This document shows, piece by piece, positions 1-64,000 of a DNA stretch of 64,000 nucleotides; position 1 is the stretch's first letter; each line of letters starts with the position of its first letter. Below the pieces are notes generated by a model that saw only the letters and a list, made by a program, of their open reading frames with translations, made no database searches and was not told where the DNA came from. Position numbers and translations under genes: made by a program. This DNA is from Halichondria panicea (lineage: Eukaryota; Porifera; Demospongiae; Suberitida; Halichondriidae): the NCBI RefSeq assembly GCF_963675165.1, contig NC_087391.1, positions 124,001-188,000 of the forward strand. The letters are read 5' to 3'.

Positions 1-785
1 CACTGGAGGTCACAGAGGTCAGTGAGAGCTCGGACAACTGTCTGGAGAGTTCTTTAGCAGGACTGCCTGGTGCTGTACAATGAGAGGGTATAGTGTAATA
101 AGTATATAATGAGAGGAACATTACCTGAACTGCTCAGCGATTCATCAAACACTCTAGATTCACCATTACACTTCCTGCAGGGGCAGTATGTGTGTAGTAC
201 CATGCTCACACACACAGATACTCAGCCTAGTACCTTAACACCTTTCTTGTGACTATTCTGCGGCCGTCGGCTATATTTTTTGAGGTTGCATTTGAAATAT
301 TTTTAACGGGAGAGAGTAAGATGGAGTTTGAGGGGGATAGCAGCTGTACTCTGTTCTCCTTGTTCCCGGGAAATGTCTGCAATGATGCGTGTGGGTGTAT
401 GTGTGTGAGTGTGTGTGTGTGTGTGTGTGTATACGGCTCCTCTTACCTTGAATAGTGCCGAGCGTGGTGGTGGGGGGTGGTGTGTGTTGAGGGGGGTCAC
501 CTCCACTGAGCTGACACTGCATGATGATAGTGGGCGTGGTTGAGCTGCATCACTGAGTGAAGAGAGGTCACTGCTCGATGTGGAGTCATGGTCAATATGC
601 TCTTGGATCAATCGAGAGAAATCTGCAACACAAACACAGAGAAAACACAGACTACTATTTAAATAGAAAGCCCAGATATCCACACCTCTAGTGTATGACT
701 CCAACTCTTGCTCTGATATCTCATTTATTCCCATGGACTTGAGCTGCTGACGTACATACTCTCTTGGAACTAATGGAGTAGCCAT
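1..785 (-). CDS. HYLS1: HYLS1-like centriolar protein, 5' part only
   Basis: Four exons are visible, at about 686-785, 447-622, 125-170 and 1-72, with in-frame GT-AG introns; the gene runs off the left edge, so the C-terminus with the conserved HYLS1 box is not in view. The first 60 residues read as a short helical N-terminal motif (YVRQQLKSMGI, then TRDFSRLIQEH across intron 1), which resembles the N-terminus of many animal HYLS1 proteins. It is followed by a Ser/Pro-rich linker. HYLS1 is a core centriole protein needed for cilium assembly. The third exon depends on an AAG acceptor that keeps the frame open; the more obvious CAG four bases earlier would give a stop. The start is the ATG ending at 785. 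The identification rests on a short motif, so it is fairly likely but not certain. Confidence 0.55.
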
Positions 786-1028
786 TTCTAATTGTTTCTA
801 ATTAACGCACAGTAGTTTGAACACACCCTTTGGTTAATGCTATGGCAACTTGGCAGGTAACATGCAATTGAACTTTGACCTAGAGATAAAACACTGTTTT
901 TATGCAACAATGGCATTTCAGTCATATGACCTTGTGTACTGAGATAAAGGGGGTGTGTCCGGGGTGTGTGTTTATATATAATATGATCGGAAAGAGAAGC
1001 TATTTTTATTTATTTATTATTTAATATC
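786..1028. promoter_or_regulatory. Shared divergent promoter region, HYLS1-like / consortin-like
   Basis: These 243 bases separate two start codons facing away from each other. There is an A/T-rich stretch with TTTATATATAATATG near 970-985, a possible TATA-type element for the + strand gene. A segment at about 866-900 is shared almost exactly with 46308-46345, so part of this interval is a dispersed repeat. Confidence 0.4.
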
Positions 1029-2402
1029 ATGACTCAAAGACGTGCGGACCCTCTAGGAAGCTGTGGATCCAGTGGCTCAATGTACTCCTCAGACGAAGAA
1101 GAAGATGGTGGCGGTATCAGCTTCACAACCACGGAGACAAAGTGTGAGCTCTTGTTCGAGCAAGGACTGGAGCTCAAGATATGTGGTGATATGGAGAGAG
1201 CTCTAACGTGTTTCCTGGACTGTCTGAAGGGCATGCAAAAGTGCCAGTACTTTGCCAAACTGCCACAAACCTTGCACCACCTAGGAGAGCTGTACAGCAC
1301 CTCAGGGAACACAGAGATTGCACTGGAGTTTGCACAAGCTGAGAAACTATTCTATGAAGCAGTTCTGGTTAGCTCTGAGAACACTGCCAAGGAGAAATCA
1401 ACGAGAACAAAGCGGAAACTGTTTGCAAAGAGGAGGACTACCAAAACCAAGAATTCAGGATCTAACCCGGCAGAGTACGGCAATCTACTGATAAAGAAAG
1501 CGGTGGAATATGAGATGTTAGCGAGAATGTGTGCCAAAGAGAAGAAGTTTGACCTGGCTGTGGACTACTCCGGCAAAGCTGCTAATCTGAAGCGATCTGT
1601 GTACGGAAATGACCACCCGGACAGTATTAGTGCCATGGAGACATTCACTTTGATGTACGCTGAGATGGGGAGGAGTGATTACGCTACAGCATTGAAACAA
1701 GTGGAAAAGGACGGCCTCCTTCACGAGGCAGACCATGTGGGGGGCCTCCTCCACGAGGCAGACCATGTGGTCTCAGGGCAGCAGGAAACCACTTACACCC
1801 CTGAAAGACAACCACAACTTGTAGCACTTCAAGAATTCCCTCCACAGGAAGAAGGCCAACGGACCCCATTGAATGAATGTAAACAAACCTCCCACACAGA
1901 TTCAAATGAACAAGGAAACGGCAATGAATCCACTCTGCTATGCCCTGATCAGTACAAAGGACAAGTGCAGCTATTGCAACCATGCCCTCTCATTGAAGAC
2001 ACTTCTAAACTGTCTAATGACATTCACTGGTCAGCTGCGGACAATGTGATCCACACTGGAACGGAGCGACTGGAGATATGTATACACAAACCAGAACTGA
2101 ACATTGAGCACAATCGATTCTGCCCACTCTGGGTTTTGCTGCTGGGTGGACTCTTGGAAATGTGTCTGTTAACCTATGTGGCAGGTATGGTGTGCCTGAG
2201 TTGACCCTTGCCGTGTCTTGTTTCGCTTTGTCTAGTAACGTTAACTGTTCAATTAATTCTTTTGTGTCTTTTGTTGTTGATACATGCACTTTACTTTTGG
2301 AGCCACCGCTGCATTCCATTGATTTTTATCATGATTCTATTTATCCTGCCATTTGTAATTATCACATCAACACTTCCACTTGACGAAATATTGAATAATT
2401 AG
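1029..2402 (+). CDS. TPR-containing membrane protein, consortin-like
   Basis: Two exons, 1029-2184 and 2236-2402, joined over a 51-bp GT-AG intron, give about 440 residues. The N-terminus is Ser/acidic. Residues about 38-115 form TPR-like helical pairs (LKICGDMERALTCFLDCLKG, then LHHLGELYSTSGNTEIALEF), followed by a Lys/Arg-rich linker and another TPR-like pair (LLIKKAVEYEMLARMCAKE). The pattern of a CFLxCLKG helix and a QAEKLFYE helix recalls consortin, a trans-Golgi receptor that carries connexins to the plasma membrane. The C-terminus holds three strongly hydrophobic segments, two of which exist only if the intron is removed; if it is kept, the frame stops at 2204 after one hydrophobic segment. 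A duplicated GLLHEADHV unit lies near residues 229-246. Consortin is a tentative name from memory; a TPR protein with a membrane tail is what is seen. Confidence 0.6.
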
Positions 2403-2531
2403 TTAAACTGTCACACTTGAAACACACAAAATACCTGTATTATTGGTTAAGAATCAAATAAACTAGAGCAGTTTTCGACAATGAAAGTAAAAATTTAGCA
2501 GTGTGTTTTCATACACATGATTGCGTGTGAT

Positions 2532-5500
2532 CTAGGCCAGTAGAGATATGGTTCCAATGTCCATTCCTAGTAACAGCATCTTGTTCTCAGGGAGCGTTGC
2601 CATGGACGACAGGCCTCTGTTTCGTACCCTCATGACATGATTAGCACGGCCATCCTGTACAGAGGAGAACAGAGGATTAAACACAGGAAACTGTGCAGAC
2701 AGGAGACCATACATTGTCTCTACATTGTCTCCTTTATAGTATGGGCTCCTGGTTTAGAAAAGCCACGACAATTAAGCATTTTTGGGTTACACTAATTACT
2801 GCTAATAAGCACGCTCTGAAGGTGACACCATCTCTTTGTTACAATGTGGGGTAGCATCAAGTATCAGCTAGTATTGCCATACTAAGACATTATGCTCCCC
2901 TGGACTTACCAGGCTAGCAAATACCACTGCCCCTATTAGGACCAACACGTACTGATGCAATGCTTATCAACAAACAATGAATTTAAAAGCGTTAGTTGTT
3001 TCAGTCAAAAGAGCCACACCATTTGTTTAGACATGTACTACAACCTTTCACCTCACTTGAAATGCAACCTTATTAGAGAACACAACTGCTAACAATGACA
3101 AACACCAGGCTCTGTACACAATTAGTGTAGCCATTTATGCCTTTTGCTTTTAAACTTTATTCAAGTGAAGTTGAAAGGATACGTTGTATCTATAGACAAC
3201 ACACACATACTAATAACTCACGCTGGTTTCGAAGCCCTCATGCACGACCAGGTGTCCGTTGTTGGACACAGAGATGAGCTGATCCCCACACACCTCCACA
3301 CACTGCACTGGGTAGGCGGGGCACTTGAGTGGGTGGAGCAACTTCCCGTAGCTTGGTCTCCATAGCGACAACAGCCCCTGTCCGACACTGGTTACTAGGT
3401 TACCCCGCTGAGTGGATCGTAGCTGATGCATATTGTCATTCCATGAGGTGGCCTTAGCAGGGTTCAGAGTAAACGAATACTAATGAGTACCAGTGAAAGC
3501 TGTCCAGTTAATAATACCACTTACTGGGTTAGGATAGAAGTCTGATGGTTTCCATGACGACAGCAGCTCGCCGGTACGTACGTCGAGTGTGTTGATGTGT
3601 CCATTGTGGTTGCCCACGGCGATCCAGTTCTCGGCAGAGGCGAGATAACGAATGGTCCCTCCAGTGGGAAACTGCAGCTTCCAGGTCTGCAGGGGGGCCA
3701 GTGTGCGCACATCATAGTACCTGTATATGGGGTAAGGTAGAGAGATTGTTAGTCCATGCTCCACACGTATCATATATGTACATGTGCTTTACTAGCTTAC
3801 AGGGGCTGATTGTCATTTAAGATTTACCAAATAGTGAGAGTAGTAACAGTGATGTTGTTAATGATAGCTACTGGTTTGGCATGCTTTGATGTACGGTAGT
3901 CTATATACATGATAAGGTACCGCCATTATCCAACAATGTGCTAGCAAGGTGCCAGCATGATCATACACTGAGTACCAACACAAGGTTGTCTGTAAGCAAT
4001 GCAATGCACACACCTCAGCTGGAGGTCACTGGTAGCCATGGCAATGAGAGGCTGTGACGAGGACTGTGCAGCGAGTGCTGTGAAGAGTGTGCCGTGTGAG
4101 GGTTGGAACTGGTGCACACAATAGCCACTCTCCACATCCCACACCTGTGTGTGTGGGCGTGTGTGTGTGTGTGTGTGGGTGTAAAGCAAAGCATCACAAT
4201 TAGTTATCAGGGGAAATATATAATAGTTGATAGAGCTCTTAGTGAAGTTATAGCCTCCCGAAAATTGCTTGCCAAATTTTTGAAAAATTATACACAAGGC
4301 TATAGTTATATTATTATTGCGAATATTATACTAGGCTAAGCGTGCTTCTAAATAAGTGATATATAACTCACATGTGCTGCCCCATCACATGACACGACCT
4401 GACCCAGCCCCTCCAGTAATTCCACCCCCAACACTGTCTTAGAGTGCCCATTGTATGTCAGACTAGGCATGGTCGTCCCATCTCCATCGCCATAGTTACC
4501 CAACTTCCAGACCTTGGCCGTCTTGTCTTTACTAGCACTCACAAAGAAGCTCTCACTATCCGATACGGCCAATGACCTCACAATATTGCGATGACCTGGG
4601 GAGGGGGCGGGCTTTGAAACTACCGTAACACATGGTGAACTAACAGCACTGAAAACAGGCTCACTTATATTAACATAACCCACCATTATTATTGTAGCAC
4701 TATCAAGAGCTACTAAAATGCATCTTTTAGCTTGATAGCTAGACATGTCAGCTAGTAGCTGCTCTAACGGTGGTTACCTGTGAATGTCTGGAGCTTTACT
4801 CCTCTGAAGTGCCTGAAGCCATCACGACTGTGCACAGCTGTGGGGATAATGACACACACTATCACCATGACTACACAATACGACTAAAAGTTACAGAATT
4901 AAATTAGTCACCAAAACAGTGCTGCTTATTAACATTAACTCACATCTTTGCAGTTGCCGCTCCCATTGTGTTGACCACGCCCCCTTTAACGTCAAGTCAT
5001 TATCGTCCATCTTTCCCAGAGTGGGTGTGGCTATCGTGGCTGCCCCCGCAATCATATTAGCCACACCCTTTCCTACGGTAGCGAGGGGCGTGTCTAGCGA
5101 GACCGTGGTGGGCTGGGAGAATGATGAAAACTTGGCCTCGAATAATGCCTCCCTGTAACTAATAGAATCTGGTCGAGTGGGCGGGGCATCAGCAGAGGAG
5201 AGGGTCAGAGGAGGCTTCTCCGAGGGTTGCGGCTGTGTGTGGGTGTGGTGTGGGTGAGGGGTGTGTGTGTGGTGTACTCAAAACCAATTTTTGACTATGC
5301 TACGTAGTACGGAGTTGAAGACAAAATTCAATAATAGCCAGCTCACCAGAGGAGTGATGGCTGCAATATCCTCTTCCTCGAGATCAACGAACCACACCGT
5401 CCGTTGCAACTCAGCTTGATCCGCCCCCAAGTCTGTCACCGCGGCAACAGGTCCCACCCTTCTCATGGCATTGAAATTAACGTCTTCGTCTGAGTCAGAT

Positions 5501-8500
5501 CCGATGGGCGAGGAAAGCTCAGACTCCTCATGATCTGGTTGATCGGCTAGAGCCCTGGGGAGGGTGGTGGTCTGATCCTCATTGTCGTGCTTGTAAGCTA
5601 TGTACTCAATGAGGTCCGTATTGAGCAGCTTACTGTTGAGTTGAACCTGACACAAAGATACAGCTAGATCAAACACAACATCTTACCACAGTATTTAATT
5701 ATTCACAGGTTTTGTTTAAACAAATTTCCTAAGACTGAAATTTCACACTAAACAACTCTTATAATATGCAAATTCTTCTCTGAAGTGTATTATTTTATGC
5801 CTAAATACAGAGTACAGAGTACAGAGTACAGAGTACAGTGTGACAGTCACAGGTGGTGTACCTGCCCTAGCAACCTGCAGAGAGGTATGTAGCCAGCGTG
5901 AGCCATGGCCTGGGAGAATGTGGCACACAGTTGTTGATACGACTCTGACGCCAAGAGCTTGTCCGTTGACGAGTTGTCGTGGTGACCAATAGGCTCTGCA
6001 GTGAGGGGGTGTATATCCACGGGGGTGGGGACGACATTGTTTGAGTGGGCGAGCTCCCCTGGCCTAATGATGGGACTGGAACTGGTGGGCGTGTTGGAGA
6101 TATCAAACAGATCATCAGCTGCCACTCTTTGACTCTTGTCCGGGAGACCATTCTTGATTTCTAGTCCTAGAGGGGGTATCACATGACAGGAGGGGGTATC
6201 ACATGACAGTCATGTCAGAAATAATTATAACTACATGTAGAGTTCCGTTGGTCCAAATTCAATGATTTTCTGACTTTCTGAAAGCTTAGAAGGAGTCCCT
6301 TTAGCTCAAATTTCAAATTTGGAATAGGCCATAATTTCCCATTTTCGGGAAAATACCATGGGCTATGGTATTTGTCAAAAACACGCTCAAAAATAGACTT
6401 CTGATTTTAACACATCATTTAAAAGGCCTCTCTCTAAGCTTTCAGAAAATCATAAAACTAACGTTATTGGACCAACTGAACTAAAGTTATGGCCGTTCAA
6501 GATGCTGCTCTATTTAAACGCTTATTACTATTGTGTGGTGTTCCCCAGAGCTGTGTCTCCTCTTCGTTGCTATGGACACTGCTGAAACATGAGAAAAATC
6601 CTTGAAGCGTGTCAGTGAGCACATTGATGGCTTCCTCACGTCCGAGGCGCTCGCCCAGACTCAGCAGGAGGTCCACCATTGAGCGGCACACGGCTGATCG
6701 TCCCGCCCCCCCACTAGGGAAGGTGGTCTGTGAGGAGAGCAGCTGGATGAGTGGGAGGAAGTAGTTGTCACACAAGTCCTGTATGAGGGGGCGGGGGGGA
6801 TCTTTAATAACAATAATAATAATAATAATAATATAGCAGTACTGTGGAAAGGAGTACAAACAGCTATAATTATACATGTTACTTATAATAATATAATGAC
6901 ACTGTACTTGCATCAGCTAGGGTCATGAGTGACTGACCTTGCCGATGAACTGCAGTGTGGTGTGTGTGAGTTGTCGTATGGCTATCCTCACGAGGGCCAG
7001 GGAAGCAGCTACTCCAGCCTCACTCTTACTGGTCATGCGACTAGTGGCAGAGCCCACCTGTGGACAAAGACAACCAGCCAGTAAGCAACATAGTTAATCA
7101 ATGGTTCGACTCTTTCAGCTGCCATAACTTGAATTCTGTAGATCCAAAGTCAAAAATGTTATTGCTTTCTGAAAGCTTGGAAAAATACGTTTCAAATGAT
7201 GTTCATCAAAGTTCATATTTGAGAGATAAAAATATTTGCCAATTTTGGATTATAGCCCATGGTCCGAGGCCGAAAAAGACAAATTACGGCCCGGACGAAA
7301 TTTTGGATTGAAACACATCATTTAAAAGGTATTTTTCTAAAAATGAATTTTTGACATTGGATCAACTGTACTCAAGTTATGGCTGTTGAAAGATGTTCAA
7401 CTACACCCCCCCCCCCATTCGTTTAAGTATTAGGAAAAGAGTACAAACCTTTTCACCTCACTTGAAATGCAAACCTTATTAGATAACACACACCAGGCTC
7501 TGTACTCAATTAGTGTAGCCATTCCATGCCTCCTGATACATTAATTCCCCAGACCCACCATGCTCTCAGCTCGAGATAGGTATAACTTTAGAATGACATC
7601 TTCTCCGTAGGTCTCGGCAAAGAATGAGAGGCACTTGAGGACTGGGAACTGACTACCTCCTCCAGTGTGCAGCACTCCAGAGAAACACCTGCAGCAGAGG
7701 AATGGAGGGCTGATTGTGGGTGACTGTGTAGATAAACAACTATAAATTTAAAGAAGGCTTTTTAAACTGTAAAATAGACTAGCAAAACTAGACACACAAC
7801 GCTATTAATACCACTACGTATAAGAATGTTACATGTAGCACTCAGAAACGGCTTACAGTAGCCATGGTTACTGTTAGTACCTGTGCAATCCATCCAGTAG
7901 TGGTTTGACAATATGCTGAGTGGACAATATTGGACCAAGTCGCCTCATCAACCAGCACACGGAGTCAGCTGCCAGCTCAGCAATACGAGCATTCACTGCC
8001 GTGGTAACAGGATCACACTCGGCTGCTGGGAACACACTCTCCCCAATAGCTGTGGGGGGTACAAAAATTAAATAATTATAAAAAACTCCTATTCATCAAC
8101 TCCTGGTAATACCTAGCTGGTAATAACTTAATTAGGCCATACATTGTGTACGTGTATATGATGCTGTGTGCCACTGTGTGGTGTGTGTGATGTGTGACTT
8201 ACGAAGCTCCTCCTCCTCCTCCTCCTCTGATGACACGACCTCGTCCCTAGTGTCACCCACGGAGCTCCGCCCACCAAACGAGTCAGATCGGATATCTCTG
8301 TATCCCTCAAAAGCTTCGCTCACAATCGATGTAGTGAGAAAGCCATCGTAAAGGGGGGTGGGCGAGGTAGGTCTACTGTCTGGTTTATCTGCCCTCACAT
8401 CTTCCACACTCCGTGATGGTTGAAGTAGGTCCGTGTGTGGGGATTTGTCTGGAGATGAGGGGGCGGGTGTGAGGGTAGTGTGTTCTGTGATGACAGTGAG

Positions 8501-11500
8501 GGGTGTGAGGAGGGAGGAGTCAGTATCGTTAACCCCACCCACTGGAGCAGCGTACATGGTGGTGGCCTTAGCGAGGATAGATGCTTCAGGCCCCAACTCA
8601 TCATCCGATTCGTTGCTTGACTCATACTCTTTCTCCGTATCGAAACCATGGCGACCATCCGATAACGCCATACTAAATGACAGGTCAGTATTTCTTGTCC
8701 GCCCACTTTCAAAAGCTTGTGATTGCATCATCTCTAAAGTGAGTATACTCTGAGAAGCCATACGCATAATCTTGTTATTAAGTCGTTTGATAGGTTTTGT
8801 GTTGGTCATTCGAAGGGGCTCCAGAATCGCCTCGAGATAGAAGCCGAGGAAGCGACCAATGAAAGCGCTCAAACCAAATCTCCCGATGAGCATGTGGGCG
8901 GTGGTACGACAGAGGAGACGTGCTCGCTGATGAGGGGGTGTGGCAGTGTCAAACAGGTGAATGAGTGGGAGGGAGAATAGCCGCTCCACATTCCTGCGTC
9001 CCATGCGCCGGGCCAGGGGGTCCAGGAACGAGAAAATGGCATCAAACGAAGTGTCCGGGTGTGTAAAGAATGGGAAGAGATGTAGCAAGAGTAGGGGAAA
9101 CCCCTCGTTGCTTATGACACCCAATAAACTGCCGAGGTCAGCAGAAATGAGTTCCAGGAGGCGGTCCAGTTGTTCTTGGTTGTGTGTGGGCAAAGTGATG
9201 TGTTTGAGACGCTGAAAGTTAAACGTCATTTGTCCGAAAGTGGTATCCCGTAGCAACTGCTCCAGGTGGTAGATGAACTTATAGAGAGGGTCAAAGTACG
9301 TGGGAAATGGGATAACGGGCAGGAAAGGTTGGAGGAGGAGTGAGGGTGTGAGGCTTGGGAGGTGTGTGACGGGTGTGGAGGAGGCCATGTCCGGAGAGAG
9401 CACAAACTCCACAAGACCAAGTAGGAAACTGAAGGAGAAGATAATAACAACACAGTCAGCACATAATTACAGTACTATGATTATAATTACAGCATTGCAA
9501 GTGCGTACATTACAAAGCTATTTTGAGAGCACTAGAATCGGCTCTGTAACTAGAAATCTGATGGTCCAAATTTATGATTTTCTGAAGCTTATAGAACGAG
9601 GATGCTATGGTATATGCTCAAATCCCAAATTTGGAACGGGCCATAATTTCCAAAAAATACCATTGGTATTTGGTCCAAAAATAGACTTTTGATCTTAACA
9701 CATCATCTGAAAGGCCTCTCTCTAAGCTTTCAGAAAATCAGAAAATCAACGTTATTGGACCATCGGAAGTAAAGCTAGCCGTTCAAAGATGCGTTGTAAA
9801 TTGTATGTAGATTGCTATGGACATACGAGGGTAGTTTCAGTTGACCGCTCTTGAGTAGTTTCTTGATGATGCCCACTCTCTTTTGGAGGGGGGCGTTAAT
9901 AGGAATAGCAGCTCTGAGTTGACGCATGCAGCACAGCTGTACGACAGTGCACACGGCAGCTGTGACATCAAGCCCCACCCTCTCCTCAAACGAGGGGTAA
10001 TGAGAGGGGTCTCCCCCCACCAGCCGCTCCAATGCCCCCTGCACTCGGGAGGCAGGGCATTCACTAGTCACATGACAATCCTGCAAGGGGGAGTATCATC
10101 ATTAAACATAACAGCATAATTATTATTATTATGTAGCAAAATACATATAATGCACGCACACAAACTCTTGGCTACAGTACCTTCTCCACAGTAGTAGTCG
10201 CTGCCTGGGGGAGAAACAGCTGTCCCTCATCCTTACAGGACTTGCTCACAAAGTGGCTCAGTTCCTCGAGTCGTGTGAGCCTGTCTAACAAATGAGCCTC
10301 CTTGGGTAGCGACACTTCCCCTCCCTGCCAGTCGTACACGTGCTCCTCGCCCAACGTAGGTCTTCGCTGACGTATAATACGATTCACAACAGGTAGACGG
10401 AACCTTGGTTGGTAATTACCAGGCAACACAACACTGTTACCTCTGACCTTTAAACCCGGCATGACCTTCTCGGGAAATTCCTTTGCACCAGTATCAATAC
10501 TAGCAGATGAAGCAGTGCTGGCTTTGGTGGAGTTCAAGTCAGGCACATTCACATGCTCAAAAGAGCCATAAAATTCCTCCTCTTGATTCTCTTGCCCTTG
10601 AAATGGCACATTGTCGCCATCCTTTTCTGGTCGCGCGCGTTTCTTGGCTGACTCCTGGTTCAGGATTGACTCGAGTGTTTTAGGTTCTTTGCTTGCCCCC
10701 CCCTCTTTGCTCGAGAGTGAAGGTGTGAGGGGTGTGGCCTGTTCTATAGGGAAGGAGGCTACGTTACTCACAGAGCTCTTGTTAAGATACGACGACCACT
10801 CTTGTAGGATGAACGGAGCACTGGAACTAACTGTTCTCTTTGGGTGTGAAGACTTGAACAGCTGTACAATGCCAGAGTTGGTGGGATTCTTGTGCTTATC
10901 AACCACTGACAGGTACACATTCTTGGCTTTAATGGCGTCGTGTCCAGTCAGCTTGTAGCCAAATACGAGGTCAATCCAGTGATGTAACTGGGCGGACACA
11001 GCGTCACCCTCTAGTACATTGCGATGATATCGTATAAAATCTTCCGGAGACTCCGCCCACCTCGGCAGCTGGAGGTCAGAGAGGTCAGAATGGATAGACT
11101 TGAAAATGGTCGTATCGATGAAAAACTCTGGTATACATTCGTCAGGTGACCAGATATACATCTTCTCCATGGAAACGGGATATTCTTCGGGTACCCATCT
11201 GGGACGCACACGCAAGCACAGCATCTCTTTAGGAGTCCTCCGAGCTAGGTACACGTAATAGGTGACATCTGAGGAGATATCGCCAATATGGTGAGGGACC
11301 AATGGGTCTTGATCAGGCGAGCGCCTCATTTCCTCTTGGGCTGAGATGTACGTGAAGTCTAGCTGGTCCTCTCCTTTGGTGAGGAAGTGCTTGGAGCGTG
11401 AGAGGTCACGATATCCAGTGTCTTGAGAGGTGAAGTCAGTGACCCATGGGAAGATGGGATGGTTGTTAGGATCTCCTATGACACGTCCGACGTGATGGTT

Positions 11501-14500
11501 GAGTAGCATCAGATAGTCAAAGTTGGATAGGCCTCCTGCCCTCCATAAGGAGACGCCCTCACTTAGTGAGAGGGAAGGGACTGTGTACGTGTGTTCCCAT
11601 GAGAAGGGGGTGTGGTCATTTGTGTGGGTGTGGTCATCAGTGAGGGTGTGGGTGGAGCCAGCAACAGACGCTGGACACACAATACCTGAAGTGATCAATA
11701 ATATTGTTAGTGCTAGTACACTGTAGCCTCTATGCAGGCTCTCCTTTTTCTGTTTTTTATCACAATCGCTCAATAAGATACGTTCAAAATACGGTATTAA
11801 TTGGAGGAATAAAGAAAGAAATAGACGTAGAGTTAGGAAAAAGGAGAGCCTGTATCGGGAAGTCGCGTGAGGGTAGAAGGGTGGTAGAAGGGTGAAAATG
11901 AGCGTGGGCATGCTGAGCTAGAGATGTTGGACTGCCCACGCAGCTCAGAGGTCTACGACTAATAAAACTTTGCCTGCAGCAAGCTGGACATGGACTTGGA
12001 ACTGGAAGTTTGCAAGCACTATAGCTAGCTATACCTTAGATGATCTACTAGTCTAGATTGTGTGTTCAGATTCTATCAGACTATTACGATTTCTTGTGTC
12101 TTTCTACATGCTAGTCAGATCAAGAATAGCTTAGTCATATAGCAGGTAGCTACTGCCACCAGAGCTGGCCACGCTGGTTCTCTGATCTGACTTGCAGCAC
12201 AGCTTGGTGGTTGTCTCAGTGCAGTACAGTGCAGTACAGTCTTACTCGGAATGCGTGGGAGAATACCTTACATCACGATTGTGGGCTACATATCGCCCAC
12301 GTTCATAAAAATCCTTGTGGATCACGCGATTTCCCAAACCAGGCCTTACTTTTTCTTAACTGTACGCCCATTTCTTTCTTTACTGCCTCACTATGTCTTT
12401 CTTATGATTTATGGATGAACAGTGACAACAGCAAGAAAAAGTCAGGCCTGGGAACGAGGCTAAGTACACTGTAGGTACATGTAGCAGAGAAATAGCAAAG
12501 TAAGCTCCAATGAATACAAGTAAGTCTTTATTACTCAAGGTACACTTTATAGTAAGTTAATTACTGTACAGTACGTGCCATGGATATACTAGTGTACCTA
12601 CTGTCTGTGGAGTGATGTGGAGTGATGTATGCAGCTCACCTGGTTGTGGTGTGGGTGAGTGAGAAGTCCTAGTACGCTCTCCCTGACTCCTCCCACTTCC
12701 TGTGTCAAAGGGGGGTGCTCCGATCATATGCAGTGGGTGTGGTCTCAGCTGTACCCAGAGTCTAGCATCAATACTGACAGACGCGAGGGAGAGGTCCCCG
12801 AGAGTGATCCCTTGATGGTGGACATCCTTCAGCAGTTGCAGGAACTGGTAGAGCACGAACAAAGCCTTGGCAATAGAGTCCTCAAACATGGCGGGACTAT
12901 GAAAGGCAACATCCAGTAAGCTGAAGCGTGTGTAGGGAAAGATGAAGTAGAAGGCTGTTTTAGATTCCATTGAAGCAAGCATCGGCGTGAGGTTGGCATG
13001 GACCTTCTGTGTCTCATTCTGATTCCCGGTATTGGAATGGGCAGTGGCCTGGTCTATGTGGTACAGCTGCTTGATGATCTGACGGATTAGTGCCTGGAAT
13101 GGGAATATAGCAAGTGCAATCAAGCATGACTGCCACAGCTGAACATTAGTACACACTGCATGGTAGATTGTCCACAATAATGATGGTATCTACTAGCTAC
13201 ATTGAAACCTAATCCTGTTGAGCTAAGTAATACTTTAGTTATCTTAGTATTATCTCCCACCACTCACGTTAGATGTGAAGGGGTGTGTTGTGTGAGAGTG
13301 TGAGGGGGGGTGCTCCTGCAGTGGGCCGAGTGTCTCCCTCCATGAGACCAGGTAGTTCTCCTGGGCCACTTGAGAGAGGAACTCATGGATACTGTCTCGA
13401 GAGAAATCACTCGTCTGAGGGACCAGGTGTCTGCAGGGGGTGGTGTGTGGAGGTGGAGGCAAGTGAGGGGGTGGAGTGTGGAGGTGGTGGTGTGTGGAGG
13501 TGGAGGGGGGTTGCAATGGAGAGACATGAAAGGTTATTGAAAAGCTAACTTATTAAAGTACTTAACACTACATTGTATACAAGTGTGTACATGGTATGGA
13601 ATCTGACAAAGATGGCTAATGCTCTAACACTCTTAGTCATACATGTAGCTCTGTATTGCTTTTGTTATTACTTTATTAAAGTAACTGAAATTGTCAGGTG
13701 GTATGATAAACTGATAATAATAGCAACACTGTGTACAGCAATCATTCATTCACTATCTCCAAGCAGAAACCACGGTTTCAACATGGCAGGGCCGGCAATC
13801 CCGGCAGCACAACAGAACACACTACTAACAATTAGGTTGAGCTAACAGGGTCTCTAATGAGAGAGATGGCCAGTGCAACAGAGAGTGGGGATGCATTACA
13901 CACACACAACACAACACTAACAGGGTCTCTAATGAGAGAGATGGCCAGTGCAACAGAGAGTGGGGATGCATTACACACACACAACACAACACTAACAGGG
14001 TCTCTAATGAGAGAGATGGCCAGTGCAACAGAGGGAGGGGATGCATTACACACACACACACACACAACACTAGCATCATGATGGCATCTCCAGTCACCAA
14101 CTAACTGATCCATGTATGTGCAATGTGCAGAACTAATTAAACGCATGTTTGATGAATTAAACAGTGTTGAGGTTGCACATGCAACTGCTAGCCTACCTAA
14201 CCGCATGATGGTAGCTCTCTTCCTTCCTCAGACATGTCACGTGTACTCGCTGCCATGGGGTGGGCGGGGCTGAGTCACATGATGGCTGCAAGTACCAATG
14301 AATCTCCTCTACTGTGAGACTAGGAGTGTGTGCACTGGAGATACGTCCAGTCTTGGCACACGTGAGCCAATCAGTGTGCACCTATATGATATGAGGGGGG
14401 GGGGGGTGATGGTTGCATGCTGCAGCCATTATGTGTTGAAACCTACCAAACAATCTATCTCCAGACAGCGAGGATCATTCTGCAGCCCTGGGAATGATGA

Positions 14501-14626
14501 CCTCTCCTCCCACTGACAAGGGTCAAGCTTTAGATCGCTGCAAATGAGCTCCTTGAATGCCATCTCTTGAGCATGAGCAGCCATGGCTAAGTCGAGGCTA
14601 AAAGTTGTTTTGCTAACCACGCCCAT
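2532..14626 (-). CDS. WDR81: WDR81, BEACH and WD40 domain endosomal protein
   Basis: Twenty exons run from 14626 down to 2532: about 14447-14626, 14197-14381, 13268-13430, 12640-13093, 10181-11685, 9827-10080, 8203-9428, 7881-8049, 7559-7688, 6938-7057, 6529-6778, 5862-6166, 5347-5646, 4943-5232, 4778-4838, 4372-4595, 4014-4144, 3535-3720, 3222-3452 and 2532-2654, about 2,160 residues (human 1,941). The fifth exon encodes the BEACH domain, with LSNFDYLMLLNHHVGR, PHHIGDISSDVTYYVY and WSPDECIPEFF nearly as in vertebrate WDR81. A helical middle region follows, and the last six exons are WD40 repeats ending in LLLGMDIGTISLLA. WDR81 with WDR91 lowers PI3K activity during early-to-late endosome conversion and helps clear protein aggregates. 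The residue total is one base out of frame in my count, so one boundary is slightly wrong. Several introns carry palindromic repeats. Identification is very secure. Confidence 0.96.
3040..3140. repeat. Dispersed repeat copy A (pair with 7441-7540)
   Basis: About 100 bases in the last intron of WDR81 match 7441-7540 in another intron of the same gene (shared blocks such as TTTCACCTCACTTGAAATGC and ACCAGGCTCTGTAC). It is non-coding and of unknown type. Confidence 0.6.
6240..6500. repeat. Palindromic dispersed repeat, copy 1
   Basis: This lies in the WDR81 intron 6167-6528. The left arm contains TTTCTGAAAGCTTAGAA and the right arm TAAGCTTTCAGAAAATCAT, its reverse complement. The centre contains an ATGGGCTATGG-type block. 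It belongs to the same family as the copies at 7095, 9515, 30095, 33865, 46495, 49395 and 61505. Confidence 0.75.
7095..7400. repeat. Palindromic dispersed repeat, copy 2
   Basis: This lies in the WDR81 intron 7058-7558. It has the full form: CAGCTGCCATAACTTGAATT on the left, ATAGCCCATGG in the centre, and ACTCAAGTTATGGCTGTTGA on the right, giving inverted arms of about 100 bp. Confidence 0.75.
7441..7540. repeat. Dispersed repeat copy B (pair with 3040-3140)
   Basis: This is the second copy of the 100-base repeat described at 3040. It lies directly next to palindromic copy 2 within one WDR81 intron. Confidence 0.6.
9515..9795. repeat. Palindromic dispersed repeat, copy 3
   Basis: This lies in the WDR81 intron 9429-9826. 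Its sequence is closest to copy 1 (shared AAATTTGGAA, CCATAATTTCC and AACGTTATTGGACCA blocks), so copies 1 and 3, and probably the one at 61505, form a subfamily. Confidence 0.7.
11686..12639. other. WDR81 intron 4 with a degenerate inverted repeat
   Basis: This 954-bp intron lies between the kinase-like N-terminal exons and the BEACH exon. No gene is seen. An imperfect inverted repeat lies at about 12328-12458 (CCAGGCCTTACTTTTTCTT against AAGAAAAAGTCAGGCCTGG), which could be a small non-autonomous DNA element. Short GCAGTACAGT direct repeats lie near 12222-12241. Confidence 0.4.
13846..14075. repeat. Three-copy 75-bp tandem repeat in WDR81 intron 2
   Basis: Three copies start at 13846, 13921 and 13996, each opening CAGGGTCTCTAATGAGAGAG and ending in a CA-rich tract. 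The copies are almost identical, so the expansion is recent. It lies in the 766-bp intron 13431-14196, which otherwise shows nothing. Confidence 0.85.
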
Positions 14627-14670
14627 TGTTTTATCACGGGGCGTGGCTTACGAGAATACACTGTCATGTG
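14627..14670. promoter_or_regulatory. Very short bidirectional promoter, WDR81 / CIAO2B
   Basis: Only 44 bases (74 if the downstream ATG of CIAO2B is used) separate the two divergent start codons. No TATA-like box is visible. The region includes GGGGCGTGGCTTACG, a GC-box-like stretch. The two genes must share core promoter and 5' UTR space. Confidence 0.5.
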
Positions 14671-15348
14671 ATGTCTCGGATAAACGCCGTCACTAAGAAC
14701 ATGTCAGGACTTATCAACCCAAACCCTGTATTATACTCGCCCGTGGAGGAGTCTGCTTCCACTGAAGTGGACCCTCTAGTCACGGAGATATTTGGTGAAT
14801 GGTACTAACCTATTTCTTGTGTATTTAAAGTTCTTATTTAATAGCTAGAATTGTATGTGAAACCAACATAATTCATGATGATTGTTCTGACACACCCCCA
14901 ACTTCACACCCACTCACCTCACACACACACTCCCACACACACAGATCTGATTCGAGATATTAAAGACCCTGAGCATCCACACACGCTAGAGGAGCTGAAC
15001 GTGGTTCGTGAAGATGCCATCACCATAAGCCACCCACCACCCCCACACTCACCGCCCCCACACTATCCACTCCTCACAGAAGACGATACTGTGTGGATCA
15101 AAATAACGTTCACGCCCACGGTCCCTCACTGCTCCCTGGCCACTCTGATTGGTCTGTGTCTACGAGTCAAGCTTGAGCGATCGCTGCAATATCGGTATAA
15201 ACTAGACATTGTCGTGTGTGAAGGATCTCATTCAATCGAAGAAGATGTCAATAAACAAATCAATGATAAAGAAAGAGTAGCAGCAGCCATGGAGAACCCT
15301 AACCTCAGAGACATGGTGGAACAGTGCATTCAAGAAGTAGAATATTAA
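14671..15348 (+). CDS. CIAO2B: CIAO2B/MIP18-family cytosolic iron-sulfur assembly factor
   Basis: Two exons, 14671-14794 and 14945-15348, give 175 residues, or 165 if translation starts at 14701, where MSGLINPNP lines up with the family start. The product is the CIA targeting-complex subunit that, with CIAO1 and MMS19, inserts Fe-S clusters into cytosolic and nuclear proteins. Clear family blocks are [36 protein letters not shown] with the reactive Cys, and [15 protein letters not shown]. Intron 1 is phase 1 and splits the Asp of FDLI. An unusual Pro/His-rich insertion (about residues 90-107) lies between the VxxD and FTP blocks, where the human protein has a short turn. It could be the sister protein CIAO2A, but the match to CIAO2B is better. 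Confidence 0.92.
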
Positions 15349-15549
15349 TACTTTATATCAATCACAATTCTTTTAAATTGACAATAATTTTTAATAAATT
15401 AATATCTCAATTTCAATGCATGCTTGGCAATGTGGCACTAAGGTTAGAGAGAGGTAAAGCTGCATGGACATTGATCAGTAATAAAGCAGTTCTGCTCTAC
15501 ATACAAACACAGATACTATACACAGGGACACAAAGTCTGTCTAGTCAGT

Positions 15550-17822
15550 TCATGATGTGACAGTGGAGGGTCGAATCACTCGAGGTCTCCCAGCAGTCCT
15601 GGAATTCTGTATAATTATTATAGAGGTGATAAAAACACATATCAACGCAAATATACAGATACACATTATCAAGTTGAAGGCTGATTCTATATACATGACT
15701 ATGTAATAGCATGGTGTACTCACAGTGGCTAGGGGAGGCAGCCTGTTCCTTGATGACCTTCCCTTGTACACGTGTCCATCATGTCCCACTATCTCTAACT
15801 CTTCATGGACTGATGGACTGCATGGAGGGAGGAGAGGTAACTATACTGGACACATTCAAGTTTGCTATCAGAATAAAAATTATACAAATAGACCAAAGTA
15901 TTAAAAAAAGCTTTATACAGAGAGCAACTCTTTTGTAAATAAGTGCATGGCTTAATGTAACCAGTGATGAGACTAGGTACCTTGCTGTGTGTCTGGATGG
16001 TGGTGGAGGTGGGGTGTAGGTGGGGTCTGGGATGTAGCCTTGTCCAAGAGGGGCCACTCTGATACGCTGATGAGGTCGTGTCTTTGTGTGGATCCCACCA
16101 GCACTGCGTATGCTGCGAGGGTACTCTAGGATTGGCAGCAGTGAGCCAACCACGGGGGAGCCTCTGCATGTACACAGAAAAAGTACAAAAATAAAAAAAC
16201 AACACTTGAAACATAACAGTTCAAGGTACAACAAGTAGGTGAAGGCACTCACTCAATGGGTTCAATTATTTCTCACATTTTCTGATGTCTCCTAATGAGC
16301 TCTAACTCGTAAGTGGTGTAAGGACGGAATGATCGTGTATCTGGGAAGAGCCCCCCAGCAGGGAGGGTGGGGATGGCATCCAGGGGCCTGACACCCACTG
16401 GCTTGTCACACGAGATACATCGGACACGAAGAGGTCTCTTGAAACCAGCAGCATCGTCTCCCAGAGCCTCTGATATTGCCACTGGGGCTGCAGGCTTCAC
16501 ACGCTCTAACTTTTTATCTGGGGAAGGTAGTAACCTAACTACCAATGCTACAGTTACTATAATAACCATCTACCAAAGTAATCCTTGAGAGGCTCCAGCT
16601 CCAAGCGATCGAGCTTGCCCTCCACATCCTCCCCAAGCTGATTCATTGCATTCTTGAGGGCCTCTTCCTGGCCCAGTAGTTTAGAGGCTGCTTCACGAAT
16701 CTCACGATCCAGACGATCAAACGTTGAGTCCACCCAATCACGACTAGCCTTACCGTCCAGAGCATTCTTGTCTGCTTTCTATAGAAACAAAAACATAACG
16801 TAAGTGGTGTATGCATAGCAACACTGGTTTGCTTACCGCTCTAACTTCCACTTCCAATAGTTCCTTGTCTACTTTCGTGTCCTTTAAATCATCAACATTT
16901 CCATACAGTGTCTACACAGACAACAAACAACATAATGAAGCTATAGACACAAACCCACAGTACAGTCCTGTGTACAAGCACTGCATGTACATGTAACTAT
17001 ATTTAACCAAAATTATAAAAACGATTGCCCTGCACCTTAACGTGTTCTTTGCTGACTCCTACTTCATGAGACAGATGCGCAGCCGTTCCTATGAGCCTCT
17101 CCTGCTCAGAGTGTAGCTGTCCAAGCAACTCTTGTAGTGCTTCAAAGGAACTCATATCCACATACTTTCTAGCACTGTCTGCTTCATCTTCTGGCAAGGC
17201 CTCTCTTGTTGGTCCCATTCCCTGGGAGACTGCATTGCTCACTGCTGTCACAGCTCTGTCTAGTTCCGCCATTCTCTCTCTTAGCTGAGCTACTAGTGAC
17301 CCGAGCTCCTCTACTTTATTGCGGTCCTCAGCAGTCGAGCCAAGAGAAGAGGCAAACTGTAGGGGGAACTGTGTAACACACACACACAGTGTATAGCATG
17401 CATACTGTATACTTATCTGGATGTTCGCCAGTTTATTTATGATATACGATGCAATTCTCAATAACTGTTTTTGTATTGAAATTTTAGACAATCCTAATTC
17501 AGGTAACACGCTCACAGCAAATGGGACATGATGGGAATTGCTTTGAAGTTACAATAACATGTAGATAGTCCCACAGAGATATGAATGGTTGGGATATGCA
17601 TACTCACAGTGGTGAGCTGTGATTGAAGACGGTCAATAGCGCTCTGCATCGTAGATAACTTGTCAGAGGGTACCTCCGCAGAGGCTAGTTGAGCCTCAAC
17701 CTGTGTTAGCTTGTTTTGCATCTCCAGTAGTTTAGGCATGAGACTAGGTCCCTCATCTGAGCCCCCTGCCTGAGGCATGAGGGAGGTCAGGTCTAATATG
17801 TTGACCTTGGTGGAGATGGCAG

Positions 17823-17901
<79 letters not shown>

Positions 17902-19939
17902 GTGTGTGTGTGTGCATGTGTACATAATAATTAAGTGATAAGTGTATGGATATCCGCATTGTGTGCGTGCGTTTACTTTACAGCTTGAAATGCCTTAAAA
18001 GGATTTAAATGGGCCACTGGAAGTTATATAAGAGAGGGAAATTTTACGTGTTTTTGTAAAGAAATGATTTCAAAGAGATGTTTTTTTGAACATTAGCATC
18101 ACAGCTTACACACAACAAACCCTAACTGGGTATGCCCTTCACACTAGTCATGCAACATGAAAGTGTATGTACAGCAACCAAACAAACAGTGAAGTCATGC
18201 GTCAAGAGGACTCTACCTCAGTTTCCTGAACTTGTGTCTTTAGTTTATCCAACTCTTCTCTCAGTGTACCTACACGTTCGTCTATTTCCCCGATAGTTTC
18301 TTGAGATTCTGCTAACCCTATCTTTAATGAAGCGAGTGATTCTGATTGGTTCTTGCGGTCAACCTCGTGTCTCTGTTGAAGCACTTCATCATGTTGGGAG
18401 AGAGTGGTTTCAAGATCTTCACGAGTCACTAGATTAGACATGTTAGCGGGTAAGCCCTCCAGTGAAGCCTGTATGTGGAGGCAAAGTGAAGTATATTCAG
18501 TGTGGAAGTTGTACAAACAGTAACCTTACACATTGAATGTAGAGCTTTCACACCTCTAAGTGTGTACACTTGTTCCACCTCAAACATTTTCACCATAACA
18601 CTCTATAGCTAAACAAACAAACCTTAAGTGCACTTATTTCATCCTCTAGAGACCCTGTTTTGCTAGTGAGATCACTCAATACGGCAGTAGCAGCATCTCC
18701 CATGGAGTCCTTGGCTGCAGCTAACTTGAGCTCCTCTAAGCTATCCACCTTCCCCTCTAGAGAGCACAGACTCTTCAGACTACCACTCAACTGCAATATA
18801 AAGTAAGGTGGTTGAAATGTACACATGTGTTTAATGCACACATGTGGTCAATGGCTACCTTTTGTCCCACATTGTCCACATTAGAGTGAAGACTGTTCAC
18901 ATGCTCTCTGGTGCTGTTTATTTCCCCAAGGAGATCATCAATCAAGCTGAAGGCCTGTTAAATGGGGAAAATCAATACAAATAAACCTCTGCAATAATAT
19001 TAATTAGGCCTTATTGTGAAACTGATTACTTGTTTATATAGGGCTAATAATCACCTTGTCTAATCCTTCCTCGCTGGCTCCAATTCGATTGGTCAGGTTC
19101 GTGAAATTCCACAGATCTGAGGCAGGGGTGGATTGTGAATCTGAGGACTTTTTCTCCAGTAGATCAGGAAGTGACTCCATTGTATTGACTCGAGACTCTA
19201 GCTCTGAAAGCTTTCTTTCCAGTGCTCCTAAATCATTGGCAGCTGATACAAAGCTCGATCGAGACTTGAAGAAGCCACTACCAGCCCGTCGTGATGGAGT
19301 GGGCGTGTTCCGTAGACTCTGAGACTTTCCATTGTCTTCGTCTGATGATTCATTCACTGAAACCTTCGAATTTGAAGTATCTTTTGTTGAATCTTTCACT
19401 GAAGAGTCTTTTGTTGAATCTTTCGCTGAAGAGTCTTTTGTTGAATCTTTCGCTGAAGAATCTTTTGTTGAATCTTTCGCTGAAGAATCTTTTGTTGAAT
19501 CTTTTGAAGAGTCTTTTGCTGAAGAATCCTTAGCTAAAGAATCTTTTGCTGAAATATCGTTTGAAGAATCTTTTGCTGAAGAATCTTTTCTTGAATCCTT
19601 CGTTGAATCTTTGGCTGAAGAATCCTTTCTTGAATCATTCGTTGAATCTTTTGCTGAAGAATCGTTCGTTGAATCTTTCGTTACATCTTTTGTTGAATCT
19701 TTCGTTGAATCCGTTACTAAATCCTTAGCTGAACCTGATACGGAGTCCCTGGTAGACTCCACCATGGCCTCGGGGAGGGAGGGTAGGGAGAGGATTGTCG
19801 GCCCTTGCAAGCCCTCTAGCTGTACCAGCCTCTTGCAAATCTCGTGGAGGAGCCCATGGAGATAGTTGAAGTTGACCACCCCACATGGTTGGGTCCCCAA
19901 AGAGAGGTCTATGAGATGTACAAGATCAGCAGTCGCCAT
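15550..19939 (-). CDS. QRICH2: QRICH2/C16orf96-like DUF4795 coiled-coil protein
   Basis: Twelve exons (first 19055-19939, last 15550-15606) give about 930 residues. The start MATADLVHLIDLSLGTQ and the VVNFNYLHGLLH block match the N-terminus of human QRICH2 and C16orf96. After a long Lys/Asp/Ser repeat come several hundred residues of coiled coil, then the DUF4795 core (KLDRLELEPLKDYF, VRCISCDKPVG with a CxxC pair, SFRPYTTYELELIRRHQ) and the GHDGHVYKGR tail. QRICH2 in mammals is needed to build the sperm flagellum. At the exon ending near 17356-17368 two acceptors 12 bases apart both keep the frame, so a four-residue variation is possible. It sits head-to-head with ZNRD2 and tail-to-tail with CIAO2B. 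Confidence 0.85.
17824..17917. repeat. (GT)n microsatellite
   Basis: About 47 nearly pure GT units (CA on the gene strand) sit right at the 3' splice site of a QRICH2 exon, replacing the usual pyrimidine tract. Confidence 0.95.
19340..19735 (-). repeat. Coding low-complexity repeat, Lys-Asp-Ser units
   Basis: Within exon 1 of the QRICH2-like gene about 130 residues are made of STKDSSAKDSTKDSSAKDS-type 5- and 10-residue units (15- and 30-bp DNA units). The tract is highly charged and likely disordered. Unit lengths are mixed, as expected from repeated slippage or unequal exchange. Confidence 0.85.
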
Positions 19940-20081
19940 TGAGACCCACACAGTTACTAGGCAACTAAAGTGTAGGGGGATCCCCAAAACACGCTATTCT
20001 TTCTGCAACACTTTGCTGCCTTCGTGAATCTACGCATGCGCACAATAGCACCCACATGGTGCATGTGAAGAGAAGATAATT
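19940..20081. promoter_or_regulatory. Divergent promoter, QRICH2 / ZNRD2
   Basis: These 142 bases lie between opposed start codons. The region contains CTACGCATGCGCACAA, which resembles the NRF1 palindrome (GCGCATGCGC-like), a common motif of bidirectional housekeeping promoters. No TATA box is seen. Confidence 0.4.
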
Positions 20082-20708
20082 ATGAGTACTATGAGTGGTG
20101 ATGGTGTATGGCACCCTCCTACACTCACAGAGGCGGAGAAGACGGCTTTACAGGTCAAGCAGAAGCAGAGGGAGCAGCTCTCCAGTGCTATGGGGCAGTA
20201 TCTGCTGAAAGGCTACAGAATGCTGGGATCTAACTGTGCTATTTGTGGGGTACGCGAAATGATGCTGAGTGTCATCTACATTGTATATTCCACTGTTGTT
20301 TCCCCATAGAATATTCTGTTAAGAGCCCCTAGAAGTGAGTGTGATTTCTGCATATCTTGTGAAGAGCTCAAACATGGTAAGGGAAACCACCCAGGAAACC
20401 TACTGTTCGGATGTTACACTATAATATTTGGTACTTTCCATTCAGAACAATCAGATTCCAGTGGTCAGCAATTCCCCCCACAAGAGGATGTGGAAGTGCC
20501 TAAGACAACAGAAAGTACTAGTACAAACCAAGCAACACCTGCCACTCAACAGCAGCAGACTTTATCAAGGACAGAAGACGTTTTAATGCACAAGATTCAA
20601 TGGGCCACAGATGAGCTGTCTCAAACTGCCTCTGTGGATTATAGTACACAGTTGTGTGTTCTCATACAAGAAGCCATGAAAACTTTAGGGACACTTAGAA
20701 ATGAATGA
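20082..20708 (+). CDS. ZNRD2: ZNRD2 (SSSCA1/p27) zinc-ribbon protein
   Basis: Three exons (20082-20249, 20310-20376, 20446-20708) give 165 residues. MGQYLLKGYRMLGSNCAICG is very close to the human MGDYLLRGYRMLGETCADCG, and a second cysteine pair (CDFCISCEEL) completes the zinc ribbon. A Gln/Thr-rich linker leads to a C-terminal helix domain (LMHKIQWATDELSQTASVD) that also matches the human protein. ZNRD2 is a small autoantigen that binds tankyrase and is linked to mitosis and microtubule severing. A second in-frame ATG lies at 20091. It converges with COG2, 125 bases away. Confidence 0.93.
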
Positions 20709-20832
20709 CTGTGAAAGTACTGTTTGTAAACAATCTTATTTCAATATACATTGTCATATACACATGAGTACAAAACAATAAACAAGGAAATCAAATATTG
20801 ATATATTGAATGTGTTCATGGGATTGAGTCGG

Positions 20833-23693
20833 TTAGTTTTCTTGAACAGTCTCTAGAGCCGTGGTCTTTGAGGTTTGGCCCATAACTAGTAGTTGCTTGA
20901 CTGGTGTGAGCTGTAGACTCTCACCATCTAGACTAGCCAACTGCACGAGTGGGAAGGGAGGGGGTAAACGTAGTGACATCACTACATACCATAATGAAAG
21001 ATAGCAAGTAGTTAGACGACACATAATATAGAGAAAGTGTAGATCTAATCCACAGAAATAGGTGAAGTCAAGAATGGCTAAACTAGGAATGTGGGTAAGC
21101 ACATTTATAGGCACACGGAGGAAACAAAGAGGAAACGAACGTGTGTTGAGTAGTGTTCAACGTCCAGTGCGAGTTGTAACCTTATCTTGTTGTCATCAGT
21201 CATGCCCTCACTTGGTGATGGAGCACTAGACTTCCGGTAAGCGTTCAGTTTCAATAAACTGTCCTCTGTTCGTTTCACATTCAACAGTAGCTCTGACGTC
21301 ACTCGATAGTAACTACAGAGAGGCAGTGTAAATGATAGCTCAAGGAAAGTTAGCACACCAACTTACTTCTCTGTGACAAGCTCCACTACGCTTTTAGTCC
21401 ACTCTTTCTTGTATTTAGATGGGAAATCAGACAGCCTGACCTCAAGGGGTCGTAGAACCATGGCAACATAAGTGGACGGCTTCGAGGGTACCTGCATCAA
21501 AACAAAGGGAATGATAGCGAAAACTTTGGGGAAATCGAAGGAAATTGAAAACGCAAATTAAAATATTATCAAAAACATGACATAACGATATCATACGGGG
21601 ATGATACCTGTCTCCCCGTCCGTCTAAACAAGCGAGGAATGGTTTGTGCCGACTCTAGACTCTTACTGCATTCACTGGCAATCTCCTCCACCACTAGGGT
21701 GGCCAATCGTGGTACCAAGGAGTCCAGTTGCTGTCTAGCATCCTCCAGTCCCTCTGCAGCAAACACATACACACATTACAATACTTAAATAGTGCTTTAC
21801 CTTGGACCATACTCTCTGCTGAGCTGGGGATGTGGGGGTGGGCCATCTTGGCAAGGTTGGGGCTCTGAATAATTGTATGGAGGAATACATAGTGGATTAG
21901 TATGTTGCCATAGAAACAGGTACACGCTCGATAAAACCAGCGGGAAGTCAGGCAAAGGAATGTAATAGATATCAGCTGTACATGCTTTCAATATCATTAT
22001 AATCTAACTATGGCGGCGCACGATCAACTATTTAAGCAGCAGACAAATTACAACAATCCTTTACGCCTAGCATCTTACAGCCCCCCACAACAGCTAACAT
22101 AGGGAGGAATACGTAGTAGATTAGTATGTGGGTATATGTGCCATGGAAACAGGTACAAGAGACAGCAGGAAGTTAGGCAAAGGATGCTTTCACTATCAAT
22201 ATCTATAATTATGGTTGTTGCCGTATGATTATACTATTTAAGCAACAGCAACATTCCCCATTCGTTTTAAAATAAAAACTGAGCCTACAGCCCCCCACAA
22301 AAGCTAACAGCAGTGAAATCAATGAGGATGTGGAGAGTCCTTCTGATAAGTGTGCTGATGACAGTACTGTTGTCTGTTAGCAGCAAAACTCTACCAGTTG
22401 CAGAAGACAAGACCCAAGGTTCTATTGATCTTGAGCCAACACTGCAGCCAACACCAAGCCACTCGTTCAGTGCACAACTTGCAAACTATCCAATAACTGC
22501 AAACTTCAATAGAAGTGCTAAAAGGCTGCTGACAGAGTACAACCGAATGCAAAAGGATCGCTTGCTGCATATTGCAGCTTACTTTACAGACACTCTTGAA
22601 GGACTAACTCAAGAACTGGCTTGTATGCAAGTTGAGCAGTACATCACTGACCAGTTGCAGCCAAGGACAGAGGGGCACACGTGCACACCGACCTTCAGCT
22701 GTGACTACGATCAAGCTAGATTCCCAGCAACTCTCATCAAAGTTACCTGCCCTAAAAAGAAGTGCATTGATGTGTACCAGTACAGAGGTGCTTGCCTACC
22801 CAGAAACTCTGATTTGACGTATTTGCGATTCAAAGAAGAAGATCGAGTAGAACAAAAAGAAGCAAATATCGGCTCAGGAGACGGTCTATATCCGGTGGTC
22901 CGGACAGGAAAGTGGTATCATCACACGGTGACTCTAACCAGAGACTGCTACTGCTCAGATGCAAAATAGTAGCTATCTCTAGCATATATGATAGTCATCA
23001 CTTAGTGCTCACATGTATAACCACCTGTATAGATAGACTTTTTTAATTTATGATCATCATTATCAGTTTATAAAATCAATTCAACACTTCAATATTGCAT
23101 AATTATACCACCCTAATGTATCGAAAGAGAATTTAAATTATAGCTGTCTGTACATTCTAAACAGGCATTGCTAACATTAAAGTCGAGATGCATTGCCGAA
23201 TGATGCACTATTCACTAAATAATCATTCTTCACATGCATGCTTGGCAGAACTAGTCACTTGGAGTGGCCGTATTAATATTAATTGGGTCAGCTTGTTGCA
23301 GGTAATTAAGTGGATTCTATATAGTAATATAAGCACATGCAATCATATGTTTCGCAGAGAAGGTGTTTTCATTGAAGCATTTTCACTGTGTACACAGTAA
23401 AGGTTAGCTACAAGAAGCTGTATACATCTCTGCTCACAAGTACACACTGCTGGTGTGTGTTGCTTATTAGGCTGATGACCTTCTGTGCAGGGAATGTTAT
23501 GTTTTCAATTCACCGAACTACCAAAGTTGTGCTTGCTACTCTGACCCAGACCTCTAGTCTCTCTGTAGTGTGCATGAGCATATTGCATAGCAGGAAACAT
23601 TCACTTTGTAGTGCTCTACAGTACACCCACACCCACACACACACACCCACACACACACACACACACACTCACCCATGCATACACACACCCGCA

Positions 23694-23750
<57 letters not shown>

Positions 23751-23861
23751 CCATGCATACACACACCCACGCACACACACACTCACCCATGCATACACAC
23801 ACCCACGCACACACACCCACACACCCACACACACACCCACACACCCACCCACACACACACA

Positions 23862-23950
<89 letters not shown>

Positions 23951-26900
23951 CAATGTACAGGCTTAACTTAACAAGATGCACATGTAAAATAATTATGGCA
24001 AATTCATTAGAGTGGACTTGAGTGAGAGAGGGATTACACTATATGATCAATATGACATAGTCCACATGCAGCACATATAAAGGTACTTTTAATTCCAGCA
24101 CATGTACTATTAATAGACAACTTGCCACCTACACTATCATCTGAGATGACGACATTCGCGTATATCTCATGGGGAACGAACTCTACACAAACAAACAGTG
24201 ACTCTAGCTCTGATAGCCATCACAAAAACAGAAACACACGTACCAAAACAGTGAGCAAACGACACAGAAATTTGCGATAAAGGAAAGAGATAGTTTAAAT
24301 CGGACGGGCCCCAATGTGAAGGTAGAGCATTACACGCAAAACAATGATAGCACAACTTTGCTGACGAGTGGATGATGAAGACGACTTAACTTTCAGTACA
24401 TGTGTACGTATATAAAGACGTTAACGAATGTTCTAGTACAAATCAAATCAAATGTGTTATTCAACTAGAACAATCATCATGCAATCAAAGAACGTGCTCT
24501 CACTCTCACTACTACTAGCTATAGTAATGGCTGCCACCATCAGAGCATGCCCCACCCCCTCATGTAAACGAACCACAAACTGTGAACTATATGACCACCT
24601 CTCTAACACCAGTCGCTCAGCACCAGCAGACATCATTACCACTGTAACCCTCGGAGATATCGTCAACCCAGCCTTCACTACCGACATACCTGGCTTCCTG
24701 GACTTCATATTCAACAGACTAGACTACGGCCTGGATAAAGTTGGAAACTTTACACAAGATTGTCTACTTGACAATCCACCAGAGGAGCAGTGCAAATACA
24801 AGATCATAACAGTATCACGCAGCCACAACATGACATGTGACTTTGAGTATAATTGCGATTACAACAGAAACCGTATTCCCCAGTACATATGGAAAGCCAA
24901 CTGCCTGCCCGCTGCAACTGGGATGAGATCAGTACCAGTCTACTATAAAGTGCCCGTGTTGGAGATGAGAGATAACGAGGGAGACTGCGACCCTTTCGCA
25001 GCAGGAGCCAGTATGAGAGGCTGGACTTGGAGACAACTAGAAGTGCCAGTAGCGTGTACTTGCATGGACACAAACAGTGCATAGCTTTAAGCAGTCAAGG
25101 AATGTATGGAATGTATTTATCTATATAGGTAGCCCAGGCCAGTCTGTATCTAGTAGAGCATATATGTATATAGGTTATAGATGATTATGTTTCATGTGCA
25201 CTGGTTGCATTCTGTAATGAAAGACACCACTTTCAATCAATCAATCAGTTAAAATTTAGAAGGGTCATACAATATGTTTTACAACCTCTCGAGGTTGCTC
25301 CCTGTTACACAGAAATATAAATTAATGGACGGTTACATTATGAGGGGACGTTCAAGTGCTGACTTAAATGAGGAATAATCTTTATCAAGTACTAATTGTG
25401 GCGTAGTGGTAAAAAATGTCAGGCAATAGGCGGAAGGTCGAGTCACGATAATGTACTTTTCACTAATAGCAAATGACGATTGTTTATTTCATTGCATCGA
25501 GTGGTTAACCTGCATCACATGGTGAGATTCCCGTGGTGACCAGAGTGCTGGGGCCTAGTGTGTCAAAGGTTAGTCTCACCTTCTGCAGCGAGTCCGGGGC
25601 GCCTTGGAAGGCTTACCTGTACTGTACTACCCTGGGTGGTCCCTCGTTATAAGCTTAGCCACGTTCTCTTAGATTAAGATCTGTGATTTCAGTGCAAACT
25701 TCTTTTCAGAATCTTTCGTAGCATCACGCCTAGGAAACGAAAGCTAATAGCTCTACAGGCTTTTAGCCACATTCTCTTGTATAACTTATTTGCGAACTAC
25801 AACTAGCTACAGCTGCTTAATGGCTAGTTTTACTAGTGCTAGTGAAAGCTATTGCAGTCTGATGATTATACTAAGCAAGAGTGTCCAGCTACTGAGGAGC
25901 ATCACCTGACCTACGTGGAGTTTACAATTACATTATAAGTAAAAGCATATTTTTCACGCACACCCACCAAGTTAAAAACAAAAACACTAACAAACACTAA
26001 ACACATGCATGCAAACAACGTACATGCACTCCGACCCCCTAACCAAATTCCTTAGCCAGTGGTAATATCATGAACGGAGTCTCACATGATCTACTATCTC
26101 TAGCTACTAGCGGCAACAGTACAGCTGCATAATAATAATTCGTGTCCCCTATCTGAGGCAATACAGCGAGGGGAGATATCACAAAGTGAGACATAATAAA
26201 CAACAAATCACCTTTTACTAGTGATAGCCATAAGCAGGTGACAGAAATGCCAGAGCAAGCTATTATTGTGCAGAATACAAAAGGGAAGTCACTTCCTGAT
26301 GGAGATTAGAGCATGCATCATCAGAATTGAAACGCAATTTACTACAATATAGTATATATAGTAGTTTCAGTACTTGACCCATAGCGCGAATCAGATAATT
26401 TAATCCTCAAAAATCCCAACACATAGTCACCGCATGCTCTTCAATGCAACATCACTAACTATAAAAGCAAGGCTCGAGCACTTTACATCATAACCAACTA
26501 ACAGTCAGAGCAAAGAAAGAATACCATCCTACCATCAAGAATACAACTACTCCTGCGATAAAAGGTATGCAACAATTAAGACAGTCAGCCATTACATTAT
26601 CATCTGCATGTATACTTATACTGTACATTATTAACTAGCTGCACAATTCATATATACGTAATCTCCTCCTCCGTGTACACAGATGCATCAATCAACCACT
26701 CTTCTCCTCCTTCTGACAATGGCAGTCCTCCAATTGACAGTAACATGTCCTCTACCCACTGAAACATGCCCCTCCCTCCCACAAGACAGTGTCAGCTACG
26801 CAGAGTATCTGCAACACCTCGGCACTTTGAATGATTACTCTCTTCACACCAACATCAGTCATACCGATGGGGCCTTCTACCCACATACTGTAAGCAGTGT

Positions 26901-29900
26901 TGTCAAGAATACAGGCAGTCTGAGAAACATCAACGCAGGCTGCTCAGGTAGAGACTTCAACTTTAGCAAAGTGAGGGACGGGGATACAGGCACTACCATC
27001 CCCCTCACTTGCCCCCTCACCTTCCTCTGCGACTACAACCCTCAGAGAGTGCCTGCACACATCTTCCATGCTCGCTGCATCTCAAGCTCACTCAGTGATG
27101 GAAGTGAATGCCGAGAGGTGTTCTACCCTGTTGTTACTATGACGACAGAGTCATGTGACCCACTAAACGACAACGCAACATGGAAACTGACAACAGAACA
27201 AGTGGCGGTGTCGTGCGCACATGTAGCCGCCCAATAACAAGGGACGACAGAACACCTAACGATAGGCAGCCTATACTTGACATCAGTTCACTTAATTAAC
27301 ATCTATAGTATAGTATCACTCATTTCAAGCTATGTACAATAGTCTGCTTGCGGACATTTTTATAGTTGCTCTATACCAATCATTTGCATTCTCAATCAGA
27401 TATCATTATTATTATAAACCTGTGTTGAAAGTTGCTCCAGGTCTGCAATGACGAGTAGAGTGTCCTGTAGTGAGAGTGGGCGAGTGAGACTCCTCCCATC
27501 AGCCGAGGGCTGTACCTATAGGGGGACGGGGGAAAATGATCAATAATTTACTGGAAACATAAAAAATAAATAAATTGCAAGGTCATAGAGAGAATTAATG
27601 AGCATAGGCAGCAAGACTGCATGGAAGACAAGGAAATTAGTATAGTTGTGGAATTTGACCTTCTGCAGCTCCACTAGGACAATGTATTGTCCGGAAGCAA
27701 GCAGCCTTGTGATATTCGTAGTGGAAGTGATCTATTGTTGGTATTAATAGATACTAACATCCCCAGCCTAACATGGGCATCACACATGAGCACTCAGTTA
27801 AAGGGAAAGCTATCATCATCACGACTATCTGACCAGCTAACTACTCAACAGTTAGGGAATCGATCACGTGCTGCTCGGGACTCTTCAGTATGACATGAGA
27901 CTACAAACCTTTGAACATTCTGTACAAAGTCCCTCAAGCCATACAGCTGTCCGCATGAGTACCTGGGGGAGGAGAACATACAAGGTCATACTAGCATAAT
28001 GTCATGTGATGTACATGGGCGTACAGTACGGACCTGGAGAGATAGCTTCCAGAAGCGATGTGTGAGTGCCGGGATGAGCACGTCCGGGCTCCAGCACTGT
28101 TGCCATGCCAACCACACTCTACCAAACACCTCCAGTTGGAAGGGATGATCCTCAGAGGCCTCTGCTCTCACTAGTGGGAAGGATAGACTGCTCTCAACTG
28201 ATCCAGCTATGTCCTGGAACCTGGGAATAGAGTGTCTGGTATTAGAATGGAGTACCAGTGGTATTTAATTATGCTGTAGGACCCAACTCTCAAACAGCTA
28301 TAACTTTTGCTACAATGATATAATTTAGATTTTCTGAAAGCTTAAGAGAAGCTCTTTCAACTGGTATGTTGTTTAACACTAAAATGTGTAGGGCAAGGAT
28401 CTACCGTATTTGGAAATAGACAGGCAAGCTCCATTTTGCCATGAAGGAGTTGTAGGTGGGATGTGCCCTCAGGCGTTTGATGGAGCTCTCTGTGGAGCAG
28501 TGCTTCTCAAAGGAGCTCACAAAATCCATCGTAGTCGTGTAGTTCTGTAGTGTTGATCACATGACATGAATCATGACATCACCAGATAATGCTCTAAGAG
28601 TCGAGTTCACAGCTCTCAATGTGATAAATTATTACTTAATAAACTTTCCGAAAATCCAAAAATAATTATTATCAAAACTAAATCGATGGGAGCTGTAGTT
28701 AGTACGCTCATAATGTTGGGGACTTAGCAATGTGGTGCCTGCCATGGCTACATGAATGAGCTGACCTGATGGAAGGTGTCGGGATTTCCTGGAGCAAAGA
28801 TAACGGAAATCTTGCGCTCGATGAGAGATACCATTTCTGGCCAGACAGAGTTGACGAGGAAATCGAATCCCTTGACAGAATTATCAGAGGAACCCCCACT
28901 CGTTATACTGACGAGTAGTGAACAGGCCTTGGGTACAAAGGTCAGGATGTCAGCGTACAGTCCGCCCAGACCTTGAGCGTGAGAGATAAGATTCTTAGTA
29001 GTCACCAACTACAAGGGAGAGAATCAGATAATGTATGTTAATTGTTGCTTGCACTGAAGTAGCTCAATTACACCGCATTGTACTTCAGAGTGAGAAGTAC
29101 AAGAGGTTAGAGTACAATAGGTTAGAGTACAAGAGGTTAGAGTACAAGAGGTTAGAGTACAGCGCGAGCTTCCTAGATACAATCCAACCTTGTCTATGTA
29201 AGGGTGTATTATGGTGGTCCTGAACATTGCCTCCGCTGCCTCGTGGCGTCCAATCAGATTGTAGGTCTGTAGACAGCTGATGAGAGCCCCTCTATCCTCC
29301 CGGGCTAACCCCGCCCTAAATGAAGACTCTAACCACAACTGTACACTCTGAGTGATGCCAGATATACGCTGTGAAGGGGAGGGGATTATTTCCTTCAATC
29401 AGAAAGCAATCACTGATCTAAACACATCATCAGATAGGCCTTTCAAAGGGCTACAAAATGCATCCTTTAAATGGGAAAACGCACAATCCTAATTCATGTT
29501 ATGGGCAGTCAAAGATGGCTACCAAAACAGGCCCATTTCCAGAGACCATAGAGACCGTGTGTACGTATGGTGATGCATACCTCATTGGAGCTCTCAATAA
29601 GAGGATGGTTGGTAACTAGGGACGCATTGTACTGCAGTTTGTTGAACTCCATAGCAACTCTCTCCATGACAACCGGCTCCCAGGCCGCACCTCTGTGAGA
29701 TCAATGAAACAGAATGCACATCAGATTATCAGCCCTCAAAAAGTAGCTCCTGAAATATCACAAACTTACGTTTGAGGTAGTGCCATGATTCCTGAAGTGT
29801 CCTTGTCCGAGTGTATGTGCAGTAATCGCTCCAGCCGCTCCATCGACTCTAGTACCACTATCAATCGAGTTAGCGTGTTCTGAAGAAGAAAGTGATATTA

Positions 29901-31092
29901 TAAAACGAGTGATTGTTATATATAGCTGACAGTCCAAGGCCGAAAAATTACAAATCATGGCCCCAACAACATTTTGGAGTTAAACACATCATTTGAAAGT
30001 CTCTTAGAATTATTACTAAGCTTACAGAAACCATCTATAAATTTATGGCTGTTAACTCCTCGATCCCCCTCCCCCGTTTAATATAGTTTGGAGACTCTTT
30101 CAGCTGCTATAACTTTAATTCTGTTGATTCAATTTTAACGATTTTATGATTTTATGAAAGCTTAGAAAGAGACCTTTCAAATGGTATCATCAATGTTCAT
30201 ATTTGGGAGATGACAGAATTTGCCAATTTCAGCCAAATACCATGGATTATAGCCCATGGTCCAAGGCCGAAAAATGGCAAATTAAGGCCCCAATCAAATT
30301 TTAGATTTAAACACATCATTTGAAAGATTTCTTTCTAAGCTTTCAGAAAATCATAAAATGTTTGACATTAGATCAATGATACTCAAGTTATGGCAGCTGA
30401 AAGATGTTCAACTACACCCCCCCCCCCCCTCCGTTTTATCAATGGTTTTCAGGGACTCTTTCAGCTGCCATAACTTGAATTCCATGTTCAACGATTTTAT
30501 GATTTATGAAAGCTTAAAGAGATACCTTTCAAATAATATCATCGGCAATTTCGACCAAAATAATACTATGAATAATTCCTAACAGTCCGTGTACCTTCTG
30601 TTCCGATATCTCCGTCTTGGTGTTCATCTTGCTCTGAGCAGCATCAATGGCCTCCGTCATAGCACACTTGATCTCCTGCAATCAATTGTGTGTTAACGAT
30701 GATATAAATGGCAATCAACTTAACGCACTTTGATCTCCGTCTGAAGCTGCTTGAGAGGAGACATGAGACTGCCAATCGACTTGTCAATGCCAGCCTATAA
30801 TTATTATTGTGGGAATACAAGTAAAACAATAAAATCAACGAATAATTATGATAAATTATAATATAGTTCGTACCAGATTAGCGGAGAGGTTAACGAAGTC
30901 TGCATAGTCCTGGTTGATGAGCTCCACCATGGCACTCTTGAGCGTCTTGAAGTAGCCGTGCAACTCCTCGCGTAGACCCTCCATCGTGACTCGCCTTCGA
31001 CAACGCGCCACAAACTCATCCACTGCAAAATCTTTGGCCAGTAGCTCCTCAGGAGAGAAGCACATCTGCTCTTGGGGTTCTGGGAGGGCCAT
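20833..31092 (-). CDS. COG2: COG2, conserved oligomeric Golgi complex subunit 2
   Basis: Sixteen exons sum to 2,103 bases and 700 residues (human 738): about 30874-31092, 30729-30794, 30595-30675, 29770-29879, 29581-29692, 29189-29368, 28766-29008, 28405-28544, 28034-28220, 27909-27962, 27420-27515, 21801-21864, 21608-21753, 21367-21491, 21141-21312 and 20833-20940. Tell-tale blocks are KTAMVELINQDYADFVNLS-type sequence at the N-terminus, GFDFLVNSVWPEM, SIKRLRAHPTYNSF, IPRLFRRTGR and MTDDNKIRLQLALDVEHY near the end. COG2 is a lobe A subunit of the tether that receives vesicles in intra-Golgi retrograde traffic. Frame and phase carry across all junctions, including the 5.55-kb intron 11 (21865-27419), which contains three + strand genes. 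Several introns carry palindromic repeats. Confidence 0.95.
21879..22310. repeat. Tandem duplication of the upstream region of the first IL-17-like gene
   Basis: Two diverged copies, about 21879-22100 and 22103-22310, both start GGAGGAATAC(A/G)TAGT, contain a CTATTTAAGCA box and end CAGCCCCCCACAAAGCTAACA-like. The second copy adjoins the coding start at 22322 and would serve as its promoter and 5' UTR; the first has no gene after it. Confidence 0.75.
22235..22242 (+). promoter_or_regulatory. Putative TATA-like box of IL-17-like gene 1
   Basis: TATTTAAG lies 80 bases before the chosen ATG, which would put the transcription start near 22265. The same box is present in the duplicated upstream copy at about 22028. 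Confidence 0.4.
22322..22969 (+). CDS. Secreted cystine-rich protein, IL-17-like (gene 1)
   Basis: A single open exon encodes 215 residues. A signal peptide (MRMWRVLLISVLMTVLLSVS, cut near residue 20) is followed by a low-complexity and helical segment. A cystine-rich domain begins at C127 with CDYDQARFPATLIKV, then C143, C148 and C158, and ends in TLTRDCYC with C209 and C211. Interleukin-17 family cytokines share W-x2-D-x2-R-x-P-x2-(I/V), a downstream Cys pair and a terminal V-x-CxC strand; all these spacings can be recognised here, though the tryptophan is replaced by the C-D-Y of this local family. By analogy it would be a secreted dimeric ligand. It lies on the + strand inside intron 11 of COG2. 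The start at 22322 was chosen over an ATG two codons on. This is an inference from motif layout only; another cystine-knot family remains possible. Confidence 0.6.
   Translation: MRMWRVLLISVLMTVLLSVSSKTLPVAEDKTQGSIDLEPTLQPTPSHSFSAQLANYPITANFNRSAKRLLTEYNRMQKDRLLHIAAYFTDTLEGLTQELACMQVEQYITDQLQPRTEGHTCTPTFSCDYDQARFPATLIKVTCPKKKCIDVYQYRGACLPRNSDLTYLRFKEEDRVEQKEANIGSGDGLYPVVRTGKWYHHTVTLTRDCYCSDAK
22970..24405. other. Spacer between IL-17-like genes 1 and 2
   Basis: About 1.4 kb within COG2 intron 11. Apart from the CA microsatellite described separately, it is A/T-rich and shows no coding exon with homology. Open frames here are products of the CA repeat. Confidence 0.6.
23625..23946. repeat. Long interrupted (CA)n microsatellite
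   Basis: About 320 bases are CA with regular CCCA, CTCACCCATGCATA and CGCA interruptions that repeat as larger blocks, ending in a pure CA run of about 70 bases. It separates IL-17-like genes 1 and 2. Confidence 0.97.
24409..24417 (+). promoter_or_regulatory. TATA box of IL-17-like gene 2
   Basis: TATATAAAG is a good TATA consensus, 62-70 bases before the preferred ATG at 24479 and about 40 before an upstream ATG at 24452. A start site near 24440 would make the 24479 ATG the main one. Confidence 0.55.
24479..25084 (+). CDS. Secreted cystine-rich protein, IL-17-like (gene 2)
   Basis: One exon encodes 201 residues, with a signal peptide (MQSKNVLSLSLLLAIVMAAT). The C-terminal half is the best IL-17 match of the three: CDYNRNRIPQYIWKANC (C126 to C142) reads like the human DPNRYP-x2-IWEAKC block, then YYKVPVLEMR resembles VPIQQEILVLRR, C170 follows, and WRQLEVPVACTCM (C193, C195) resembles FxLEKxxVxVGCTCV. 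The order and the CxC end are as in the IL-17 fold. N-glycosylation sites (NTS, NFT, NMT) fit an extracellular protein. It is preceded by a strong TATA box. An ATG at 24452 would add nine residues before the signal peptide, which is less likely. The function as a cytokine is inferred; no receptor gene is in the window. Confidence 0.68.
   Translation: MQSKNVLSLSLLLAIVMAATIRACPTPSCKRTTNCELYDHLSNTSRSAPADIITTVTLGDIVNPAFTTDIPGFLDFIFNRLDYGLDKVGNFTQDCLLDNPPEEQCKYKIITVSRSHNMTCDFEYNCDYNRNRIPQYIWKANCLPAATGMRSVPVYYKVPVLEMRDNEGDCDPFAAGASMRGWTWRQLEVPVACTCMDTNSA
25085..26459. other. Spacer between IL-17-like genes 2 and 3
   Basis: About 1.4 kb inside COG2 intron 11 with no coding exon. At 25390-25460 there is a tRNA-like stretch (A box TGGCGTAGTGGT, degenerate B box GGTCGAGTC) that may be the head of a SINE. 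A short direct repeat, TAGCCAC(G/A)TTCTCTT, occurs near 25657 and 25769. Confidence 0.4.
26460..26467 (+). promoter_or_regulatory. TATA box of IL-17-like gene 3
   Basis: TATAAAAG is a consensus box. A start site near 26490 would give a 5' UTR exon to 26564 (AAAG|GTATGC) and an intron to 26682 that ends CACAG directly before the ATG. Confidence 0.6.
26683..27237 (+). CDS. Secreted cystine-rich protein, IL-17-like (gene 3)
   Basis: An open coding exon of 184 residues starts exactly at a 3' splice site, with a 5' UTR exon upstream. The signal peptide is MHQSTTLLLLLTMAVLQLTV. The core CDYNPQRVPAHIFHARC (C116-C132) is shared with genes 1 and 2, followed by C143, C158 and a last strand EQVAVSC (C178). 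Where the IL-17 family and its two neighbours have CxC, this copy has C-A-H, so one cysteine of the terminal pair is lost. N-glycosylation sites occur at NIS and NAT. It probably arose with genes 1 and 2 from a local duplication, though the pre-domain parts share little. The same caution applies to the family name. Confidence 0.6.
   Translation: MHQSTTLLLLLTMAVLQLTVTCPLPTETCPSLPQDSVSYAEYLQHLGTLNDYSLHTNISHTDGAFYPHTVSSVVKNTGSLRNINAGCSGRDFNFSKVRDGDTGTTIPLTCPLTFLCDYNPQRVPAHIFHARCISSSLSDGSECREVFYPVVTMTTESCDPLNDNATWKLTTEQVAVSCAHVAAQ
28283..28405. repeat. Palindromic dispersed repeat, half copy
   Basis: Only a left arm (CAGCTATAACTTTTGCTAC, then TTTCTGAAAGCTTAAGA) is present, in a COG2 intron just after the exon 28034-28220. 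Confidence 0.55.
29098..29160. repeat. 15-bp tandem repeat
   Basis: About four copies of a GGTTAGAGTACAAGA unit lie in a COG2 intron near a 5' splice site. Confidence 0.85.
29935..30590. repeat. Cluster of palindromic dispersed repeats in a COG2 intron
   Basis: One full copy (about 30095-30415, both arms and centre) is flanked by a right-arm fragment (29935-30070) and a left-arm fragment (30430-30580). All lie in the COG2 intron 29880-30594. Poly-C runs (about 10 bases) mark the junctions at 30415-30428. Confidence 0.75.
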
Positions 31093-31313
31093 ACCAGCAC
31101 CTCCTCGTGGCTAGGCTAGCTGCTGTGAGGGTGTTTGTGTGTATGTGTTGTAGCTCAGAAAAGAAGGCGTGGCTTGTAAGCTTGCAGACACGATAGAAGG
31201 CGTGGCTCGTACAGTTTCCTGTGAAGATCTACATGCAACCTTGCATGTCAACTGTAAACAAACAAGCCGCTCTAGTTTAGCCAGCCTACCCGTACCCATA
31301 GCTAGCTCTAGTC
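31093..31313. promoter_or_regulatory. Divergent promoter, COG2 / FRMD8
   Basis: These 221 bases lie between opposed start codons. The region holds two copies of AAGGCGTGGCT (near 31164 and 31197), possible GC-box/KLF-type sites. No TATA box is seen. Confidence 0.4.
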
Positions 31314-34300
31314 ATGGAGGCCCGCACCTCTAGCCCAGAGCCATTGATAACTGACTCAAGGTCTCCCAGTGTAACAGACACGAGCAGCGAACAGGAGGCC
31401 ATTGCCTCCAAGGAGAAGACCCTTGACTCCCCAGCCTCCAAGGAGAGGGCACTTGACTCACCTCTCTCTCAGTCCCCTGCACACACAACCAGAGGGGGGA
31501 GGATTAAGCGTGAGTTCCATATATATAACCATGTATTAAACCTGGTGCCTAGCATGTATCTTATACGTTTCTGTACTGTACTATACTGTACTGTACGTCC
31601 TACTGTGCATCTGAATTGTTATTATTGGGCTTTACTTACGTAATTATACTCCTACTTCGTATCGATATTGGTAGCTAGGAACGTACATACATGTACATGT
31701 GGGCGCGTTGGCTAGCGCTGTACATTCCATCTCACCACACCTAGTACCTGCCTCTTGAAGTATAATTCTAGGACCCGTTAATTTTAGCCATTTATAATTG
31801 CATACTTCTAACGCATTTGTTTGGCTATGCACATACTAGCAATTGCCTTATTCGGCTGCCAACTCAAGCATTCCCTTATATGGTCTCTGTTTACAATATT
31901 CGTCGCTATTCCTTAAAAGCACGGCTACATAGCTGTGCAGAAATGCATTACAACGGAAGTGTGTAACTATATAACCTGTAACTATGCAACCTGTAGCTAT
32001 ATAACCTGTAACTATATAACCTGTAGCTATATAACCTGTAACTATGCAACCTGTAGCTATATAACCTGTAACTATATAATCTGTTCTCCGCTCTCTAGCT
32101 ATCACGCTGTGTGTGTACACGCTGAAGGAGGGCACCAAATGTACTATGACCTTTCCCACCGGCCGGAACACCACAGCAGAGCAGATCACGGAGGATATGA
32201 TGAAGGAACTGGGCATGCCCGTTCAACTACAAAATGTCTTTGGTATTTGGCTTACCTCAAAGTTCCTACGTAAGCAACCACACACTAGTGTCACTGATCT
32301 CCTGGTATTGGTTGGGATTGTCTGTTTAAATAGATCTTGGATTATTGAATATCAACGATCGTTATAATTAGCCTCAGTGACATTGTTGATAGCTAACATT
32401 GTTGTACAGAGCTGCAGTTGAAGCCATACCACTTACCATGCAAGCTGTTCAAGAGATGGAGGGACCTCCTCTCACAGTACACCAACGCCACCTACGAGGA
32501 GGTTACAAAAGGTGAGAGAATGAAAGATTATCTGATATATAGTATTCCCCCTGATTGCTGATCCATATCATCTCCATAGCTGAATTACCGGCTTCTTTAG
32601 TGCACTACAAAGCCCTAGAATTGCTTCCTTCCCTTTCACAGATGAGCCAATTCTGTCCTTTCAACGCAATGCTTTCTTTGGTCTCAAAGACGAGAGGAAG
32701 TTACTGGACCCCAAACTGAATGCAGCCAAGGCCATCGACCTTCTCTACCACGAGGTGTGTGTGTGTGTGGGTGTATGGGGGCGTTATGTGTGTGTGTGTG
32801 GGGGGTGTATGGGGGCGTTATGTGTGTATGGGGGCGTTGTGTGTGTGTGTGTGGGGTATACTTGTGGGTGTTGTGTGTGAGGAGAAGTATGTTTTTTATG
32901 TAAGTGTGCTCTGACTGACACACATAACGCCCCATACACCCACACACACACACACACACACACACTACAGGCTGTGTTTAACGTGACCAAGTCTCGTTAC
33001 CCAATGACCAGAGATGAGTACCACGATCTAGCCGGCCTCCAAGCAACTCTAGTGGCCTCCGAATCATTTGACCAGAACCCTAATCCCAGCCACTACCAGA
33101 GCTCTCTCTCTAAGTACTACCCCAGCCACATGGTTCCCGTGGAAACACGCAAACTAGGGAAACTCTTCAAACAAAAGTCTGTCGAGGGTAAAGACACTCC
33201 ACAACTGTTTGTCAAAAGTATGAAAGAAGTTTGTACGAAAAAGCTTGAAGCGTATCAGCTCAAAGTACTGTATCTTCAGAGGTGTTGGCAGAAGCCCTTC
33301 TATGGATCTGTGTTCTTCAAGGGCCAAATAAAGAAGCCGTTTAAACCAGTTCACCTGCTAGTGTACACAGACAAGCTGGTGACCGTGGCCATTAATGCTG
33401 ACTGTCTGCACCTCTTCTCTGTGTCTGCTCAACCAGTGAGTGGCCCCACTATCATCCACTCTATTATAGGCTGTAGTTTCATTGTGGTCAACCCCCTCAC
33501 ACCCCACTCTTCACACACCCCTCACACACCCCACACAACACACCACCCTCACACCCCCCCCCCCACAGGAGACGCTCCTCTACCTACCGTACGACCTGCT
33601 CTCCTGGGAGCTAGCCATGGCCAGTGAAGAGGGGGAGGACTTGTACTCGTCTCTATGGCTAGAGTTTGACTCTGTGTTGAACAACGAGGGAGGGGAGGCA
33701 GTAAAGGTTGCAAAGAGGATACAGGTGTTCTCACGTCAGGCCCCAATGATGGACGCTATGATTGGTCGCTGTGTGGCCGAGATCAACAAGAAAGAGGAGG
33801 AGTTGAGACAGTTGCGACTGCAGCAGGGGAACCAAGAGTGAGTGATCATATCTAAACGTGGCCCTGGGGGTGTAGTTGAACATCTTTCAACAGCCATAAC
33901 AATTGATCCAAATTCAAAGATTTTCTGATTTTCTGAAAGCTTAGAAAGACACCTTTCAAATGATGTGTTAAAATCCAAAATTTCGCTGGGTCCATTATTT
34001 GTCATTTTTCGGCCTTGGACCATGGGCTATTATCTATGGTATGGCCGAAATTGGCAAATACTTTTATCTCTCAAATATGAATATTGACGATAAGTATCAT
34101 TGATCTAATTTCAATAATATTATGATTTTTCCAAACATTGTATACTCATGATGTAACTGTTGTTGTCTCTGTGTGCAGGTTTCTGCCTGAAGTGAGCATC
34201 AAGACCCCGTGTGCTCAGGGGGAAAGCCCCAGAGTACAGAGACAGGAGAGAAACTTCAAGGAGGACAAGCTCGGCTGCGAGGTCTACTCTGAAGATGGTG

Positions 34301-34861
34301 AGTGGCTACTCGTCTATTGACTTGTGTTGTCTGTAGTGTGTTGTCTGCCCATAACTTAAGTGTGGAATTGTATATTTTGAATTAATTAAGGTGATCACAG
34401 TCACCTACTATAAATAAATTTGCCATAATTATTACCTCTACTATTATTTTTCTGGTACAGGCTGTATCCCCCCCCCGTGTTTAATGACCCTTTTATCCCC
34501 TAAAGGCAGTCAGACCTCCAGTTTTACGATTTCACGAGTCCTCAAGAGAAAGAAGTCCAAACCCACCCTCCTAGACGCTACCACCGTCTCTAACCCAGCT
34601 AATGAGACTGCTATGGAGGCCACCACCGTCCCTAACCCATATGAGACTGCTATGGAGGCCACCACCGTCCCTAACCCAGCTAATGAGAGTGCTATGGAGG
34701 CCACCACCGTCCCTAACCCAGCTAATGAGAGTGCTATGGAGGCCACCACCGTCCCTAACCCAGCCTATGAGAGTGCTAATATGGAGCAGCTGGTACAACG
34801 CCCACGCAGCCATTCTCAATCATCACAGGGATCCACTCATTCCCTCACTACGCGACTCTAG
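31314..34861 (+). CDS. FRMD8: FRMD8-like FERM domain protein (iTAP)
   Basis: Eight exons (31314-31509, 32099-32269, 32410-32511, 32642-32754, 32971-33435, 33569-33837, 34179-34297, 34506-34861) give 596 residues. A disordered Ser/Glu N-terminus precedes a FERM domain: F1 starts at ITLCVYTLKEG, F2 has LQLKPYHLPCKLFKRW and DEPILSFQRNAFF as in human FRMD8, and F3 contains KPFYGSVFFKG. FRMD8 binds iRhoms and stabilises the ADAM17/TACE sheddase at the cell surface, and also modulates Wnt signalling. The tail TSSFTISRVLKRKKS is followed by 14-residue repeats. For the last exon a second acceptor at about 34462 is also in frame and would add 15 residues. It is longer than human FRMD8 (464) because of both ends. 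Confidence 0.87.
31965..32085. repeat. Tandem repeat in FRMD8 intron 1
   Basis: About eight 15-bp units of the type AACTATATAACCTGT, alternating with AGCTATATAACCTGT, lie just before the exon at 32099. Confidence 0.85.
33865..34135. repeat. Palindromic dispersed repeat, copy in FRMD8 intron 6
   Basis: It starts GGGTGTAGTTGAACATCTTTC just after the exon ending 33837 and has the GGCCTTGGACCATGGGCTAT centre. It fills nearly the whole intron, whose acceptor is at 34178. Confidence 0.75.
34575..34785 (+). repeat. Coding 42-bp tandem repeat in FRMD8
   Basis: Five units encode ATTVPNPANESAME and variants (one unit is a residue shorter) close to the C-terminus. The near-identical DNA suggests recent expansion. 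Confidence 0.9.
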
Positions 34862-34985
34862 CTGGTCATAGCATTTTATCATGAATGTTTATATATAACT
34901 GATATTCTGTGTGTGTGTGTCAATGATTTTATTGTGTAAAAAAGAACTTTTAATCACTATAATTATATATACTTGTGTCAACAAT

Positions 34986-37474
34986 TTATAACAGAATTCT
35001 GTTGTAGTCAGAGTACCAATCTCTCTCAAATGTTTTGACAAGGTCGGCTTGTATATTAGCATCATTGCCATGGTTACCAGTGGTCTGATTGACTATGCAG
35101 CTGACTCCGCCCGTGTACAGGAAGTAGTCACCTGACCAGTTGGACGTACCTACGGTGGAATGGTTACATAGTGACGAGTGTGGGAGGGGACTAGTGTACA
35201 TAGTGCCAGTGTGGGAGCGAGACTAGTGCAAGTGCACTCACTGATATAAGCAGCCTTGTCGGAAACCATGTACTTGTGGTTGACTCGTGTGAAGGGGATG
35301 CTTCGATCAGGAAGGGGCGGGACTATAAACAGACTCTGGGGGGGGGGGGGTATAACTCATACACTGAAATCCAAATTCTAAATGATCCTAACCCTCAATT
35401 GAGGAGATTACAGAGGGTTTATTACTGCATGTACATAGTAAACACTGATTGTGGTGGAGTTGTTGTGATGCTCACTGTCTCAATGATGCCCTGATAAGGT
35501 CCAGTGCCGTTGCTAGCAGACAAACTCTGGAGGAACCGAACCATATCCTTGGAGGTGTGGTTCCAATACGACCCCATGACCCTGACGTGTACTCCACGAT
35601 CGTACGCAGCTGATCGGAGAGCATCATCAAATGTGGGCCAGAAACTGTACAATTGAAGGACAGTGATATTGTATTAATCAACCTAATTGGATAGTGATAG
35701 ACACACACGTTCTATCCCTGTAGTACTATACACTAGAGGAGGTTAACTACTTATTCCTTTTGGGAAGGTGATGTTTTATTATGCGATATCAAGGGTGTAT
35801 ACACTCTTGGCGATATCCTAACGAGTATAATTATAATTCTAGAGTCACGCTAGATTAGGCTCTTACTATTTTGGCCGGCCGTATATGACAGCAGGGAAAT
35901 AGTCCATGACTGCTATGTACACAAACTTGTCAGCCGTGTTGATGACTGTGAGGAGAGCGTCCAGGTCCTGTGTCCGCTGGTGAGCACAGAAAGAGGGCGG
36001 AGACGACTGTGGAGGTAGTGTGTGGGGGGTAGTGTGTAGGGGGTAGTGTGTGGGGGGTAGTGTGTGGGGATAGGGTGTAGGGGGTAGTGTGTGGGGGGTA
36101 GTGTGTGGGGATAGGGTGTAGGGGGTAGTGTGTGGGGGTAGTGTGTGGGGGTAGTGTGTGGGGGGTAGGGGTAGTGTGTGGGGGGTAGTGTGTGGGGGTA
36201 CTCACTTACAATTTGTATACAGTAACATGTATACGTATTAATCAAGACAATAATGATCACTGCTCACAATTCAATTAATGCTCTGAAACTAAAGAGATTG
36301 AAAGTCCATCGTTCTAAACACACACAGTGCACTAAGTGACATGTGCATGCAGAGTGTACTCACTGCCCAGTAGATGTCCACAGGGGCAGTGTTATTGATA
36401 GAGATGCTAGCTGGGTCCTCCATATTGAACATTGCAGTGTAGTCGGCTGACCAGGTGGGCGGGATCACTGCCCCAGGGCTCGACAAGTACCAGTAGATAT
36501 TAAACAACTTCTGCGCATCTTGGGCCAAACACTCGCAATCAATACCCAGTAGACCAAGCTCCTTCACCTACAAGAACAACTATGTAATACCTGAGTACAC
36601 TCACTTTAGCAGTATGAGTAGTGGCGCTATGGGGAAGAAAGACGAAAGATTGGAGGATAATGGGAAAAGATCTAGAGGGTGAGATATTGGGGAGACAGGG
36701 GATAATTGGCCGGGTTAGATCTATACCTGTGTGAGGGAGCGCCAGTCCATGTTAGCGCTGCCCACATAGAAGTGCTTCTTGTCTGCTACCCACAGTTTAG
36801 TGTGAAGGATACCAGCTCCTTCCAGTTTAGTGAAGTTGATGTTCTGCACATCAGCTAGTTTCTCCTTGGTCAGGTCCAGCGTGTCTAGATCAGGGTACAC
36901 TTCACTGGGGAAGTTCTGAACAATTCTCAACTTGACCCCTCGCTTGGAGAGACCTGCTAACTCATTGTACACCATCCAGCCCTGTGGAAATGTAATGAGA
37001 GCTGATACAAGAAAATTGCAACTGAGGAGCTTTTAAAATCCTTAATAGAGCCAAACCCTGTATATTTTACGCTAACATTCATGGGATGCCTAGTTATTCT
37101 ACTGTGGTTGGGAAGGTTATTGTAGTGGTAAGTCTAATCACTCCATGCATGCACCTGCTTGTCAGTGACGTCAGTGATGTTGCCATGTCCCCTCAGGGTC
37201 CAATAGTAGGAGGCAATGTCCACCGTTGCCGTGGCAGCACCCAATAGCTGCATCCATGCCTTGTACGTGGAGAGGTGCAGTTGAGAGTTCGGACGATATG
37301 ACAAGTGTTCCGGAATACTCTCCACTATAGCCAGGCTGTCAAATAAATACACACCCTCTTCAACAATCATATTGATGAATTAGCTTACTTGCACGACTTA
37401 TTGCAGTCTTGAGCAGCCTTGGCTGTCAGAAATGCGGCTACAAATGTGAGTAGTACAGCTATTGTCTTCTGCAT
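34986..37474 (-). CDS. PLD3: PLD3-type phospholipase D family 5' exonuclease
   Basis: Eight exons (37389-37474, 37155-37335, 36727-36981, 36364-36567, 35867-36006, 35476-35644, 35242-35335, 34986-35149) give 430 residues, with all phases consistent. The family is clear from LSTYKAWMQLLGAA, the first HKD motif HTKLWVADKKHFYVGSANMD and the last block STSNWSGDYFLYTGG. PLD3 and PLD4 are lysosomal 5'-3' exonucleases for single-stranded DNA and RNA and also make bis(monoacylglycero)phosphate. Two oddities: the N-terminus is a plain signal peptide (MQKTIAVLLTFVAAF) rather than a cytosolic tail plus anchor, and the second HKD reads NHKYMVSD where relatives have NHNKYMV, so the His-x-Lys spacing is one residue short. 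It is head-to-head with an RNase T2 cluster. Confidence 0.92.
36007..36200. repeat. Minisatellite in PLD3 intron 4
   Basis: About 190 bases are made of GGGGGTAGTGTGT units of 11-13 bp with GATAGGGTGTA variants. Confidence 0.9.
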
Positions 37475-37631
37475 CCTATAGATGGCAATGGTGAAAGCAA
37501 CACAATGGTTTATTGTGACAGTTGGTAGATATAGATAAGTGATAATAATATAATTGCATTTTCACATAGTACCGTACTTTCAGTGGAGTGAAATACAAGC
37601 TATTCAGCATTGTTAAGAAGAGCACAAAGCC
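37475..37631. promoter_or_regulatory. Upstream region of PLD3, divergent with small ORF and RNase T2 cluster
   Basis: A/T-rich and 157 bases long, up to the small + strand ORF at 37632. No clear core promoter motif is seen. Confidence 0.25.
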
Positions 37632-37868
37632 ATGGAGTTGACAGTGTTTGCATGTGTGACCAGTCTGCTTGTTGTCCTAGGCCACTCTAGTGGAGCTATG
37701 CCCAATGGTCTATCACAAGACACTGAATCCACTTGCCTGAGTGTTTCCTGGGGAGCAGAGGTGATGCAGTGGAGACAGGAGCAGGTATTTGGTATTTTGT
37801 CTGATGAGGGACAGTACCAGGGATTTCACGGCCTCTTGAATATCAGAATTCTAGCTATGAATGTTTAG
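37632..37868 (+). CDS. Small ORF with signal peptide, unclear
   Basis: This frame of 78 codons begins MELTVFACVTSLLVVLGHSS, a convincing signal peptide, then AMPNGLSQDTESTCLSVSW. A GTATTTGG donor at 37784 suggests that the exon may end there, and a TGCAG acceptor at about 37970 lies upstream of the RNase T2-like start at 38026. It may be a first exon of an alternative transcript, a remnant of another duplicate, or chance. No family is recognised. Confidence 0.25.
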   Translation: MELTVFACVTSLLVVLGHSSGAMPNGLSQDTESTCLSVSWGAEVMQWRQEQVFGILSDEGQYQGFHGLLNIRILAMNV

Positions 37869-38025
37869 TGTGTGGGTTGCCTGTGTCACATGCCCTGGCC
37901 CAGCATATCAAGTATCATCGACATCATTGTGTTAGATATAAAAAAAAGTGTTTGAAGTATCTATTGCAGTCCAGGCCACTGGCTTTGCAAGAAACACTGC
38001 AGTAAAACAATATAGATCTGCAAAG

Positions 38026-39394
38026 ATGCATGTGTGCGGAATAGTGCTAATGATTGCTGTGCTCACCCAGCTACTACAGTGCAGCACAGCTTACCAGACC
38101 CGCCCCCCTTTGCCTGCAAACACTGATCATGATGAGTAAGACTTTGCTTTAGTGCTACTATAGCTAGTCTATAGTAGATTGATGCTGCTGTTTGTCCCCA
38201 TTGCAGAGATCGACCAGGCCTAGCAAAGATGCTCATGGTTCTACAGAATCACAAGGCTCTGAAATGTGTGGGAACAAAGCATGAGACGGTTCAGCAAAAG
38301 ATGCTTATTAACTCATGGACAATGTGGTACCTATTGTAAGTTGACACTCGTTAATACCTCCAAAGCATTATTCTCACTGTAGTTTCAAGAATAAAGATTC
38401 CGGTAGTCATTGGGCATCACATTGCAAAGATAATCCCCCACCCAAAGATTCTCCTCTCCCCCAATCGCAGGAACTGTACGACAACGTAAGGCTAACAATG
38501 TAACTGACATGCATGATATGTTGGGATCTAACCTTACAGATATGGCCTAACATATTTGAGCCTAAAAGTGAAAACCAACAGGATGTGTGAGTTACATGCA
38601 TTGTTATTATTATGTGAGATATTGTTTTACAACAGAAAAACTAACTGGGAGAAAGAAGGAAAATGTGCAGAAAAATATTATAAACTACAATACGAAAATG
38701 TGAGTGTATCATGTAGTATCTATATATACTGTGTCACTGTGAGGATTTGACAATAGGGTTGTACCAGTGGGAAAACTGGTGAACATGATCCAGCTCACTG
38801 CTACTACAAGCAGGCACAACAGTTATATGAGAGAGGAATAAACTTCCGCCCTGTTCCAGCCCATATAATTCAGAACACCACTATTGATATAGATACAACC
38901 GTGTCCTCCTACCTCAATGAAGTGCTTCGTAAAATGTTTAATGTAAGTGATAATTTTCTTGTGTACGGTGTACAAATCAGAGTCTAAATGTTATAACACA
39001 GAGTGAGGACAGCTCTGAAAACATCATCGAGTGTCTTCAATTGTCAACTGTTCAGAAGTATTTTTCCGAATACATACTTAAGAAAGTGAACCCGTACCTT
39101 GGTTGTCAGTACAGAAATGGAGACACGAGCACATGCTATCTGACAAGAGTTGGTCTATGCTTTACATGCAATGTGAAAAATAGGAGTTCGGATAAGCCTG
39201 GCTACTGCACACCTCGGCTCAGTGATGGTGCATATCCTCCAGGAGTGCTTGCCACCTGTCCCATGGGCGATATCTTGGATATGCCATGGAATGAGGGATT
39301 AGACGAAGAATTTCAGGACATGCCATGTTTAGACAATAAGAAATGTCATTACGTTCGGTATACACCACCTGAGGAGAACGATAATTGTGACTAA
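38026..39394 (+). CDS. RNase T2-family protein with altered catalytic motifs (likely pseudoenzyme)
   Basis: Seven exons (38026-38135, 38207-38335, 38383-38485, 38540-38586, 38636-38699, 38757-38942, 39002-39394) keep one frame of 343 residues. The signal peptide is MHVCGIVLMIAVLTQLLQC. The scaffold is RNase T2: KMLMVLQNHKALKC at the first strand, ELYDNIWPNIFEP before the second active-site segment, and YYKQAQQLYERGINFRPV after it. The active-site segments have changed: the usual WTIHGLWP corresponds to SWTMWYLFF, and HEWxKHGTC to TNWEKEGKC, so both catalytic histidines appear replaced. A Cys-rich C-terminal extension of over 100 residues (CYLTRVGLCFTCNV) is not typical of the family. It lies directly upstream of two ordinary RNase T2 genes. 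It may bind RNA without cutting it; that is inference. Confidence 0.65.
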
Positions 39395-39756
39395 TTTTGT
39401 ACATGCATGCATTAGATGGGTGCATATAATTATAGCAAGACTATTATTTTGATGGCTGGTCTTCAAGGATTTAGAAACAATACAGTCAAAGACTCATGTA
39501 GATCTCTGTGTAGACTAATGTTATTTATTTTGCAATGATAATTAAAAAGGGGGTGGATCTGCATTGAGGTCGGAGTTCACAGCATGCTTTACCGTAGCCT
39601 CGAGTATTTTAATCCACCTGGTCTCGAGACCAACTTTTATTACTTGTGCGGCTACGCCTCGAGGCACAATAACAAAAACACAGTGAACTGTCTACGTCTA
39701 TTATTAACTCCGCTCCGAGACTCAGCTCAATAGTAGGTTACTAAGTAAGAGAAAAG

Positions 39757-40996
39757 ATGTTCTCCATTGTTTTGCTGAGCCTAGTGGCCACCATAGTGAC
39801 TGGAGTGCCTGTAGAGGAGCTCAAGTCAGCAGACTATGATCATTATGTCTTCACTCAAGTCTACCCAGCAGGCTCTTGCTACAGCTACTTCCTGCAGGTG
39901 AGGATGGAGCTAACTATTAGAGTAGAGATGTTCATGTGTGATATTGCCTCCAGGGGAAGGGATACGAATGCAACTTCCCTAGCAATGCGTCCACCTGGAC
40001 CATCCATGGACTATGGTGAGACCAACCAATGCTGTGTTGGATGCGGCAGTTCATAGCATTATTGTACAGGCCAACAGAAGGGGACACTAGAGGCCCCAAT
40101 TTCTGTGACACTGAAGCTACATTTAATCCCAATACAATCATGGTAGGTTAACGACAAGCAATATAACGTTCACCATGGTTTCATTGATATGACCACCTAC
40201 AGCCTCTTGTCCCTCAACTGGTGTCCAAGTGGACCAACATCCTCAACCACACTGGCTTCTTTGACTTCTGGTAACTCACTTCAATAACCTCCCTCCTTAT
40301 CCCATTATCATCGTTCCTCAGGAAGCATGAGTACTTAAAGCACGGCACATGCTCTGGATTGTCTGAGTACAATTTCTTCAGTAAAGTGTTGGATATTTAT
40401 AATCAATTGGCCCCGCTTGGAAATGTGTTCCAGAATGCTGGTGTAGTCCCTGACAACAAGAGAGGATATTCTGTGAGTATGTGGGGAAGCAAGGTGTAAG
40501 AGTTCACTACTTTGTTGTGGAATTTAGTGATAATTGTTAGTCAGTCTGCCAGTGGTTGTGATAATCTGTTGATAAGTTTATTGCTCTAAAGGTGGTTTTA
40601 TTGTTTGTATAGGTGGACAAGTTGGGAACTGCTCTCAGTGCTCAGTTTGGAGTGTCTCCAGTGTTGCAATGTACTACCAGTAAGGTGTGTGCTGGCATGG
40701 AGGTCAAAGGTTCACTTTTGATATACATTTCTCAGCATACAGTGTTATTGTACAGTTGAGCTGTTTTCAATTGTTGCTTTGCTTGCATTATCTTTCACTT
40801 TTAAGCCATACATCATCATCCACACACACCCACACACACACCCACACACACACACACACAGGGTGGTGTTCAGATCCTAGACCAGATTGAGCTGTGTCTG
40901 AGCATGGACTGGAAGCCCATGGTGTGTCCTGACTCCACTGACAGTTGCAGTGGTGATGATGTCCTCTACCCCCAGTACTCACCAAGTGGATACTAA
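39757..40996 (+). CDS. RNASET2: RNase T2, copy A
   Basis: Seven exons (39757-39897, 39954-40015, 40070-40142, 40203-40270, 40322-40472, 40613-40684, 40862-40996) give 233 residues. It has a signal peptide (MFSIVLLSLVATIVTG), the first catalytic segment WTIHGLW-P split by an intron, the second WKHEYLKHGTCSG split just before its Lys, and the closing ILDQIELCLSMDW block. RNase T2 is an acid endoribonuclease of lysosomes or the outside of the cell that cuts RNA through 2',3'-cyclic phosphates. All catalytic residues (His in IHG; His, Glu, Lys, His in HEYLKH) are present, so it should be active. It is a near-identical tandem neighbour of copy B. Confidence 0.93.
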
Positions 40997-41196
40997 TCAA
41001 CTCAATCAACTTGGTTACTAAAACCCTCGGCATTGTATATTATATGAGCTACTAGTTTTGTATTTATTCACTTCACTTTCATTGTTTATGAAAACCACTT
41101 GTATAAAAGTTGCATAAACTGAAATTTCCCAAAATCATTACTTGATTACTATAAAGCAGTGTTGACACTGTCAATACTCTGCTGTAGGAAGAGAAG

Positions 41197-42396
41197 ATGT
41201 TCTCCATTGTTTTGCTGAGCCTAGTGGCCACCATGGTGACTGGAGTGCCTGTAGAGGAGCTCAAGTCAGCAGACTATGATCACTATGTCTTCACTCAAGT
41301 CTACCCAGCAGGCTCTTGCTACAGCTGCTTCCTGCAGGTGAGCTAACTATTATAGTAGAGATGTTCATGTGTAATATTGCCTCCAGGGGAAGGGATACGA
41401 ATGCAACTTCCCTAGCAACGCGTCCACCTGGACCATCCATGGACTATGGTGAGACCAACCAATATGGCCGGAGAATGCTTTACTTGCTTCATATATATCA
41501 GGCCATCAGAGGGCACTACAAAGCATCCTGTTTTCTGCAACAATGAAACTATGTTTGATCCTGATGCAATCATGGTTAGTAACATAGAAAATGTTCACTG
41601 TGATCATTGATTGATATGACCACCTACCCTACAGTCTCTTGTCCCTAAACTGGTGGCAAAGTGGACCAATGTCTTCAACCACACTGGCTTCTTCCATTTC
41701 TGGTTTGTCTTATCCACCATCCCTGGCAATATTAGTTATCACGTACATGCACTCTTACAGGAAGGACGAGTACCAAAAGCATGGCACATGCTCTGGATTG
41801 TCTGAGTATGAATACTTTAGTAAAGTGTTGAAACTCTTTGATCAGTTGCCCCCGCTTGGAAATGTGTTCCAGAATGCTGGTGTAGTCCCTGACAACAAGA
41901 GAGGATATGCTGTGAGTATGTGGGGAAGCAAGGTGTAAGAGTTCACTACTTTGGTGTGGAATTTAGTGATAATTATTAGTCAGTCTGCCAGTGGTTGTGG
42001 AATTAATGACTTTACTGATAACTGTATTGTCTTTATAGGTGGACAAGTTGCGATCTGTTCTCACTGCCCAGTTTGGAGTGTCTCCAGCCCTGCAGTGTGC
42101 TCATGTCAAGGTGTGAATAGCAATACTCACCGTCACAAGGCATGAGTCCATGATGATCATAACTTTACCTTATATAGAACTAGCTCTGCAGTGTTATACA
42201 TTACTTACATGTCTCACCCTCCACACCACACACCCACACACACACCCACACCCACACATAGGGTGGTGTTCAGATCCTAGACCAGATTGAGCTGTGTCTG
42301 AGCATGGACTGGAAGCCCATGGTGTGTCCTGGCTCCACTGACAGTTGCAGTGGTGATGATGTCCACTACCCCCAGTACTCACCAAGTGGATACTAA
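41197..42396 (+). CDS. RNASET2: RNase T2, copy B
   Basis: The same seven-exon layout as copy A (41197-41337, 41387-41448, 41502-41574, 41635-41702, 41761-41911, 42039-42110, 42261-42396) gives 233 residues with the same signal peptide; first and last exons are almost identical in DNA to copy A, so the duplication is recent. WTIHGLW-P is intact. The second catalytic segment is WKDEYQKHGTC: the first His of HExxKHGTC has become Asp, while Glu, Lys and the main His remain. In other RNase T2 enzymes that first His helps bind the phosphate, so activity may be lowered or its preference changed. The TATAGGTGGACAAG acceptor and CA-rich last intron are shared with copy A. Confidence 0.92.
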
Positions 42397-42605
42397 TCAA
42401 CTTATATAAAACAGAAATACTTGTTATTCTCATATGAGCTTATTATGCATTTGATATCTGAACAATATAAATTAAGAAGTTGGTAGTGTATCATAGTTGT
42501 TGATTCACAAAAGATGACAAACGATGGAAACATGTACACACAGTCGGTCTCACAAAGAGTTAAAAATGAGTGCCACCACACAACTAATAGATACTGACAG
42601 TGCAG

Positions 42606-42720
42606 TTAGTGTTCAGTGTATAGTTTGATATCATTGAGGACATAGATTGGAGGGTTGGTAGGCTTCCTCCACACATCAGCAAGCACCTCAGTTACCTGTA
42701 CACACAAACAAGACGATGAG

Positions 42721-42758
<38 letters not shown>

Positions 42759-43566
42759 CGCACACACACACACACACACACAGGCACGTACACACACACG
42801 CATACACGCACACACACACACACACACATACATCTTAGAACACAGACACAAACCCTGCCACACTTACTGAGTTTTGATCGACTGGACAGTGGGACACAGC
42901 ACTCCTGTACAAGTAGGAGCTCTTCTTGCAGACACTAGACACGCCCACTCTTAGAACAAGGCGATACCTCATTCCAGCCACCACCTACACAGAGGTGAGT
43001 GCTTGAGCTACAGTGTACACAGAGGTGAGTGCTTGAGCTACAGTGTACACAGAGGTGAGTGCTTGAGCTACAGTGTACACAGAGGTGAGTGCTTGAGCTA
43101 CAGTGTACACAGAGGTGAGTGCTTGAGCTACAGTGTACACAGAGGTGAGCGCTTGAGCTACAGTGTACACAGAGGTGAGCGCTTGAGCTACAGTGTACAC
43201 AGAGGTGAGCGCTTGAGCTACAGTGTACACAGAGGTGAGCGCTTGAGCTACAGTGTACACACAGTTACATTCTGCTGATACTAATTATAATTATCGTCAT
43301 ATTGAATTGTTTATCAGATATTGAATATTTATAAATTAACGCTGTCTGAAGTATACCTGCATAGTTCCTTTCTCCACACTAACAAGGACAATCAGGTTAT
43401 CTCCAGCTGTGTCTTTGTTGAGAGCTTTCACAGCAAATGATACAGCCTTCATCACTTCAGGATTGTCCAATTTTTGAATTGGCGTTTGACCGCCTAGTAA
43501 CATTCCCTCTGGGGTCCAGCACAGAGAGAGTAGTACTAGAAGAGATATGAGTAACGAAGCAGCCAT
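42606..43566 (-). CDS. Secreted cystatin (cysteine protease inhibitor)
   Basis: Three exons (43357-43566, 42868-42984, 42606-42695), all in phase 0, give 138 residues. A signal peptide ([17 protein letters not shown]) is followed by [18 protein letters not shown], which has the N-terminal Gly of family 2 cystatins. The inhibitory loop QVVAGM (consensus QxVxG) spans the first intron, as in vertebrate cystatins; then come [12 protein letters not shown] and a C-terminal [13 protein letters not shown]. Cystatins block papain-like proteases such as cathepsins outside cells or in lysosomes. There are three cysteines (one early, at KK-flanked CKKSS, and at SHCPV), fewer than the four usual in family 2. 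The second hairpin Pro-Trp is replaced. Confidence 0.85.
42722..42832. repeat. (CA)n microsatellite in cystatin intron 2
   Basis: About 110 bases of CA with CG interruptions. Confidence 0.95.
42985..43264. repeat. Nine-copy 30-bp tandem repeat in cystatin intron 1
   Basis: The unit is ACACAGAGGTGAGTGCTTGA plus GCTACAGTGT. The first five copies carry GTGAGTGC and the last four GTGAGCGC, so the array grew from two local variants. It abuts the 3' splice site of the second exon, and each unit contains splice-site-like AG/GTGAGT on the + strand. Confidence 0.97.
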
Positions 43567-43717
43567 TTCAGAAGCTTTTGGCGAGATAGGCAAGCACAAT
43601 GTATTTTATTATTTGTGGTAGGGGTCGCCACAGACGTGAGAGTTGTCTGGTTATGATCACCACAGTAAAAAGCTACAAATGATAGTCCCCTTGACAACAA
43701 ATAATTATAAACATAAG
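43567..43717. promoter_or_regulatory. Divergent promoter, cystatin / vasohibin
   Basis: These 151 bases lie between opposed start codons. The region is A/T-rich in the middle and contains GGTCGCCACAGACG. No clear TATA box is seen. Confidence 0.3.
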
Positions 43718-44859
43718 ATGGGAGACACTAACAGCTCTACTAGTGACCCTCCAGCTACTAAAGAGACACCTACTAAAGAAAGTTACTGGTGGCATGTGAA
43801 CAAAGGTGGATTTCCCATACCACAACACACCTGGGAGAAGCTGTGGTCCCATGTGATCGATGTTCACCCTCAGGGGGACTCGTTGGTCCGGGAGATAAGA
43901 GGGAGGCCTCAGAAGAGACCCCCCACTCCCACAGCACCAACTCTCACTCAAAAGTCTCCTGTTCCTGAGAGCTTACAGGCAGTACAGAGCTATATGAACG
44001 AGCTACAGTATAATCACACAGGCACACAGTTCTTTGACATTCGTAAGAGAGGCCCCCTGTCAAGGTACGTCAGTAGATGAAGCCAATCACTTTCCCTATT
44101 CCTGTATCACTACTTAGGGTTTACTGTATACAAGCTATACAGTCTACTATCTCAGCTAGCTACGGCCTCATCAGTGTACAGGCTCTAGCTGATTGTTATC
44201 ATAATCATAGCCATGATTTATTGTGATTTATGCCATAGCTATACTATTGTACACAGATTGATGGATTGTGCTCGAGAGATATTGAGGGAGTCATTGCCCA
44301 TCAAGTGCCTTGAGGCAGTGGTCCTCTCCCTGTACCTCACCTCACCACTGTCCTCTGTGCAGAGATTCGCTATAGGATTCAAATCAAAGTTTGGTGGGCT
44401 TTACTATCGGCACATTGTACTGGGCATACATTGGAACAGTCTGTACGGAGCTTTGGGTATGAGCCGCAGAGACAGCCTCATGTACAAGCCCCTGTCATAC
44501 ACGGTGAGATCATAATGTTACCTTAACTCTTACCTCTGTTTGCATGTACAGTCTTTGGGGGACCTCATTATTGACTTCATTGAGTCATACAGGGAAGGTA
44601 AGTTTGCTAGCACTTATATAGTACTATAATAATGAGTACAGTTGGCCACTGTGTGACTAAGGTGAAGATGAGCCCCCCTATCACACACGACGTCACTAAT
44701 CACGCCTCTGTGCACTGGAAGGTGAGTGGTCGTGCATGTACAGGTGTATGATTAACTAGTTCATCCCTATAGCATTTCTCACTCCTGATGAAGGATGTCA
44801 GCGATGCAGACCTAAAGAGAAGCTTTGACAAGTACTCAAAAATGCTCAGAACAATGTGA
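43718..44859 (+). CDS. VASH1: Vasohibin, tubulin tyrosine carboxypeptidase
   Basis: Five exons (43718-44064, 44257-44503, 44552-44597, 44642-44721, 44773-44859) give 268 residues. Vasohibins remove the C-terminal Tyr of alpha-tubulin, with SVBP as partner. The non-canonical Cys-His-Ser site is complete: C133 in LPIKCLEAV, H168 in YYRHIVLG and S185 in ALGMSRR, with the same spacing (35 and 17) as human VASH1 C169/H204/S221. The N-terminal block GGFPIPQHTWEKLWSHV and QYNHTGTQFFDI are also family-specific. The C-terminus ends soon after the core (KYSKMLRTM), without the long basic tail of vertebrates. The sequence does not tell VASH1 from VASH2, since it predates their split. A broken copy of the last exon lies at about 46870-46925. 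Confidence 0.94.
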
Positions 44860-45215
44860 CAATTTGACAATTTGCTTTTTGTGATCCTCATGCATAATAA
44901 TCTGTCTCAATATCAACAATTTCATGACCCAATAGCGTAAGTGTTGAAAGTGTAAGGCAATTATACAAACCAAGAAACAGAAGGTTTGTGGGTAGATACA
45001 TCGTAATCACATAATTCATTAGAAATGCACGTTTTATGCTAATTCACATTTTTAAGTGTGTTGTACATGTAGTATCAATGATACATGGATGACATTCTTC
45101 TCCTGTCACTATATTTTATGCTGGAGACAAATTAATTTATTATTACTACATTTATAGATGAAGTGATAATGTTGCACACCGAGCAATAAAGACCTAGCTA
45201 GATATGTAGGAGGGG
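44860..45215. other. Intergenic, vasohibin / BBIP1 tails
   Basis: These 356 bases of A/T-rich sequence hold the 3' UTRs of two converging genes; an AATAAA-like signal (GAGCAATAAAG) lies near 45183. Part (about 44930-45010) is duplicated near 46960-47060. Confidence 0.5.
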
Positions 45216-46212
45216 TCATTGTTCATCACTCATCTCTGGAGTAGCTGCTTCCTGATCCTGTAGCCTCATCACTTCCTGTGCCTGTAGGGGGGAGGAGTTG
45301 TCACCATAAAATAAAAACAAACCGTTATAGCTCCCTAGCTCTGTACTAGGCCTAGACCATTAATTATTGGTTAAACGTTCGGGCCACTATATAATTATAC
45401 TCACATCTTTCTGCATTTTCTCTAGTTTCTCCAGAGTGACTGACTTGAGGGGCATGATCTTAGGTTTACAGAGCACCATGCTCTGACTCTCCTCAGTGTA
45501 GAGCATGCCTGCCTTGGGCAGCACTTGCGTGAACGTCTGCTTCTTTATATGGCCCTTCTGCACAGGGGGCCGGGGTACTTAGAGGGGGGTACATAGAGGG
45601 GGGGTACATAGAGGGGGGTACATAGAGGAGGAGAGTACATAGAGGGGGGTACATAGAGGAGGAGGGTACATAAAGGGGGGTACATAGAGGGGGAGGGTAC
45701 ATAGAGGGGGGTACATAGAGGAGGGGGTACATAGAGGGGGGTACATAGAGGAGGAGAGTACATAGAGGGGGGTACATAGAGGAGGAGAGTACATAGAGGC
45801 AGGGTACATAGAGGGGGGTACATAGAGGAGGAGAGTACATAGAGGGGGGAGGTACATAGAGGGGGGTACATAGGGAGGAGGGTACATAGAGGGGGGTACA
45901 TAGAGGAGGAGAGTACATAGAGGGGGGGGGGGGGGTACATAGAGAGGAGGAGGGTACATAGAGGGGGGTACATAGAGGGGGGGGTACATAGAGGGGGGGT
46001 ACATAGAGAGGAGGAGGGTACATAGAGGGGGGTACATAGAGGGGGTTACATAGAGGGGGGGGGGGGGGGTAGGTACATGACTAGTCGGGTAGTGGCTACA
46101 ATTAATGCTGTAATATGCATGTGAAGTGGCTGTTAATAAATAGATCAGCCACATAATTATCACTATAATTATATTAAACTATCCGTCAGTATAGACTCAC
46201 TCCTGCAGGCAT
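45216..46212 (-). CDS. BBIP1: BBIP1/BBIP10, BBSome subunit
   Basis: Three exons (46201-46212, 45405-45557, 45216-45281) give 76 residues: MPAG, then [40 protein letters not shown] and a short helical tail. The match to human BBIP1 ([31 protein letters not shown]) is very good. BBIP1 is the smallest BBSome subunit, needed for its assembly and for cilium formation and tubulin acetylation. The first coding exon is only 12 bases. A 500-bp minisatellite fills intron 1. Such a small gene is easily missed by gene finders. It lies tail-to-tail with vasohibin. Confidence 0.9.
45572..46068. repeat. G-rich minisatellite in BBIP1 intron 1
   Basis: About 35 units of GTACATAGAGGGGG and GTACATAGAGGAGGAGA (13-18 bp) form a higher-order pattern. 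The strand is strongly purine-biased, with G runs of up to 13 that could form quadruplex or triplex structures. Open frames across it are artefacts. Confidence 0.97.
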
Positions 46213-46357
46213 GTTGGACAGAGGTAAAGCTCTTGTTCTCAGTTATTTTTTCTTTCTAGAGAATGACAACGCCCACTAGTTAGATCATAGCCTCGAGACT
46301 AGGTAACACACAATTGAACTTTGACCTATAGATAAAACACTTCCGATTCACGGAATG
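46213..46357. promoter_or_regulatory. Upstream region of BBIP1
   Basis: No TATA box is seen. It contains CAATTGAACTTTGACCTATAG, shared with the HYLS1/consortin-like promoter at 866, so at least part is a dispersed repeat. Confidence 0.3.
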
Positions 46358-46435
46358 TTTGATGCTAGTCTCGAATACCCGCCTCAACCTAAAAGCTTGA
46401 TAGATTGAGGCGGGTATTCGAGACTAGTTTGATGC
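46358..46435. mobile_element. Short foldback element with flanking direct repeat
   Basis: Perfect 23-bp inverted arms (46365-46387 and 46405-46427, CTAGTCTCGAATACCCGCC...) surround a 17-base loop. GTTTGATG occurs directly on both sides, like a target-site duplication. It is non-coding. Confidence 0.55.
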
Positions 46436-46494
46436 AGTCACCCACTTATATTTTAGCCACAGTATATACAGCATTATGGCGAACATGTTTCCTG

Positions 46495-46735
46495 GAGAAT
46501 GTCACTTTTTAGGTATCTTTCTAAGTATTCAGAAAAACATTGATTTTAGATCCACAGATCAGAATTCAAGTTATGACAGCTGAAAGATTCCCAAAATCAG
46601 ATTAATTAAACGGGGGAGAGGGGTGTCTTTCAACTGCCATAACTTCAGTAAAGTTGATCCAATGTCAAATACTTTACGATTTTCTGAAAGCTTAGAAAAA
46701 TACCTTTCAAATGGTGTGTTTCCACACTACTGTAC
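46495..46735. repeat. Palindromic dispersed repeat, intergenic copy
   Basis: The arms are rearranged: a right-arm segment (ATTCAAGTTATGACAGCTGA) comes before a left-arm segment (ACTGCCATAACTTCAGTAAA), so two partial copies sit back to back around a GGGGGAGAGGGGTG junction. Confidence 0.65.
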
Positions 46736-46764
46736 ACTATTTCTGGTATTATCGCAATCTTACA

Positions 46765-47060
46765 AGAACCAAAGCGTGAGTACCTGAAGCATGTGTATGC
46801 TCTGCATGGATTGGGCGAGTACGATCACTTCAGTTAGTGGTAATGTATAATAAGTATATGATTGTATTTCATGATGTCAATGATGCAGACCTAAAGAGAA
46901 GCTTTTGACAAGTACTCAATAACAATGTTATGGCTTGTTTCAATATCAAATTTCCTAACCCAGTAACATAAATGTTCTAAATCTGCTCACTAGTTTTAAT
47001 TAAATGTACATTATTATAATTATACAAACAAACAGAAGGTTTGTGGTCTGTTGCCACTAG
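46765..47060 (+). pseudogene. Fragments of RNase T2 and vasohibin, duplicated scrap
   Basis: 46770-46845 matches the RNase T2 exon with the second active-site segment (CGTGAGTACCTGAAGCATG; GAGTACGATCACTTCAGT). 46878-46925 matches the last vasohibin exon (GATGCAGACCTAAAGAGAAG), with an extra T that breaks its frame. 46930-47060 matches the vasohibin 3' flank at 44880-45010. The order RNase T2, vasohibin, flank mirrors the functional genes, so this is probably a shrunken segmental duplicate with large internal loss. Confidence 0.7.
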
Positions 47061-47403
47061 ATACAGAGAATTCCTGGATCAAAGGGCATGAGATCTGATT
47101 AATTTTGTGGCTCTTAATTTATCAGTAAATATGTGCATGCACCATAGCAACCAACTACTAACTGCACTTCCCATCAAAGTGATGAGAAATATTTATGGTT
47201 TAGTGGCCCATTCACTCAGTTGTTGCTAGGTTATTTTACTACTGCACTTGGATCATCAGAGGCAGTGATAAATATTTGTGGCTCTTTAGAATACAGTATT
47301 TTATTAATGAACTCAAGCTACCATCTTTGCATTGTTGTGCTGACTGGATTATTATTCTAAGTTTAGCTGTAGATTTCCAGCAAGTCAATCAGCCATCATC
47401 AAG

Positions 47404-47773
47404 CATGCAAGTAGCGATCACCCCTGAAGTATCTGATATATACAACAGAATGAGAGTGAAACAATCCAATAAGTGGGCCATGTTCAAAATTGAAAATAAT
47501 AAACTCATCGTAGATGGAACTGGTGACGAGTGTCACACTGAAACGAGAGAAGATGACAAGATTGAGTTTGATAAATTGAAAGAAAAGCTGACAAAAGAGC
47601 CTCGATACTTGTTGCTAGGATAAATGATGGGGCTGGCGGTAGGGACAAAATGCTGTATTCTTGTGAAAAAGAAACCTTCCAACAGTATTTCACGGGAGCT
47701 TCCGTCAAGATCGAATGTGATAGCTTTGAGAAGTTCGATTACACTACCTTTGCTGATGAAGTAGTAAAGTAGA
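47404..47773 (+). pseudogene. Broken ADF/cofilin copy
   Basis: MQVAITPEVSDIYNRMRVKQ and NKWAMFKIENNKL match the intact cofilin at 52721-53336 in the other orientation. After EPRYLLLG a stop follows and, a few bases later in another frame, the C-terminal part resumes (GRDKMLYSCEKETFQQYF, ending FADEVVK). About 22 residues in the middle (the FGFTLKDGR... actin-binding strand and helix) are missing, together with a frame change. There is no intron at the position where the intact gene has one after IFW, because that region is deleted. A TTTCCAG acceptor-like site sits at 47379. Either a decayed paralogue or, less likely, a short truncated protein of about 73 residues. Confidence 0.7.
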
Positions 47774-47925
47774 AAAGAGTTTCTAGTATCTCAGGCACCT
47801 CCATACAGTAATATAGTGTTGTGCCTGTTCAGAGTACTTTTTTGTCATGCAAACATCAACAGATAATTTTGTGAGAATATTAAACAAACCGGCAGCAAGT
47901 AACAATAATTATTGTGCTGGATTAC

Positions 47926-48063
47926 TGGTTGGCAGAAGACCATGACCACACATTGTATCCTACTATTTAAGTGGTCATGGTTACCACTCACTGTATCGGT
48001 ATCACGATTTAGGAGGCCGATAATAGTAGGATACAGTGTGTGGTCATGATCTTCTGCCAACCA
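47926..48063. mobile_element. Foldback/MITE-like element with 42-bp inverted arms
   Basis: The arm 47926-47967 (TGGTTGGCAGAAGACCATGA...) is the reverse complement of 48022-48063 with two mismatches in 42, around a 54-base centre. It ends about 170 bases before the GMAP-210 start codon, so it may be within its promoter. No clear target-site duplication is seen. Confidence 0.6.
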
Positions 48064-48234
48064 ACCTGAAATCCTCTGTAACAGTAGGACAGTGGCAGTG
48101 GTGCCAGGTCAGCGGTGTGCGCATGCGCAGCTGGGTACACTCAAGAAGTGCGGCCTGGGATCGAAGCTTACGACATCTCAGATGCTATGACGATCCTTAC
48201 CACACAAGATCAGAGCCTGCTAAGAAGACCCAAG

Positions 48235-51194
48235 ATGGCCTGGTTTGGGGACAGACTGAGCCAGTTCTCAAACCTGACAGATCAGATCTCCAGTTTCACT
48301 AAAGAGGTGCTCACTGAGACAACAGAAGAAGTGGAAGGTAGCTAGCTTCACCAGAAGAGTGTGTGTATACACTGTAAACAAAAAAAGTGTGCTTACTAGT
48401 AATGACCCCACCCCCCTTTTCTGTAGACCCTGCAGCTGAGCTCCAGGTGGCCAGGAGGAGAGTGACTGAGTTGGAGGAGGTCAATCATCACATCAGGACT
48501 GAGGTATGACATGTGCAGCACAGTACTTACGATGCAATAATGGTAAGTGTTTCGGTTGTTGCTGTAATGCAAGTCTAATAGGGGATAAGGGAAAACAACC
48601 ATTAATTTCTGGTATAGCTGTGTCCTCTTATACCATTGGCCATTGCAGGGAACGCTCTACCCTAGGCCCTGTAGTGGTCTACCCTGGGCCCTGTAGTGGT
48701 CTGCCCTAGGCCCTGTAGTGGTCTACCCTGGGCGCCTACCCTAGGCCCTGTAGTGGTCTGCCCTAGGCCCTGTAGTGGTCTGCCCTAGGCCCTGTAGTGG
48801 TCTACCCTGGGCCCTGTAGTATCAATTCCCTATGAGCGCAGCAAGCAACATCACACTGTGGCTATGACCAACTGTTTCCTCTCTTGCAGCATGAGAAACT
48901 GAAGGTACATTGCGAGGAGGTGACTGAACGCTTGGAGACTTCAGAGTACCAGATATCCACCATTTCTCAAGAGTATCGTAAACTACTACAGGAAAAAGAA
49001 GAAGCATTGAACAAAGTTAGAGCTGATAATGAGAGGTTACGACAAGAGCACAAACACCTCGTGAGTGATGCAACTGCACAGTCTCCTTTACAAGAGCTAG
49101 CCGGTAGTGGACAGTTCTTTCAAAATGGCGGTGGCTTTGAGACGATTGACCTGGGGGGTGGGGAGTGGGCAGAGGGGGATTATCACAATTTCAGTGATGT
49201 TGTTACATCACAGAGTACGATCAACCAGTTGCAGAGTGAGCTGGCGAGGGTCAAGGTGGAGTGCCAGCAATGGAGGGAGCTAGCTGAACAGGTGAGACGG
49301 GTTGAGATGTTCATGTGCTGTGCTTAATTGGATTGTTTGTTTCTAACAGAACACAAGTACAGACACCACCGCTCTCCTGAGAGAGGAAATTAAGGTTTTG
49401 ATATAGCATATAGCGTCTTATTAAACAATTTTTGACAGTTTAGAAAGGGATCTGTGTTTAAATCCAAAATTTTGTCAGGGCCCTAATTTGCCATTTTTCG
49501 GCCTTGGACCATGGGCTATTTATTATCCATGGTATCGCCAAATTGGCAAATACTTTTATCTCTCAAATATAAACTTTGATGACACAATTTGAAAGGTCTC
49601 TCTAAAATTGAATCAACGGAATTCAAGTTATGGCAGCTGAAAAAGTCCTCATAATAACCATTGATTAAACGGAGGGGGCGGGGTGTGGTTGAACATCTTT
49701 CAACAGTCATAACTTTTTGTATTGTGCAGTGTTTTCTATAATGTTGCAAGCTCAGCATTTTCTTTATTCAATCGTATAAATGTACCCTCACAGGAGCTTC
49801 AAGGCTCACTACACCGTGAAAGGGAACAACACGAACAGGAGTTGTCGTCCATAGCAACCCGACAGTCAGAGCAGAGGACAGGAGATGAAGAGGAGGTTGG
49901 TTGGAGGGAGAGGTGTGCTGAGCTACAAGCCGAGGTGGCCTCCCTAACACAAGGGGAGGTTGAACTAGCGGCAACTCGAGAAATGAACTCACAATTACAG
50001 AACAAGCTACGTGTGTTGGTGCGTGATAAAGACGAACTTGAAGAGAGATTAGCAGAGAGTGTGTGTGCATTGGAGAGAGAGAAGGACTCGGAAGTGTTAC
50101 GATTGGGCAGTGAGAAGTTGCGACTAGAGGCAGAGTTGAGAGGACTACAGGGAAGCATAGCAAACCACCAGGATGTGATTAACAAGCTCCAAGAAGAGCA
50201 CAGTCTAGCTCAGAATGAAATCAAGTTACTCAGACACAATATCGAGGCTCTGGAGGGACAAGTGACTGCTAAAGAAGCCACTTTGACACACCAGCAGAGG
50301 GAGGATGGGCAACGGACACAGGACATCACACCCACTCAGGCAGAACTAAACACTCTAAGTGAACAAGTTACACACTTGCAACAAGAGATGGTTGATATCA
50401 CAAGTAGAAACAACGAAGAAAAGGAAACTTTAGAGGAAAGGTTCAAAGTTCAGGATGCTAACACAAAGCAACAACTGTTGGAAAAGGATCGTATTATTCA
50501 AGAACTTACTGCTAGCCTGGAAGAGGTGAAAGGTCGATTAGCCGAGAGGGACGTGACTCGTGATACACTCAGTAGAGAGCTTGGCAGGAAAGAGGAGGAG
50601 GTGTCCAAATACTCAAAGCAGCTGATTCAACTACGGGCACATCTACTAGAGGTAAGTGATTCAATTACTTAACTTTCAGGCCCTTTGACCAATCTATGCT
50701 CTGAATGCCCATAATTGAATTGGGATTGTTCCAATGCATTCAGTAGCTCTTTGATAGAGATACAAGATGGTGTCGATGCTTAGAATATAATCGATGCATG
50801 CAACTTTATTGCCTTAATAGGTGGAGGAACGCTACACTCATGAAGCATTGAGAGCGGATGAAAGAGAGACGATTTTGAGGCAAGAGCTCACACAACTTAG
50901 AGAGAGCAATCAACCGTCAGCCATTCAGGACAATCAAGACAAGTAAGCAAAGGATAATTATGTCACATTTATAGTACATGTACCCCCCCACGCCCCCACG
51001 CCCCTCACGCACACACAGTCAATCTCTTCGAGAGCAGCTGGTTCGAGCACAGGATGACCTCCAGACAATGGTGGATCAGAGGGACGACGCCCTCCTACAG
51101 ATGAGCAATGCACAGGAACAGGCTCACCAGAATGCCACTTCTCTACGAAACCTGCAGACTGTCCTGGAGCAGTTCCAGAGAGGTGACACTATTG

Positions 51195-51271
<77 letters not shown>

Positions 51272-51305
51272 AGCATTTCTTGGGCCACCTGCAACAACTA
51301 TAATA

Positions 51306-51341
<36 letters not shown>

Positions 51342-51346
51342 CGTGC

Positions 51347-51385
<39 letters not shown>

Positions 51386-52494
51386 TGTGTGTGTGTGTGT
51401 GCGTGCGTGCGTGCGTATGTATGTGCGCGTGCGTGTGCATGTGTGTGTGTTTCTTAGGGCTTCCTGTTATTGTGTCAGTACAATGAGTAGAGCTTCTCTC
51501 CACAGTAAATAATTTGCTTCTTGTGACAGTGAGATTGATGCATGATGATAACTATTGTGTTTCATTGTGTTTCATTCTAGTATGACCTGCCCTATTAGGC
51601 TGTAGTCTTGTCCCTCTAGATCAGAGCTCTGAATTGGCTGAGGCTCTCAAACGCTCTCAACTGGACCTAGTTGAGGCTCGTAGTGAGTGTAGCCAGCTGA
51701 CCAATCAGCTTGAGGGGGCGGGGTATCTCTCAGGGGAGGTAGTCTCTCTCAGACAAGAAGTGAGCGTGAAAAACGAGAGGATTGTTGAGTTGCAGAGAGA
51801 GTGTGAGTAGTGTAGTGTGTGATGTGTGATTACGGCATTGTGTTTGTGTGCAGTGGAGAGTGTGGGGGGTGCTCTGGAGGCAGAAAAGAGTGAGAGGATG
51901 AAGAGTGACAACGTAGATCGTGTTGACAGGTACACCATACATGTATACAATATGATAACATTGTTCACCACCCCACAGAGCACTTGTCAAGAACCTCGTA
52001 CTAGGGTATGTTCACACGACTGATGCTAAGAAGCCAGAGGTACTCCAATTGATGGGCAAGATATTGGATTTCACTGAGGACGAGTTGCTAGGGGCGATGG
52101 GAAGGGGGCGTGGCAAAGGTTGGCTATTTGGACTGTGGAGTGGACCGCACACTCAATCAGAACAAGTAAACACGATAATATCGATTAAGCACATAATTAT
52201 ATCATTGTTTTGTAGTCGTCTCTGTCTCAACTTTTCATCAAGTTCCTCGAGAGTGAGTCCTCCCCTCAGCTGGCCACACCCACACCTGCCACGCCCATTA
52301 CTGGATATGTGGACTCTCGTACGGACCCTGATCGTCCATCACTAGCCACAGCTGCCCTCGTGGGACCACCCCCTGTTACAACTACCTCAGAACCACACCC
52401 ACCAACGTCTGAGACCCCGTCCAATCAAATTCAAGCATTAGTGCCTAAAGACCAAGCTCAGTCATCTATACTCAATAATGTTCTTAATAGTTAA
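48235..52494 (+). CDS. TRIP11: GMAP-210/TRIP11-like golgin
   Basis: Eleven exons (48235-48337, 48427-48503, 48890-49291, 49350-49394, 49794-50651, 50821-50942, 51019-51182, 51620-51802, 51854-51929, 51979-52165, 52216-52494) give 831 residues. The start [21 protein letters not shown] followed by [13 protein letters not shown] matches the ALPS curvature-sensing motif of human GMAP-210. [20 protein letters not shown] matches the conserved block near human residue 190. A coiled coil fills the middle, and the C-terminus has the GRAB domain ([25 protein letters not shown]) that binds ARF1-GTP, then [14 protein letters not shown]-210 tethers small vesicles to the cis-Golgi and positions IFT20 for cilia. 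The coiled coil is far shorter than in human (1,979 residues). Confidence 0.92.
48655..48825. repeat. Tandem repeat in GMAP-210 intron 2
   Basis: About seven units of CCCTGTAGTGGTCTACCCTG plus GG/AGG (21-23 bp), with CTACC/CTGCC variants. Confidence 0.9.
49395..49715. repeat. Palindromic dispersed repeat in GMAP-210 intron 4
   Basis: It fills the intron 49395-49793. It contains the GGCCTTGGACCATGGGCTAT centre and the right-hand end ATTCAAGTTATGGCAGCTGA, then GTGGTTGAACATCTTTCAAC. Confidence 0.75.
51197..51450. repeat. Two (GT)n microsatellites
   Basis: Runs at about 51197-51269 and 51311-51450, the second with GC interruptions (GTGCGTGCGT), lie in a GMAP-210 intron. Confidence 0.95.
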
Positions 52495-52720
52495 TTTAAT
52501 TTAATTGCGTCCGTGTTTGCATTAATTACTTAAATAATATTCAACTCACATGTTAACTCACATGACTTACAAAATAGTATAATATAATATATTACACAGC
52601 ATGCAGAATTATACATAAAAACAAAATCACACAAACTAAAGAACTTGAGCAACTATGAGTATACCTCACTACAGACACAACACTAACATCGTCTTTACTA
52701 GGTGCCTGGCTATAATTGGT

Positions 52721-53336
52721 TTATGCTTTCCTTTCAACTTCATCGGAAAAGGTGGTATAATCCATTTCCCCGGAATCGTTGGCCTGGAACTCAAGGCCAA
52801 TACCCACGAAAGCTTTCTTGATGGAGTCTTTTGAAGAAGCATAAATCATTTTGTCCCCAATCTTGGCATTGTTATCATCACACCTATAGAAATAACAACC
52901 TCAGTAAATGACCATTGACTGGTATTATCATGAGCAACTTACCAGAAAATAAATGCCAATTTATTTATTTTCCTTCCATCCTTAAGTGTGAAGCCAAAGT
53001 CGTACAAGATGTATTGAGGTTCCTTGCCTAGCGCGGCTTTCATTATATCGAACTGGACCTTGTCATCGTCTTTGTTGTCAGTTGTGCACTTTTCACCTAC
53101 TTCGGCTACAGTGATCTTCTTCTTATTTTCAATCTTGAAGGTGGCCCACTTGTTTGTTTTCCTTGTTTTAATGTCATTGAACAAAGTATTTATTTCAGGA
53201 TCGACCTCAACGCCTGACATAGCCTGAATGCAGTGAAGGAACAAGCACAAGTCAAATAGTATCAGAGTACACGCACTGTATAGCCGGCCAGGTTGCCACA
53301 CAACACACGCTAGCACAACTACACAGAGCTTACCAT
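52721..53336 (-). CDS. ADF/cofilin actin-severing protein
   Basis: Three exons (53334-53336, 52943-53223, 52721-52883) give 148 residues. The first coding exon is the ATG alone, a structure also found in vertebrate cofilin genes. AMSGVEVDPEINTLF carries the N-terminal Ser that LIM kinase phosphorylates in relatives; TRKTNKWATFKIE, YDFGFTLKDGRKINKLAFIFW and GDKMIYASSKDSIKKAF follow the ADF-H fold with the long actin-binding helix. The product binds and severs ADP-actin filaments. The intact gene contrasts with the broken copy at 47404. It lies tail-to-tail with GMAP-210 and head-to-head with COA6. Confidence 0.92.
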
Positions 53337-53623
53337 GGTGACTGTTGTGTTAGATGACTTGCTCGAGTTAAGACAAAGATACAAGCTTGAGATCGAGACT
53401 CAGTTTTCCACAGCCTTCAACTTTTGAGAAGGTTATAAAAGAGGGTTGACCTTGAGTTTATCACCGTATAAGGTAAAAAGCAGCACCTCTTCACCGGAAC
53501 AACATACCGATGACGTCACAAGAGCATTGCTATCCACCCCTCTTATGGCAGAAAGAGAAAACACTCTAAAAATACACTAGTAGCAGCATAACGTAATGCA
53601 GTGCACTCTCTGGGAAAGGAATC
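53337..53623. promoter_or_regulatory. Divergent promoter, cofilin / COA6
   Basis: These 287 bases include GTTATAAAAGAGG near 53432-53444 on the + strand, and CCGATGACGTCACAAG (a CRE, TGACGTCA) at about 53508-53523. CTCGAGTTAAGAC lies close to the cofilin start. Confidence 0.5.
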
Positions 53624-54038
53624 ATGGGGTAAGGACATGCAGGACTGTGATGACATGCGTGTGTAATGTGTTGTGTTTATGCAGGGATAAGGTAGCTCCA
53701 GACGTGAAGGCCCGGCAGGTCTGCTACACAGCCAGAGACAACTTCTACCAATGTATGCTAGAGCACCACGAACAAGAGGAACAATGCACACAATTCAAAC
53801 AAACCTACCAGAACAGCTGCCTTCCCTCCTGGGTGAGCTGATATATTTAATTTTAATTAATAAATTATTGATGCATGCAGTAATTATTATTTTAATAAGA
53901 TATGTAATTTATTATACAATCCATAATTTTTCTTCACTCCCTCAGGTGAAGTATTTTGACAAGAAGAGAGTTTATGATGAGTACAAAAAGAAGCTACAAG
54001 AGAAAGGATACAAACCTTTACCAGACAATGATAGATAA
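53624..54038 (+). CDS. COA6: COA6, cytochrome c oxidase assembly factor 6
   Basis: Three exons (53624-53628, 53685-53832, 53946-54038) give 81 residues starting MGDKVAPDVKARQVC. The first coding exon is only ATGGG. The twin cysteine motifs are CYTARDNFYQC (CX9C) and CTQFKQTYQNSC (CX10C), followed by W-VKYFDKKRVYDEYKKKL, matching human COA6 (ARDEYWKC, CPQQWIKYFDKRRDY). COA6 sits in the mitochondrial intermembrane space and helps SCO proteins deliver copper to the CuA site of COX2. The start was fixed by phase: only this ATG joins in frame to exon 2. Confidence 0.93.
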
Positions 54039-54193
54039 CGGAACGATAATTATAATTATTGGACATAAAATTCTGTTTCAATTCAATCTGCCCATCTGTT
54101 GTTCATGTATTAAATCAGCAACTATTGAGCTAATAGTTTGTTGTTTTGGTCTTGTGTACATGCTTCAAATTCAAAATATCAGGCTGGGCAATA

Positions 54194-56113
54194 TTAAGTG
54201 AGATGGTGATAGTTTGTGGGCAATATCCAATCCATCTTCAGGTTCCTATGAAGAAAAGTAAAATTAATGTTAAAATGTAAATACCTTGTGTAGCAAACCT
54301 TAGCTGGTAGAGTGAATGCTCCTCTCTTGATGCTTACTGTGTCACCCCTCACCTCTAGCCCTGTGCATGTGGGAGGGTAGTCTGATACCACACTATAGAG
54401 CAATGGCCGGGGGTGACTCACCATACATTGTGCATAGCTCAGCAGTTGAGGCAATGTCTGACATGAGTAGCCAGGTAGACATGGTCGCGATGGGAATGCC
54501 ACTATTCCGACTGCAGTAAGCTTTGCTCACAATGGACAGAGCAACGCTGTAACAGAGATAGGATAGAGATAGTTGGTTAGACAGCCACATACCGTCTCAT
54601 GGTACTGACGTATGGCAGCACAGCTGACTGCTCGAGAGGGGAGAGGGAGGACACTAGCCGGAACCAACGAATATAGTTATTCTCCATATAGCTCCTACTG
54701 ATGCACAAGGCTCTGACCACACAAGGGTGGCTCCTAGCACACACACACACACACACACACACAGTAGCCGTTACAGCCATATATACACTATCAATTTAAT
54801 GCTTTACCTTAAGTCGTTGCTAAGCTGCAGTGCATGTTGAACAGAGTGGGGGTTCCCTGGAAACAAATTTGACAGTATAATATCAATAGAAACACGTACA
54901 CACTTACCTAAGTTGACAAGCAGGTGATAAGCCTCAAACTCAGGGTATGATACAATGCCTTGTCGTACCAGCTTGACCAAACACTGTTGAAGGTGATCTC
55001 TGTTCAATTTAGGGTCAAATTTATCCACTGGACATCTCCACAACCTTCAATTAAGGTACAGAGAGGAGGGGTGACCAGTACACAGCATAGATACACAGTG
55101 TGTACCTGTACTGGGCATAAAGATGGAACCTGGCTGCTAGTTGACATATGTAGTCGACATCAGAGCCAGTGAGTTGCTATGCAAACAGTGTGAGAACATG
55201 TTAACATTTCTACAAGTGAATAGCTCTTAATATGGAAATAAGGACAATTGAGCCAAATTAATCATGTGCAAACATTAAACATATTAGGCTAATGCCTGAT
55301 AGGTTATGTGTAACAAGAGTGCAGTACCTGATAGGTTATGTCCTGTCTTATGGACTGTAGTCTGTTAGTGACAAACTCACAAACTAGCCACCAAGGATAG
55401 TCTGACCTCTCACACACCCTGTACCAGTAATGTATGTGTTGAATGATCTATACTGTATAGCATTTTAAGAAAGGGCCAAAACATTCAGTCAGGGTAGATA
55501 TAGAATAAAGATTTGTTGTACAGTGTATCAGTTTGCCCTAGCTTCAACATCAATACTAATTTCAATACCATAGTTGATGATTGGGGTAAATATTACCTTT
55601 TATGGTATTATTGATAAAGGGTATGACTTGGCATTGAGTTAGCAACACGTTTGTTATTACGTTATTTTTAGACTTGCATACCTTGTAATAATGCATACCT
55701 TGTAATAAGATAAGTGATGGCATCAACCAGGACACTCAGAGGGCGAAGGTCACTGGGTACTGGAGTCACATGACCTGCACCTGATCTGATAAACTCCTTC
55801 ACAGGGACAGTGTTACAGCCACTAGCCCCCTCTGTGTGTGGTGGAGACACCTCCAGCACATGTAACCTCCTCAGAGCTTTACGTCTGTACAAAACATGCA
55901 TCAATTAATTAGCAAATCATTCATATACACGTACACAGAGCCTAGATCCGAAAGAAAAGTTAATGTATAATTATGAAGTGATGCATCCATTACAGTATGC
56001 CAACGAGTAGGTACTAGGTACCTTTCTGATTCTTCTGGAGGACAAAACTGTGAGCAGGTACCAGCCAGTAGGGGATTCCCCCAGCTCGCAGAGTGCTCGT
56101 AACTGGTACACAT
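54194..56113 (-). CDS. SAC3D1: SAC3D1-like SAC3/GANP domain protein
   Basis: Ten exons (56022-56113, 55699-55884, 55328-55418, 55106-55176, 54908-55044, 54808-54856, 54593-54733, 54422-54546, 54285-54381, 54194-54245) give 346 residues (human 358), all phases consistent. GTCSQFCPPEESERR at the start is the SAC3 signature (GTCPDMCP...ER). SDLRPLSVLVDAITYLITR, NRLQSIRQDITYQ and YIRWFRLVSSL follow the SAC3 helical domain that in Sac3/GANP scaffolds the TREX-2 mRNA export complex; SAC3D1 itself is linked to centrosomes and mitosis. The intron between the eighth and ninth exons is only about 40 bases and uses an ATCAG acceptor past a nearer TATAG, which would break the frame. It could also be described as a small GANP paralogue. 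Confidence 0.85.
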
Positions 56114-56167
56114 AATTTACAAGTGGGGATTCCCCCAGCTTGTTTAGCCGTGGTGAGGGGATTCCCC
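56071..56167. promoter_or_regulatory. Three kappaB-like GGGGATTCCCC sites
   Basis: GGGGATTCCCCC at 56071-56082 (inside the first SAC3D1 coding exon) and 56125-56136, and GGGGATTCCCC at 56157-56167, each followed by CAGCT. They fit the NF-kB consensus GGGRNWYYCC. The wider unit GGGGATTCCCCCAGCT is itself repeated, so it may be a small tandem repeat rather than a set of selected sites. Confidence 0.55.
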
Positions 56168-56203
56168 AGCTTGTGGGAGGGGCTTGTTAACTGTTCCTAA
56201 ACA

Positions 56204-56668
56204 ATGAGTTCTGTGAGAGAGAAGTTGGTCCATTACAGACAGAGCAAAGCGAAGGAGAAGCCATCAGAGCTACACAGAGGAGAGGAAGCTATCAGCACAC
56301 CAATCACAAGTGTTCCAACACATTCGGAAGATCCTATACAAGTCCACAATGAAGTCAATGTATCCAGTGAAACAAGCACTTCTGATTCAAAAACAGATGG
56401 AAGTTTCCACCCCCTCGGTACTGCCCTCAAAATAGGACTATGGTTTCTACTGTGGGGGATCAGTATTGAGTGTGGCTTTGGTGTGGTGTACGTGATCTTC
56501 TCAGGCCTGGTTCTGATGGCCTACTCGCTGTATGGTAGTCGGCGACCTAGACACGAACCTAGTGCATACTCTGTGTTCAACAAGGGCTGTGAGAGCATCG
56601 ATGGAACACTAACAGCTGAACAGTTTGAGAGAGAACTCAGATATGGGCCCACTAATGTTAGAAAATGA
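56204..56668 (+). CDS. SAYSD1: SAYSD1, SAYSvFN-domain protein
   Basis: A single exon of 154 residues. An N-terminal amphipathic/basic start (VREKLVHYRQSKAKEK) and a disordered middle lead to a hydrophobic hairpin (LGTALKIGLWFLLWGISIE, then CGFGVVYVIFSGLVLMAYSL) and the diagnostic SAYSVFNKGCESIDGTL plus TAEQFERELRYGP, almost as in human SAYSD1 (SAYSVFNPGCEAIQGTLTAEQLEREL). SAYSD1 is an ER membrane protein that recognises UFMylated, stalled ribosomes at the translocon and helps clear clogged substrates. It is head-to-head with SAC3D1, 90 bases away, across the kappaB-like repeats. Confidence 0.95.
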   Translation: MSSVREKLVHYRQSKAKEKPSELHRGEEAISTPITSVPTHSEDPIQVHNEVNVSSETSTSDSKTDGSFHPLGTALKIGLWFLLWGISIECGFGVVYVIFSGLVLMAYSLYGSRRPRHEPSAYSVFNKGCESIDGTLTAEQFERELRYGPTNVRK

Positions 56669-56728
56669 TCATTTATTTTTTTATTCACACCAAATAATTA
56701 TTATATAATTTTCATATTCATAAAGTTC

Positions 56729-57328
56729 CTATCTGATGAATGTTTTGAAGTACGATTCAAGAATTGATTCCACTTGAACTTCTGAGTAATCTACAACAGT
56801 GATATCAGCTGACCCCCTCACCATGGCAGACAGTCCTAGAGTAACAAGACGCATTACTAGCGTAGCTACTATTGTTAGTTTGTGTGCTCACTCTTGTCTG
56901 GTTGAGGTCTATAAAGACAGAGTGTCTTCTTGCCCATGGCCACAGCTCTCCCTATCTCATACCCCACACCCAGCGAGACTTGGGTAACCTCAGCAACAAG
57001 AACTGCATCATTATATAAATCATTGGGTTAGTATACATAGTATAAGTATTGTACTACCTACCATCTGACTGCTTTAGCCAGTCAACATCACGATCATGGA
57101 TTTCTTTATCAGTGAGCAACACATCCCCTGCATTTAAATATTTGTTGAACCAGAGGATATTCATTCATGTGTTTAATAGTGACTACCTTTCTCAGTCATG
57201 TTAGGGTTTCCAACATGCTCTGTCAGAACAGATCCATACTTCTTCAAGATGTCCACTATCTTGGCGTATATGTGAGCATCAGCTCTACCAGCACGAATAC
57301 TACCAGCGAAATAGATCTTCAAAGACAT
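56729..57328 (-). CDS. DNPH1: DNPH1 (RCL) 5-hydroxymethyl-dUMP N-hydrolase
   Basis: Four exons (57187-57328, 57062-57127, 56892-57002, 56729-56835) give about 141 residues. KIYFAGSIRAGRADAHIY carries the nucleotide-binding GSIRxGR loop, YGSVLTEHV matches the human FGTVLTEHV, DRDVDWLKQSD-V and VAEVTQVSLGVGYE hold the catalytic Asp and Glu of the family, and LSAMVRGSAD the final loop. The enzyme removes 5-hydroxymethyluracil from its monophosphate and keeps that base out of DNA. It is shorter than human DNPH1 (174) because it lacks N- and C-terminal tails. Tail-to-tail with SAYSD1, only 60 bases apart. Confidence 0.93.
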
Positions 57329-57574
57329 CACTTTGATAAAGTTTCACATGTGGTTTTGCACATGCGTAGTGGGTGGGATTGCTAATGGCAGTCTCAGAGC
57401 CGCATGCTTATAGCCTCGATTCTAGATTTTTATATGGTTCAAAGATCAAACTTTCTTTCTTTCTTCCTTTCTTTCTTGCCTTCAACGCACATGGTGTTTA
57501 TTTACATTTACTTCATCTCTATCAAAGATCTCCTCTACCTAGCTACTCCATATCCATAGATACAATATACCCAG
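57329..57574. promoter_or_regulatory. Divergent promoter, DNPH1 / NUP133
   Basis: These 246 bases lie between opposed start codons, with TGCACATGCGTAGTGG (NRF1-like half site) near 57357 and a TTTCTTTCTTTCTTCC pyrimidine tract near 57450-57480. No TATA box is evident for either gene. Confidence 0.35.
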
Positions 57575-60500
57575 ATGTTTGTGACTCCCAAAGTGTCGTC
57601 AGGAAGACCCTCGCTGGGTGGGCAGTCATTCCTCAATGCCAGCATCACAGGGAGGAGAAGCACACAGACCACTCCAAAGTCAACACCCACTTTCAAGAGG
57701 TATGTATATATATAGCTGGTACTGGTTGACATGCAGTGTGTACCCTCAGGAATGTGGGGCAGGTGCTGGAGGAGACGGAGGATCATGTAGTGACAGCACT
57801 CAATACCCCAGTACCAGTGCAAGTACAAGAAGCACTCAAAACCAGCCGAGGAGGTATGTACGTCCGGCACTGCTGTGTCATGTGATATGACTCGTACTCC
57901 AATCAGATATTGATGTGTGTCTGGGGGAGTGTGGTTGGGCCTGGCTAGTAGTCGAGAGGAAGTTGCTGCTATGGAGATACTCTAGTCAACAAATTACAGT
58001 ATGTATAATAACAAGAGTTCCTAATGAACTCTTGATAATAAATATAATAATTACGATAATGGAAATTAATTATTCAATTTTTTAGACACAATGTATTTCC
58101 ATGAATCTACCTCCCACTCGGCCGGGAAGTGGGTGGAGCTCTAAATTGATTGCAGTATCAGCACAAGCTAGTGAGCTGGCGTAAGTCTCCCCCCACACAC
58201 ATCTTGTCATCATCTATAACCTCCTTGTACAGTGCCCCCCTCCTGGCAGTCTCCCCTGAGGGCAAGGCCTACTATTGGAGCAATGTGCTCAGAGACACCT
58301 CTGTGCTGTGTGAGGAGGTGTTGTCACTAGGGAACGCCCACTCATTCTCCCTGACCCCCCTCCCACACGCCCACACATACCTCCTCGCCTCAACATCCGC
58401 CTCACTCTTCCTCTTACAACCATCAGATACACAAGTGAGTGTACAGGCTTGTATGGAGCTACTAAATCTAGCTCTTAAGAAGTTGAATGCCTTATGTCTG
58501 GATGTAGATTAAAATGTTATCCAGGGCCTCAACCATAATGCTACGAAATTAGATTTTCCAAAATGATGCTCTGGTGTATATATTCACCAGCTGTTAGCGC
58601 GTGAGGTACCGCTGCCTGAAGGGATGCTGTCCGGGATTGGTCGACGTATGAGCACTTTGTTCTTTGGAGGAGGAGTTACAATACCTCAAGAGATAAGGGG
58701 TGTGGTCTGCGGGGAAGGGGGCATGGTCTTTGTCCTCACTGACACACATCTGCAACGCTGGCAGTACCGCAGCAGCAAACTGGAGGTACATAAAATATAG
58801 CAAAATGTCATTGATATCATGAGAGTTATTGCCTCTAGCTGGTGTATAATGTTGAGTTGAAGCCAGTCATCTCGGACAGTGTGTGTCTGAACCAGTGGGT
58901 GGAGTTTGACCATGCATCCAATCAAATTGCAGTATGGCTAGTGGACGTACAGCTAGCTGGGTTAGTGTCTCTGCTAGTGAATAAATTTAATTAATTGTTT
59001 TTGCAGTGACAACGTGATTGTCCTGTTTGCCATGGTAATCGGTGACTCCACCAGTGCAGAGTATGGGCTAAGTAAGTCCACCCACACTATCACACCTCAC
59101 ACCCCTCACTCCTCACACACCCTTACTCCTTACACAGCACTCTTCCCCCTCCACTCTCGTGAGGAGCCTAGCCCTGACGTGGACAACTTGGTCAGACTCA
59201 ACTACACAACCTCCTACACAGTGAGTCATTCACCAGGATTATAGTTTATACAGCTCATGATATTCCCCCAGGCTGGCACTGCTGACTCAGCACTACTTCG
59301 ATACACCCTCCTGGGGTCCCCACACATCCTGGCCATGTACGACAGACACACAGTACTGCTAGTCAAGCGTGAGTGTGCTCACTACACTCTATAAATTTTG
59401 TTGATGTTGATTCCCACTGCCCCCTTCTCTAGTGTCCAAGGGACTACCTGATATGATCTCCTTCCCCACACCTAACTCTGTCCTCGGAGCTGGCCACACC
59501 CCCTCACACAGCGTACTCTTCACTCTACATCAGGGGGTGGTCTGCGTAGCTCCTAACATTGGCACTACTGGCAGCATTGTACCACAGCAGCGACAGTTGA
59601 CCACACCTCTACGACAGTCATTTTTAGCCACACCCACTCCCCTCTCTCGTACGGCTTCTACACTAATGGCCCCTGAAGTGTCCGAGGAAGCCACAGAAAT
59701 ACTCAAGACTGCCTTTGCTGAATATTTGGAAGGAAATCTGGTTCGTTTTATTTATAATAATAATTATTGATATTACGTACTTGCAGGCAAGAGTGGAGGA
59801 ATTGTGTGATGAGCATTTTCCCCCGGCTCTATTTTCATCGGCTCTGGATACTCCGGGAGATGTGGGTGTGATTGGACTCTCTGCCCTCATCATGGACGAC
59901 AAGCCGGTGAACTCTGACCCTGGATGGAGTGAGGGGGCGGATGCTCCCGGGGGAAAGTCCCTGATACTGATCTACAGGCTAGAGCAGAAGCTGTTAGCCC
60001 ACAACAGGTGTGATATCTATAGCTATTAACAAACCAAACATCATCTCTTGTTCATTGTCAGTGAATAAGTATTTGTCAGAAGTGTGTAAATTACATGTAA
60101 TAACTGTATGTACTGACATACTGTGTAGTGTGTGTCTGTGTGTGTGTGTGTAACTGGTGTTGTGATTGCTCTCACGATGATGACAGGTATATGGGGTTCC
60201 TGGCAGACAGTGGGTTGTTGGATCGTCTCACAGCCGTCACTGTGAGGGGGCGTGGTCTGGACACTAGGCTGCTCCTGTGTGAGCATGCAGAGAAGATACA
60301 GGCAGCCATGGCTGTGAGGAAAACACACAACCAGTAAGATATGTGTATAGCTAGCTAGCTAGTGTTTAGTGTCTGCTGGTGATATACTTATTCAGCATGT
60401 TTGATATTATTTGTTCATAGGATCACTGATGAGTTGGTTCGTGTGGCAGTGCGTGGGCGTAGCCCCTCCCCCTTGTCTAAGACGGAGCAGTTCTACACGC

Positions 60501-63500
60501 AGCTCTCCTTGTCTGACTCACTCCTCACTGCCCTGCCCTCCCTCCATAAGGACCTGCTCGCTAGGTTCACATCTCCTCAAGAACGGTGAGCACTATTCAG
60601 TTCTGATCAGCGTTTCTGTTAGTGGTGGTTGGTTGTAGGGGTGATTTCTGAAAGTTTGAAAATTGGACAACTGAACACTGAACTTATTTATTCCGCTTTT
60701 ATAATCCCCCTGCATAGTTAACCACGCCCCTTTTATACCCCCTGCAGAGTTGACTTATTGCTAACGACGTCCTCTCTTCTACTGACTGTACTAAGAGATG
60801 CAATCCTCTATCGCCATAACAACATTCATATGTACCAGGTTCTGGACACTCCCCGAGACCACACCCACACCACGCCCCCACACGAGGCTGTATACTGGAC
60901 GTCTAGTGACCAGATGAGGGCTGTTTTGAACGAGCAAGTGGAACTACTAATGAGTGTGGGCGGGATGGAAGCAAGCGAACAGGTACAATAATATATAATA
61001 TTCTCATAATTATTAGTACAGAAATCACTCGATTAATTCCACAGGACAAGCCTCGAGTGTGGTCCCTTGTTGGTGGGCTGGCTGATATTCTCTTTGATGG
61101 GTATAAAGTTCACATTGACACTTTGCCGTAAGTCATGTGATCCAGAAGACATATATATAACCTGTATGTTTGACTATAGACTAGACAGTACACGGCAAAC
61201 TGAGGTTCAAAGGTCATTCGAAGCAGACAGAACAAGGATCCTTATGTCACTGGGTAAGTAATCAATATATCACATGATACTCTCTCGTATCACATGATAC
61301 TCACATGACTAGTGGAGGTGGGGCAGCACGGACATGCCACAGAGTTGGCTGAGAGATATGGTGACTTCCGTGTGCTAGTACAGCTGTGTGATGGTGCGGG
61401 GGACATGGAGAAGATCAGGGACTACATGCACACCTACAAGGCACAGGTGAGTCATACCCCGCGTTATATGAAGTCACACCTACAAGGCACAGGTGAGCAG
61501 CGTTATAATGAAGTTTTTGAGCGGCCATAACTTTAATTTCGTTGGTCCAATAACGTTAATTTTGTGATTTTCTGAAAGCTTAGAAAAAGGCCATTCAGAT
61601 GATGTGTTAAAATCAATAGTTTATTTTTGACCTGTTTATGATAAAAGACATGGGCTATATAGCCCATGGTCTTTTTCCGAAAATGGGAAATTATGGCCCG
61701 TTCCAAATTTGAGAATTGAGCATACCATAAGAGCTCCTTCTAAGTTTTCAGAAAATCAGAAAATTAATGTGATTGTTCGAACGAAACTAAATTTATGGCT
61801 GTTTAAAGATAAACAAACGCTGGGTACATTAAGCCTGCACTCTGTATTGCTATTGCTATAGCTACAAATTATTTCTTCAAAATGTTTAAGTGTATTTTCT
61901 CTTTTTTGTAGGGCTTTTCTGAGTTTCTGTTCAAATGGTATCTGGACGAGGGCAAGCTTCAAGAGCTGCTCTCATTCTCAGAGTCTCTCCCTGTTGAGTT
62001 GTCCTCTTTCCTGACACCGCACCCACACCTACGCTGGCTCCACTCACTCTCAGTCAAGGACTACGATCAGGTGCCCAGCTATAGCTACGGTGTATATAGC
62101 TATATCTTGGATTGGCCATAATTCATAATATCGATGTTTATAGGCACATGGTGACCTCAAAACACTAGCAGACAGAGAGGCTGAGTGTGTGGCCAAGAAG
62201 AAGGTGATGTCCTTGTATAGTGTTCCCCCGTCCCCTAGTGTTCATTTATACTGTCTCCCCATGCAGACTCTGCTTAGTCTGAGCAAGCTCTCACTGTTAG
62301 CGGCTAAAGGAGGGAGGGCAGACACCTCTGAGCTAGACTCCGCCCTCTATCGTATTGAGTACCAACAACACCTCCCTCAAGACACTCTAGAGGTCAGTAT
62401 TACTGTAATTGATGTATTATTATACAGCATTTAATGTTAAGCTGCGCCTCCTGTACAGGTAGCTGGTTTGGACGCTGAGCTGATGCCCCCATTGTCCACT
62501 CAGCAGATTATCGAGGTACATTACCATCATGTCATGTGCTTGTCATGTGCTTATCATGTGACGTGTTTAACAGCTGTACGTGGGAGATGACCACTGTGTG
62601 GACGAGGGAAGATTCATTGCTGCCTTAGAGCTAATCCACCAAACCTACCCTGTGAGTAAATAGTCGTGTGTAGGGGGGGAGGGCGGGTTTGTGTGTGTGT
62701 GTGGGGAGTGGGTGGGTGTGTGCTTGGAATGGGGTTATAAGCACAAGGCCTCTTGGGTTGGATAGAATCGTGTGTGCACCAAATGTATTGTAGCTGTACA
62801 TGTCTTCATGCTGTACTGGCTACTAGTGTCTGTCATGTGTTGTGTGTAGGAGGAGAGCCCTGAGGGAACTGAGCTGAGGTGCTATATCTGGAGTCAGGCC
62901 ATCTTAAGAGATGAGTACGTTTAACAATGTTTAACAATGGCATGTACATGTATGTGAGGATAATGCAATGATGTGTTTAGATCAGTGATCGCTTTTGGAA
63001 TGAAATGTTCAAGGAAAAAGTATAGTCTTACAATTGTTCGAAAGGGACCTGTTTAGAGAGAGAGGGCTATCTTTGACCTTCATTAGGATTGTGCATTTTC
63101 ACAAGTAATAGATGAAAGCCCTTTGAAAGGCCTATTGCTAATAGTGCTGTATGCATAGATACAGAGAGGGATTGGCAACAAAAGCACCTCGAATAGCTAT
63201 CCGTGTTTCCCTGCGGTTTAATCCTACTTCCAACGCTGGAAAAAATAGCCAAAGACGCAAAAAGAGTAAATGATTGTCTTACTGTCAGTGTAAGAATTCT
63301 GCTGCTTTATTATCTATTATGCCATTCTTTTATACTCAAGTTAACAGCCTATTATTCTTTTCAAATTGCCTATTATTCCTAACAATAAGACCCATGTCGT
63401 TGCACAAGTAACATCATACTATAAATAATTACCACATGATTCTATCTATTAACACTAATGTGTCTTTAATATAGAATGCCTTGTTTTCTCGCGTTTGGTG

Positions 63501-63984
63501 GGATAGCTTGTCAAGTTCTGTTATTGATTTTATGTGTAGCTTATGTGCGGACATGATCCGTTGCCAATCCCTGTATCTAATTTGTGTGTGAGTACAAAAC
63601 AAATTATTATATACGCCGCTTGTAACCCACCCCCTCACACACACACACACACACACACAGCTTGTAACCCGCCCCCTCACACACACACACACACACACAC
63701 ACAGCTGGAGTCAGCTCGATACTGATGACCCTCTTAAAGAGCTACAAAAAACATTTTTCTCCAGTTTAATTGTTGAGGGATACAACCGAGGTCTGGATGT
63801 GCTGAGTCTGCTACCAGAGTTGCCACGCCTCCTATCGTACGAGGCCCTCACTGAAAGGGGTGTGGCTAATGACCCTGTGTTCCAGTTTATGTTGCGGGCT
63901 GGTTACGAGCAACTACAACGAGTGCAGGCTAACAGGAGGGCGGGGCTGGATACTGACACAGGGCAGACCATGGACAGTGACTGA
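57575..63984 (+). CDS. NUP133: NUP133, nuclear pore Y-complex nucleoporin
   Basis: Twenty-five exons sum to 3,372 bases, 1,123 residues (human 1,156), with phases consistent: first 57575-57699, largest 59433-59740, last 63705-63984. A basic Ser/Thr N-terminus is followed by a beta-propeller (for example AWLVVERKLLLWRYS, SPEGKAYYWSNVL) and a long alpha-solenoid. Strong landmarks are GMLSGIGRRMSTLFFGG, the ALPS membrane-curvature sensor of Nup133; NSDPGWSEGADAPGG; TRLLLCEHAEKIQAAM; FLFKWYLDEGK; AKKK-TLLSLSKLSLL; and LLPELPRLLSYEAL with FQFMLRAGYEQLQ at the end. NUP133 sits at the tip of the Y-complex stem, binds NUP107 and is needed for pore assembly and mRNA export. Several exons are below 70 bases. 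The gene is complete and ends 16 bases before the window edge. Confidence 0.96.
61505..61815. repeat. Palindromic dispersed repeat in NUP133 intron 18
   Basis: Between the exons ending 61446 and starting 61912. The arms carry GGCCATAACTTTAATTTCGT and AACTAAATTTATGGCTGTTT; the centre is ATGGGCTATATAGCCCAT, a perfect palindrome. Confidence 0.75.
63157..63578. mobile_element. Probable non-autonomous DNA transposon (MITE-like)
   Basis: AGATACAG(AGAG)GGATTGGCAAC at 63157-63179 is inverted at 63560-63578 (GTTGCCAATCCCTGTATCT), enclosing about 380 A/T-rich bases without a coding frame, inside the last NUP133 intron (62915-63704). The 4-base difference between the ends and lack of a clear target duplication suggest an old copy. 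Confidence 0.5.
63614..63704. repeat. Duplicated CA tract with splice-site-like end
   Basis: Two copies of CTTGTAACCC(A/G)CCCCCTC plus about 22 bases of CA and an AG end lie in tandem; the second provides the acceptor of the last NUP133 exon. Confidence 0.85.
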
Positions 63985-64000
63985 CAATATTATAATTATA

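Follow-up and report, generated by a model that had tools for sequence, protein, structure and literature searches.

Candidate IL-17 family genes within a COG2 intron of a demosponge

Invertebrate IL-17 proteins typically carry six to eight cysteines and a CPW motif, according to excerpts of a 2021 survey (PMC8353272). The same excerpts report that two cnidarians out of three have IL-17 and that none was found in Amphimedon, name cnidarians as the most ancient phylum with the family, and mention a Pfam IL-17 entry from Amphimedon that could not be found in the genome. In the excerpted part of a 2015 survey (PMC4517768), no IL-17 is given for Amphimedon, Cnidaria or Placozoa. No description of a sponge IL-17 gene family appears among the matches listed from the open-licence literature searched. 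On the receptor side, the SEFIR domain has been counted in a sponge, with one sequence in the text and two in the table of the excerpted source (PMC12909245), and also in ctenophores (excerpts of PMC11797021).

Here we describe three genes in a window of 64,000 nucleotides, the whole stretch of DNA that was analysed. Genes 2 and 3 very probably encode demosponge ligands of the IL-17 family, to which gene 1 is assigned less securely; the ligands would act via SEFIR receptors, adaptors and Rel. The family is a known one, in a phylum where the surveys, as excerpted, left IL-17 absent or unconfirmed.

Three open frames in one COG2 intron

The intron is assigned to 21865..27419 on the minus strand (GT...AG) because its donor (CAACACAG/GTTTAT) and acceptor (TTATTCAG/AGCCCC) positions were read from the sequence. 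COG2_C exon frames lie on both sides, the upstream one at 27989..28264 (-; COG2_C positions 12-76, 63.2 bits) and the downstream one at 21572..21775 (-; positions 155-205, 38.6 bits). Pfam also matches COG2_C positions 249-300 at 21108-21362(-) and COG2_N at 30859-31110(-); the minus-strand ORFs 29027-29398 and 28751-29008 gave no match in the same Pfam run. An earlier note had placed three plus-strand genes within one intron of COG2, and both the arrangement and its coordinates are confirmed. The location may reflect merely a compact genome.

Starting at 22322, 24479 and 26683, the open frames code for proteins of 215, 201 and 184 residues, respectively; all are intronless and on the plus strand. 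When the intron was resampled with a Markov-1 model, the longest ATG frame reached 184 residues in 5 of 1000 resamples, so that one such frame by chance is not impossible; stronger evidence for genes than frame size comes from relatives elsewhere with the same cysteines. A TATA-like element, a pattern match only, lies 70 nt before the gene 2 ATG (24409..24415, +), and gene 3 may have an intron in its 5' UTR (26565..26682, +; GT...AG, by eye), ending directly before the ATG.

Other features of the window include a long, imperfect repeat rich in CA (23570-23993), which lies between genes 1 and 2 and is the only family found by a repeat search with a minimum of 25. By eye, short phrases (ggaggaatac..gattagtatgt and cagccccccaca..agctaaca) recur upstream of gene 1 (21870-22320), and exons resembling a phospholipase D family protein can be seen on the minus strand at 34989-37561.

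Family membership of the encoded proteins

Gene 2 (24479..25084, +; single exon) encodes an IL-17 family protein, as judged from Pfam, fold matches and its relatives. Its domain, residues 120-196 (24836..25066, +), matches Pfam IL17 (PF06083) with 38.9 bits, over the curated cut-off of 24 bits. The IL-17 layout that had been read from this gene is present in full, with RIPQYIWKANC, VPVLEMR, a lone Cys170 and LEVPVACTCM. The domain has six cysteines (120, 126, 142, 170, 193 and 195), which are invariant in all ten members of the gene 2 group alignment (A6), and a CPW-like C-x-W/F motif that reads CDF in gene 2, CGF, CGW or CSW in most relatives and CPW in P0014. Gene 2 thus has the invertebrate pattern of six to eight domain cysteines with a CPW-like motif, as that pattern is defined in excerpts of PMC8353272.

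Used alone against PDB sequences, gene 2 finds no match up to E 10. A profile made from gene 2, its relatives and paralogues (A2; Pfam IL17 in 16 of 16 members at E<=0.1) retrieves IL-17A, IL-17F or IL-25 as 25 of the 26 sequences listed, with a best E of 2e-7, and the gene 2 group profile alone retrieves only IL-17 (25 of 25 listed), at E values of only 0.0068-0.12. Two structural models predicted for gene 2 resemble the folds of IL-17A/F. When these models were used in fold searches, IL-17 filled 49 of the 50 rows listed in one search and all 50 listed in another; Foldseek gave IL-17 in rows 1-18 with a probability of 1.00.

Gene 3 (26683..27237, +; single coding exon) encodes an IL-17-like protein whose domain, residues 109-179 (27007..27219, +), straddles the Pfam cut-off, with 22.9 bits from hmmscan and 24.2 bits from the six-frame genome search. 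Compared with the gene 2 group by hhalign, it gives E 1e-10 and a probability of 97%. The opening motif C-D-Y-(D/N)-x2-R-x-P-x2-(I/L) is found in all three genes (CDYDQARFPATL, CDYNRNRIPQYI, CDYNPQRVPAHI), as the earlier note had it. The closing V-x-C strand that it gave to each of them does not hold throughout: gene 1 ends TLTRDCYC, without V-x-C, and the VSCAH end of gene 3 contains just one Cys, so that its final C-x-C is without the second. All three N-termini appear hydrophobic by eye. NCBIfam has no match for three of the four proteins, and for gene 1 a single one at chance level.

Four further IL-17-like genes (c3a-c3d) stand in tandem on contig C3. Pfam IL17 scores are 18.0-22.1 bits for the three tested with hmmscan and 21.1-25.3 bits for all four in the genome search, and hhalign connects the C3 group to the gene 2 group with E 3.7e-6 (87%). 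The last Cys has been lost in two of the four, c3b and c3c. Pairwise dN/dS among them is 0.23-0.58 (six comparisons), and the C3 genes are therefore under selection, loosely.

Adjoining these is a cysteine-rich, secreted-looking gene, c3e (L012:4322-5119), which resembles the others by eye; with no Pfam match and E 0.25 against the gene 2 group in hhalign, it was not counted as IL-17-like. Two decayed relatives of c3e lie between the C3 genes (1466.4-1466.9 and 1469.6-1470.1 kb), and beside the cluster is an open frame (L011:3277-4035) with HEFGHALGLEHEH, a metalloprotease motif by eye, and a shorter relative at 380-856. A weak genome-search match to IL17 on contig C12 (E 0.125, internal stops) was not counted.

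The eight IL-17-like proteins of the assembly (A1) were also used as a query against a metagenome protein collection. At least 15 proteins matched among the 8000 best candidates scored, and the wider alignment A2 gave 17. P0006 is identical to gene 2 but for one change (Y38F), and P0007-P0015 are nine proteins 29-61% identical over the aligned part, with PF06083 in them. P0016 is likewise gene 1 but for one change, and P0017-P0020 are gene 1 relatives at 56-74%. For both P0007 and P0020 the longest contig given is 9730 bases in size, so that linkage of genes 1 and 2 may extend to that source as well. The metagenome proteins presumably come from sponges.

Gene 1 (22322..22969, +; single exon) is assigned as a divergent IL-17-like protein by its sub-threshold Pfam match, its relatives P0017-P0020 and a profile link to gene 2. 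It is possible, though we consider it unlikely, that gene 1 alone represents a separate secreted family with only the C-D-Y-x3-R-x-P stretch in common with IL-17. Its own Pfam score is 14.7 bits, and with P0016-P0020 (five of five) it stays below the cut-off over a range of 14.7-20.6 bits, the matches falling mostly within the first half of the IL17 profile; nevertheless, IL17 is the best family for gene 1 and for every one of the five. The hhalign link between the gene 1 and gene 2 groups has E 1.8e-5 and a probability of 78% over 32 columns only. Against the PDB, the gene 1 group profile reaches no IL-17, and its sole match, PYL10 (E 1.3), is at chance level and was set aside. On the other hand, gene 1 adjoins genes 2 and 3 and has both the C-x4-C and the final C-x-C spacing (P0017-P0020 were left out of the cysteine-spacing comparison, as their alignment rows are gapped). 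The assembly contains no second copy of gene 1; the next match, at E 0.93, has stops.

A considerably less probable alternative is that the genes belong to a wider cystine-knot group near PTTH/Trunk and encode developmental hormones that act through a non-SEFIR receptor. PTTH is the only sequence other than IL-17 among the 26 listed from the PDB for the A2 profile (E 3e-4), and it occupies Foldseek rows 19-20, after IL-17 but again with a probability of 1.00 (what follows has 0.15 or less), as well as row 50 of the VIA search. However, membership in that group calls for a best match to PTTH in both sequence and fold, and IL-17 outranks PTTH in the PDB profile search and in both fold searches that list it. 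The gene 2 group profile does not list PTTH at all, the Pfam family named is IL17, and candidate receptors with SEFIR-type tails exist in the same assembly. The earlier note had named another fold, or another secreted family as the best profile hit, as the outcome that would tell against IL-17; in the searches made, folds, profiles and Pfam all put IL-17 first.

Silicatein is a mark of siliceous sponges. Silicatein-type exons in which Ser replaces the catalytic Cys (CGSSYAF, CGASYAF) are found on contigs C6 (L049) and C2 (L050), and their best PDB match is silicatein alpha, at 41.8 bits, followed by one at 33.8; the joined pieces score 134.8 bits with silicatein alpha versus 107.3 with the best natural cathepsin. 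The assembly therefore points to a siliceous demosponge, in line with the sponge-grade animal supposed before. That the window is contaminating animal DNA and not sponge is highly improbable, as it lies within a 5.98 Mb contig of the same assembly whose C2 and C6 contigs (8.6 and 7.6 Mb) have these exons. Separately, a tandem papain-family array occupies C8:493-521 kb (seven places, 493345-521186, each >110 bits), and L028 has GSS instead of GSC at the papain active-site stretch.

Candidate receptors and adaptors and a possible pathway

SEFIR-type receptors, which the earlier note had suggested seeking in the genome, have candidates at five places. In the genome search, Pfam SEFIR is over its cut-off at C4, C9 and C16, and a query with the SEFIR tail of C9 locates five such tails, four in tandem on C9 and a single one on C10. 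Of the five, only one exceeds the Pfam cut-off (25.5 bits), the C10 tail being below it at 18.6 bits, and the other tails are 29-34% identical to the first. In the C9 and C10 frames a membrane segment precedes the tail (by eye), and the C10 gene is one frame of 680 residues with a hydrophobic start. An fn3 domain is over cut-off, at 38.6 bits, in one C9 frame (L070:6064-7302); neither the C10 frame nor the two stretches of L014 that were tested gave an fn3 match. The first tail has seven relatives in the metagenome collection, P0021-P0027, all of which match SEFIR, five of them over its cut-off. A search of the PDB with the receptor tails and the C10 frame reached no human IL-17R.

The remaining SEFIR matches have different neighbours. 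On C4 (L013), a CARD and a Death domain are encoded in frames neighbouring SEFIR, and on C16 (L015) a Death domain is so placed; within each contig the frames are probably exons of one gene. SEFIR beside Death, with CARD in addition on C4, may be the combination of an ancient adaptor. Rel-homology exons are found on C6.

If the proteins are IL-17 ligands, each would be secreted, and its C-terminal cystine-rich domain would fold as IL-17 and dimerize. The dimer could then bridge single-pass receptors of the C9/C10 kind, with ectodomain, stalk, membrane segment and SEFIR tail, and SEFIR-SEFIR contact would recruit the C4 and C16 SEFIR proteins adjoining Death domains (and a CARD). From there the signal would pass to the Rel/NF-kB gene on C6, perhaps as a barrier or microbial alarm.

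Demosponge ligands, together with SEFIR receptors and SEFIR-Death genes, move the likely origin of IL-17 before the sponge split. They also provide concrete genes for asking whether IL-17 serves as a microbial alarm in an animal that has neither gut epithelium nor neurons. A broader reading, to which we give a little short of an even chance, is that the full set of ligand, receptor and adaptor predates the sponge split, that ligands and SEFIR receptors then radiated on the sponge side, and that SEFIR-Death/CARD adaptors take the place of Act1; on this reading, IL-17 signalling would have started out as a branch of MyD88-like death-fold signalling.

Comparison with known systems

Silkworm PTTH (PDB 5aoq), the next best match, has a related cystine-knot fold; it differs in scoring below IL-17 and in acting through Torso, a receptor kinase. 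With vertebrate IL-17A and IL-17F, the sponge proteins share the predicted fold of the C-terminal domain and the position of that domain, C-terminal and behind a hydrophobic leader, and for IL-17F the search tool aligned W-x-Y .. NR-x-P .. A-x-C and C-T-C. Unlike the vertebrate proteins, gene 2 has two extra cysteines (120 and 126) and is without the Cys in the second half of C-x4-C, which gene 1 retains; the sponge proteins also have a long N-terminal region and a single coding exon.

Likenesses of pattern are also found with the IL-17s of molluscs, echinoderms and cnidarians, which have at least six domain cysteines and a CPW-like motif (excerpts of PMC8353272) and whose genes are likewise expanded and clustered. 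Mussel IL-17 genes most often have two exons, according to the same excerpts, compared with one coding exon in the demosponge genes.

The C9 and C10 genes resemble IL-17 receptors in their hydrophobic start, ectodomain, membrane segment and SEFIR-type tail, with fn3 in one; their tails are divergent, most of them below the Pfam cut-off. Finally, the C4 and C16 SEFIR genes do not resemble Act1, which is mammal-specific according to the excerpted text of PMC3087547, but rather, with Death and CARD domains alongside, the placozoan SEFIR-Death protein described in excerpts of PMC6321704.
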